From a bacterium (GTDB lineage Bacteria; Planctomycetota; JADGBV01), in contig JAHFOS010000024.1 in the NCBI GenBank assembly GCA_023261545.1, positions 1-35,605 of the forward strand: 35,605 bases of DNA, given 5' to 3'. This document shows, one piece after another, positions 1-35,605 of the stretch (position 1 is its first letter; every line of letters begins with the position of its first letter). The position numbers and the translations under genes are program-made. The notes below the pieces were generated by a model. The model had not been told where the DNA came from, did no database searches, and saw only the letters and a program-made list of their open reading frames with translations.

Positions 1-2
1 TT

Positions 3-665
3 TTCGGCTCGTCATCCACGACCAGGATGAATGCCGACCGTATCGCCCAGATGTTTTTGAATCAACACACCGGCGCCGGCTGGATCTATAGCGGGGGTGG
101 CGATGACTTCTCGGTGTCGGGATGGGTGGCCCTGGGGCTCAAGAGCGCGCAGGCGGCAGACCTGGAGTCCCTGCGTACCAAGCGCGCCGAGGAAGTCCTG
201 CGCAAGTACAAGGAGTGGGTGCCGACCATGTGTCTGGAAAAAAAAGGCGAAGCCTATTACTTCCCGCGCAAGAAGACCACCCCGCACATGACCTGGGTCG
301 GGATGTTCCAGTACCAATTCCTGGGATTCCCCAAGAACGATCCCTTCCTGCTGAAGGCGGCGGAAAACAGCCTCGGGTGGATTGACAGCGGCCAATGGAT
401 AGGTGGCCCGAAGCCCGGGGATCCCTACGGTATCTACTATGGAACCCTGGCGGCTTTCCAGTACCAGGGCGCGCTCTGGAAGCGTTGGAACCCGCTCATG
501 AAGACCACGCTTTTGGAATCCCAGTGCAAGGGCGACCCGCGTGTCCTCGGCGGTTCCTGGGATCCCACCGTCGGGGTCATCAGCGAGGACGGTGGCCGGG
601 TCATGATGACTTCCATGATGTGCCTGTGCCTGGAGATCTATTACCGCTACGAGATGATGAATTGA
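3..665 (+). CDS. Squalene-cyclase/prenyltransferase-like repeat protein, 3' part
   Basis: The reading frame is open from the window edge, so the N-terminus is missing; an internal ATG at 27 is not needed as a start. About 220 residues are visible. Aromatic-rich helical repeats (MTWVGMFQYQFLGFP; GIYYGTLAAFQYQG) and a C-terminal GSWDP...GGRVMMTSMMCLCLEIYYRY segment resemble the alpha/alpha-toroid repeats of the terpene cyclase/prenyltransferase superfamily, particularly the secreted repeat proteins common in Planctomycetes and Verrucomicrobia. The catalytic DxDD motif of squalene-hopene cyclases is not in the visible part, so enzyme activity cannot be claimed. The next gene starts 41 nt downstream on the same strand and may be co-transcribed. 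Family assignment fairly sure, function unknown. Confidence 0.65.
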   Translation, partial: FGSSSTTRMNADRIAQMFLNQHTGAGWIYSGGGDDFSVSGWVALGLKSAQAADLESLRTKRAEEVLRKYKEWVPTMCLEKKGEAYYFPRKKTTPHMTWVGMFQYQFLGFPKNDPFLLKAAENSLGWIDSGQWIGGPKPGDPYGIYYGTLAAFQYQGALWKRWNPLMKTTLLESQCKGDPRVLGGSWDPTVGVISEDGGRVMMTSMMCLCLEIYYRYEMMN

Positions 666-706
666 GTTCGCGCGCCGAACGCCATTCAACCCAAGTGAAC
701 ATTTCC

Positions 707-1852
707 ATGTCAAAACCTATCACCGTCATCGAGCCGGTACCCGCCAATGGGGCGGCTCGTACCGCTGCTCCGGAAACTTGCGGTGAACCCATCCTGGTCG
801 TGCAGGAGGTCTATAAAAAAGGTCGGGAGGCGTTTTTCAACGCCGCGCTGCCCGGTCCGGTGCTCCCCGTCCCCTCCGGCGAGGCGGACTTGGCGCGCTG
901 CGTGCGCAAGAGTGGCGCGCGCGCCGTGATCCTGGGCATCCAGCGCTACGAGGGCGCGCTCTACGAGAGCTTCAAGGAGGGCGGATTGCTGGCCCGTTTT
1001 GGGGTCGGCGTTGACGGCTTGGATCTGGCGCGCGCGCGCGACCGCGGCATCGTGGTCACCAACACGCCCGGCGTGCTCGAAAATTCCGTGGCGGAGCTGG
1101 TGCTGTGGCTGATGGGTTGCCTGGCGCGGCGCATCCCCCAGCACCAGGAAAGCTGGCGGCGGGGTTGCCCCTCGACCCCGGAGTCCGGCGTCGAGTTGCA
1201 CGGCAAGCGCCTGGGGCTTATCGGCTTTGGCCGTATCGCCAGGCGCGTGGCGCGGGCCGCCAGCCTGGGACTGGGAATGAGCGTGAACGCCTTCGGACGG
1301 CATAGCCTGGAGGAACTGTCCGCCGCCAGCGCCATGGATCCCCAATCCTGGCTCGAAGCCCAGCACATCGCCTCCTACACGCAAGACATCCGCGAGCTGC
1401 TGCCCCGCTGCGACTTCATCTCCTGCCATCTGCCTTTGGACTCCGCCACCGCCGGCTTTTGCGACCGGCAGTTCTTCGATCATTGCAAGCCCGGCGCTTA
1501 CTTCATCAACACTTCCCGTGCCGAACTGGTCAACGAAGATGACTTGCTCGCGGCCCTGGCCGCGGAACGCCTGCGGGCGGCGGCCCTGGACGTATCGAGC
1601 GCTGAGCATGGCCCGGGCCTGAAATCCCCCCTGCGCGACGATGCGCGCATCCTGCACACGCCGCACATCGGCTCCAACACGGCGGAAGCCAACCGCCGCA
1701 TGGCCGAAAGGGCGCTGCACAACGTGCGCTGTTTCCTGGCCGGGCGCCTTGACGACCTGGATTGCGTCCGGGTTTCGGCGGCCTCTGGCGCGCCGCTCCA
1801 TAGGCACGAAGAACTGGTGGCCGCGGTGCCGCGGAGCTGGCCGACCCTCTGA
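707..1852 (+). CDS. D-2-hydroxyacid dehydrogenase family protein
   Basis: This 381-residue protein resembles NAD(P)-dependent D-isomer 2-hydroxyacid dehydrogenases (phosphoglycerate/glycerate dehydrogenase type), which interconvert 2-keto acids and D-2-hydroxy acids in the cytoplasm. Visible signatures: substrate-domain FGVGVDGLDLARARDRGIVVTNTPG, the dinucleotide motif LGLIGFGRIARRVA, CHLPLD, the catalytic-arginine segment INTSRAELV and the catalytic histidine in TPHIGSNT. The usual DVFExEP segment reads DVSSAEHGPG, so the position of the catalytic glutamate is unclear. I chose ATG 707 (MSKPITVIEP); an in-frame GTG at 695 is possible, and the longer open frame upstream overlaps the preceding gene with low-complexity sequence. 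About 40 extra N-terminal residues precede the domain. The substrate cannot be deduced. Confidence 0.85.
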   Translation: MSKPITVIEPVPANGAARTAAPETCGEPILVVQEVYKKGREAFFNAALPGPVLPVPSGEADLARCVRKSGARAVILGIQRYEGALYESFKEGGLLARFGVGVDGLDLARARDRGIVVTNTPGVLENSVAELVLWLMGCLARRIPQHQESWRRGCPSTPESGVELHGKRLGLIGFGRIARRVARAASLGLGMSVNAFGRHSLEELSAASAMDPQSWLEAQHIASYTQDIRELLPRCDFISCHLPLDSATAGFCDRQFFDHCKPGAYFINTSRAELVNEDDLLAALAAERLRAAALDVSSAEHGPGLKSPLRDDARILHTPHIGSNTAEANRRMAERALHNVRCFLAGRLDDLDCVRVSAASGAPLHRHEELVAAVPRSWPTL

Positions 1853-1866
1853 TCCGGCGGATCGGG

Positions 1867-1881
1867 GCCCCATAATGGGGC
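1867..1881. repeat. Short GC-rich palindrome
   Basis: Seven-base arms (GCCCCAT/ATGGGGC) around one central A lie 15 nt after the dehydrogenase stop. It could form a small hairpin at the transcript end, but no run of T follows, so I do not call it a terminator. Confidence 0.3.
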
Positions 1882-1987
1882 GTTCCTCCATAAAATCAGC
1901 ATCAGGCCCCTGAGCACCTTGCCCGCCAGCGGCGGCTGCGGCAAGTCAAGTCAAAAAGCGTTCCCCGGCGCTCGGGTTGTTTATGGG

Positions 1988-2016
1988 TTGACTCTTTGTG
2001 GGCCGGAGCATAAAAA
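1988..2016 (+). promoter_or_regulatory. Possible sigma-70 promoter of the zinc-ribbon gene
   Basis: TTGACT (1988-1993) and TAAAAA (2011-2016) are separated by 17 bp and lie about 37 bp ahead of the ATG at 2053. The -35 is close to consensus, the -10 weaker. Sequence-only prediction. Confidence 0.35.
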
Positions 2017-2052
2017 CCCACGGAGGTTCCTCTTGAGCGTAAATTTCCGCCC

Positions 2053-2253
2053 ATGAAGATCGTATGCAACTCCTGCAGCCACTCCTTCAGCTTGGACGAG
2101 CGGACTCTCGACACGGACACGGTGCGTTGCCCCAAATGCTCCCTGAGCTGCCCCGTGGTCGGCACGCAGACGGCTGAGGCCAAGGGCCCTTTCTCCAAGC
2201 GTTTTCGCGGTCGCGGCGGCAACCCGCGCATCCGCTGGCCTAAGGAGTTTTAA
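2053..2253 (+). CDS. Small MJ0042-type zinc-ribbon protein
   Basis: A 66-residue protein begins MKIVCNSCSHSFSLDERTLDTDTVRCPKCS, which has the CxxC...CxxC layout of the MJ0042 zinc-finger/zinc-ribbon domain (residues 5-29) expected to bind one zinc ion. The remaining ~35 residues are basic and glycine-rich (FSKRFRGRGGNPRIRWPK), suggesting nucleic-acid or acidic-partner binding, though this is inference. In many proteins this ribbon is an N-terminal module of a larger protein; here it stands alone and ends in a clear stop. A TTGACT/TAAAAA promoter candidate precedes it. No neighbour suggests its partner. Confidence 0.6.
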   Translation: MKIVCNSCSHSFSLDERTLDTDTVRCPKCSLSCPVVGTQTAEAKGPFSKRFRGRGGNPRIRWPKEF

Positions 2254-2268
2254 GGCTTCCTGTCTTTT

Positions 2269-2357
2269 CCGCGTCCCCGCGTGCGAAAACATCTTCGCAC
2301 TTGGCGGTGGTGTGAGAAACAAAGAGAAAGTCAGGATTTATTCACGCGGAGACGCGG
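2269..2357. repeat. Intergenic inverted-repeat element (CCGCGTC type)
   Basis: A 15-bp arm at 2269-2283 (CCGCGTCCCCGCGTG) and its near-perfect complement at 2343-2357 (one mismatch) enclose about 60 bp. The 'cacgcggagacgcgg' motif resembles short palindromic intergenic repeats that are frequent in environmental bacterial genomes. It sits between the zinc-ribbon gene and the convergent maf gene. Confidence 0.5.
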
Positions 2358-2384
2358 AGGAGGAAAGGAATTTCTGGCGATGCT

Positions 2385-2981
2385 TTAAGGGCATTCGCGC
2401 GCTGCGCGCTCCAGTTCGCGTAGCGCGGCCTGGATAGGGAGCAACGGCAGTCCGAGTGCGGAGAACAGGCAGCCTTCGAGACGCTTCACCAACCGGATGC
2501 CCCGCCCCTCCAGGTAGTAGCAGGCGACGCTGGAGTAGGGTTTTTCAGCCTTCAGGTAGGCCGCAATCTCCGCGCGGCCCAAATCGTGACAATAAACACG
2601 CACGCGGCTCAGCCCTTTGTGAAGGATGCGGCCCTCCCGGCATAGGCACCAACCGCCGACAAGATCATGGCGCCGGCCAGAAAAAGTGCGCAGCCGCGCG
2701 CGTGCCTGGGCTGACCCCGAGGCCTTGCGCAGGATGCGCCCGTCAAACTCGACCACCTGGTCAGCGCCGATCACCAGCGCGCGCGGACGGCGCCTTGAGA
2801 CATCCAGGGCCTTGGCGCACGCCGCGCGCAGAGCGTAGCGCGCCGCGCGCTCGCCCGGCACCGGCGCCGGCTCCGCGGCGGGGGAGGGCAGCACGATCCG
2901 GAAACGCCAACCCGCCTGGCGCAAGAGTTTCCGGCGGATGGCGGACGAGGAAGCTAGGATGATGGAGGTGAGGCGTGGCAT
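2385..2981 (-). CDS. maf: Maf-family nucleotide pyrophosphatase
   Basis: The 198-residue product fits the Maf/YhdE family, cytoplasmic pyrophosphatases that hydrolyse non-canonical or surplus nucleoside triphosphates to monophosphates. The N-terminal ILASSSAIRRKLL matches the family signature LASxSPRR.xLL, GADQVV corresponds to the GADTVV catalytic-aspartate motif, and GLPLLPI is the usual C-terminal stretch. Substitutions relative to the typical family (AIRR for PRR; YYLEGRGI where AGAYxIQG is common) suggest a divergent member, so UTP/dTTP preference cannot be assigned. Length is normal for the family. ATG 2981 immediately precedes the conserved segment. The gene lies 15 nt downstream of the AT-rich orphan gene on the same strand. 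Confidence 0.75.
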   Translation of the reverse strand: MPRLTSIILASSSAIRRKLLRQAGWRFRIVLPSPAAEPAPVPGERAARYALRAACAKALDVSRRRPRALVIGADQVVEFDGRILRKASGSAQARARLRTFSGRRHDLVGGWCLCREGRILHKGLSRVRVYCHDLGRAEIAAYLKAEKPYSSVACYYLEGRGIRLVKRLEGCLFSALGLPLLPIQAALRELERAARECP

Positions 2982-2996
2982 ATTTCACTCAAATGG

Positions 2997-3419
2997 CTAT
3001 TCGATCCGAATATCAGCTAGTGATTCAAAAACAGACTCCGACTTCTCGCAGGAAAAATTTACTTCAATATTCTGAATTCGTTCTTCTCGATTATTCTTTA
3101 AATATAAATATCTCTGTTTCACATTAAAAATAATTTCATTATGCGGCCTGGCGTCTACAAGCAGATCAAACCCAAAATCAATCGAGCGGTTCAATGCTGC
3201 AAGTCCGCTTCTATTATTAAAAATATCAAAAACATTTTTGTAAAATTCGCGAAGATGATCTTCTTCAAAATAGTCGTTCCCACGAAACTCGCACAAGTCT
3301 GTTTTAACATGATACTCAACGAAATAACCATAGATCGTGTAGTATCCTGTATAGGTTGACGATTTGCCCTCTTCACGCAGCAACTTGATTTCAACGAATT
3401 CTCTCGACCCAATTAGCAT
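2997..3419 (-). CDS. AT-rich hypothetical protein, possibly immunity-like
   Basis: This 140-residue protein (MLIGSREFVEIKLLREEGKS...) is in a markedly AT-rich stretch unlike the GC-rich genes on both sides. A longer open frame to 3656 runs into the preceding gene as Pro/Arg-rich nonsense; ATG 3419 lies 2 nt after the stop of that gene, so it is probably the last cistron of the cbiX-EamA-helical repeat operon. The segment FRGNDYFEEDHLREFYKNVFDIF followed by alternating beta-strand-like sequence recalls small immunity proteins of the WapI type, but the resemblance is weak and no toxin is visible. No signal peptide or membrane segment. Composition suggests recent acquisition. Gene call reasonable, function unknown. 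Confidence 0.6.
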   Translation of the reverse strand: MLIGSREFVEIKLLREEGKSSTYTGYYTIYGYFVEYHVKTDLCEFRGNDYFEEDHLREFYKNVFDIFNNRSGLAALNRSIDFGFDLLVDARPHNEIIFNVKQRYLYLKNNREERIQNIEVNFSCEKSESVFESLADIRIE

Positions 3420-3421
3420 TT

Positions 3422-4291
3422 TTATTTTCTTATCTTCACCTGCGGTTTTTCTTCGCGGATCGGACCACCGTACTCGCTCAAAAAGGCCTCCAGCTTCCAG
3501 TCGGGGCGGCGCTGGAGGTGGGCGCGCATGGCGCGGCGCAGGGCGTCGCGCTCGTTGCGGGGGAAGCGGCGGTGCCACGCGCGCCAGAGCTGGTGGGGGT
3601 CGGCGGCGGCCAGCGTGGCCGGGCCGAGGAGCCTCCAGGCGATGAAGCTCCAGCACTCGTTGCGCGCGAGACGCAGATACAGGCGGTGCAAGTCGGAGCT
3701 GCCCGGCCGACTGTGGGTCAGGGCGGCGGCGGCAATATCCTCAAGGGTGCGTGGCGGCGCGGCCTGGCCGATCTCCCAGTCCATCCAGTCGAGGTAGTTT
3801 CCCGTTTGCGCGCTGTTGGCGGGAAGGCTCATGGCCCGGATCCAGTCGTCCGCGCTGGTGAGCGCGAGGTTGCCGCGTGCTTCGCGTTCCCCCGCTCGTT
3901 CCAGGAGCGCCACGAGGTGTGGGCCGGGGCGCTTCAGGTGCCGGGCGGCATAGCTCCAGGACTCCACGAGTTCGGGGTCGCCTTTCACCTCGCGATAGAG
4001 GCGCTCCAAGATTTCGCCCGCCTCGTGCTGGCGGCCCTGAGCCGCGGCGATTTCGGAATAGAGGATGAGGGAGCGCGGGGTGCGTTTCCAGTCATTGCTT
4101 CCGGCGTCGAAGACCGCCACGGCCTGCTGAACTTCGCGAGTGCGCAGGAATGCAACGGTGCGCCAGAAGCGCTGGGAAGCGGTGAGCGGTTCGCCGGCGG
4201 TTTCTTCGAGGATGCGGCGCCAACGCTCAAGTCCCGTATCGCCGCGCGGTGCTGGGGTGGCGGGAGATTGTTCTTCTGCTGGCCGGCTCAT
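3422..4291 (-). CDS. Helical-repeat (TPR-like) hypothetical protein
   Basis: The 289-residue protein beginning MSRPAEEQSPATPAPRGDTG is rich in amphipathic helices (RFWRTVAFLRTREVQQAVAVFDAG; LILYSEIAAAQGRQHEAGEILERLYREVKGDPELVESWSYAARHL) with spacing like tetratricopeptide repeats, suggesting a protein-interaction scaffold. No enzyme motif, signal peptide or membrane segment is seen. I chose ATG 4291 because it overlaps the stop of the upstream transporter gene as ATGA (4288-4291), typical of translational coupling; the longer open frame adds only Arg/Gly-rich sequence. The AT-rich orphan follows after 2 nt. Family level only. Confidence 0.6.
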   Translation of the reverse strand: MSRPAEEQSPATPAPRGDTGLERWRRILEETAGEPLTASQRFWRTVAFLRTREVQQAVAVFDAGSNDWKRTPRSLILYSEIAAAQGRQHEAGEILERLYREVKGDPELVESWSYAARHLKRPGPHLVALLERAGEREARGNLALTSADDWIRAMSLPANSAQTGNYLDWMDWEIGQAAPPRTLEDIAAAALTHSRPGSSDLHRLYLRLARNECWSFIAWRLLGPATLAAADPHQLWRAWHRRFPRNERDALRRAMRAHLQRRPDWKLEAFLSEYGGPIREEKPQVKIRK

Positions 4292-5151
4292 GGAGATGGC
4301 CGCTGTTCGCGTTGCACCATTCCCACCAGCAGGACCACGGCGGCCAGTGCCGCGGCCTGCAAGACGCTCACCGGCTCGCCGTGGAACCATCCCAGAATAA
4401 CCGCCACGGCGGGAATGGTGTAGCCCACCATGCCCGCGTACAGCGGGCCGCGACGCACCAGCAGCAGAAAAAAGGCGTAGCCGGCGAGGCCGGTGCTAAT
4501 GAGGCCGAGCAGCATCAGCGCCGACACCGCGCCCATTTTGTCCGCTTCAGGCCGGGCGCTTTCGTTGGCGAGCGCCACAGGCAGCAAGGCCAGACCCGCG
4601 AAAAGGAAGGTGAGGATGGTGAAACCCGCCGGCGGGCAACTGGCGAGCCGGCGCCGGGCGTAAGTGTTGTTGATGGCGTAGGCCATGGGGGTGATGGCGG
4701 CGAGCAGCAAGTTCAGGGGTGTGATGCTCTTGGCCAGTCCATCATAGAAGATGATGAACAAGCAGCCCAGGCCGCCGCTGACGCCGAGGATTTCCTTGCC
4801 GGTGGGCCGCCGGCCCAGCATGGGGATGGATACCAGGATGGTGAACACGGGGACGAAGGCCACCATCATGCCGATGAAGCCGCTGTTTCCGGTGGCGCGG
4901 ATGAGGAAGGGCTGGAGCGAGAAGGGCAGGGCGACGCCGAGCAGGGAAAGCGCGCAGATGGGCAGGAGGTCCGCCGGGGCGATCCTCGTCCATTTTTTTC
5001 CGAGGAGAAAAGGCATGACGAGCAAGGCGGCGCCGATGAGCAGCCGCGAGCTGGCCACGCTGAGCGGGCCAAAGGCGGAAACGGCCTGTTTCATCCACAG
5101 GAACGCGGCACCCCAGGCCAGAGAGAGGAAGATGAAAAGCGCGGTGTCCAA
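4288..5151 (-). CDS. EamA/DMT-superfamily permease
   Basis: The 287-residue product shows about ten hydrophobic segments arranged as two similar halves, the pattern of drug/metabolite transporters of the EamA (RhaT/YdcZ) class. The N-terminus MDTALFIFLSLAWGAAFLWMKQAV and the internal ATGNSGFIGMMVAFVPVFTILVSIPMLGRRP are typical of each five-helix repeat. It is an inner-membrane exporter or importer of small metabolites; substrate unknown. It starts 15 nt after the stop of the cbiX-like gene and overlaps the next gene by ATGA, placing it in the middle of a four-gene operon. Length is normal. Confidence 0.85.
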   Translation of the reverse strand: MDTALFIFLSLAWGAAFLWMKQAVSAFGPLSVASSRLLIGAALLVMPFLLGKKWTRIAPADLLPICALSLLGVALPFSLQPFLIRATGNSGFIGMMVAFVPVFTILVSIPMLGRRPTGKEILGVSGGLGCLFIIFYDGLAKSITPLNLLLAAITPMAYAINNTYARRRLASCPPAGFTILTFLFAGLALLPVALANESARPEADKMGAVSALMLLGLISTGLAGYAFFLLLVRRGPLYAGMVGYTIPAVAVILGWFHGEPVSVLQAAALAAVVLLVGMVQREQRPSP

Positions 5152-5166
5152 TTTTCGACGCGGGCA

Positions 5167-5916
5167 TCAAGAGCCCTCAGCTTCGCGGATCCGAAATGAA
5201 ATCAAGTCGAGCCAGCGCGCGGCTTCGCAGAGTGGGCGGCCGACCCCCACGCGGATTTCCGGAAAACGGCGCGCCCAATCCAGGGCTTGCCTTTTCATGC
5301 CATTGAAAATTCCGCCGGGAAATATCAGACAGGGCTGGAGGATAAGGGTTCGGAATCCAGCCGTGCGCGCGCGTTCCAGAGCCTGCTCGGGGGAGGGCTC
5401 CGCGAAGGAGTGAAAACAGGGTGCGACTAAAGCCCACAGCGATGAAGCCGCCTGCAGATGGCGGATTGTTTTCAAGAACTCATCCCGGGCCTTGGCGTCG
5501 CTGGCCCCTCGTCCGGGGACGACAAGGGCGATGCCATGGGGTCGCGGCCCCATGGACGTCAGAGCGGCCTCGGCATTCGCCTGTAGCAACGCCGACAAAT
5601 CTGGCCCGCGCCCCAAGACATCGAGAAGCTGGATGCTCAGGCCAGGGTGGCGGGTTGTGGTGCGCTCGATGGCGGCCCGGACGTCTGTTTTGTAGTGGCG
5701 CGCTGGAAATAGCAGGAGGGGAAGCACCAGGATTTTGCTGGCCTGCGTTGTGGCATTTTCTAAGGCTTCCTCGAAGGAAGGCTTTTCTTTCTCCAGGAAG
5801 CCGACGATTTTGGAATAACCCTTGATTTGAAGCTGAGAGGTGAACAGGGATGTAGCTTTTTTAGAGGATGCGCTCGAACTCCCATGGGCGACGATGACTA
5901 AAATCCTTTGCTCCAT
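5167..5916 (-). CDS. CbiX/SirB-like chelatase
   Basis: The 249-residue protein resembles class II chelatases that insert Co2+ or Fe2+ into sirohydrochlorin (vitamin B12 or siroheme synthesis). The first half carries VIVAHGSS (metal-binding His near residue 11) and LVLPLLLFPARHYKTDV with the second His; FLEKEKPSFEEAL matches the family's FLE...P.l..al segment. The second half repeats the fold (VVPGRGASDAKARDEFLK; LILQPCLIFPGGIFNGM) but has lost both histidines, so only the N-terminal half should be catalytic. No other tetrapyrrole gene is in the window, so cobalt versus iron cannot be decided. First gene of the operon, divergent from the KfrA-like gene. Confidence 0.75.
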   Translation of the reverse strand: MEQRILVIVAHGSSSASSKKATSLFTSQLQIKGYSKIVGFLEKEKPSFEEALENATTQASKILVLPLLLFPARHYKTDVRAAIERTTTRHPGLSIQLLDVLGRGPDLSALLQANAEAALTSMGPRPHGIALVVPGRGASDAKARDEFLKTIRHLQAASSLWALVAPCFHSFAEPSPEQALERARTAGFRTLILQPCLIFPGGIFNGMKRQALDWARRFPEIRVGVGRPLCEAARWLDLISFRIREAEGS

Positions 5917-5960
5917 AACGATATGCTAAAGGCGATCAAAAAGATTCAATAAAATGCCTA

Positions 5961-5988
5961 TTGACTTTATGTAATAATTACATAAAAT
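5961..5988 (+). promoter_or_regulatory. Promoter of the KfrA-like gene
   Basis: TTGACT (5961-5966) and TAAAAT (5983-5988), 16 bp apart, form a good sigma-70 type promoter 28 bp before the ATG at 6016. No clear Shine-Dalgarno sequence lies between promoter and start. Confidence 0.55.
5966..5986. promoter_or_regulatory. 21-bp perfect palindrome, likely operator
   Basis: Arms TTTATGTAAT and ATTACATAAA around a single central A fill the space between the -35 and -10 hexamers. A bound protein would block RNA polymerase. KfrA of IncP plasmids is known to bind inverted repeats in its own promoter, so autoregulation is the likeliest role; this is inference. Confidence 0.6.
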
Positions 5989-6015
5989 GAAATCATAAAC
6001 GTAATAATAATAATT

Positions 6016-6957
6016 ATGGCTGTTCGCGAAGAAGATATTTTTCAGGCCGCGGATGAACTGAATGCCGAAGGTGTGACACCTTCGGCGATCTCCATCCGAG
6101 AAATTCTAAAAACTGGTAGCCTGGGGACCATTCAAAAACACCTCAAGGCCTGGAGGGAGAAATCCGTAACGCCGAGCGCCCAGCCTCCTCCCGCGGCTTC
6201 AGTTTTGGAAGTGTCCCAAAAATGGGCAGCCCAGGTCTGGGGGACCGCCTGGGCACAAGCCCGCCAGGAGATGGACGCCAGGATCCATGAAATACAAGCC
6301 AGCCTGAAGCAGAGCCAAGAGGATGCCGAGGCCGCGTGGAAGGAGGTGGAGCGTTTTGAGGAAGATGAAAAAAAATGGGGGGTGAAACTTGATGATGAGC
6401 GCCGACTGCGAGAAGAAGGAGCGGCCAATCAACATGCCCTCGAAGAGAAAATAGCGGAACTGGGCAAGGAAAACGCCGAGCGTGAAAAGGCCAGGGAGCA
6501 ACTCGCCCGCGAGCTGGCGCTGATGGAAGAAAAGACGCTGGCGTTGCACCAGAAGACCGAGCGCTTGCGGCGCGAACTGGATGAGGAACACCGCCGAGCC
6601 GTCGAGGCGGAGCGCATGGCGGCGGCCAACCACGGCAGGCTCGAGGAATTGCAACGCCTCACGGAAGAAGCCAGGGCCGAAGCGCGGTCGGAGCGCGAGC
6701 GCTGCGAGGAACTCCAAGCGCGCATCGCCGTATCCGAGGAGCGCGCCCATGAGGCGGAACGGCGCCGCGAAGAGGCGCTGGAGAACGTCGCGGATTTTCG
6801 GGAGCGCCTGGCCGCCACGCGTTTCTCCATGGAAGAACTCGAGCGCTGCCGCCGGGAGCGCGATGCGCTGAACCTGCGCATGGATGAGTTGATGCGGGCG
6901 TGGATTCATTCGCGCCCCGCTGCCGGGACGGGCGAAGCCGCGAAGGAAAACACGTAA
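6016..6957 (+). CDS. KfrA-like DNA-binding coiled-coil protein
   Basis: The 313-residue protein has an N-terminal KfrA/replication-region DNA-binding module (residues 1-50: VREEDIFQAADELNAEGVTPSAISIREILKTGSLGTIQKHLKAW, a winged or helix-turn-helix-like fold), a short Pro/Ala linker, and then a continuous charged coiled coil from about residue 85 to 295, rich in Glu, Arg and Ala heptads. KfrA of plasmid RK2 has this architecture, autoregulates through an inverted repeat and aids plasmid maintenance. Here no plasmid genes are nearby, so a chromosomal or integrated-element role is possible. The promoter palindrome fits autoregulation. Start ATG 6016 gives the expected MAVREEDIF N-terminus. Confidence 0.75.
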   Translation: MAVREEDIFQAADELNAEGVTPSAISIREILKTGSLGTIQKHLKAWREKSVTPSAQPPPAASVLEVSQKWAAQVWGTAWAQARQEMDARIHEIQASLKQSQEDAEAAWKEVERFEEDEKKWGVKLDDERRLREEGAANQHALEEKIAELGKENAEREKAREQLARELALMEEKTLALHQKTERLRRELDEEHRRAVEAERMAAANHGRLEELQRLTEEARAEARSERERCEELQARIAVSEERAHEAERRREEALENVADFRERLAATRFSMEELERCRRERDALNLRMDELMRAWIHSRPAAGTGEAAKENT

Positions 6958-6976
6958 GTGTTCACGAAAAAATTCT

Positions 6977-7038
6977 AACCGCGGATAGCGCGGAAAACAC
7001 GGATGAAAGAGAAGGAATTATCCGCGTAATCCGCGGTT
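6977..7038. repeat. Intergenic inverted-repeat element (AACCGCGGAT type)
   Basis: Arms at 6977-6994 and 7021-7038 (18 bp, two mismatches) frame a short spacer directly after the KfrA-like gene. The element resembles short palindromic repeats scattered in intergenic DNA and may form a hairpin in the transcript. There is no T-run, so it is not a classic terminator. Confidence 0.5.
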
Positions 7039-7125
7039 AATTTTGGTTCATCCGAATAATGCGTACTTTTCTGGAATTTTCAACACGGGGGCAAGGTCGA
7101 GAAACACTGAACCCAAAGCGAGCTG

Positions 7126-7232
7126 CCGGGGGGATTTTCCACAGATTGCACAGATTAACACTGATAATTCAATCCGGGTCGTCCTTTTTAATCGGTGCAA
7201 ATCTGTGTAATCTGTGGATGCTCCCGAGTTGA
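7126..7232. repeat. Intergenic repeat family A, copy 1 (CCACAGATT type)
   Basis: An 18-bp arm at 7139-7156 and its complement at 7200-7217 (one mismatch) bracket about 43 bp. A second copy lies at 34379-34485; the two also share flanks (CCGGGGGGATT before, GTAATCTGTGGAT after), so this is a dispersed repeat unit of about 107 bp. The rest of the 6958-7462 gene-free stretch holds the neighbouring inverted repeat, a LacI-like operator and a GAAA-loop hairpin. Confidence 0.65.
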
Positions 7233-7324
7233 GGACTGAGAGCCGAGAACAAATGAGGGGAAACCCTGCCTGAGGTACGCATTCTTCGGAAGAGCCTTAA
7301 TTTTCTTCTTTGGTTCGTTTCGCC

Positions 7325-7336
7325 GTGAACGTTTAC
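7325..7336. promoter_or_regulatory. Possible LacI/GalR-type operator
   Basis: GTGAACGTTTAC is an imperfect dyad with the central AACGTT seen in many LacI/GalR-family operators. It lies about 127 bp ahead of the ABC transporter operon, where a sugar-responsive repressor would be expected. No regulator gene is adjacent. Confidence 0.35.
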
Positions 7337-7348
7337 AAAAACACTATT

Positions 7349-7366
7349 CAGGGCGGAAACGCCCTG
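7349..7366 (+). other. GNRA-loop hairpin in the transporter leader
   Basis: A perfect 7-bp stem CAGGGCG/CGCCCTG capped by a GAAA tetraloop would form in the 5' leader of the transporter mRNA. It is followed at about 7380 by the palindrome GACAATTGTC. It could be a stability or regulatory element; no known riboswitch was recognised. Confidence 0.4.
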
Positions 7367-7462
7367 GGTCGTTGCACCAGGACAATTGTCACGGATCCGC
7401 TAATTTAAAAGGCTGATTTCGACTGGCGCCGGTCTAGGCGACCCTAAACTCCCCGCGTCAAC

Positions 7463-10006
7463 GTGCATTACGGCGCTAGATTCAAAAAATACCGGGGCCT
7501 ATTGTTCGCCCTCAAGGCGCTTCTCGCGCCGCTGATTTTCCTCTGCCTTGCGGGTAAGCTAGGGGCCGCCGACAATGTGGTGAGCGGCGTGGACGAGAAT
7601 GGCGTGGTGCATGTGCGCGTCTGGAACCTGCCGACGAACCCTGGCACGCAAGCCAACCACGTCGCCAATTGGCGCGTCCTCAAGGCCTTTGAAAGGGAAA
7701 ACCCGACCATCAAGTTGCATCCCGCCACTGGGATCTCCCTGCCGGGGCTTGGCATCGTCATGGACGTGGGACCGCTCATGGCCATTTCCGGCGGTATCGC
7801 CCCGGATATCCTCTACGTCAACTTCCGAAAATCAGCCAGTTATATTGACGACGAGTTCCTCTATCCGCTGGATGAATATCTCGAGGATTACCGGCGCCGC
7901 GAGGGTGAAAAAGAATTCGAGTTCCGCATCCAGAAGCCGCTGTGGCCCGTGATACGCCGCAAGGGTCCGGTGGGCAACCACCGCGAGGAGCACACCTGGA
8001 TGATGCCCGAGTTTCCCCTGGTGATGACCATGTCCTACCGCAAGGACCTGTTCACCAAATGCGGCCTCGATCCCAACCGTCCACCGCGCACCTGGGATGA
8101 GCTCTACGAGGTGTGCGTCAAACTCACCAGCAACGAGAAAAACACCTTCGGTATCTTCCTCGGCACCGGCGGCGCGGCCTCCTGGTACTTCATGAATTTC
8201 CTTTCCAGCACGGGGACCAAGGTGGTGAGCGAGGACGCGAATGGCGTTTGGCACGCGACCTTCGCTACGCCGGGGGCCGCCCAAGCGCTGCGCTTCCACA
8301 AGAAGCTCATCGCCGGCAAGCGCCCGGACGGCTCGGGCCGCGGATTTTATACCGACAAATATCAACTCATCGGCGAGGGGAGGGTGGGCATCCAGTTCGT
8401 GTACCTGGATGGGAATGACTTCGCCGGACTGGACACCTCGGGCACGCAGTGGGGTTACGCGCCGGTGCCCATGGGACCAACGGGGAAATTCAGCGCCGAA
8501 ATCAACGCGAAGATGTGGGGCATCTACCGCGGCCAGAAAGACGCGCGCGTGCGCGCCGCGGCCTGGAAATGGCTCGAGTTCAGCGGCTCCAGGATGGCTC
8601 GAAAGATCTTCGCGGACACGCTCATCGAGTACAACGAGGTGAAGAGCGTCCATCCCGCCATCCTCGAAAATTTGGGGCCGGACTATCAGAAGTACCTGGT
8701 CTTCATGAACCAGGACTTGAAGGACCTCTACGCCATCGCCACCGAGCACGCCACGCCCGAACCTTACGGCAAGAATTGCGACCTCGTTTACGATTACCTC
8801 GACAAGCCGGTCCAGGAGGCCATGGGGCTGGAACGCGAGGGCAAGTTCGCCGGCATGAGCGAACGGCAGGAACTCGACGTGCTGGAAGGCATCCTCAAGA
8901 AGTCCCAGGACCTCGCCGAGGTCGAACTCATCCAGAACCTCCCGCCCGAAGTCCAGGCCTCGCGGGCCAGGGTGGCTTTCGCGGTCTGCGTCCTGATTTT
9001 CTCCGCCTTTGCTTTCGTGTTCGTGCGCATCTATCGCGTCTTCACCCCCGAGCATGAGCGCGGGCGCGGCTGGGGCTTCCGCAAGTACCGCTTCGCCTAT
9101 CTCATCCTGGTGCCCGCCGTGGGAAGCATCGCGCTCTGGCAGTATTACCCCTTGATGCGTGGCTCGCTCATGGCCTTCCAGAACTACAAAATAGCCGTGC
9201 CGGTCGTGGAGTGGGTGGGCCTGGATAACTTCGCGGCGGTGATCTACGACCGCTCCTTCTGGACCTCCATCCTGCTGTCCCTCTACTACACGCTGCTGCT
9301 GGTGTTGTTGACCTGGCTGCCGCCGGTGATCCTGGCCATCATGATCTCCGAATTGCCCAAGGGCACGATTTTCTATCGCGTGGTTTACTATCTGCCGGCG
9401 GTCATCTCCGGCGCGGTGATCATCTTCCTGTGGAAATCCTTCTACGATCCTTCCCCCATGGGTTTGTTCAATCAACTGCTGGCCGGGATTGAGGACGGGG
9501 TGAATCGCCTGCGTGCCAGCGTGGGGATGGGTCCCGTGGACCTGAGTCCCCAGTACTGGTACGAGGACAAGAACCTCGCCATGCTCTGCATCGTCGTTCC
9601 CCTGGGTTGGGCCACGCTCGGACCCGGCAGCCTCATCTACATCGCGGCCCTCAAGGGCATACCCGACGATCTCTACGAAGCCGCGGATATTGACGGGGCC
9701 AGTTACTTTTCCAAGGTGATCCACATCGTCATTCCCAAGCTGCGCGCGCTGCTCATCATCTCGCTGGTGGGGCATGTGATCCACGGTTTCAACGCCGCCG
9801 ACAACGTGCTGGTGATGACGGGCGGCGGACCCAAGGACGCCACCCTGGTCACGGGGCTGTTGATCTTCAAGAAGGCCTTCGTTTATACCAAGTACGGGGT
9901 GGCCACCGCCATGGCCTGGATTATGAGCGTGATGCTTATCGGCTTCACCATCTATCAGCTCAAGATCCTCTCGCGTCTCGAATTCAAATCCACGGGGAAG
10001 GCCTGA
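7463..10006 (+). CDS. Sugar ABC transporter: solute-binding protein fused to MalF-type permease
   Basis: The 847-residue product joins two normally separate proteins. After a signal peptide (hydrophobic residues 13-34, cleavage near AAD), residues ~38-500 form an extracellular solute-binding protein of the carbohydrate class (MPEFPLVMTMSYRKDLFTKCG; PRTWDELYEVC). From ~503 a membrane segment (ARVAFAVCVLIFSAFAFVFV) leads into a MalF-like permease (FAYLILVPAVGSIALWQYYP) with the ATPase-contacting EAA motif EAADIDGASYFSKVIHIVIP near residue 740. The tethered binding domain would stay at the periplasmic face. It overlaps the second permease gene by one base (TGATG), so the two are coupled. No ATPase gene is in the window. 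The annotated ATG follows no strong ribosome site; the start is moderately certain. Confidence 0.85.
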   Translation: MHYGARFKKYRGLLFALKALLAPLIFLCLAGKLGAADNVVSGVDENGVVHVRVWNLPTNPGTQANHVANWRVLKAFERENPTIKLHPATGISLPGLGIVMDVGPLMAISGGIAPDILYVNFRKSASYIDDEFLYPLDEYLEDYRRREGEKEFEFRIQKPLWPVIRRKGPVGNHREEHTWMMPEFPLVMTMSYRKDLFTKCGLDPNRPPRTWDELYEVCVKLTSNEKNTFGIFLGTGGAASWYFMNFLSSTGTKVVSEDANGVWHATFATPGAAQALRFHKKLIAGKRPDGSGRGFYTDKYQLIGEGRVGIQFVYLDGNDFAGLDTSGTQWGYAPVPMGPTGKFSAEINAKMWGIYRGQKDARVRAAAWKWLEFSGSRMARKIFADTLIEYNEVKSVHPAILENLGPDYQKYLVFMNQDLKDLYAIATEHATPEPYGKNCDLVYDYLDKPVQEAMGLEREGKFAGMSERQELDVLEGILKKSQDLAEVELIQNLPPEVQASRARVAFAVCVLIFSAFAFVFVRIYRVFTPEHERGRGWGFRKYRFAYLILVPAVGSIALWQYYPLMRGSLMAFQNYKIAVPVVEWVGLDNFAAVIYDRSFWTSILLSLYYTLLLVLLTWLPPVILAIMISELPKGTIFYRVVYYLPAVISGAVIIFLWKSFYDPSPMGLFNQLLAGIEDGVNRLRASVGMGPVDLSPQYWYEDKNLAMLCIVVPLGWATLGPGSLIYIAALKGIPDDLYEAADIDGASYFSKVIHIVIPKLRALLIISLVGHVIHGFNAADNVLVMTGGGPKDATLVTGLLIFKKAFVYTKYGVATAMAWIMSVMLIGFTIYQLKILSRLEFKSTGKA

Positions 10007-11868
10007 TGCCGCTGCTCACCACGGTTGGCCGCAAGTCTCCCCGCGCGCGTCTGCTCGTCGCCGCGTTCTACGTGCTGCTCACGCTGGGCGGGCTCACCAT
10101 GGTTTACCCCTTCCTCATCATGATCTCCGGGGCCATGAAAGGGGTGTACAACGGCAAGCAGATGGATATCTGTCCGCGTTACCTTTACGATGACATGGAG
10201 CTCTACCGGGCCTACTGCGAGAGCCGCTACGCCAACACCACCAACTACAACAACACCAGCGACAGGCCGTCGCCGGATTTCGACAGTCTCGATCCCCGGC
10301 CGTTGCAACCGCGCTTGGCGGAGGAGTTCCGCGCCTTCCTGCGCGAGCAGCCACCGGCGCCCGAGGAACGGTTGCTCGGGCATTTCACCATGGCCCGGGG
10401 CAATGGCCGGCACGACCTCGGGTTCATCAGCTATCTTTCGGACACTTACGGCGGTGACGTCGCGCGCATGAACCGCGAACTGGGCACCCAGTTCAACAAC
10501 TGGAGCATCAACCTGGTGCAGGAGTCGGTTTTCTTCGCGCGCATCACCTCCATCGAATCCAACCTGCTGCGCAAATTTTTCGAGTACCGCGCCGCGCAAG
10601 CCACGGAGGATTTCTACGAGCCCACGGCGGATGCCTGGTTCCGGGGCTCCATGATCTTCTCACGCTATGGGGACGATACGGCGTTGTTGCGGGAGAAGCT
10701 GGGGATCACCGCGACGCACACGGGACTCATCAGCCTGGATGCGCCCGAAACCGGCAACGCGGAGTACCGTTCGCTGCGCGAAATCTTCATGCGCCGCTTC
10801 CTCAATGCGCGCTTCATCCGGCTGGAGCTTACGCCCGAAGTGCGCCGCGTCTGGCGCGATTTCCTGCGCGCCAATTTCAAGGGATCGCTCCAGGCCTTGC
10901 GCGACGTCTATCCCGCGGCCACGGATTTCGATTCCCTGGAGGCGCCGGCCTCGCTGCCGCGAGAAAAACGCCAGGCCGTGCTCTATGCCAGTTTCATCGA
11001 GAAGGAATGCCCGTTTGCGGCCCTCCGCGTGGAGGATATCCAGACGCGCTTCCGCGACCGCCTGATCGCCAAGCACGGCTCGCTGGAGGGCATCAACCGT
11101 TCCCTCGGGTTGGCGGCTCGGGACCTGAGCGAGCTCATGATCCCGCGCGGCACGCTGGACTGGGAATACACGCAAGCGCACAAGGGCTCGTTGCGCTGGT
11201 ACCTGACCACGCGCAACTTTGAATACGTGTTCTCCTACATCTTCGCCCACGGACGCGCTGCCTGGGTGACGCTCACCTTCTGCACCCTTTCCATCCTTTG
11301 CTCCCTGGTGGTCAATCCCCTGGCGGCCTACGCCCTGAGCCGTTTCGCGTTGCCCTCCACCTACAAGGTGCTGCTCTTCCTGATGACCACCATGGCCTTC
11401 CCGGGCGCGGTGACGCAGATCCCGAGCTTTTTGCTCCTGAAGGATCTGGGACTGCTCAACACCTTCTGGGCGCTGGTGCTGCCGGGGCTCGCCAACGGCT
11501 ATTCCATCTTCATCCTCAAGGGGTTCTTCGATTCCCTGCCCAAGGAACTCTACGAGTCGGCCTCCCTCGATGGGGCCAGCGAGTTCAGGCTCTTCTGGAC
11601 GCTGACCATGAACCTGTCCAAGCCCATCCTCGCGCTGATCTCCCTGAACGCCTTTACCGCGGCCTATGGCGCCTTCATGTACGCGCTGCTCATCTGCCAG
11701 GATGAAAGCATGTGGACCATCATGGTCTATCTCTACCAGCTTCAGGGGATTTCCTCTCAGAACATCATCTACGCCTCGCTCATCATCGCCGCCATCCCCA
11801 CCTTCGTCATCTTCGTCACCTGCCAGAAGGTCATCCTGCGCGGCATCGTGGTGCCGAGCGAAAAATAG
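10006..11868 (+). CDS. MalG-type ABC permease with large extracytoplasmic insert
   Basis: The 620-residue protein is about twice the length of a normal MalG-type permease (~280). Residues 1-45 hold the first membrane helix (LLVAAFYVLLTLGGLTMVYPFLIMISGAMKG); residues ~400-620 hold the remaining helices with the EAA motif ESASLDGASEFRLFWTLTMN near residue 520. Between them lies a ~340-residue hydrophilic insert that should face the periplasm. It contains about four similar helical units: YLSDTYGGDVARMNRELGT, SRYGDDTALLREKLGI, FLRANFKGSLQALRDVYP and FRDRLIAKHGSLEGINRSLG. These recall the Y-G-sl..LN..wg...sw.ei..P stretches of large glycoside hydrolases of the GH42/GH35 sort. It is inferred to partner the upstream fusion permease; substrate unknown, probably a carbohydrate. 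Confidence 0.8.
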   Translation: MPLLTTVGRKSPRARLLVAAFYVLLTLGGLTMVYPFLIMISGAMKGVYNGKQMDICPRYLYDDMELYRAYCESRYANTTNYNNTSDRPSPDFDSLDPRPLQPRLAEEFRAFLREQPPAPEERLLGHFTMARGNGRHDLGFISYLSDTYGGDVARMNRELGTQFNNWSINLVQESVFFARITSIESNLLRKFFEYRAAQATEDFYEPTADAWFRGSMIFSRYGDDTALLREKLGITATHTGLISLDAPETGNAEYRSLREIFMRRFLNARFIRLELTPEVRRVWRDFLRANFKGSLQALRDVYPAATDFDSLEAPASLPREKRQAVLYASFIEKECPFAALRVEDIQTRFRDRLIAKHGSLEGINRSLGLAARDLSELMIPRGTLDWEYTQAHKGSLRWYLTTRNFEYVFSYIFAHGRAAWVTLTFCTLSILCSLVVNPLAAYALSRFALPSTYKVLLFLMTTMAFPGAVTQIPSFLLLKDLGLLNTFWALVLPGLANGYSIFILKGFFDSLPKELYESASLDGASEFRLFWTLTMNLSKPILALISLNAFTAAYGAFMYALLICQDESMWTIMVYLYQLQGISSQNIIYASLIIAAIPTFVIFVTCQKVILRGIVVPSEK

Positions 11869-11884
11869 GGGGGCGGAGGCCGGG

Positions 11885-11955
11885 CCGGCTCCGGCTGTAA
11901 GGGCTGAGCTGTGCCTTGTGGCCGGCCGCTTAACAGCCGCAGCCGGGTTTGTTTC
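11885..11955 (+). terminator. Probable terminator after the transporter operon
   Basis: A 14-bp stem (11885-11898 with 11933-11946, one mismatch) encloses a 34-nt loop and is followed by GTTTGTTTC. The long loop and interrupted T-run make it a weaker intrinsic terminator than the one at 14243. Confidence 0.45.
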
Positions 11956-11960
11956 TTGGC

Positions 11961-12001
11961 CTAACGCAAAACTCACGGACGGCTCACGGGATTCCCATAA
12001 T
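11961..12001 (+). promoter_or_regulatory. Pho-box-like triple repeat and -10 box
   Basis: Three 7-mers with an exact 11-bp period, CTAACGC (11961), CTCACGG (11972) and CTCACGG (11983), are separated by 4-bp spacers, the geometry of PhoB operators. CATAAT at 11996-12001 could be the -10 of the porin-pstS operon. The half-site sequence differs from the enterobacterial CTGTCAT, so PhoB control is inferred from geometry and from the phosphate-binding gene downstream. Confidence 0.45.
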
Positions 12002-12047
12002 CGCACTTATCTTACATGAGGATGATTAAACTCACGACAGGAGAACA

Positions 12048-13187
12048 ATGAAAAAGCTTTTTGCACTGTTGGCGGCCGGCTTTGCGCTGGTCCAGCCCTT
12101 TTTTGCCGCCGAGGAGAAGCCCAATGCGCCGGAAGCCGCCCCTAAACCAGCGGAGAAACTATGGTACGAGAAGATCAAGGTCGGCGCTGATTTCCGGCTG
12201 CGCCATGAGTACATTGATGACAAGACCAAGGCCCCCGGAGCGGAAACACGCTCGCGCTCCCGTATTCGCGCCCGGGTCACGGCCACCGGAAAGGTTTCGG
12301 ATGACAGCGAACTGGTGATGCGTTTTGCCACGGGCACCACGACGGACCCCACCTCCACCAACCAGACTTTGGGGGATAACTTCGCCGCCAAGCCCTTCAA
12401 CCTCGACCTCGCCTACCTCAAGAGCAAGCTGAACGATTCCCTGACCTTCTACGGCGGGAAGATCAAGAATCCCTATGTTGTTCCCGGCGAATCCGAGCTC
12501 ATCTGGGACGGGGACCTGAACCCCGAGGGGGCGGCTTTGCAGTGGCAGCTTTCCACGTTCTTCCTGAATGCCGGAGCTTACTGGGCCCTGGAGCGCAGTG
12601 CCGCCGCGGACGCCTCGCTGGTCGGGATGCAGACGGGCTTCCAATTCAAGCCCGGCCAGAGCACTGTGACGGCGGGCGTCGGGCTCTTCGATTTTGGCGC
12701 GGTTCAAAACCGTGCCGCCCTCTCCACGGCCAATGCGGCCGCCAACTATCTGGGCAACTCATCCACGGGGGCCGCGGCCGCGCTGAAATACAAATACGAT
12801 TATCAACTCAGCGAATTTTTTGCTGAATGGAAATTCTGGGCCGGCTCGTTCCCGCTGGCGCTATATTTGGACTACGTGAAGAACGGGGACCCCGGCACGG
12901 ACGAAACCGGATGGTTGTGCGGTGTCGGCTTTGGCAAAGCCAATTTGAAGGGGACTTGGGAAACTATCCTCAACTACCGCAGGGTCGAAAAGGATGCGGT
13001 CCTTGCGGCGTTCACGGACTCTGATTTCATCGGCGGCGGCACCGACGGCAAGGGACTGGAGTTCCAGTTTGGCTACATGTTCACCGACAAGTTTAAGGGC
13101 GCCATTGACTATTTCGATAACTCCAAGGTCCTCGCCGCCAGCAAGGACTACCGTCGCGCCATGTTCGACCTTTCCTTTAAAATCTGA
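12048..13187 (+). CDS. Putative outer-membrane porin
   Basis: The 379-residue protein begins with a signal peptide (MKKLFALLAAGFALVQPFFAAEE) and then VGADFRLRHEYIDDK...RSRSRIRARVTATGKVSDDSELVMRFATG, the hallmark of the 'putative porin' family: alternating beta strands of a 14-18-stranded barrel, ending in FDLSFKI with the terminal aromatic strand used for outer-membrane insertion. A good ribosome site (AGGAGA) precedes ATG 12048. The next gene, a PstS-like protein, starts 25 nt downstream, so this is probably the phosphate-entry porin for that system. No ligand-binding residues can be assigned. Confidence 0.8.
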   Translation: MKKLFALLAAGFALVQPFFAAEEKPNAPEAAPKPAEKLWYEKIKVGADFRLRHEYIDDKTKAPGAETRSRSRIRARVTATGKVSDDSELVMRFATGTTTDPTSTNQTLGDNFAAKPFNLDLAYLKSKLNDSLTFYGGKIKNPYVVPGESELIWDGDLNPEGAALQWQLSTFFLNAGAYWALERSAAADASLVGMQTGFQFKPGQSTVTAGVGLFDFGAVQNRAALSTANAAANYLGNSSTGAAAALKYKYDYQLSEFFAEWKFWAGSFPLALYLDYVKNGDPGTDETGWLCGVGFGKANLKGTWETILNYRRVEKDAVLAAFTDSDFIGGGTDGKGLEFQFGYMFTDKFKGAIDYFDNSKVLAASKDYRRAMFDLSFKI

Positions 13188-13212
13188 ATTCCCAAAAAAG
13201 AAAGAAAAACCA

Positions 13213-14184
13213 ATGAAAATAGGCAAGGTTCTCGCGATTTTTTGCGCCGGCCTGGTTTGTTGCGCGGCCCTTCTGGCCGAAGAAATCCAGGTTGGCCCCC
13301 AGATCAAGGCCTATGAAAAAGTTTCCGGGGTATCGGGTAGTCTTTCGAGCATCGGCTCGGACACCCTCAACAACCTGATGACGTTCTGGGCGGAAAAGTT
13401 CCGCCAGTTGTATCCCAACGTCGCCATCCAGATTGAGGGCAAGGGTTCCAGCACCGCTCCCTCGGCGCTCATCTCAGGGACGGCCCAGCTCGGGCCCATG
13501 TCGCGCATGATGAAGAAGGAGGAGATCGAGAAGTTCGAGCAGGTCTATGCCTACAGGCCCACCGCCGTGGGCGTGGCCCTGGACACGCTGGCCGTTTTCG
13601 TGAATAAGGATAATCCTCTGGACGCGCTCTCGCTCCAAGAGGTGGACGCCATCTTCTCCAAGAATCGCAAAGGCGGCGCGGGTGAAGAAATCAAGGTTTG
13701 GGGGCAGCTCGGCCTCAAGGATCGCTTCGAGTCTTTGCCCATCAGCCTTTTCGGGCGCAATTCGGCTTCTGGAACCTACGGCTATTTCAAGGAGCATGCG
13801 CTTTTCAAAGGCGACTTCAAGGACGGCGTGAAGGAGCAGCCGGGTTCCGCATCGGTGGTTCAGGGCGTGGCCGAAGACATCTCCGCCATTGGTTATTCGG
13901 GCATCGGCTACAGGACTTCGGGAGTCAAAGTTTTGTCGCTTTCCGCCAAGAAAGGCGCTCCCGTGTTCGCGCCCACCTATGCGAATGCCCTCAGCGGCAA
14001 GTATCCCATGAGCCGCATGCTCTACATCTACGTCGCCAAGAAACCGGGAGCGCCGTTGCCGCCCATGTTGCTGGAGTTCTTCAGGATGGTGCTCTCGAAA
14101 GAAGGGCAGGAGATCGTCATCAAGGACGGCTATCTGCCGCTCACACCCGCCTTGATTGAAAAGCAGTTGGCGCTCATCAAGTGA
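13213..14184 (+). CDS. PstS-like phosphate-binding protein
   Basis: The 323-residue protein has a signal peptide (MKIGKVLAIFCAGLVCCAALLAEE) and the PstS-type phosphate loop signatures: SSIGSDTLNNLMTFWAEKFRQLYP, EGKGSSTAPSALISGTAQLGPMSR and GRNSASGTYGYFKE, whose Ser, Thr and Arg side chains bind phosphate in known homologues. The C-terminal PMSRMLYIYV..EFFRMVLSKEGQEIVIKDGYLPL is also typical. It is periplasmic and would deliver phosphate to a PstCA permease, but pstC, pstA and pstB are absent from the window: the gene is followed by a terminator and a convergent gene. ATG 13213 was chosen because it opens the signal peptide; the longer frame overlaps the porin. Confidence 0.88.
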   Translation: MKIGKVLAIFCAGLVCCAALLAEEIQVGPQIKAYEKVSGVSGSLSSIGSDTLNNLMTFWAEKFRQLYPNVAIQIEGKGSSTAPSALISGTAQLGPMSRMMKKEEIEKFEQVYAYRPTAVGVALDTLAVFVNKDNPLDALSLQEVDAIFSKNRKGGAGEEIKVWGQLGLKDRFESLPISLFGRNSASGTYGYFKEHALFKGDFKDGVKEQPGSASVVQGVAEDISAIGYSGIGYRTSGVKVLSLSAKKGAPVFAPTYANALSGKYPMSRMLYIYVAKKPGAPLPPMLLEFFRMVLSKEGQEIVIKDGYLPLTPALIEKQLALIK

Positions 14185-14242
14185 CGCTTCCGCCAAGGAG
14201 CTGAACGCTCCCACCCTGGCTGGACCCATCTTCCAGCCTCTG

Positions 14243-14277
14243 GCCCGCCCGGCTTTCCGCGCCGGGCGGGCTTTTTT
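14243..14277 (+). terminator. Rho-independent terminator of porin-pstS
   Basis: A perfect 10-bp GC stem (GCCCGCCCGG/CCGGGCGGGC), a 9-nt loop and six T residues lie 59 nt after the pstS stop. Confidence 0.9.
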
Positions 14278-14319
14278 AAGGGGCAACCGCCATGCGGCAA
14301 GGCCCGCCAAGCCGTCGAT

Positions 14320-15291
14320 TCATGAAAGCCTTCCCGCCTGCAACGCCTCAAGCTCCGCGAAGATGCGCGCGGGCTCCAGGCGTTCGCGGCACTGGTAGTG
14401 GCCGAAAGGACACTGGCGGCGATAGCAGGGGCGGCACTCAATATCGGCCTCAATCAGCTTGAAAGATCCGAATGCGGGTGGCGTGCGGCGCGCGTTGGTG
14501 CTGAGGTACAGGCCGGCGCTGGGCACGCCGGCGGCCGCGCAGAGGTGCAGGGCCCCCGAGTCGTTGGTCAGGGCGATGGGGTTCGTCGTGCGCTCCATGA
14601 ATTGCAGGAGGCCTTCCAGGCTCAACGTGCCGCTGTAGTCAACGCAGCGCCGGTGGCCCAGCTTGCCGCTCACGGCTTTCGCCTCGGCGGCATCCCCGCT
14701 AGAGCCGAAGACGCCCACCTGCCAGCCGTGTTCCATGGCGAGTTGTCCCACCGCCGCGAAACGCTCGGCGCCCCAGAATTTGGCGGGCCCGTATTGGGCA
14801 CCCGGAAAAATCATGAGGAACGGGGGGGTGCCGCGGTCCACCGGCACGCGCGCCAACGGGGTCGGCTTTGAGTCGCCGGCAGGAAATTCGATCAGCGCCA
14901 GATTGCGCTCGCCCTGGGGAAGGTTCATATCCATGGCACAAGGCCGGGTGAGCAGGCGGCGAGAGAAGCGGCTGCCAAAGCCGCGGCGCTCGGGCACGCG
15001 CGCCAGGAAATAGGGCCATATCGAGCCCAGCGAATTGGTGAGCAGGACGACCTCCGCGGGTCGCTCGCGCCGCAGGCGGGTCAGGAGCGCGCGGCGTTGT
15101 CGCTTTCCAAAAGCCCAGGGCTCGATGGGCAATCCGCTGCGCTGGAGCAGTGGCGCCAAAGACGCATCCAGCACGCCCACCAGGCGATCCCCCGCATGTT
15201 TTGCCGCGAAGGCGCGGGCCAACGGCAGCGCCATGATGAAGTCCCCCAGCCAGAAGGGGAAGTGGACGACCCGCAAGGTCGCCGCGCTCAC
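14320..15291 (-). CDS. Glycosyltransferase family 9 (heptosyltransferase-like)
   Basis: The product (about 323 residues from the GTG at 15291) matches ADP-heptose:LPS heptosyltransferases: N-terminal RVVHFPFWLGDFIMALPLARAF, the donor-binding FPGAQYGPAKFWGAERFAAVG, and TNDSGALHLCAAAGVP. It would add a heptose or related sugar to lipopolysaccharide core on the cytoplasmic face. A Cys-rich C-terminus (CRPCYRRQCPFGHYQC) is frequent in WaaF-like enzymes. The open frame extends to 15378, but that would overlap the bacilliredoxin gene by 59 nt; GTG 15291 has a GGAG ribosome site about 10 nt upstream and sits just ahead of the conserved domain. No other LPS gene is adjacent, though manC lies at 19088. 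Confidence 0.8.
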   Translation of the reverse strand: MSAATLRVVHFPFWLGDFIMALPLARAFAAKHAGDRLVGVLDASLAPLLQRSGLPIEPWAFGKRQRRALLTRLRRERPAEVVLLTNSLGSIWPYFLARVPERRGFGSRFSRRLLTRPCAMDMNLPQGERNLALIEFPAGDSKPTPLARVPVDRGTPPFLMIFPGAQYGPAKFWGAERFAAVGQLAMEHGWQVGVFGSSGDAAEAKAVSGKLGHRRCVDYSGTLSLEGLLQFMERTTNPIALTNDSGALHLCAAAGVPSAGLYLSTNARRTPPAFGSFKLIEADIECRPCYRRQCPFGHYQCRERLEPARIFAELEALQAGRLS

Positions 15292-15319
15292 GGCTTTCGG
15301 ACTCCGGTTGCGATAATCT

Positions 15320-16162
15320 TTAGACGATGGCGAAGCCACCGCCGCGCGCGCCCTGCTCGAAGTGGATGCGCCGGCCACCGAAACGGCGTATCATGCCTTT
15401 GGGAACGAAGATCTTGATCCCCTCGGACTCATAGACGAGGTCGTCGGGACCGGGCTTCTCCTGGAAGTCGAGCCCGTGTTCCGAGAGCGAGATGCCGCTG
15501 TTCACCGTCCCGTGCTGCGCGCGCAGCGCCTTGAAGTGCTGGGCGCCTTCTGGAGAAAATGAGACGGGTTGGGGTTCCGGTTCCTCGTCCAAGAGGGTTT
15601 CTATTCTGCCCACGAGGTCCTTGACTTGGGCCGGGTTCAATCCCTCGCCCAGAAGGCCGCGGCTGCGGCCAATGGCCTTTTCAATCTTGGCGAAATGGCC
15701 GGGGAACGACTCTTTAAGGCTTTCGATGGGCGTTTCCGCTCCAAGTTTCAAACAGTGGCGTTGGAAAGCGAATTTGAGGTCGGCGGCGATATCATCGGCG
15801 GATCGACCCTCGATGTCCATGCGCTGCATCATGTACACCAGCTCGCCGTCCTTGAACAGCGCCATCGAGGGCGAAGAAGGCGCGTACCCCGTGAAGTAGG
15901 AGCGCGCGCGTTCCGTCGCTTCGCGGAACTGGCCGGCGAAGACGGTCAGCAATTTGTCGGGGCGCACCTTGCTCTGGATGGCGAGTTTCACGCCGGGCCG
16001 GGCGGCGCCCGCGGCGCAGCCGCACACCGAATTCACCACCACCAGGGCGGAGCCATGCAGGCTCTTGAGTTCGGCGTCCACCTCCGATGAGGTTTGCAAC
16101 TCCTTGAAACCGACGTCGGTCAGTTCCTTGCGCATGGGCCCCACCAATTCTGGATCGTACAT
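15320..16162 (-). CDS. BrxA/BrxB-type bacilliredoxin fused to HesB/IscA-like domain
   Basis: Residues 1-145 (MYDPELVGPMRKELTDVGF...VVVNSVCGCAAGAARPGV...YAPSSPSMALFKDGELVYMMQRMDIEGR) match bacilliredoxins of the YphP/YqiW family. The CGC active site near residue 47 reduces bacillithiol-protein mixed disulfides. Unlike the ~145-residue stand-alone enzymes, this protein is 280 residues long: residues ~215-280 (SGISLSEHGLDFQEKPGPDDLVYESEGIKIFVPKGMIRRFGGRRIHFE) look like an A-type Fe-S carrier (HesB/IscA) fold without its three cysteines. A linker (~165-205) joins them. bshC at 23405 supports bacillithiol use. The heptosyltransferase follows on the same strand. Confidence 0.8.
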   Translation of the reverse strand: MYDPELVGPMRKELTDVGFKELQTSSEVDAELKSLHGSALVVVNSVCGCAAGAARPGVKLAIQSKVRPDKLLTVFAGQFREATERARSYFTGYAPSSPSMALFKDGELVYMMQRMDIEGRSADDIAADLKFAFQRHCLKLGAETPIESLKESFPGHFAKIEKAIGRSRGLLGEGLNPAQVKDLVGRIETLLDEEPEPQPVSFSPEGAQHFKALRAQHGTVNSGISLSEHGLDFQEKPGPDDLVYESEGIKIFVPKGMIRRFGGRRIHFEQGARGGGFAIV

Positions 16163-16210
16163 GAGTGAACTCCTCTAGTTGCCGCCATTCTAAGCGGCGC
16201 GACTTGATTT

Positions 16211-17266
16211 TTAACCCCCTCCCTGTCCTGAGACAGGAGGGACCATCCCAGTGGAAAGTAGAGCGGTACGCAAGGCCCGCCCCTTGGCGCTCAGGCGATA
16301 TTTCTGCCTGGGGCTTCTGGGCGAGCCCTGGGCCGTCATTTTCAAGAGGCCGGCGGCGAGCGCGGGCTGAAGATAATTGTAGAGGAAGGTAGGCCGGTGG
16401 GAGAGGCCGAGCAGTACCAGCAGTTCTTTTGCCGAATGAGCACCTTCTCCCATAACCGCGAGCAGTCGCCTTACTTGTTCGGTTTCTTGTTCGTTTACTT
16501 GTTCGGTGGGGAGGCTCCGCAGGGTGTCGCGAATCATGGGCAGCATGAACTCCAGAAACGCGGTGGAGGAACCATTTTTCGAGCTTTCATTGAGTGCTTG
16601 GTAATACCCACGCTGATGCTCGTAAACCATGCTTTCCACGGGCAGGAAGGCGAAGAAGGGCTTCCATTGGCTCAGGATGAGCGTCTGCCACAGGCGCCCC
16701 ATGCGGCCGTTGCCATCCGGGAAGGGGTGGATGAACTCAAACTCATAGTGAAACACGCAGCTTGCGATCAGGGGATGGTGTTGGGTTGCCTTGAGCCACC
16801 GCAATAGGTCTTTCATGAGCGGCGGCACGCGGCTGGCTGGCGGAGCCATGTGCACGAGCCTTTTGCCAGCCATGACTCCCACGCCGCTGCTACGGTAGGT
16901 GCCCGGCTGGTCCACGAGACCCGTCATCAGCACACCTTGGGCCGCGAGCAGGTCTTTTTCGGACACCGGGTTCCAGGCCTCCATACGTTCGTAGGCCAGG
17001 AGCGCGTTTTTCGCTTCCTGAATCTCACGCGGGGGCGCGAGCACGCGCTGGCCCGATAAAATCGCCGTGATCTGATCTACGCTCAATGTGTTGCCCTCGA
17101 TGGCGAGCGAGCCCTGGATAGTACGGATGCGGTTGATGCGCCGCAGGCGCAGGGCCGTGGGCGATTCGTCCTGCACTGGCGCTCTGCCCACCCACTCGCC
17201 GATCTCCACCACGAGAGAGACGATGGCCGGGGTCAGCGTGAAGGGCGGATCGCTGGGGCGGGTCAT
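16211..17266 (-). CDS. Fic-domain protein with C-terminal winged helix
   Basis: The 351-residue protein has the Fic signature HPFPDGNGRMGR, with the catalytic His and phosphate-binding Asn/Arg intact, so transfer of AMP from ATP to a hydroxyl side chain is expected. N-terminal to it, SLAIEGN fits the [S/T]xxxE[G/N] inhibitory helix of class II Fic enzymes, in which the Glu blocks ATP placement. The C-terminal ~80 residues (SAKELLVLLGLSHRPTFLYNYLQPALAAGLLKMT...KYRLSAKGRAL) form a winged helix-turn-helix typical of chromosomal Fic regulators. Targets are unknown; such proteins often modify themselves or a neighbour. ATG 17266 opens MTRPSDPPFTL. The nearest upstream gene is a pseudogene. Confidence 0.88.
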   Translation of the reverse strand: MTRPSDPPFTLTPAIVSLVVEIGEWVGRAPVQDESPTALRLRRINRIRTIQGSLAIEGNTLSVDQITAILSGQRVLAPPREIQEAKNALLAYERMEAWNPVSEKDLLAAQGVLMTGLVDQPGTYRSSGVGVMAGKRLVHMAPPASRVPPLMKDLLRWLKATQHHPLIASCVFHYEFEFIHPFPDGNGRMGRLWQTLILSQWKPFFAFLPVESMVYEHQRGYYQALNESSKNGSSTAFLEFMLPMIRDTLRSLPTEQVNEQETEQVRRLLAVMGEGAHSAKELLVLLGLSHRPTFLYNYLQPALAAGLLKMTAQGSPRSPRQKYRLSAKGRALRTALLSTGMVPPVSGQGGG

Positions 17267-17362
17267 GTTAATTTATTCCGTTCGAAAGGGTCCAGTACGC
17301 GTTTCCGTATCCGAGACAGCCGTGGCCGATATATAAGGACTAGGATATGAGCAGGTGACGGG

Positions 17363-18201
17363 TCATGGCTTGAGCCAGCACCCGCCCCCGTCGCTCTTCT
17401 GGGTGAAGTCGCGCGGTTCGCTTTCGATGAAGACGACGAAGTCAGTGAGGTGGGAGGTCTTGACGGAGGCTTTGCCGAGGGTGGGGTGGGGCTCTTCCTG
17501 CTTTAAGCCGGTCTTACTCCAGGCTTTACTGGAATTGTCGTAGGTGCGCACGGCGGGAACCGTGTCGGGCGTGAGCGCCCCGGGCACGAAGCCGAGCTCA
17601 AGGGTGAGCGGCTCCTTGAAGGCCGAGGCGTCCTTCTTAGCCTTGGTCGTCCCGTCGTAGAGGTCCACGGAAAGCATACGGCCGCTCAGGGTTTCACCCG
17701 CGGGAACATCGTGGGTGATCACCGGCCCCGGACCAGGCGCAGGGAGGCCGCCAGCACTTGGCCCTGGCGATCGGCATCGAGGTAGAAGGGGTGCCGGACG
17801 GAGACGCGCACCTTCTCTGGGATATCCCCGTCTTCACGACTCTATTGGCTTCCATCCAGCGCCAAATTCCCCTCGCGCTGCACGGCATCCCCAAGCGCCA
17901 CGCGCAGGCGATCCTGGATTATGCTGTCGTCGGCTCTGATCTCGATACGGCAGGTGGTGCGCTCGCCCGCCGCGTTAAGGGAGCCGGCAAAACAGATCAG
18001 GAAAAGGGCCGAGAAGGTGCCGGAGGGAGCGATGCGTCGCCTTCCCCATGGGCGCAGGCGCGGGCTGGGAAACCAGGGGGTTTTAAAGGGAAATTTCACG
18101 AAAAAAGCGGCAACCCCGCATGCTATTGAATCGTGCTCGAATACAAGGCCGGGCTCTCCTCTCCAGCAGACGCGCGGGTCCATCCGGCAGGTTCTGCGCA
18201 T
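17363..18201 (-). pseudogene. Broken secreted-protein gene
   Basis: Three consecutive pieces on the reverse strand join into one plausible protein. The first (from 18201) contains a signal-peptide-like stretch (SALFLICFAGSLNAAGERTT) and stops at a TAG at 17842-17844. The same frame continues sensibly (REDGDIPEKVRVSVRHPFYLDADRQGQVLAASLRLV) to a TGA at 17719-17721. A -1 shift near 17722-17730 leads into a frame running to 17363 (VITHDVPAGETLSGRMLSVDLYDG...VKTSHLTDFVVFIES), which resembles C-terminal beta-sandwich ends of secreted proteins. An in-frame stop plus a frameshift indicate decay; sequencing errors or two separate genes are alternatives. Family not recognised. Confidence 0.5.
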
Positions 18202-18284
18202 CCAAATTCACGCCCGTGATGCTGCGGTTGCCGGACTCTCGGATCCCCCTCAACACTGACGCCGCGTGAGGTTGTGCGCTTGAC

Positions 18285-19091
18285 CTAGAACTGCCGTTCC
18301 TTGAGCGGGATCAAGGCCGCGGTGACGCCCTGCTTCACGGCGAGCTCGTAGTAGTGCTTAGCGACGGCCTTGTTTTGAGGCAGCCAGCGGCCCTCGTAAA
18401 GGGCATCCCCCAGGAAAAGGCTGGCCATGCCGTCCCCCTTGTCGCTGGCGCGCCGGTACCAGACCCAGGCCTGGTTTTGATCCTCGGGTCCGCCGACGCC
18501 GTAGAGGAGTTGCAGCGCGAAATGGCGCATGGCTTCGGGGTTTTCCAATTGCGCGGCCCGTTCCAGCCAGTGGCGGGCGAGTTCATGGCGCGGCGGGCCG
18601 CCCGCCGCGCGGGTGAAGAGTTTGCCCAGCGCGAGCATGGCCGCCGGATCCCCGTTGTTGGCGCCGTCCTGATAGTAGAGGATGGCCTGGGTGACGTCGT
18701 GGAGCGAACCGCGCTCGTCTTCGTAGATTTCTCCGAGCAAGCGGTAGGCCGTGTTGTCTCCAAGTTCGAGGAGGCGCAGATAGCAGCGGCGTGCCAGTTC
18801 TTCGTCCACCGGGGCATCCCATCCGCCCCGGGCCAGGGCCGCGAGTTCGAGGAGCGCGGAGGCATTTCCGCGCTCGCCGGCCTTGCGGAACCACTGGGCG
18901 GCGCCGCGGTAGTCCTGGTTCATCTTATAGAAGCGCGCCAGCAGCAGCATGGATTCGACGTCGCCCTGGAAGGCCTTTTCGGTGAGCTCGGCGCGCCGTT
19001 GGCGCTTGTCCTCCGGTTCGGGCCCGGGAGCGGCGCGCGCGCCGGCGGCGAGGATGGCGGAAAAAAGCAATATATGGAATAGAGTTTTCAT
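18285..19091 (-). CDS. Sel1-repeat periplasmic protein
   Basis: The 268-residue protein starts with a signal peptide (MKTLFHILLFSAILAAGARAAPGPE) and continues with Sel1-like helical repeats of about 36 residues, e.g. GDVESMLLLARFYKMNQDYRGAAQWFRKAGERGNASALLELA, GDPAAMLALGKLFTRAAGG...ARHWLERAAQLENPEAM and GDGMASLFLGDALYEGRWLPQNKAVAKHYYELAVKQG. Sel1 proteins are interaction scaffolds; partners unknown. I chose ATG 19091, which overlaps the manC stop as ATGA (19088-19091). The much longer open frame to 19646 is Arg/Pro-rich shadow of manC. It is the last gene of the ssb operon. Confidence 0.82.
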   Translation of the reverse strand: MKTLFHILLFSAILAAGARAAPGPEPEDKRQRRAELTEKAFQGDVESMLLLARFYKMNQDYRGAAQWFRKAGERGNASALLELAALARGGWDAPVDEELARRCYLRLLELGDNTAYRLLGEIYEDERGSLHDVTQAILYYQDGANNGDPAAMLALGKLFTRAAGGPPRHELARHWLERAAQLENPEAMRHFALQLLYGVGGPEDQNQAWVWYRRASDKGDGMASLFLGDALYEGRWLPQNKAVAKHYYELAVKQGVTAALIPLKERQF

Positions 19092-20146
19092 CGCCCCAGC
19101 GCCTGGTTCACGAGGTCCTTGAGTCGTTCGGCTTCGGGGCGCGCGCAAACCAGGGTTCCGGCCCGGCCGCAGATCACGACGCTGTTCTCGATGCCGGCGG
19201 CCACCAGGGGCGGCTGTCCATCTTCGACGATGACGAGGTTGCCGCGCGTGTCGCGACGCACGGCATGGCCCAATAGGGCATTGCCCTGCGCGTCCTTGGG
19301 AAGCATTTCGATCAGCGCCGCCCAGCCGCCCACGTCGCTCCAGTCGAAGCGCGCCTCCAGCAGTACGGCGTTGGTGATTTTTTCCATGAGGCCGTGATCG
19401 ATGGAAATACGGGTCAAGGGCTCGAAAAGCCGGCGCGCTTCCGCGAGCCAATCCGGAGCGCCAGGCCCCGCCGCGAGCGCGCGCGCCATGGCGGCGTGGG
19501 CCGGCAGGTGGAGCTCCAGGGCTTCCAGCAGCTTTTCGGGGCGCCACAGAAACATCCCGGCGTTCCAGGCGTAACGGCCCGAGTCGAGGAATCCCTGCGC
19601 ACGACGGCGGTCTGGTTTCTCCACGAAAGATTGCAGCCGATAACACCCAGGGCGGTCCAACGCCTCGCCTTTTTCGAGATAACCGTAGCTCTCAGCCGGA
19701 CTGGAGGGCGGGATGGCGATGGTGACGAAATGGCCTTCGGCGGCTAGCGCGGCGGCGTCGCTCAGAGTGGCCCGGAATCCGGCGACGTCGCGGATGCCGT
19801 GGTCCGAGGGCAATACGGCCATCACCGATCCGGGCGCGCGCCGCGCGATAACGCCGGCGGCCAGGGCGATAGCCGCCGCGGTATCGCGCAACAACGGTTC
19901 GAGGATGATGCGGTCGGGGGCGATGGCGGGGGCCTGCTCGCGCACCAGGGCGGCATAGCGATCCTGGGTGAGCACGAAGGTATCCGTTGGGGCCACAAGA
20001 TCCTCCAGGCGCCGCAGCGTGAGTTGCAGCAGCGTCCCTGCGCCGGTGAGGTTGAGGAACTGCTTGGGGCGTTCCGGCGTGCTCAGGGGCCAGAAGCGCA
20101 GCCCCTCTCCGCCCGCCAGCACGGCGGCGACGATGCGCGGTTTCAT
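19088..20146 (-). CDS. manC: Mannose-1-phosphate guanylyltransferase
   Basis: The 352-residue enzyme makes GDP-mannose from mannose-1-phosphate and GTP, a precursor for surface polysaccharides. AAVLAGGEGLRFWPLSTPERPKQFL is the nucleotidyltransferase signature, with the Arg/Lys residues that activate GTP; ILEPLLRDTAAAIALAA, VLPSDHGI, SYGYLEKGE, FVEKPD, YAWNAGMFLWR and DWSDVGGW are the further family motifs. It lacks the C-terminal isomerase domain of bifunctional AlgA/ManC, as its length shows. It overlaps the recombinase gene upstream and the Sel1 gene downstream by ATGA, hence is translationally coupled. Confidence 0.9.
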   Translation of the reverse strand: MKPRIVAAVLAGGEGLRFWPLSTPERPKQFLNLTGAGTLLQLTLRRLEDLVAPTDTFVLTQDRYAALVREQAPAIAPDRIILEPLLRDTAAAIALAAGVIARRAPGSVMAVLPSDHGIRDVAGFRATLSDAAALAAEGHFVTIAIPPSSPAESYGYLEKGEALDRPGCYRLQSFVEKPDRRRAQGFLDSGRYAWNAGMFLWRPEKLLEALELHLPAHAAMARALAAGPGAPDWLAEARRLFEPLTRISIDHGLMEKITNAVLLEARFDWSDVGGWAALIEMLPKDAQGNALLGHAVRRDTRGNLVIVEDGQPPLVAAGIENSVVICGRAGTLVCARPEAERLKDLVNQALGR

Positions 20147-21057
20147 CCGGCCAGGGCCCGGGTGTCGCGGGCGCGCGGATGGCTGCGGCGGTAAACCTCG
20201 GCCATCAGGGCCGGGGTCACGCGCGTGTAGATCTGCGTGGTGCTGAGGTGCGCGTGGCCGAGCAACTCTTGCACCGAGCGCAGGTCGGCGCCGTTTTCGA
20301 TGAGGTGGGTGGCGAAGGAGTGGCGGAAGGTGTGCGGCCCCACGTCACCGAAGCCGGCGGCGCTGGCGCGGGCGGCGGTGAGCTTGAACATGCCGCGCAC
20401 GGTGAGCGCCAGGCCGCGATGGTTCACGAAGACGCGCTCATGGCGGTTCTGCGCCAGGGCGTTCCTGAAAGGCAGGTAGCGGGCCAGCGCGGCGCTGGCG
20501 GGCGGGGTGAGCAGCACCAGCCTTTCCTTGGCGCGTTTGCCGAGCACGCGGGCAGCGCCGCCTTCGAGGTCGAGATCAGCAACGGTGAGCCCCGCCGCTT
20601 CCGAGACACGGCAGCCGGTGCTGTAGAGATATTCCAGCAACGCCTTATCGCGCAGTCCGATGAAATCCTCCGTGGGGATGGAATCCAGCAGTCTTTCCAT
20701 CTCGTTCACGCTCAGCACGCGCGGCAGGTGCTTGGGCAACCTGGCGCTTTCGATCTCTTTGAGGTGTCCCACCGCTTCTCCCAGGCGTTCTTCGAGGAAG
20801 CCGAAATGGCAGCGCAGCGCCGCGGCGGCGCGGGCCAGGGTGTGGCGTCCCTGGCCGTTCTCGCAGCGCGAGGCCAGGAAGGCGCGCACGTCCGCCGGTT
20901 TGAGGGCGGCGTAGCCCCCCATCGCGAGTTTTTCCGCCGCGAAGCCCTCCCAGAGCCGCACGGTTTGCAGGTAAGCCCTGAGCGAGTGGGGGCTGAGCTT
21001 GCGCTCGTGCTGAAGGAAATCCCGGAACAGATCCGCGGCGGGTTCCATGCCAACCAT
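20143..21057 (-). CDS. Tyrosine recombinase XerC/XerD-like
   Basis: The 304-residue product has an N-terminal SAM-like core-binding domain (FRDFLQHERKLSPHSLRAYLQTVRLWEGF) and a catalytic domain with the Arg in STGCRVSEAAGL, Lys in GKRAKERLVLL, HTFRHSFATHL and LGHAHLSTTQIYTRV. The nucleophile is that final Tyr. It should resolve chromosome dimers at a dif site with its partner. Its place in a housekeeping operon between pyrF and manC argues for a chromosomal Xer protein rather than a phage or island integrase; XerC versus XerD cannot be told by eye. Both ATG 21057 and ATG 21048 (MEPAADLF) are possible starts. Confidence 0.87.
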   Translation of the reverse strand: MVGMEPAADLFRDFLQHERKLSPHSLRAYLQTVRLWEGFAAEKLAMGGYAALKPADVRAFLASRCENGQGRHTLARAAAALRCHFGFLEERLGEAVGHLKEIESARLPKHLPRVLSVNEMERLLDSIPTEDFIGLRDKALLEYLYSTGCRVSEAAGLTVADLDLEGGAARVLGKRAKERLVLLTPPASAALARYLPFRNALAQNRHERVFVNHRGLALTVRGMFKLTAARASAAGFGDVGPHTFRHSFATHLIENGADLRSVQELLGHAHLSTTQIYTRVTPALMAEVYRRSHPRARDTRALAG

Positions 21058-21066
21058 TCTAGGCGC

Positions 21067-21984
21067 TCATGGCGCCCGCGAAGGGGGGGGCGCGAGGGCG
21101 GGGGCGAAACGCCCGATCTCCGCCTTCATCGCCAAGGCCGCGGCGATGGCGCCGTCCTCAAAGCTCTGCCCATTTTCGCGTTGAGAGTAAATAAGGCTGC
21201 GCGAGGCGTTGACGAGGTGCGGCGCTGGACCACGGGCGTACAGGCAGGCCACCTCGCGCCCGCCCGCGCCCTGAGCGCCGTAGCCCGGAACCAGGAAGGG
21301 CGCGCGTGGCAGCAGGGCGAGGCCGTCCGCAAGCTCTGTGGGGTAGGTGGCCCCCACCACGGCCCCGAGCGGGCTCATGCCCTCACCACCGAGATCGCGC
21401 TGCCAACCGGCCATGAGGACGGCGAGGCGGCGGTACAGCGGGGTGCCATCAGCTAACGGCAACTCCTGCACATCCTTGCTCCCGGGATTGCTGGTGTGCA
21501 GCAGCAGGTAAACGCCTTTGCCGGCCTTCTGGCAGTGGCCCAGGAACGGCTCCAGGCTGTCGTGTCCCAGCCAAGGGCTCAGGGTCACGGCGTCCGCCTC
21601 GAAAGGCGCGCCGGGGGCGAGATGCGCGGCGGCGTAAGCCTCGGCGGTGGAGGCGATATCCCCGCGCTTCACGTCGGCGATGGCGATCAGTCCGCGCCGG
21701 CGCGCTTCTTTGAGCGTGCGCTGGTAGGCTTCGAGCCCGCGGATTCCCAGAGCCTCGTAAAAAGCGATCTGCACTTTCACCGCCGCCGCGTGGGGGGCGA
21801 GGGCTTCCAGGAGCCGCAGCCCGAAGTTTTCAGCGGCTTCCGCAGCGGCGCCCGCGTCGCGCCGTGAACCCGGCCAGCATTCCTCTGGCATCAAATCGGG
21901 CCTGGGGTCCAGGCCCAGGCAGATGGGACTGAGTTTCTCCCGCACGCCCTGGAGGAGCCGCAGGGGGTAGGGCGTCGTACTCAC
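21067..21984 (-). CDS. pyrF: Orotidine 5'-phosphate decarboxylase (type 2)
   Basis: The 305-residue enzyme decarboxylates OMP to UMP, the last step of pyrimidine synthesis. The signature ADVKRGDIASTAEAYA carries the catalytic Lys/Asp pair; CLGLDPRPDLMP and AVKVQIAFYEALG are the substrate-binding segments. The length and these segments place it in the longer type 2 subfamily also seen in mycobacteria. It overlaps the DUF2797 gene by ATGA (21981-21984), and the recombinase gene starts 9 nt downstream. The C-terminus is a short Pro/Ala-rich tail. Confidence 0.92.
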   Translation of the reverse strand: MSTTPYPLRLLQGVREKLSPICLGLDPRPDLMPEECWPGSRRDAGAAAEAAENFGLRLLEALAPHAAAVKVQIAFYEALGIRGLEAYQRTLKEARRRGLIAIADVKRGDIASTAEAYAAAHLAPGAPFEADAVTLSPWLGHDSLEPFLGHCQKAGKGVYLLLHTSNPGSKDVQELPLADGTPLYRRLAVLMAGWQRDLGGEGMSPLGAVVGATYPTELADGLALLPRAPFLVPGYGAQGAGGREVACLYARGPAPHLVNASRSLIYSQRENGQSFEDGAIAAALAMKAEIGRFAPALAPPPSRAP

Positions 21985-22838
21985 GACATCAGTTCGAAAA
22001 GGCTCTTCTGTGGGCCGAGGAAGCTGGTTTCGCGCTGACCGTCCGCCCCCTCGATCTCGACTTCGTAGCCCGAATGCCCGCGCACGCTGAACACGAAGTC
22101 CTCGAAAATAAGGTATTGCGCCTTGATGCCCATGAGTTTTCCGGTGATTTCAGGCTGCGACTCCAGCTTGACGGTATTCACTTTCTTGATCGCGGCCAGT
22201 TGGGGATAGCGGATGTGCGTGACGCTGCGCTTTTCGAGCAGGTGGACCGCGAGCTCGCGCGGCACGGCGGGACGCACCTTGGCGAAGACTTCCTCCAGGC
22301 TTTCGGGAGAAACTTCGCCCATGAGCATTTTCCGAAAGTCGGTTTTGTCGGCGATGTGCTGGGCGATGGCCACCTCGACGTGTCCCGAGGTTTTGCGGTC
22401 GGGCACTTCGGCGATGACCATGCCCTCCACCGCCCCCTGGTCCATCCAGCGCGTGGTCACCGGCTCCTCGCGGGTGATGCCGACCTTGACGCCGGAGCTG
22501 CGCGCCAGGTACACCTTGTGCGGGATGAGACAGTTCTTGCGGCCCCACTCCGGCTCGCGGCAGGTGCCGCGGTCGTAGTGGCAGAGTTCGGGTTTGCGCT
22601 GGCAGAGATCGCACTCGGCCAGCGTCTGGAAACAGTTGTAGCAGTAGCCGCCGTCGAAGTAGCGCGGCATGCTCCGGCCGCAGGCCACGCAGTAGATGCG
22701 GCCCGTGGCGCGCAATTTCAGCGGCGAGCCGATCCAGTTATTGACGACCACCGGGCCGTCCGCGCACTCCAGCGAATACTCCACCACGTCGGCAAGCCGC
22801 GTCCGCATCTTGCGCAACCTGGCGACGTGGTGGCCCAA
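21981..22838 (-). CDS. DUF2797 family protein
   Basis: The 285-residue protein has a Cys-rich N-terminal half (YCVACGRSMP...GGYCYNCFQTLAECDLCQRKPELCHYDRGTCREPEWG) suited to bind zinc or an Fe-S cluster, followed by HKVYLARSSGVKVGITREEPVTTRWMDQGA, which resembles a GIY-YIG-like segment of the DUF2797 family. The family function is not established. It is cytoplasmic, with no signal peptide. It sits 9 nt after ssb and overlaps pyrF, so co-expression with ssb and pyrF is likely. Confidence 0.8.
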   Translation of the reverse strand: MGHHVARLRKMRTRLADVVEYSLECADGPVVVNNWIGSPLKLRATGRIYCVACGRSMPRYFDGGYCYNCFQTLAECDLCQRKPELCHYDRGTCREPEWGRKNCLIPHKVYLARSSGVKVGITREEPVTTRWMDQGAVEGMVIAEVPDRKTSGHVEVAIAQHIADKTDFRKMLMGEVSPESLEEVFAKVRPAVPRELAVHLLEKRSVTHIRYPQLAAIKKVNTVKLESQPEITGKLMGIKAQYLIFEDFVFSVRGHSGYEVEIEGADGQRETSFLGPQKSLFELMS

Positions 22839-22847
22839 GGCGGGCTA

Positions 22848-23315
22848 CTAGAACGGCAGCTCGTCTTCTCCGGCGGGCGCGGCGGAAGCGGGCTGACTGG
22901 ATGAGGGACTTTTCGACGCGTGGGAAGGCGCCGGTGCCGGCTCACTGCCGGAATAGGCGCGCGGCTCTTGGGTCTGGGAGTCGGAGCCCGGGCCCGAGCC
23001 TTCGCCCTGGCCGCCGCGGATGAGGTGGACGTTGTTGCAGCGCACGTCCGGCGAAAGGCGCTCCACCCCTTCGCGAGTGGTCCAGGGGCGCAGCGTGAGC
23101 TCGCCCGTCACGAAGACCTGCTTGCCCTTGAGGAGCATGGGCTCCAGCGACTGGGCCTGCTTTCCCCAGAGGTTGCATCGGAACCAGTTGGTGATCTTGC
23201 GTTCGCCGTAGCCGACGTTGTTCGCCACCGTGAATTCGAGAACGGTATTCTCTCCGACGCGGCGCAGTTCCGCGTCCTGTCCGAGGTGGCCGACGAATGC
23301 GATGCTATTGGACAT
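22848..23315 (-). CDS. ssb: Single-stranded DNA-binding protein
   Basis: The 155-residue protein has the OB-fold of bacterial SSB (MSNSIAFVGHLGQDAELRRVGENTVLEFTVANNV...NWFRCNLWGKQAQSLEPMLLKGKQVFVTGELTLRPW), a Gly/Ser/Pro-rich linker and the acidic tip DELPF that docks partner proteins in replication and repair. It protects single-stranded DNA as a tetramer. A strong AGGAGAG ribosome site precedes ATG 23315. It is the first gene of the six-gene operon and is divergent from bshC; their promoters must share the 89-bp gap. Confidence 0.92.
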   Translation of the reverse strand: MSNSIAFVGHLGQDAELRRVGENTVLEFTVANNVGYGERKITNWFRCNLWGKQAQSLEPMLLKGKQVFVTGELTLRPWTTREGVERLSPDVRCNNVHLIRGGQGEGSGPGSDSQTQEPRAYSGSEPAPAPSHASKSPSSSQPASAAPAGEDELPF

Positions 23316-23404
23316 GTTCGCCTCTCCTAATGGGCGCCGGTAGCATAACCGGAGCTTGCCGGTTGAAAAGCAGGGCTATCAAGTGGGATGCCAAGGATCG
23401 TCCC

Positions 23405-24943
23405 ATGACCTCTCCCGCGGAATGGCTGCCCCTGTCGGCGCGTAGGCTCGACCCCTTCGCGCTTTTCGCCGATGCGCGGGACGTGGCACGCCGAGTCAAG
23501 GGGCTTGCCGGACGCTTGGGAAAGGGAGTCCCGCCCGGAGCCACAGGACTCGTGGAAGCGGCCCGTGAAGGCGGCGATGCGGCCCGCGCCAACGCCGCTC
23601 TGCTGGCATCGGGCCAGGCCGTGGCGGTCATCACCGGCCAGCAACCGCTGCTGCTCGGCGGCCCCGGCTACGTGCTCTATAAGGCGCTCACGGCGGTGGC
23701 CGTCGCGCGCTGGATCAAGAAGCGCTGCCGCATCGCGGCGGTGCCGGTCTTCTGGTCGGCCAGCGAGGACCATGACCTTGCCGAGATCCTGCGTGCCTAC
23801 CGTTGCAGCCCGGCGGGCACGATCCAGAGGCTCGGCCTGCCCGCCCGCAGTTTGCGCATGGCCGCGGAGAGCCTGCCCTGGAGCGCCGATCTCGACAAAC
23901 TCATCGGCCATCACCTCCCGGCCTGGTTGCGCGAGCGCGCTGGATTGGGCGGTGAGGGGAGGGAGCGCTACGCCGATCACTTCACCAGGCTCCTGGCCCG
24001 CCTTTTTGCAGAGGATGGCCTGGTGGTGGTGGAGCCCAGGCATTTTGTGGAACCCGCCGGGGATTTTTTCCACCAGCTCACGGCTCGTCCTGGCGCTATC
24101 GTGGCGGCCTTCGACCACGATGAGCACAAACTGCTGGAACAGGGGGTGAGCCTCCAGGCCCCGCGCCGCTCGCGCATCCCCATTTTTGCCCTCGATCCGG
24201 TGTCGGGCCGGCGCGTGCCCCTGCACTGGAGCCCCGACGAGGGCAAAGGCGAAAGCGGCCGCTGGCATCTGCCGGATGAAGCCCTGGGCGCAGCCAATCC
24301 CCGCGACTTGCTGCGTCCGGGCGAACGGCTCTCCCCTGGCGCCCTGTTGCGTCCAGCCCTGGCCCAGTTCCTCTTTCCCGCCGCCGTCTCAGTGCTCGGC
24401 CCTGGCGAATGGCTCTACCATCAGCAGACCCCTGGGGTTTTCGCGGCATTAGGCCTCGAAATGCCGCTCATTTGGCCGCGGCTCTCGGGAACGCACCTTC
24501 CCGCGGGCCTGCGCGCCAGACTCGAAGCGGCGCAACTGCGCCCCGAGGACATGCTCTCATCCTCCTGGAAACCGGGGGCTGGCTGGGGCCAGGAACTCGA
24601 ATCAGCGTTGAGTCGCGTGGAGGCCGCCCTCGCGCACCTGCGCAAGGCAGCGCACCGCCGTTTCCTGGCCCATAAGGGCGCGCTATTGCAGTTCGAACGC
24701 CGCCTGCAATCCGATATGGATCGCCTGCGCCGCAAACTCATCAAGGAGGAACTCGCCCGCCGCGGCGTGCCGGCGGGCTTCCTCGACGCGCTGCGCGGCT
24801 ACCTCGCGCCCCTCGGCCGCCCCCAGGAGCGCGTCCACGGCTTCGCCTTCCTGCTGGAGTCCCCGGAACGCTTCGCCGCGCTGCGCGAGATTTTCTCCGA
24901 TCCGCTGGATTTCACTCATCGCCTTTACGAATTCGGGGACTGA
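23405..24943 (+). CDS. bshC: Bacillithiol biosynthesis cysteine ligase BshC
   Basis: The 512-residue enzyme is expected to add cysteine to glucosaminyl-malate, the final step of bacillithiol synthesis. Family segments: VAVITGQQPLLLGGPGYVLYKALTAVAVA near residue 77, VFWSASEDHDLAE near residue 117, and a C-terminal coiled-coil region (RVEAALAHLRKAAHRRFLAHKGALLQFERRLQSDMDRLRRKL) used for dimerisation, ending FTHRLYEFGD. ATG 23405 (MTSPAEWLPL) fits the family start; the longer frame is not conserved. bshA and bshB are not in the window. The kinase gene follows after 11 nt and may be co-transcribed. Confidence 0.9.
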   Translation: MTSPAEWLPLSARRLDPFALFADARDVARRVKGLAGRLGKGVPPGATGLVEAAREGGDAARANAALLASGQAVAVITGQQPLLLGGPGYVLYKALTAVAVARWIKKRCRIAAVPVFWSASEDHDLAEILRAYRCSPAGTIQRLGLPARSLRMAAESLPWSADLDKLIGHHLPAWLRERAGLGGEGRERYADHFTRLLARLFAEDGLVVVEPRHFVEPAGDFFHQLTARPGAIVAAFDHDEHKLLEQGVSLQAPRRSRIPIFALDPVSGRRVPLHWSPDEGKGESGRWHLPDEALGAANPRDLLRPGERLSPGALLRPALAQFLFPAAVSVLGPGEWLYHQQTPGVFAALGLEMPLIWPRLSGTHLPAGLRARLEAAQLRPEDMLSSSWKPGAGWGQELESALSRVEAALAHLRKAAHRRFLAHKGALLQFERRLQSDMDRLRRKLIKEELARRGVPAGFLDALRGYLAPLGRPQERVHGFAFLLESPERFAALREIFSDPLDFTHRLYEFGD

Positions 24944-24954
24944 GGGCGCCACCT

Positions 24955-27900
24955 TTGAAGGCCAAAAATGATCCCGGCGACGCTGACGGCGATCCCGTCA
25001 ACCCCCGGTTTGAAACCGTGGATCACACCCTTGAAGATTCACTGCGTGAAATCTCCAGCTCGCCGCTGAGTCAGCTCAACGCGCACTCCGACTCCACCCT
25101 CTCCTCCCCGCCCGCTGCTTTGACACAGAATGTTGATCCTGGCGCGGCTACGCAAGCCGTCGGAGGCCATAGGGAAGGGACGCCAGGGGGCCCCACTCCC
25201 CGAGCTGTCGCCCGATATGTTGTCAAAAAGGAGTTGGACCGCGGTGGCATGGGGACCATTCTCCAGGTTGAAGACACCGACCTGCGGCGGCTGGTCGCCA
25301 TGAAAATGATCACCGGAGGCGAGGACGTCGAGGCGCTGGCGCGTTTCATGGAGGAGGCCCAAGTCGCGGGTCAGCTCGAACACCCCAACATTGTGCCGGT
25401 GCATGAACTTGGCGTGGATGCGCAGGGCCGGCATTTCTTCACGATGAAGCTTGTCAAGGGGCAAAGCCTTGGCGCCATCCTTGAGGGCTTGCGCCGAGGT
25501 GACGCCAACCTTCAGGCGCAGTTCACGCTCAGCCGCCTGCTCAAGGTGCTGATGGATGTTTGCAACGCCGTGGCCTTCGCTCACAGCCGGGACGTGGTGC
25601 ACCGGGATTTGAAGCCAGGCAATATCATGATCGGCAACTTCGGAGAAACCCTGGTCATGGATTGGGGTTTGGCCAAGGTCGGGGCGGTGCGCACCGGGCG
25701 CGATTCGGAGCGAATTGCAGTTTCCGGTATTCCCGGCACGGTGGACACGAGTAGGATAGGGGGGGACAATGCCGGCCGTCACGGCGATGAACGCGTCGAG
25801 GATCTTTTCGCGGGCCGGGTGTCTGATAAGGGGGCAACCATGGAGGGGCGCGTCCTGGGGTCGCCCAACTACATGCCGCCCGAGCAGGCTTTGGGCCGGA
25901 TCCACGAGATAGATGAACGCAGCGACGTATACAGTTTAGGCGCAATCCTTTATGAAATATTGACCTTCCGGGCCCCTGTGGAGGGGAAATCCCTGGACAC
26001 CATTCTCGATAAGGTTGTCTGCGGCGAAATCGTCCGACCCGAGCGACGGGTTCACGGAAGGCGTATCCCGCCGGAACTTTCGGCGGTCGCCATGAAGGCG
26101 CTGTCCCTTCGCAAGGAAGAGAGGTACCAGAGCGTTGAGGCTTTCCGCCGTGACCTTGAGCTATTCGAGGATGGCCATTCCGTCAGCGCCAAAAAAGACT
26201 GGGTCTGGGAAACATGGGTCAAACTCATCCGGCGCAACAGTGGCGTGAGCATGGCTACGGCCATCGCCATCATCCTGTTGCTGATCCTGAGCGCGGTGGC
26301 CTATACGCGCGTCGCCGCTGAGCGCGATCTGGCTAGAGACGCCTTGAACAGGTTCACGGGCGAGCAGGCGGCCAGGGAGAAGGCGGAGACCGAGCGCCAA
26401 GCCCTGGAGTCCAAGGCTTTGGCCGAAGCCAAGTGGAATTGGGTGCTGATCTTCGAGGACGATTTTTCAGACGCGGATTATGCCCGGCGCTGGGCGATTA
26501 TTTATGGCAGCAACTGGATCAGCGATGCGGCCAAAGGGGGAACCTCCTGGGATGCCGCGGAACCGCGCTGTGGGGTCAAAAACGGTGAACTCAACATCGA
26601 GGGCGGAACTCCCCAGGTGCTTTTGCTCAAAGAGCCCGTGGTCGGCGACTTGGCTATCGAGTTCGACTGCCACCAGGAGAGTGAATTCCTGAATGACGCC
26701 AGTTGTTTTTTGGCTGCGGTGCGTGATTTGCCACCTCAGTTGGTGTCCCATAGCGGTTACGCCTTCAAATACGGTGGCTACGACAACAAGCGCATCACCC
26801 TGGAACGGACGCAGTCCAAGCTCTGGAGCCGATTTTGTACGCCCGTGGAACGGGGAAAGCGCTACCGCATTCGCGCGGAGCGCGACAGCGGGCATCTGCG
26901 CCTCCTGGTCAATGGCGAGCTCGTCTTCGACGTGCTGGACGAGAACCCGCTCTACGGGTCCGGACGGGACGCTGTGGGCCTGTACGGCTGGAAGTCGGAC
27001 ACGTGGTACGACAACGTGAAGGTCTACAAAAAAGGCGTGCCGCTCAAGGACGATCTCCTGGAGGCCGCCCACCGGCGCCTCAAGGATGGCGATTTCCGTA
27101 CAGCGCACACCCTTTACAGCGACGTTCTCTTGGCCGGAGGAGAGCCCGCGCGCCTCGACGGCGCCCGCGCCGGAAAAGCCAGCGCGACGCGTTTGATGGA
27201 TCTGGAGACACAACTGCCGGCCTTCAAAAGCCGGATGGTCGAGAACTGGCCAGCGGCGGAAGTCTCCCTGGTCCTTGCGGAGGAGGGCCTCACGCTTTAC
27301 CTGTCCGGCGCCCAGGTCACGGACCTTGGTGCGTTGCGGGGAATCCCCCTGAGCCGACTCTATTGCTGGGATAGCGGCATCGCGGATCTGGAAGCGTTGC
27401 GGGGAATGAAGCTGCGGAGCCTGAACTGTCGTGGCAATCACATTAGCGAATTGGCCCCCCTGGCCGGCATGCCGCTGGAAAAGCTGATCTGCGGGTACAA
27501 CCGCTTGCGGGAGTTATCCCCCCTCCGGGGAATTCCCCTTCACTCCCTGAACTGCAACGATAACCTCATCGAGGACCTCACCCCGTTGCGTGGGATGCCC
27601 CTGCAGGATTTCAGTTGTACCAACAACCGGATTGCCGATCTTTCGCCACTGCGAGGAATGCCGCTGCGTTTCTTGCAGTGCGTGAGCAATCGCGTGAGCG
27701 ATCTTTCTCCGCTGCGCGGAATGAAACTGGTGAACTTCCTGTGCGGCAACAACCAGATCCTGGATCTGCAGCCATTGCGAGGAATGCACTTGGAGATGTT
27801 GGCTATCCAGAACAATCCCATCGAGGATCTCTCACCGCTGGAAGACATGGGCCTGGAACGCCTCATTTTCAGTCCGCAAAAAGTCACCAAGGGGCTGGGC

Positions 27901-28020
27901 GCCTTGCGCCGCATGAAAACACTCAAGCAGATTGACTTCCGTTGGCGCAAAGATGGAGACTTCCTATCCGCCGCGGATTTCTGGAAACTTTACGACGCCG
28001 GGGAGTTCAAGACTCCCTGA
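24955..28020 (+). CDS. Membrane Ser/Thr kinase with jelly-roll-like domain and leucine-rich repeats
   Basis: The 1021-residue product starts at TTG 24955 behind an AGGG ribosome site. Residues ~85-405 form a Hanks-type kinase: glycine loop LDRGGMGTI, VAMKMI lysine, VVHRDLKPGNIM (His near 216), then DWG instead of DFG, a long activation segment and GSPNYMPPEQA. One transmembrane helix (~435-455, ATAIAIILLLILSAVAYTRV) is followed by a short coiled coil. Residues ~495-690 look like a concanavalin/DUF1080-type beta-sandwich (FEDDFSDADYARRWAI...GLYGWKSDTWYDNVKVYKKG). Residues ~780-975 hold about eight internalin-like repeats of 22 residues (LSPLRGMPL..L.C..N.I.D). The extracytoplasmic half probably senses a ligand or partner; the substrate is unknown. 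Confidence 0.87.
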   Translation: MKAKNDPGDADGDPVNPRFETVDHTLEDSLREISSSPLSQLNAHSDSTLSSPPAALTQNVDPGAATQAVGGHREGTPGGPTPRAVARYVVKKELDRGGMGTILQVEDTDLRRLVAMKMITGGEDVEALARFMEEAQVAGQLEHPNIVPVHELGVDAQGRHFFTMKLVKGQSLGAILEGLRRGDANLQAQFTLSRLLKVLMDVCNAVAFAHSRDVVHRDLKPGNIMIGNFGETLVMDWGLAKVGAVRTGRDSERIAVSGIPGTVDTSRIGGDNAGRHGDERVEDLFAGRVSDKGATMEGRVLGSPNYMPPEQALGRIHEIDERSDVYSLGAILYEILTFRAPVEGKSLDTILDKVVCGEIVRPERRVHGRRIPPELSAVAMKALSLRKEERYQSVEAFRRDLELFEDGHSVSAKKDWVWETWVKLIRRNSGVSMATAIAIILLLILSAVAYTRVAAERDLARDALNRFTGEQAAREKAETERQALESKALAEAKWNWVLIFEDDFSDADYARRWAIIYGSNWISDAAKGGTSWDAAEPRCGVKNGELNIEGGTPQVLLLKEPVVGDLAIEFDCHQESEFLNDASCFLAAVRDLPPQLVSHSGYAFKYGGYDNKRITLERTQSKLWSRFCTPVERGKRYRIRAERDSGHLRLLVNGELVFDVLDENPLYGSGRDAVGLYGWKSDTWYDNVKVYKKGVPLKDDLLEAAHRRLKDGDFRTAHTLYSDVLLAGGEPARLDGARAGKASATRLMDLETQLPAFKSRMVENWPAAEVSLVLAEEGLTLYLSGAQVTDLGALRGIPLSRLYCWDSGIADLEALRGMKLRSLNCRGNHISELAPLAGMPLEKLICGYNRLRELSPLRGIPLHSLNCNDNLIEDLTPLRGMPLQDFSCTNNRIADLSPLRGMPLRFLQCVSNRVSDLSPLRGMKLVNFLCGNNQILDLQPLRGMHLEMLAIQNNPIEDLSPLEDMGLERLIFSPQKVTKGLGALRRMKTLKQIDFRWRKDGDFLSAADFWKLYDAGEFKTP

Positions 28021-28079
28021 GCCATAGTCCCGCGCAAGCATCCGTGGGCCCAGGGCACAAGTAGCTTATCCCGGCTGCT

Positions 28080-29231
28080 CTAAGGCAGCACCCTGATGCA
28101 GGAGGGGGACGGCATCGAAAGCGGTGGGCCAGCGGAAATCAAGCCGCCGGTCTGAAGGTTGATGTGAAAGACCGCGACGTTGTTGCCGGGCATATTCGCG
28201 CACAGCAGCAGTTCCCCGCCGGCGGTGATGGCCAGGTTCTGCGGGCCCTGGCCAAGGCTCGGCTCGATGCCCAGCAAGGTCAACCGGCCGTCATCGCCGA
28301 TGCTGTACGCGGCAAGGCTGTCGTGGCCGCGATTCGTGCCGTATAAGTAGCGTCCGTTCGGCGTGATTTTCAAGTCCGCGCAATGGCTGGTGCCGGCAAA
28401 AGCCTTGGGCAGCGTCGCGATCGTCTGTTTCTCAGCGAGTACGCCGGCTTTCGCATCGTAGTCGAATACGGAGATCGCGTTGCTGAGCTCGCAGATGACA
28501 TAGACCCATTTCCCGTTGGGATGGAAGGTCAAGTGACGGGGTCCGGCGCCAGCGTGTGTCTTCACGAAGGGCGGCTGGTTGGGCACGAGCTTTGAGGTCT
28601 TCGCGTCCAACTGGTAACCCAGCACTTGATCGATTCCCAGATCCGCCGCGAAGGCGAAGCGGTTGTCGGGACTGATGACGAAACAATGCGCGTGCGGCTC
28701 TTGCTGCCGCTCGGGATTGACGCTCGAACCGGTGTGCTGAAAAAAGGACGCCGCCTCTCCGAGGGAGCCATCAGCCCTGACGGGCAAGGAAGCCACGCTG
28801 CCGGTGGTATAGTTGGCGACGACCACCGTCTTGCCGGTGGCGTCAACCTGCAGATAACAGGAGGCCGTGCCGCGCGTGGACTGCCGATTCAACAGCTTCA
28901 AGGCGCCGGAGCGGCCGACCAGCTCGTAGGCGGCGACCTGCTCATGCTCTTTTCCGCTGAACTGCTTGGCGTGGATGGAATACAAAAACTTCCCATCCGG
29001 GGACAGGGCGATGAAGAAGGGGTTCTGAACGTCCGTGGTCCGCTGTGCCAGCTTCAAAATACCAGTCTTGGGATCCAACTGATAGGCGTGGATGGCCCCG
29101 TGGTCTCCGGTCGCGAACGCCGAAATAAAGACCAGGGGTGCTTGGACACTCGTCTCTTGGGCTGGGGATGTCACCATGGAACTCACCAAAGTAAAAAGAG
29201 GGAATAAGGAGGCTTTCTGAGCAGCGGTCAT
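28080..29231 (-). CDS. Secreted lactonase-type beta-propeller protein
   Basis: The 383-residue protein resembles the YbhE/3-carboxymuconate cyclase-like lactonase family (6-phosphogluconolactonase fold), a seven-bladed propeller. Blade motifs recur: FFIALSPDGKFLYSIHA, HAHCFVISPDNRFAFAADLGIDQVLGYQL, GPRHLTFHPNGKWVYVICELSNAISVFDY, CADLKITPNGRYLYGTNRGHDSLAAYSI and PQNLAITAGGELLLCANMPGNNVAVF. A signal peptide (MTAAQKASLFPLFTLVSSMVTSPAQE) implies export, unlike the cytoplasmic enzyme, so a role in the pentose phosphate pathway is doubtful. ATG 29231 lies 10 nt after the FecR gene stop. It converges on the kinase gene. Confidence 0.82.
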   Translation of the reverse strand: MTAAQKASLFPLFTLVSSMVTSPAQETSVQAPLVFISAFATGDHGAIHAYQLDPKTGILKLAQRTTDVQNPFFIALSPDGKFLYSIHAKQFSGKEHEQVAAYELVGRSGALKLLNRQSTRGTASCYLQVDATGKTVVVANYTTGSVASLPVRADGSLGEAASFFQHTGSSVNPERQQEPHAHCFVISPDNRFAFAADLGIDQVLGYQLDAKTSKLVPNQPPFVKTHAGAGPRHLTFHPNGKWVYVICELSNAISVFDYDAKAGVLAEKQTIATLPKAFAGTSHCADLKITPNGRYLYGTNRGHDSLAAYSIGDDGRLTLLGIEPSLGQGPQNLAITAGGELLLCANMPGNNVAVFHINLQTGGLISAGPPLSMPSPSCIRVLP

Positions 29232-29241
29232 CGTCTCGATC

Positions 29242-30144
29242 CTACTTGAGGAACTTCTTGAGCTTGTCCTGAGCGCCACCGGGAAGGACCTTCACCTTCT
29301 CCTGGGCCTTGTCTTTGAGGTTCTGCAGTTTCTCCGCGAGGAGTTTCTTGCGCAGGTCGCCGACGGCATTGCCCTTGATGAGGTCGCTCAGGCCTTCCTG
29401 GCTGAGCATTTGCGCGGGAAGGAAGTTGCCGACCTTGTCCAGGAGCTGCTGCTGACCCTGGCCGACGACGGTTTCGCGCAGGGCCGCGCCCTTGGCCAGC
29501 AGGTTCTGCAGGCCGACCTTGCCGCTGAGCACGCTCAGTGCGAAGGGGTTGCCCTGCGCGTTATCGGGGTTGTAGTCGGCGATGAAATCCGTGCCGCGCA
29601 CGCCGGCCACGGCCACCGGCGTCTTGACCGTGAAGTCTTCCTCGCCCGCCCGCAGGCCTTCGAGCTGGCAGCGCACCTTGGCTGGCGCGGGAAGTTCCAG
29701 GCTGGTGCTCTGGTTTTCCCGGGCCAGGATGACGGCGGAGTTGGGCTGGATCAGGATGGTGTTGCCCGAGCCGAGACGAAGTTCGACGCTGGCCGTGGGT
29801 CCGGTCGTGATGCGGTCGCGGTTCAGCACCTCTGCGTTCTCGGCGAGGGGCAGACTCTGCAATTGACGGAGGACGGAGACCTCGCCTTCGACGCTCAGCA
29901 CCTGACCCAGGACCTTGGCATCCCCCTCGGTCTTGACCGTGACCACGGTCCGTGTCGGTGCCGCTGGAGTGGGCGCGGCGGTTTCCGGCGCCGGAGTTGC
30001 CGGTGGAGCTGGTGGGGTAGCGGGCGTGGCTTCGCTGGAGCCTCCCGCGGGAGCCGTTGGGATACTTTTCGGTGCTTCGCTTCCGCATCCGGCCAGCAGG
30101 ACAAGGCCGCCGATGATGGCGCAGGCGGCGATCGGGTTTTTCAT
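29242..30144 (-). CDS. FecR-domain lipoprotein
   Basis: The 300-residue protein has a lipobox (GGLVLLAGC, lipidated Cys near residue 20), a ~45-residue Pro/Ala/Thr-rich linker and a FecR-type beta domain (VLSVEGEVSVLRQ...LAENAEVLNRDRITTGPTASVELRLGSGNTILIQPNSAVIL...VKTPVAVAGVRGTDFIADY). The C-terminus is a Lys-rich amphipathic helix (LRKKLLAEKLQNLKDKAQEKVK). In TonB systems FecR relays a signal to a sigma factor; here neither FecI nor TonB-dependent receptor is adjacent, so a structural role is as likely. The propeller gene follows after 10 nt. Confidence 0.82.
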   Translation of the reverse strand: MKNPIAACAIIGGLVLLAGCGSEAPKSIPTAPAGGSSEATPATPPAPPATPAPETAAPTPAAPTRTVVTVKTEGDAKVLGQVLSVEGEVSVLRQLQSLPLAENAEVLNRDRITTGPTASVELRLGSGNTILIQPNSAVILARENQSTSLELPAPAKVRCQLEGLRAGEEDFTVKTPVAVAGVRGTDFIADYNPDNAQGNPFALSVLSGKVGLQNLLAKGAALRETVVGQGQQQLLDKVGNFLPAQMLSQEGLSDLIKGNAVGDLRKKLLAEKLQNLKDKAQEKVKVLPGGAQDKLKKFLK

Positions 30145-30231
30145 GGTCGGGTTCCTTACGTGGTCTCCGCCTTACGGGCGGCCCGGGGATCATACAGGGC
30201 GATGCAAGTCGTCAGATCCAATTCTCTGATG

Positions 30232-30447
30232 GTAAGCGTTCAGCCCAGGATTCGCTCCTTCGCATTTCTGTGCCAGCAGCCAGGCCCGTTCGTGCTGTGC
30301 TTGTCGAAGCATGAACGGGCCGTGCCGCCGGCGTTGCCCGCCCCCTTCGACAGCGCTCAGGACAGGCTTCAACAAGCTCATCCCCCAAAACGGGGGATAA
30401 AGGGCGAACGGAACCCTGTCGTGGCACCAAAAGGTCTGAACGCTTAC
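30232..30447 (-). mobile_element. MITE-like element, family B copy 1 (inverted orientation)
   Basis: Terminal inverted repeats GTAAGCGTTCAG (30232-30243) and CTGAACGCTTAC (30436-30447) bound a 216-bp palindrome-rich unit containing CTTCGACAGCGCTCAGGACA and CCCCC...GGGGG hairpins. Two full copies (31288, 32195) and one remnant (33884) lie inside the tRNA array. It has no ORF of its own and would need a transposase in trans. Confidence 0.7.
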
Positions 30448-30566
30448 CTCTGATGTTCCAGGGAGATTCGCCGGAATCCTTGCGCGCAGGCCCATGGCCG
30501 ACCCTTGTGGTTGGTTTGTGCGGATCAATCCTGTCTCATTGTTTCTTTTAAAAATGCAAATGGCTC

Positions 30567-30594
30567 TTGACAAAACAGAAAAGTTGTATAGTAT
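30567..30594 (+). promoter_or_regulatory. Probable promoter of the tRNA array
   Basis: A consensus -35 TTGACA (30567-30572) is followed after 16 bp by TAGTAT (30589-30594), or after 14 bp by TATAGT. It is the best sigma-70 promoter in the AT-rich stretch ahead of the array and faces it, 227 bp upstream of the first tRNA. Confidence 0.55.
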
Positions 30595-30599
30595 GTCTG

Positions 30600-30760
30600 G
30601 AGCTTAAGGCCAATACTGTGTTCGGGTCCATGACAATATCCTGTAGATCCTGGCTAGTCCCAGGACACGGGGGGACCATGCCCGAATCCATACCCGGGTT
30701 GGCGGGTTGCGGCCTCGGCCATTCACAGAAATTTAATAGGGCCACTATCCCGACGCGCCA
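30600..30760 (+). ncRNA. Structured leader upstream of the tRNA array
   Basis: No gene is seen here, but the transcript would fold: TTCGGG (30621-30626) pairs with CCCGAA (30681-30686) around an inner hairpin TCCTGG/CCAGGA (30648-30665). It could be an independent small RNA or a processing leader. It does not match a family I recognise. Confidence 0.3.
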
Positions 30761-30763
30761 ATA

Positions 30764-30804
30764 AGCCCTAGGATCACGCGCCACCAAAGGCGGGTTCTAG
30801 GGCT
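30764..30804 (+). other. Long hairpin just before the first tRNA
   Basis: A perfect 8-bp stem AGCCCTAG/CTAGGGCT encloses a second small stem (CGCC/GGCG). It ends 16 nt before tRNA-Tyr and may serve RNA processing or attenuation; there is no T-run. Confidence 0.4.
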
Positions 30805-30820
30805 GGCTAAGTTTCTCCAA

Positions 30821-30906
30821 GCGTCCGTGGCAGAGCGGCAATTGCACCTGGCTGTAGACCAGGCGAGCCGGCAGGCTCTTCGGAGGTCCGATTCCTTCCG
30901 GGCGCA
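30821..30906 (+). tRNA. tRNA-Tyr (GTA)
   Basis: Acceptor GCGTCCG/CGGGCGC, anticodon loop CTGTAGA on a CCTGG/CCAGG stem and a long variable arm as expected for bacterial Tyr. A73, no encoded CCA. T-loop TCCGATT has C instead of T at position 55. First gene of the array. Confidence 0.92.
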
Positions 30907-30977
30907 TGATGAAGGGCCGACGGGATTTCCGTCCCCTGGCTCCGAGTGGTTCATTGACAATTTAAAGACTTCAAGCA

Positions 30978-31004
30978 GCAGGGCGTGGAACTTTCACGTC
31001 CTGC
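30978..31004 (+). other. Hairpin between tRNA-Tyr and tRNA-Glu
   Basis: A 10-bp stem (GCAGGGCGTG/CACGTCCTGC, one G-T pair) with a 7-nt loop ends 4 nt before tRNA-Glu. It may direct processing of the precursor. It does not fit a tRNA arm. Confidence 0.4.
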
Positions 31005-31008
31005 CGTT

Positions 31009-31079
31009 GCCCCAGTCGTCTAATGGCAGGATGGAACCTTTTCAAGGATCCGACCAGGGTTCGATTCCCTGCTGGGGTA
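31009..31079 (+). tRNA. tRNA-Glu (TTC)
   Basis: Acceptor GCCCCAG/CTGGGGT with a terminal G-U pair, anticodon loop TTTTCAA, normal T-loop TTCGATT, A73. The anticodon stem has one A-A mismatch. Its last 23 nt plus the two following bases are duplicated at 31176-31200. Confidence 0.88.
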
Positions 31080-31175
31080 TTATGTATATGTAGACAACCG
31101 AACCCTGAACCCCTCCAACTTCCCCTGGAAGGGGAGGCGCTCTCTCACCCCCCTAACTCCCCCTGGCGGGGGATT

Positions 31176-31200
31176 GGGTTCGATTCCCTGCTGGGGTATT
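31176..31200 (+). repeat. Exact duplicate of the tRNA-Glu 3' end
   Basis: These 25 nt are identical to 31057-31081 and contain the T-arm and 3' acceptor strand of tRNA-Glu. The 94 bp between the copies hold GC-rich hairpins (CTTCCCC..GGGGAG; CCCCC..GGGGG). It looks like the scar of an insertion or unequal recombination at the tRNA 3' end. Confidence 0.75.
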
Positions 31201-31204
31201 TTTC

Positions 31205-31276
31205 GGCTCTGCGGTGTATCCGGTAGCACGCCTCGTTGAAGCTGAGGAAGTCCTGGTTCGACTCCAGGCGGAGCCA
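31205..31276 (+). tRNA. tRNA-Phe (GAA)
   Basis: Acceptor GGCTCTG/CGGAGCC, anticodon loop TTGAAGC on a CCTCG/TGAGG stem, T-loop TTCGACT, A73, no CCA. Confidence 0.9.
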
Positions 31277-31287
31277 TTCAAGTTCTC

Positions 31288-31498
31288 GTAAGCGTTCACC
31301 CATGGTACAGAACCTCCGCCGTTCGCCCTTTATCCCCCGTTTTGGGGGATGAGCCTGTCGAAGCCTGTCCTGAGCGCTGTCGAAGGGGGCGTCTGGCTCT
31401 GACGGCACGGCCCGTTCATGCTTCGACGGGCTCAGCACGAACGGACATGGCTGTTGGTGCCGCAATGCGAAGGCGCGAATCACATACTGAACGCTTAC
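31288..31498 (+). mobile_element. MITE-like element, family B copy 2
   Basis: Terminal repeats GTAAGCGTTCA (31288-31298) and TGAACGCTTAC (31488-31498) bound a 211-bp unit with the same internal hairpins as the copy at 30232, in opposite orientation. It separates tRNA-Phe from tRNA-Lys. Confidence 0.7.
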
Positions 31499-31549
31499 AA
31501 GTTATCATTGAGGAAATTCATGAAATCAGCGCGTGTCGAGCACCGGCAC

Positions 31550-31621
31550 GGACCCACAGCTTTAACAGGGAAGCGCCGTCCTTTTAAGTCGGAGATGAAG
31601 GTGCAAGTCCTTCTGGGTTCA
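31550..31621 (+). tRNA. tRNA-Lys (TTT)
   Basis: Acceptor GGACCCA/TGGGTTC, D-stem GCTT/AAGC, anticodon loop CTTTTAA, A73. Odd points: a T-T mismatch in the anticodon stem, C at position 8, and T-loop TGCAAGT (G55 in place of T55). Confidence 0.82.
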
Positions 31622-31631
31622 TCTTTTTTCT

Positions 31632-31705
31632 GGATCGGTAGCTCAGTCGGCAGCAGCGCCGGATTCTTAACCCGGAGGTCGTGGGATCATCGCCCACCCG
31701 ATCCA
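31632..31705 (+). tRNA. tRNA-Lys (CTT)
   Basis: Perfect acceptor GGATCGG/CCGATCC, D-stem GCTC..., anticodon loop TTCTTAA, A73. The last anticodon-stem pair is A-C and the T-loop ATCATCG lacks both T54 and A58. Confidence 0.82.
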
Positions 31706-31707
31706 CT

Positions 31708-31778
31708 GGCTCATTGGCGTAAAAGCAGCGCGCCGCTCTGTCGCAGCGGAGGCAGGGGAGCGTTACCCCTATGGGCCG
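31708..31778 (+). tRNA. tRNA-Asp (GTC)
   Basis: Acceptor GGCTCAT/ATGGGCC, perfect anticodon stem CCGCT/AGCGG with loop CTGTCGC, G73 as in Asp tRNAs. The T-loop AGCGTTA is non-canonical and the D-loop has no GG pair. Starts 2 nt after tRNA-Lys(CTT). Confidence 0.82.
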
Positions 31779-31782
31779 TCAT

Positions 31783-31856
31783 TCCTCGGGTACTCAAGCG
31801 GAGAAGAGGCGCGTCTGATGAGCGCGTAGATGCAGGTTCGAATCCTGCCCCGAGGA
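31783..31856 (+). tRNA. tRNA-Ile (GAT)
   Basis: Acceptor TCCTCGG/CCGAGGA, anticodon loop CTGATGA on CGCGT/GCGCG, T-arm GCAGG-TTCGAAT-CCTGC. T1-A72 with C73 is unusual for Ile, so charging identity is less certain than the anticodon. Confidence 0.8.
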
Positions 31857-31860
31857 CTAT

Positions 31861-31944
31861 CGGCCCTGAGCCGCCAGTCGTCTTATGAGCGATCCTCCTG
31901 AAACGGCGGACAGTCGGAGAGAGGTGCAAATCCTCCAGGGCCGA
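31861..31944 (+). tRNA. tRNA-like sequence, perhaps Ile (TAT)
   Basis: A perfect acceptor CGGCCCT/AGGGCCG and a T-arm with loop TGCAAAT are clear. The best 7-nt anticodon loop is CTTATGA (anticodon TAT) on GTCGT/GCGAT, but then only 9 nt replace the D-arm and a 26-nt region precedes the T-arm. An alternative weak stem would give GAA. Isotype unresolved; possibly a rearranged tRNA. Confidence 0.35.
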
Positions 31945-31948
31945 CCGA

Positions 31949-32032
31949 TGCTGGGTACCCGAACGGAAGCAGGGACCGCACTGTTAATGCGGCGGCGCAA
32001 GCCCGTTGTTGGTTCGAATCCAACCCCAGCAG
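31949..32032 (+). tRNA. tRNA-Asn (GTT) with long variable arm
   Basis: Perfect acceptor TGCTGGG/CCCAGCA, T1-A72 and G73 as in Asn tRNAs, anticodon loop CTGTTAA on CCGCA/TGCGG. The variable region is 15 nt with its own stem, normally confined to Leu, Ser and Tyr tRNAs. D-arm CCC/GGG is also of that class. Confidence 0.82.
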
Positions 32033-32046
32033 TTTTCAATGACGTT

Positions 32047-32112
32047 GCCGGTGTCATGGCGATACGCCCGTCCTGTAAACGGGGAATGGGGGTTCGATTC
32101 CCCCCATCGGCT
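32047..32112 (+). tRNA. Short tRNA-Thr (TGT)
   Basis: Acceptor GCCGGTG/CATCGGC, anticodon stem CCCGT/ACGGG, T-arm GGGGG-TTCGATT-CCCCC, T73. Only 66 nt: the D region is 13 nt and forms no good stem. The loop CCTGTAA has C at position 33. Confidence 0.75.
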
Positions 32113-32116
32113 TAGC

Positions 32117-32188
32117 GCTTCCATAGCTCAGCGGCAGAGCGTCGCCTTCGTAAGGCGAAGGTCGCAGGCTCGAAACCTGCTGGGAGCT
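32117..32188 (+). tRNA. tRNA-Thr (CGT)
   Basis: Acceptor GCTTCCA/TGGGAGC, D-stem GCTC/GAGC, anticodon loop TTCGTAA on TCGCC/GGCGA, T73. T-loop CTCGAAA has C54. Confidence 0.92.
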
Positions 32189-32194
32189 TTTGCA

Positions 32195-32398
32195 GTAATA
32201 GTTCAGACACGCCGAGAAGCCGTTCGCCCTTTATCCCCCGCTTCGGGGGATGAGCTTGTCGAAGCCTGTCCTGAGCGCTGTCGAAGGGGATGATTGGCGG
32301 GGCGTCACGGCTCGTTCATGCTTCGACAAGCTCAGCACGAACGGGCCTGCCTGCTGGTGTCGCAATGCGAAGGCGTGATTCATGGGATGAACTTTTAC
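32195..32398 (+). mobile_element. MITE-like element, family B copy 3
   Basis: Ends GTAATAGTTCA and TGAACTTTTAC (one mismatch as inverted repeats) bound 204 bp with the same hairpins (CCCCCG..CGGGGG; GCTTCGACAAGCTCAGCACG) as the copies at 30232 and 31288. It separates tRNA-Thr(CGT) from tRNA-Arg(ACG). Confidence 0.68.
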
Positions 32399-32408
32399 CT
32401 TGTGTAGA

Positions 32409-32481
32409 GCCTTGGTCGTTCAACCTGGAAGGATGCCGGTCTACGAAACCGGCGATGCTGGTTCGAATCCAGCCCGAGGCA
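32409..32481 (+). tRNA. tRNA-Arg (ACG)
   Basis: Acceptor GCCTTGG/CCGAGGC, anticodon loop CTACGAA on CCGGT/ACCGG, T-arm GCTGG-TTCGAAT-CCAGC, A73. A34 would need TadA deamination to inosine. Confidence 0.93.
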
Positions 32482-32511
32482 TGGCGATGAATTTTCGGCT
32501 TATTTTCGTAT

Positions 32512-32580
32512 CCCGGTGCCATCAGGCGATGATCTCCGCCTCATACGCGGGGAGAGGAGGATCGATACCTTCCACCGGGA
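32512..32580 (+). tRNA. tRNA-Met-type (CAT)
   Basis: Perfect acceptor CCCGGTG/CACCGGG, anticodon loop CTCATAC on TCCGC/GCGGG, A73. C1-G72 is paired and the three G-C initiator pairs are absent, so it is an elongator Met or a lysidine-modified Ile tRNA. D-loop only 5 nt; T-loop ATCGATA. Confidence 0.78.
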
Positions 32581-32584
32581 CTTG

Positions 32585-32655
32585 GCGCCTGTAGTTCAAC
32601 GGCAGAACATCGGTTTTCCAAACCGATCACCCGAGTCCGACTCCCGGCGGGCGCT
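32585..32655 (+). tRNA. tRNA-Gly (TCC)
   Basis: Acceptor GCGCCTG/CGGGCGC, D-stem GTTC/GAAC, anticodon loop TTTCCAA on TCGGT/ACCGA, T73 as in Gly. One A-C mismatch in the T-stem and T-loop TCCGACT. Confidence 0.9.
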
Positions 32656-32661
32656 CTTATG

Positions 32662-32735
32662 GCCGCAGTATCCCAAGCGAGCAGAGGAACCCGTCTCAGA
32701 AACGGGTCATGTGTGACCGAGTCTCACCTGCGGCA
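32662..32735 (+). tRNA. tRNA-Leu (CAG) with short variable region
   Basis: Perfect acceptor GCCGCAG/CTGCGGC, anticodon loop CTCAGAA on CCCGT/ACGGG, A73. The variable region is 4 nt, whereas bacterial tRNA-Leu normally has a long arm. T-loop ACCGAGT and one T-stem mismatch. Confidence 0.82.
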
Positions 32736-32740
32736 TTCCT

Positions 32741-32812
32741 GCACCCGTCGTTCAACCGGAAGGACGGGACCCTCCGAAGGTCCGGATCGCCGTTCAAGTC
32801 GGCGCGAGTGCA
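32741..32812 (+). tRNA. tRNA-Arg (CCG)
   Basis: Acceptor GCACCCG/CGAGTGC with a C-A mismatch at 5-68, perfect anticodon stem GGACC/GGTCC with loop CTCCGAA, T-arm CGCCG-TTCAAGT-CGGCG, A73. Confidence 0.88.
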
Positions 32813-32816
32813 TTCC

Positions 32817-32893
32817 GCCGCGGTACGCAAATCAGGCAAAGCGGCCAGGTCGAGAACCTGGTGATTTTGCGAGTTCGACTCTCGCCCACGGCA
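32817..32893 (+). tRNA. tRNA-Leu (GAG) with short variable region
   Basis: Acceptor GCCGCGG/CCACGGC with a C-A mismatch, anticodon stem CCAGG/CCTGG with loop TCGAGAA (C at position 33), T-arm GCGAG-TTCGACT-CTCGC, A73. Variable region 7 nt, short for Leu. Confidence 0.82.
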
Positions 32894-32898
32894 TTTTC

Positions 32899-32969
32899 GC
32901 GGGTCTGATGTAATGGCAGCATAACCGGCTCCAACCCGGTTCGTGTGGGTTCAAGTCCTACGGCCCGTG
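32899..32969 (+). tRNA. tRNA-Trp (CCA)
   Basis: Acceptor GCGGGTC/GGCCCGT (G1-U72), perfect anticodon stem ACCGG/CCGGT with loop CTCCAAC, T-loop TTCAAGT, G73 as in Trp. Confidence 0.88.
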
Positions 32970-32974
32970 CTAAG

Positions 32975-33137
32975 GAGCTTGTCCATAAATAGCATTCTGG
33001 CTTCGTCCGAGCCTAGCCGTCGGCATGCTGCGTTGCGCTGCATCGGCGATATGCTGCGATATCGCCTGCTTCGCGCGCCTTGCCTGCCTTGGCTTTGCTC
33101 GGCCTCGGGCCGACGCAGCTTATTTATGGATAAGCTC
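32975..33137. mobile_element. 163-bp inverted-repeat element (MITE-like, family C)
   Basis: Near-perfect 17-bp terminal repeats (GAGCTTGTCCATAAATA and its complement with one mismatch) bound a non-coding 163-bp unit that contains an inner hairpin CGGCGATA/TATCGCC. It separates tRNA-Trp from tRNA-Arg(TCT). A non-autonomous transposable element is likeliest. Confidence 0.65.
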
Positions 33138-33141
33138 AAAC

Positions 33142-33214
33142 GCTCCGATCATTCAACGGAACAGGATGGCGCTCTTCTAAGGCGCTCATGAAGGTTCGAA
33201 TCCTTCTCGGAGCA
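33142..33214 (+). tRNA. tRNA-Arg (TCT)
   Basis: Perfect acceptor GCTCCGA/TCGGAGC, anticodon loop CTTCTAA on GCGCT/GGCGC, T-arm GAAGG-TTCGAAT-CCTTC, A73. Confidence 0.92.
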
Positions 33215-33219
33215 TCAGC

Positions 33220-33294
33220 GCCGGAGTGATGCAATCGGGCAGACATCGGAGCTTCAAAAGCTCTGTCCTGAGAGTTCGAGTCTCTCCTCCGGTA
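33220..33294 (+). tRNA. tRNA-Leu (CAA) with short variable region
   Basis: Acceptor GCCGGAG/CTCCGGT (G1-U72), anticodon loop TTCAAAA on GGAGC/GCTCT, T-arm GAGAG-TTCGAGT-CTCTC, A73. Variable region 5 nt, again short for Leu. Confidence 0.83.
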
Positions 33295-33300
33295 TTTCCA

Positions 33301-33371
33301 GCGGCCATGTTGAAATGGCATCAAGCGACCTTGCCAAGGTCGAGTCCCGAGTCCGATTCTCGGTGGCCGCT
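33301..33371 (+). tRNA. tRNA-Gly (GCC)
   Basis: Perfect acceptor GCGGCCA/TGGCCGC, anticodon loop TTGCCAA on CGACC/GGTCG, T73. T-loop TCCGATT. Confidence 0.92.
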
Positions 33372-33377
33372 CTCGCT

Positions 33378-33449
33378 GTGGTGCGTAGCTCAATAGCAGA
33401 GCGCTGGATTGTGAATCCAGAGGCACGGGAGCATAACCCGTCGTACCAC
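33378..33449 (+). tRNA. tRNA-His (GTG)
   Basis: An extra G at -1 faces C73, the hallmark of His tRNA; acceptor TGGTGCG/CGTACCA, D-stem GCTC/GAGC, anticodon loop TTGTGAA on CTGGA/TCCAG. The T-loop AGCATAA is non-canonical. Confidence 0.9.
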
Positions 33450-33453
33450 CTGT

Positions 33454-33539
33454 GGAGGTCGTCCGGCCAGACGAGGAGCCTGCCCTGAAAGCAGGTAGGG
33501 CCCGCAAGGGCCTTGCAGGTGCGAGTCCTGCGACCTCCG
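33454..33539 (+). tRNA. tRNA-Ser (TGA)
   Basis: Perfect acceptor GGAGGTC/GACCTCC, G73, long variable arm (GGGCCCGCAAGGGCC), anticodon stem CCTGC/GCAGG with loop CCTGAAA: C33 precedes the TGA anticodon. T-loop TGCGAGT. Confidence 0.88.
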
Positions 33540-33545
33540 TTCACT

Positions 33546-33618
33546 GGGGCCGAAGCTCATTTGGCAGAGCGCCCGCCTTGCAAGCGGGAGGCAGAGAGTT
33601 CGAAGCTCTCCGGCTCCA
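33546..33618 (+). tRNA. tRNA-Ala (TGC)
   Basis: Acceptor GGGGCCG/CGGCTCC, D-stem GCTC/GAGC, perfect anticodon stem CCCGC/GCGGG with loop CTTGCAA, A73. The Ala-specific G3-U70 pair is present. Confidence 0.95.
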
Positions 33619-33622
33619 CTTT

Positions 33623-33689
33623 CAGCCTGTAGTGTTCAGCAGCAGCACACGAATCTCGGGGAGACGGTGCGAAGCCGTCTCCAGGCTGG
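33623..33689 (+). tRNA. tRNA-like remnant without anticodon arm
   Basis: Acceptor-like CAGCCTG/CAGGCTG, a D-like stem GTGT/ACAC and a T-arm with a 7-bp stem GAGACGG/CCGTCTC and loop TGCGAAG are visible in 67 nt. Only about 11 nt remain where an anticodon arm should be. It is probably a deletion derivative; a novel small structured RNA is the alternative. Confidence 0.35.
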
Positions 33690-33696
33690 CTCGTAT

Positions 33697-33770
33697 CGGA
33701 GTGTAGCTCAGCTTGGCAGAGCGCCCGCCCTGGGAGCGGGAGATCGGTGGTCCGAATCCACCCACTCCGA
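33697..33770 (+). tRNA. tRNA-Pro (TGG)
   Basis: C1-G72 and A73 as in Pro tRNAs, acceptor CGGAGTG/CACTCCG, D-stem GCTC/GAGC, anticodon stem CCCGC/GCGGG with loop CCTGGGA: C33 instead of T33. T-loop TCCGAAT. Confidence 0.9.
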
Positions 33771-33778
33771 CTGATGAC

Positions 33779-33849
33779 GATCCCATAGCCAAGTGGCAAG
33801 GCGGCCGGCTGCAACCCGGCGATCGGAGGTTCGATTCCTCCTGGGGTCT
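33779..33849 (+). tRNA. tRNA-Cys (GCA)
   Basis: Acceptor GATCCCA/TGGGGTC, perfect anticodon stem GCCGG/CCGGC with loop CTGCAAC, T-arm GGAGG-TTCGATT-CCTCC, T73 as in Cys. Confidence 0.93.
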
Positions 33850-33883
33850 TCCCGGTCTGTCCTTTTAACAGGGGCGGTTCCTT

Positions 33884-33969
33884 GTAATAGTTTAATCATG
33901 ACACGAGACTCCCAGCCGTTCGCCCTTTATCCCCAGTTTTTGGGGATGAGCCTGTCGAAGGGTGAACGG
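33884..33969 (+). mobile_element. Truncated family B element
   Basis: It begins with a degenerate end (GTAATAGTTTA) like copy 3 and keeps the first hairpins (ATCCCCAGTTTTTGGGGAT, CCTGTCGAAG), but the right half is gone. CCGTTCGCCC and GGGTGAACGG now pair as an outer stem. Confidence 0.5.
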
Positions 33970-33980
33970 CGGTGTGTTCC

Positions 33981-34051
33981 GGTCCGTTCGTTCAATGGCA
34001 GGACCGCAGTCTTACAAACTGCTGACGGGGGTTCGATTCCCTCACGGACCA
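33981..34051 (+). tRNA. tRNA-Val (TAC)
   Basis: Perfect acceptor GGTCCGT/ACGGACC, anticodon loop CTTACAA on GCAGT/ACTGC, T-loop TTCGATT, A73. Confidence 0.93.
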
Positions 34052-34096
34052 CTTGGCGCAACCGCCTCATCCCGCCCGGCGGGGAGATTTTCACGC

Positions 34097-34168
34097 TCCC
34101 GAGTGGTGCAACAGGCAGCATGGCCGGCTTTGAACCGGCTGATGCACGTTCAACCCGTGCCTCGGGAA
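34097..34168 (+). tRNA. tRNA-Gln (TTG)
   Basis: Perfect acceptor TCCCGAG/CTCGGGA with the U1-A72 pair typical of Gln, anticodon loop CTTTGAA on GCCGG/CCGGC, T-loop TTCAACC, A73. Confidence 0.92.
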
Positions 34169-34172
34169 TATG

Positions 34173-34245
34173 GCTGCCGTACCTCAAGGGGCAGAGGGCC
34201 TCCTTGGTAAGGAGGAAGTTGCGGGTTCGACACCCGCCGGCAGCT
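34173..34245 (+). tRNA. tRNA-Thr (GGT)
   Basis: Perfect acceptor GCTGCCG/CGGCAGC, D-stem CCTC/GAGG, anticodon loop TTGGTAA on CCTCC/GGAGG, T-loop TTCGACA. T73 agrees with the other two Thr tRNAs here. Confidence 0.93.
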
Positions 34246-34252
34246 CTTGTCG

Positions 34253-34324
34253 GTCCTTGTAGCTCAAGGGAAGAGCGTCCCACTCCTAAGGGGAAGGCTG
34301 GGTGTTCAAATCACCCCAAGGACA
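34253..34324 (+). tRNA. tRNA-Arg (CCT)
   Basis: Perfect acceptor GTCCTTG/CAAGGAC, D-stem GCTC/GAGC, anticodon loop CTCCTAA, A73. The innermost anticodon-stem pair is A-G. Last gene of the array. Confidence 0.9.
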
Positions 34325-34343
34325 TTAAAATCTTCACACGGGT

Positions 34344-34376
34344 GCACGATCCAGCAAGACAGAAACCCAATCGTGC
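34344..34376 (+). other. Hairpin after the tRNA array
   Basis: A 7-bp stem GCACGAT/ATCGTGC with a 19-nt loop lies 20 nt after the last tRNA. It may stop or protect the transcript, but no T-run follows. Confidence 0.3.
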
Positions 34377-34378
34377 TT

Positions 34379-34485
34379 CCGGGGGGATTGTCCACAGAGA
34401 ACACAGATTAACACAGATAATAATCAGTCAGGGCTGGCCTCATTTATCAGTGCAATTCAGTGTAATCTGTGGATAACTCTTGGTT
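34379..34485. repeat. Intergenic repeat family A, copy 2 (CCACAGA type)
   Basis: CCACAGAGAACACAGATTAACAC at its left (from 34392) and TGTAATCTGTGG at its right (to 34472) form inverted arms. Flanks match the copy at 7126-7232. It marks the right border of the array. From 34486 to 34716 I see no convincing gene. Confidence 0.65.
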
Positions 34486-34716
34486 GGGGAATCGGAGACC
34501 CAGGAAAAAACTGGGAAAACATCATGGAAGTGCGCGTTCTTTGGATGAACCTAACATAACCCTGCTGCGGGAAGATCATGAAGACGCCATTCCTTGCCGG
34601 GTAAGGGGATATCTGGAACGCTTCACGACCGCCGCCGGAGTCCCACTCTGCCCGCGGCCTCCGGGCGTGGGAAAAAATCACTGTAAAAAATCCGGGGTGG
34701 CCCGTCTCAAAGGCAG

Positions 34717-35343
34717 ATGAACGAGGAGGACTCAAGAACCCCCGCCTCCCTGGGCGGTGCGGCGCCGGTCGCCGCGCCCCCCACGGAGGTCGCTAAGGGA
34801 GAAGAGGGGCCGCTCCTCGATCTTCGCGACCTCCGTTCCGTGATCCTCCAATTCGAGACGCCACTTTTGCGCTACACCTTACATTTGCTCGGCTCCGGTG
34901 CCCCCGAGGCCGAGGACGTGGTCCAGGAGACCTTCTTTCGCTTGCACCAGCAAGTGCAGGAATCCGGGCCGGAAAGCATCCACAACCCACGCGCCTGGCT
35001 CTACCGCGTGGCCCACAACCTGGCCATGGAAGCTGGCCGGCGCCGCGGTCACGACAAGCAGGCCGGCGACGAGCTGCTGCGGCGCTCGGAGGCGGAGGCG
35101 GGCCGGGACGGCGACCTCTTGGAACAGCTCGTGCGCCGCGAGGCCGGCGAAATGGCCTTGCGCGAACTCAAGAACCTCCCCGACGACGAGCGCCAGATCC
35201 TGCTCTTGAAGGCCATCCAGGGACTGAAGCTGCGCGAAATCTCCGAGGTGACGGGGCTCGGCCTTTCAACGGTGGCCTTCAAGCTGAATCAAGGGCTGGC
35301 AGCGCTGGCGCGCCGCCTCAAGGCCGCGGGGGTGGTGGGATGA
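34717..35343 (+). CDS. ECF-family RNA polymerase sigma factor
   Basis: The 208-residue protein has an ~40-residue Pro/Ala-rich N-terminal extension, then sigma region 2 (LLRYTLHLLGSGAPEAEDVVQETFFRLHQQV...NPRAWLYRVAHNLAMEAGRRR), which binds core polymerase and the -10 element, and region 4 (LRELKNLPDDERQILLLKAIQGLKLREISEVTGLGLSTVAFKLNQGLAALARRL), which contacts the -35. Region 3 is absent, as in all ECF factors. ATG 34717 is preceded by a weak purine stretch. Its stop overlaps the ATG of a 24-codon ORF (35340), and an anti-sigma gene follows, so its activity is probably held in check by that protein. Confidence 0.88.
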   Translation: MNEEDSRTPASLGGAAPVAAPPTEVAKGEEGPLLDLRDLRSVILQFETPLLRYTLHLLGSGAPEAEDVVQETFFRLHQQVQESGPESIHNPRAWLYRVAHNLAMEAGRRRGHDKQAGDELLRRSEAEAGRDGDLLEQLVRREAGEMALRELKNLPDDERQILLLKAIQGLKLREISEVTGLGLSTVAFKLNQGLAALARRLKAAGVVG

Positions 35344-35414
35344 ACGAGGGAAACGCCATGCGCCTTTATCCCAATAGCGGAAAGCCCCAGTTCCTTCCAG
35401 GAGCGGTGGAATGA
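35340..35414 (+). CDS. 24-codon ORF between sigma and anti-sigma genes
   Basis: The peptide MNEGNAMRLYPNSGKPQFLPGAVE starts in an ATGA overlap with the sigma stop and ends in an ATGA overlap with the anti-sigma start. Its first residues (MNEGNAM) resemble those of the next protein (MSEENSM), suggesting a partial duplication. It may only couple translation of the two genes. Whether the peptide has a function is unknown. Confidence 0.45.
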   Translation: MNEGNAMRLYPNSGKPQFLPGAVE

Positions 35415-35605
35415 GCGAGGAAAATTCCATGCACTGCGAACAGGCTGAAGTCTTGTTGGCCCAGGCCGCTTACGGAGAACTCGCCCAGGGCGAAGAGGCC
35501 GCGCTGCTCGGCCACGTGCGCGGCTGCCGCGCTTGCAGCGATAAGCTGGGCGAACTCAAGACGGCGGCCAGATTGCTACAAGAGGGGATTGCGGCTGGGC
35601 CGGAG
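35411..35605 (+). CDS. Zinc-finger anti-sigma factor, 5' part
   Basis: The first 65 residues (MSEENSMHCEQAEVLLAQAAYGELAQGEEAALLGHVRGCRACSDKLGELKTAARLL) show the zf-HC2/ZAS zinc-binding motif: an early Cys and HVRGCRAC (HxxxCxxC), found in anti-sigma factors that sequester ECF sigma factors, often in response to thiol oxidation. The gene runs off the window, so any membrane segment or sensor domain is unseen. The preceding ECF gene is the obvious partner. Confidence 0.8.
   Translation, partial: MSEENSMHCEQAEVLLAQAAYGELAQGEEAALLGHVRGCRACSDKLGELKTAARLLQEGIAAGPE

Follow-up and report, generated by a model that had tools for sequence, protein, structure and literature searches.

An array of tRNA genes for 20 amino acids in a likely Planctomycetota bacterium, with an apparently altered elbow in part of the set

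"Degenerate tRNA gene clusters" were reported from Planctomycetes in 2016; according to that report they occur in many members of the group, contain partly degraded tRNAs, are possibly dispensable and, in several genomes, include a single canonical Ile-UAU gene (PMC4807772). Among the tRNA array units described from Mycobacterium, phages and plasmids, plasmids carry 26–37 tRNAs for 19–20 amino acids; the Mycobacterium units are redundant with the chromosomal set, and an anti-defence role has been suggested for them (PMC5966550, PMC12803027). The trn operon of Anabaena sp. PCC 7120 is described as silent and induced by translational stress, with the TrcR site over its −10 box, and offers a precedent for a stress role (PMC10272220). 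In jumbo phages, tRNAs occur alongside RtcB ligases and TROVE proteins, which has been read as RNA repair (PMC7824862).

The window (the whole stretch of 35,605 nt that was analysed) holds 29 assignable tRNAs and two tRNA-like sequences on the + strand at 30821–34324, covering 20/20 amino acids: Tyr, Glu, Phe, Lys x2, Asp, Ile, Asn, Thr x3, Arg x4, Met, Gly x2, Leu x3, Trp, His, Ser, Ala, Pro, Cys, Val and Gln. Many tRNA genes densely packed in one stretch are what marks a tRNA array unit, and the density here is high, with 29 genes in 3.5 kb of one strand. ARAGORN finds 27 tRNA genes within these limits, all +, and the Rfam tRNA model gives 24 matches at the gathering score and 26 at E ≤ 1; Lys(TTT) at 31550–31621 was matched by the latter and missed by the former. 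A custom scanner that scores stems (and T33) returned 28 cloverleaves on the + strand of 30800–34350 (28/29 array tRNAs pass), none on the − strand of the same interval, and one, on the + strand, in the initial 15 kb of flanking sequence. It added Met(CAT), which is absent from the ARAGORN and Rfam match lists, and missed Thr(TGT). Combined, the three methods bear out the original prediction of 29 tRNAs of these isotypes on one strand; the two tRNA-like sequences were read by eye. Its further claim that no CCA is encoded also holds, as 0/29 tRNAs have CCA after the discriminator base when the sequence is read by eye. Every amino acid is covered as proposed, though not every codon: anticodons for Ser AGY and Leu UUA/CUA and the TAT anticodon are absent from the array by ARAGORN and the scanner, and Ile AUA has none unless the CAT gene is actually an Ile tRNA. 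One of the codons left without a reader, AGC, is used often in this window, at 20.6 per 1000 in the 13 genes counted. The TAT anticodon is present in some related arrays, e.g., at loci L182 and L185.

The features are listed below; tRNA genes were found by both ARAGORN and the scanner unless stated otherwise.

30567..30594, +, candidate sigma-70-like promoter TTGACA-16-TAGTAT upstream of the first tRNA (10/12 matches)
30764..30804, +, strong hairpin directly upstream of the first tRNA, candidate leader element (RNA fold −25.5 kcal/mol)
30821..30906, +, tRNA-Tyr(GTA), long variable arm, T-loop TCCGATT (C55)
31008..31080, +, tRNA-Glu(TTC)
31176..31200, +, exact 25-nt copy of the Glu gene 3′ end (31057–31081)
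31205..31276, +, tRNA-Phe(GAA)
31318..31498, +, dispersed repeat, with more copies or parts at 32219–32398 and 33915–33960
31550..31621, +, tRNA-Lys(TTT), T-loop TGCAAGT (G55), D-loop TAACAGGG (Rfam 48 bits, scanner)
31632..31706, +, tRNA-Lys(CTT), T-loop ATCATCG (A54 and T58)
31707..31780, +, tRNA-Asp(GTC), T-loop AGCGTTA (G55, A54, T58), D-loop AAAAGCA (A18)
31784..31857, +, tRNA-Ile(GAT)
~31861..31944, +, tRNA-like sequence 1, T-arm with GTGC, no clear anticodon arm (by eye)
31949..32032, +, tRNA-Asn(GTT), long variable arm (15)
32041..32112, +, tRNA-Thr(TGT), acceptor 5/7 pairs (ARAGORN, Rfam at E ≤ 1)
32117..32188, +, tRNA-Thr(CGT), T-loop CTCGAAA
32409..32481, +, tRNA-Arg(ACG)
32512..32580, +, tRNA-Met(CAT), 5-nt D-loop, T-loop ATCGATA (scanner score 19.8)
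32585..32656, +, tRNA-Gly(TCC), C55
32662..32735, +, tRNA-Leu(CAG), short variable arm (4), T-loop ACCGAGT
32740..32813, +, tRNA-Arg(CCG) (ARAGORN, Rfam, scanner)
32817..32893, +, tRNA-Leu(GAG), variable arm 7
32899..32970, +, tRNA-Trp(CCA)
33142..33214, +, tRNA-Arg(TCT)
33220..33294, +, tRNA-Leu(CAA), short variable arm (5)
33301..33372, +, tRNA-Gly(GCC), C55
33379..33450, +, tRNA-His(GTG), G at −1, C73, T-loop AGCATAA (G55, A54, T58), D-loop AATAGCA (A18)
33454..33539, +, tRNA-Ser(TGA), long variable arm, T-loop TGCGAGT (G55), D-loop GGCCAGACGA
33546..33619, +, tRNA-Ala(TGC), G3-T70 kept
~33623..33689, +, tRNA-like sequence 2, acceptor, D and T arms, T-loop TGCGAAG (by eye)
33697..33771, +, tRNA-Pro(TGG), C55
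33779..33849, +, tRNA-Cys(GCA)
33981..34052, +, tRNA-Val(TAC)
34097..34168, +, tRNA-Gln(TTG)
34173..34246, +, tRNA-Thr(GGT)
34253..34324, +, tRNA-Arg(CCT)

The promoter evidence is weak, since the region contains 2 such sites against a shuffle mean of 1.5, i.e., no better than chance; the candidate −10 TAGTAT sits within TTGTATAGTATG. The hairpin has a z of −4.3, and 0/200 shuffles were equally good. The fold of tRNA-like sequence 1 (z −1.1) is no evidence for it, and tRNA-like sequence 2 (z −2.2) leaves no space for an anticodon arm. Among Rfam models, the Ser gene is matched by the tRNA-Sec model only, at 38.5 bits against a cut-off of 47, and was rejected as a tRNA-Sec. The dispersed repeat has an inverted copy at 30232–30411 and occurs also on contigs C111, C184 and C186.

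The host most probably belongs to a deep lineage of Planctomycetota. In an rpoB tree in which Planctomycetota was the only PVC phylum sampled, it stands beside nine Planctomycetota sequences with support 100, outside them on a long branch; rpoB identity is 51–55% to these nine and 44–47% to Bacteroidota, but partial matches in Nitrospirota and Mcinerneyibacterium reach 52% and 50% as well. The assembly is a bin of 288 contigs, 91% complete with 4.3% contamination, and a mis-binned contig or tRNA-like noise might therefore be suspected. We consider such an artefact very improbable: repeats found in the array are shared with four other contigs of the bin, comparable arrays are present in further genomes of the phylum, and the opposite strand gives no scanner matches.

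The whole genome contains 71 tRNA-model matches, 23 in the array and 48 outside it, the latter typed by ARAGORN as 48 distinct genes for 20/20 amino acids. The array is thus a redundant second set beside a complete housekeeping set. Its members (28 compared) have a best identity of 56–78% to the host's scanned non-array tRNAs. The canonical set elsewhere that the original prediction had looked for is therefore present, and "auxiliary" is a fair word. The original interpretation is thus supported in part, and two points need correcting. Other genomes of the phylum have arrays of up to 32 tRNAs and, with the 2016 report, this means that the array is of a known kind and not exceptional there. Nor are its "deviant" tRNAs degenerate: 28/29 pass the stem scan, the discriminators fit in 29/29, and the elbow bases covary, as described below.

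Arrays of phages and plasmids are similar in kind, phage contigs bear sets with the same elbow (see below), and 1.3 kb separate the array from the end of the contig, which cuts off its right side. It could thus be anti-defence cargo, still part of a mobile element or prophage that reaches past that end. The contig also encodes a phage-integrase-family, XerC-like protein (20143–21057) and, 24 kb from the array, a KfrA_N protein (6016–6957). However, the former lies 10 kb from the array, beside pyrF and near ssb, and therefore reads as a chromosomal XerC. The array's nearest neighbours are genes for a FecR protein, a lactonase and a kinase to the left, with a sigma factor gene to the right; among the 10 window proteins scanned, with the right side limited by the contig, no phage, plasmid or integrative element gene adjoins the array. 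Its repeats, moreover, recur elsewhere in the bin. Present mobile cargo is, in our judgement, improbable.

A horizontally acquired cluster without present function, slowly decaying as suggested for the planctomycete clusters, which are partly degraded and perhaps dispensable (PMC4807772), is a more serious rival. Damage is seen in 2/31 members, the two tRNA-likes, and in the weak Thr(TGT) acceptor, repeats have been inserted in the array at at least three places, and the sole same-family genome (n = 1, 69% complete) has no cluster. Still, we find decay unlikely, given how much has been kept. In 29/29 array tRNAs the discriminator base is one that the host uses for that isotype, with both A and G scored as agreement for Arg and Glu; 20,000 shuffles gave a mean of 13.7 and a maximum of 23. 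The charging signals include the long variable arm, which SerRS and TyrRS require and bacterial LeuRS barely does. Across 583 array tRNAs from 40 loci, this window included, the long arm is present in Ser 28/28, Tyr 12/12 and Leu 16/54, which fits that rule. Because no array-level match was found in the 59 relatives searched, selection on stems was assessed in four species of another genus of the phylum, using orthologous array tRNAs and summing six pairwise comparisons. Among the stem pairs, 177 had both bases altered with pairing retained, 55 had one base altered with pairing retained, 37 were broken in one species and 4 in both (1240 were identical). Change in that genus is mostly by compensatory pairs.

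A further argument against decay comes from the elbow. In the discovery set (299 tRNAs), G55 occurs with A18 in 18 tRNAs and with G18 in 1, and T55 with A18 in 2 and with G18 in 240; in the hold-out set (284 tRNAs) the corresponding counts are 6, 1, 1 and 250. For 7-nt D-loops only, A18 accompanies G55 in 13/14 cases and G18 accompanies T55 in 125/125. Exceptions are a G55 tRNA with G18 and C19 in a further array of this phylum (L064/L210) and two hold-out G55 tRNAs with neither AG nor GG. The T-loop has the form U-G-N-R-A in 32/36 G55 tRNAs among the 583. In the window, G55 is found in 4/28 scanned tRNAs and both tRNA-likes, and C55 in five; Lys(TTT) and Ser fit UGNRA, and His and Asp carry A54 with T58, a swap of T54-A58 seen in 6/299 discovery versus 0/284 hold-out tRNAs. 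Outside the array, 47/47 scanned host tRNAs have T55 and none shows the A18-G55 elbow. With G in place of T55, the T-loop acquires the UGNRA form, in which the G accepts an external A; such loops, described for riboswitch RNA, commonly bind in this way (PMC2258182). In part of the array tRNAs, the G18-U55 contact thus appears to be replaced by A18-G55. In a review of the tRNA elbow, pseudouridine 55 is described as universally conserved (PMC4810234), and the planctomycete report is not known to mention the elbow change (PMC4807772). Judged from sequence, the deviations look orderly, with coordinated preservation of stems, discriminator bases and elbow bases, and this looks new.

The same elbow occurs in viral sets. 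In viral contig L329, 29/29 tRNAs have G55, with AG and never GG in the D-loop, near genes for RtcB, HNH, head protease, portal and endolysin. In 51 loci, chosen for holding an A18/G55 tRNA, the other tRNAs with 7-nt D-loops comprise 77 A18-G55, 49 G18-T55, 2 G18-C55 and 0 crossed. Many mobile arrays may lack this elbow, since 0/108 scanned tRNAs have G55 in six plasmid/phage arrays (five actinobacterial loci and one Pseudomonas phage locus; a seventh, L203, was skipped for having <3 scanner matches on either strand).

Staphylococcal wall-building glycine tRNAs have G55 in the T-loop. Part of the set could likewise act outside translation, by donating amino acids to the synthesis of cell wall, lipids or peptides, with an elbow that lowers ribosome use; the missing anticodon arm of tRNA-like sequence 2 would agree with this. 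However, G55 is found with 19 different anticodons among the 583 array tRNAs and in entire viral sets, a spread too wide for a single side reaction, and we hold this role to be quite improbable.

The reading that we favour, at a probability of roughly 50%, is that the array is a chromosomal auxiliary tRNA set of a phage-like kind, selected for structure and charging, with an altered elbow and a reserve role in translation. The array would be transcribed as one or a few long precursors, from which RNase P and 3′ nucleases would cut the tRNAs; a host enzyme would add CCA and the host's own synthetases would charge them. Arrays of this kind, found in phages, plasmids and chromosomes of the phylum, would be under selection for structure and charging, with the elbow free to change, and this one may have a viral ancestry. 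Part of the set would carry A18-G55 in place of G18-U55, with the T-loop in UGNRA form. Its most likely role would be to sustain protein synthesis while the housekeeping tRNAs are being cleaved, are inhibited or run short. A changed elbow and the loss of U55 may aid escape from whatever attacks or modifies ordinary tRNAs. Weighing against this reading are the two damaged members and the weak Thr(TGT) acceptor, the codons without a reader, the small share of G55 in the window, the exceptions to the elbow rule, the 0/108 count in plasmid and phage arrays, the RtcB and TROVE genes not found in this genome, and the chance-level promoter.

More tentatively, at somewhat less than even odds, we hypothesize that A18/G55 with a UGNRA T-loop is a second natural class of tRNA elbow that serves as counter-defence at the elbow level. 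A covarying change at a highly conserved contact, in extra sets and in 0/47 outside host tRNAs, points to selection on an elbow reader. On this hypothesis, pseudouridine 55 would be impossible in such tRNAs, some phages would have converted their whole tRNA set, and chromosomes of the host phylum, this one included, would hold mixed sets. Such a set would work with the host ribosome and synthetases and be hidden from elbow-reading enzymes, e.g., tRNA-cutting defence nucleases. Extra tRNA sets of phages and bacteria have so far been explained by codon usage or anti-defence, and little separates the two. A18 with G55 can serve as a simple sequence marker in searches for such sets and, as a two-base swap, lends itself to laboratory testing.

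Among the known systems, jumbo-phage tRNA sets differ in their repair genes (PMC7824862): RtcB and TROVE were not found in this genome (91% complete) nor seen beside the array, and they are in or near some other arrays. Mycobacterium-type units resemble the array in their many tRNAs redundant with the chromosomal set (PMC5966550, PMC12803027), but 0/108 tRNAs in the six plasmid and phage arrays scanned have G55, and among the proteins scanned here no plasmid or phage gene adjoins the array. The Anabaena operon has 26 tRNA genes beside 48 housekeeping ones, is repressed together with rtcB, and has a −10 box, TAGTAT, identical to that of our candidate promoter, which may be chance; unlike the array, it is plasmid-borne, belongs to another phylum and has a known induction (PMC10272220). 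The UGNRA lonepair triloop shares the second-position G that meets an outside A and a reverse-Hoogsteen-type U-A closing pair, but was described in riboswitch RNA, whereas the tRNA case is known here from covariation only (PMC2258182). The planctomycete clusters (PMC4807772) differ in that the array is mostly intact and has no Ile-UAU gene; they are like it in being large extra clusters, thought to be horizontally acquired, in what is probably the same phylum.

By sequence reading, the array at 30821-34324 had been predicted to hold 29 tRNAs that together serve all 20 amino acids, and ARAGORN, the Rfam tRNA model and our own scanner bear out that list for each gene. ARAGORN reports 27 tRNA genes, all on the + strand, and the Rfam model gives 24 matches at its cut-off and 26 at E ≤ 1. 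The custom cloverleaf scanner works from the four stems, T33 being the sole loop letter that counts, and gives 28 on the + strand and none on the - strand, with one match within 15 kb of flank. Combined, the methods yield 29 tRNAs that cover 20/20 amino acids, and the two tRNA-like sequences also claimed earlier were found again by eye. A sub-threshold match to YrlA, a Y RNA-like family, lies over two adjacent tRNAs (34188-34311; 32 bits against a cut-off of 69) and probably reflects merely tRNA likeness.

The contig, which is the entire window, belongs to an assembly of 4.56 Mb in 288 contigs. The host RpoB protein groups with nine Planctomycetota sequences with a support of 100, placed outside them on a long branch, in a sample without other PVC phyla. 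The host is thus most likely a deep planctomycete and we give it no firmer name; the label "planctomycete" for related array-bearing genomes rests on this same protein. The surroundings of the array are as follows:

Left of the array: a leucine-rich-repeat protein kinase, a lactonase and a protein with a FecR domain
Right of the array: a sigma factor
10 kb from the array: an XerC-like integrase-family gene
31318-31498, 32219-32398 and 33915-33960: a dispersed repeat, at most 180 nt long, whole or in part, within the array, with an inverted copy before it at 30232-30411 and copies on other contigs
Near 32975-33140: a second repeat, which matches contig C212 of the same assembly

Four further contigs of the assembly also hold the array repeats, which argues against mis-binning. 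FecR was considered as a conserved neighbour and rejected: it has no relative in the named genomes, and its best match in a same-family genome has 33% identity. An exact 25-nt copy of the tRNA-Glu gene's 3′ end (31057-31081) follows at 31176-31200, beyond about 95 nt of C-rich DNA; the arrangement resembles what a small insertion at the end of a tRNA would leave behind. Immediately 5′ of the first tRNA there is a very stable hairpin (30764-30804, z -4.3), possibly a leader or processing signal. A candidate promoter at 30567-30594 has the -10 element TAGTAT, identical to the one in the Anabaena trn operon, described there as the binding place of the repressor TrcR (PMC10272220); the identity may be due to chance. 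A promoter shared upstream of the arrays was rejected, as the best hexamer pairs differ between arrays.

An auxiliary role had been proposed for the array, for which a canonical tRNA set elsewhere in the genome would count as support, and that second set is present. The genome has 71 tRNA-model matches, 23 of them in the array and 48 outside; around the latter ARAGORN typed 48 distinct genes, which cover all 20 amino acids. The closest scanned non-array tRNA of the host has 56-78% identity and is of the same isotype for 13 of the 28 array tRNAs; therefore, the array tRNAs are not recent copies of host tRNAs. Their nearest relatives are other array tRNAs in 17 cases, viral tRNAs in six and non-array tRNAs in five; the pools were of unequal size, with 555 tRNAs from other arrays of the phylum, 577 of viral loci and 74 from loci that are not arrays. 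We rejected the idea that the array as a whole is homologous to one in a phage or plasmid, since no record covers 80% of it (best phage 4%, plasmids 2%), and no array-level match was found in the 59 relatives searched.

Signals for charging are kept. The discriminator base matches a host base for the same isotype in 29/29 tRNAs (shuffles: mean 13.7, maximum 23 in 20,000 trials), tRNA-Ala retains G3-T70, and tRNA-His retains G at -1 and C73. Across 583 array tRNAs from 40 loci, a long variable arm is present in Ser (28/28), Tyr (12/12) and 16 of 54 Leu; Leu tRNAs with a 5-7-nt variable arm also occur in three of five actinobacterial arrays. Stems were compared among four array-bearing species of one genus, in acceptor, T and anticodon stems of genes that pass the scanner, matched by unique anticodon. 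Summed over the six species pairs, 177 stem pairs changed on both sides and 55 on one side with pairing kept, 37 fail to pair in one of the two species, 4 in both of them, and 1240 were identical; the scanner prefers paired stems, so decayed orthologues may go unseen. One species had 24 of its 28 genes matched to counterparts in its neighbour.

Twelve of the 28 tRNAs scanned in the window have a T-loop that begins with letters other than TTC: four carry G55 (Lys-TTT, Asp, His and Ser) and five C55. Position 55 contacts position 18 of the D-loop in the tRNA elbow, normally as G18-T55. In the arrays across the phylum, A18 accompanies G55 and G18 accompanies T55. In a discovery set of 299 tRNAs (the window and 20 loci, largest cluster per locus), G55 occurs with D-loop letters AG in 18 and GG in one, and T55 with AG in two and GG in 240 (Fisher 1.3e-24), a test that left out AGG D-loops (six G55, 23 T55), four T55 tRNAs with mixed or empty loops and the five C55 tRNAs. 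A hold-out of 284 tRNAs, from 19 further loci chosen by T-arm clustering ahead of the D-loop analysis (clusters of at least three; L232 gave none), shows G55-AG 6, G55-GG 1, T55-AG 1 and T55-GG 250 (Fisher 1.3e-10), having left out four G55 (one AGG, one mixed, two without), 20 T55 and two C55. It is partly dependent, with genomes G380 and G204 in one genus and within-genus orthologues counted repeatedly. Where 7-nt D-loops make position 18 unambiguous, G55 goes with A18 in 13/14 (T18 in the remaining one) and T55 with G18 in 125/125. Among added loci, L209 has one G55 tRNA with A18 and L210 one with G18 and C19; L212 gave fewer than three scanner matches on either strand.

Shared ancestry among related sequences means that these p-values imply more independent changes than there were, and the better argument is the spread of the switched elbow across genera and anticodons: G55 occurs in 36/583 array tRNAs, from 16 loci and 19 anticodons. 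Neither the 47 non-array tRNAs of the host nor the 108 tRNAs in six plasmid and phage loci have it. The sequence U-G-N-R-A fits 32 of the 36; in riboswitch RNA, loops of this kind are described with a U-A closing pair and a G that commonly takes an outside A (PMC2258182). A review of the tRNA elbow terms pseudouridine 55 universally conserved (PMC4810234). A54/T58 replaces T54/A58 in 6/299 discovery and 0/284 hold-out tRNAs.

Our first reading, that the switched elbow is special to the host's phylum, was dropped after scans of viral contigs. Two of the three search patterns were first checked on loci collected beforehand, where A18/G55 appeared in L090, L189, L190 and L194 and by chance in L213, and G18/G55 in none. 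In viral contigs, at least 120 stretches fit A18/G55, seven G18/G55 and 28 A18/T55; the scanner confirms in register 55/124 among the A18/G55 matches listed, 2/7 and 7/28, respectively. Among the matches listed, 69 with A18/G55 fail the scanner, and of 40 inspected many are one tRNA-Gly-like family and some chance. Viral contigs repeatedly carry a gene like tRNA-Gly(UCC) (L251, L254, L256, L271 and others) with A18/G55, CCA after the discriminator and an anticodon loop that reads as 8 nt, TATTCCAA; its product could be a tRNA of the frameshift type or one that does not decode.

Among the matches listed, 51 loci have an A18/G55 tRNA that the scanner confirms. These loci, selected for that tRNA and in part duplicates (L278 and L329 have the same genes), hold 479 other tRNAs: 261 with G55, 210 with T55, six with C55 and two with A55. 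Their 7-nt D-loops give A18-G55 in 77, G18-T55 in 49, G18-C55 in two and crossed combinations in none. Mixed viral sets exist (G55 in 1/28 in L243), and among ten loci chosen for a high G55 share it reaches 29/29 in L329, 28/28 in L322 and 35/37 in L345. L329 has AG in 29/29 D-loops and GG in none, and its T-loops AGCAT and AGCGT are like those of window His and Asp. RtcB and HNH genes stand beside its array, with genes for a head protease, a portal and an endolysin at a greater distance. The HNH proteins from viral arrays are related to those from arrays of the host's phylum, at 29-46% identity.

In or near arrays of the phylum we find RtcB (L230, L233) and Ro60/TROVE (L183, L184, L193), neighbours that would suggest a link to RNA repair; a search of the window's genome found neither RtcB nor TROVE. 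A protein family of about 270 aa lies in or beside further arrays (L182:9992-10792, L218, L229:5374-6180), and its two scanned members have no Pfam match.

We did not adopt decay as the main reading, given that the stems, the discriminators and the elbow pairs are maintained. We take the array, as far as its sequence tells, to be a functional auxiliary set of tRNAs. What ties it to phage sets is a shared kind and a shared elbow rather than shown descent. We suggest that the elbow change might be an escape from elbow-reading enzymes. An open-access search found no description of the A18/G55 elbow; most subscription journals lie outside it, and novelty is therefore not proven.

Runs of at least three T-arms occur in 99/392 genomes of the host's phylum, some being ordinary clusters or coding repeats, and clusters in many Planctomycetes were described in 2016 as degenerate (PMC4807772). 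The Anabaena operon of 26 tRNAs is reported to be induced by translation inhibitors and repressed by TrcR together with rtcB (PMC10272220), and an anti-defence role is suspected for mycobacterial arrays (PMC12803027). By the precedent of the Anabaena and mycobacterial arrays, it is reasonable to hypothesize that the present array could serve as a reserve set.
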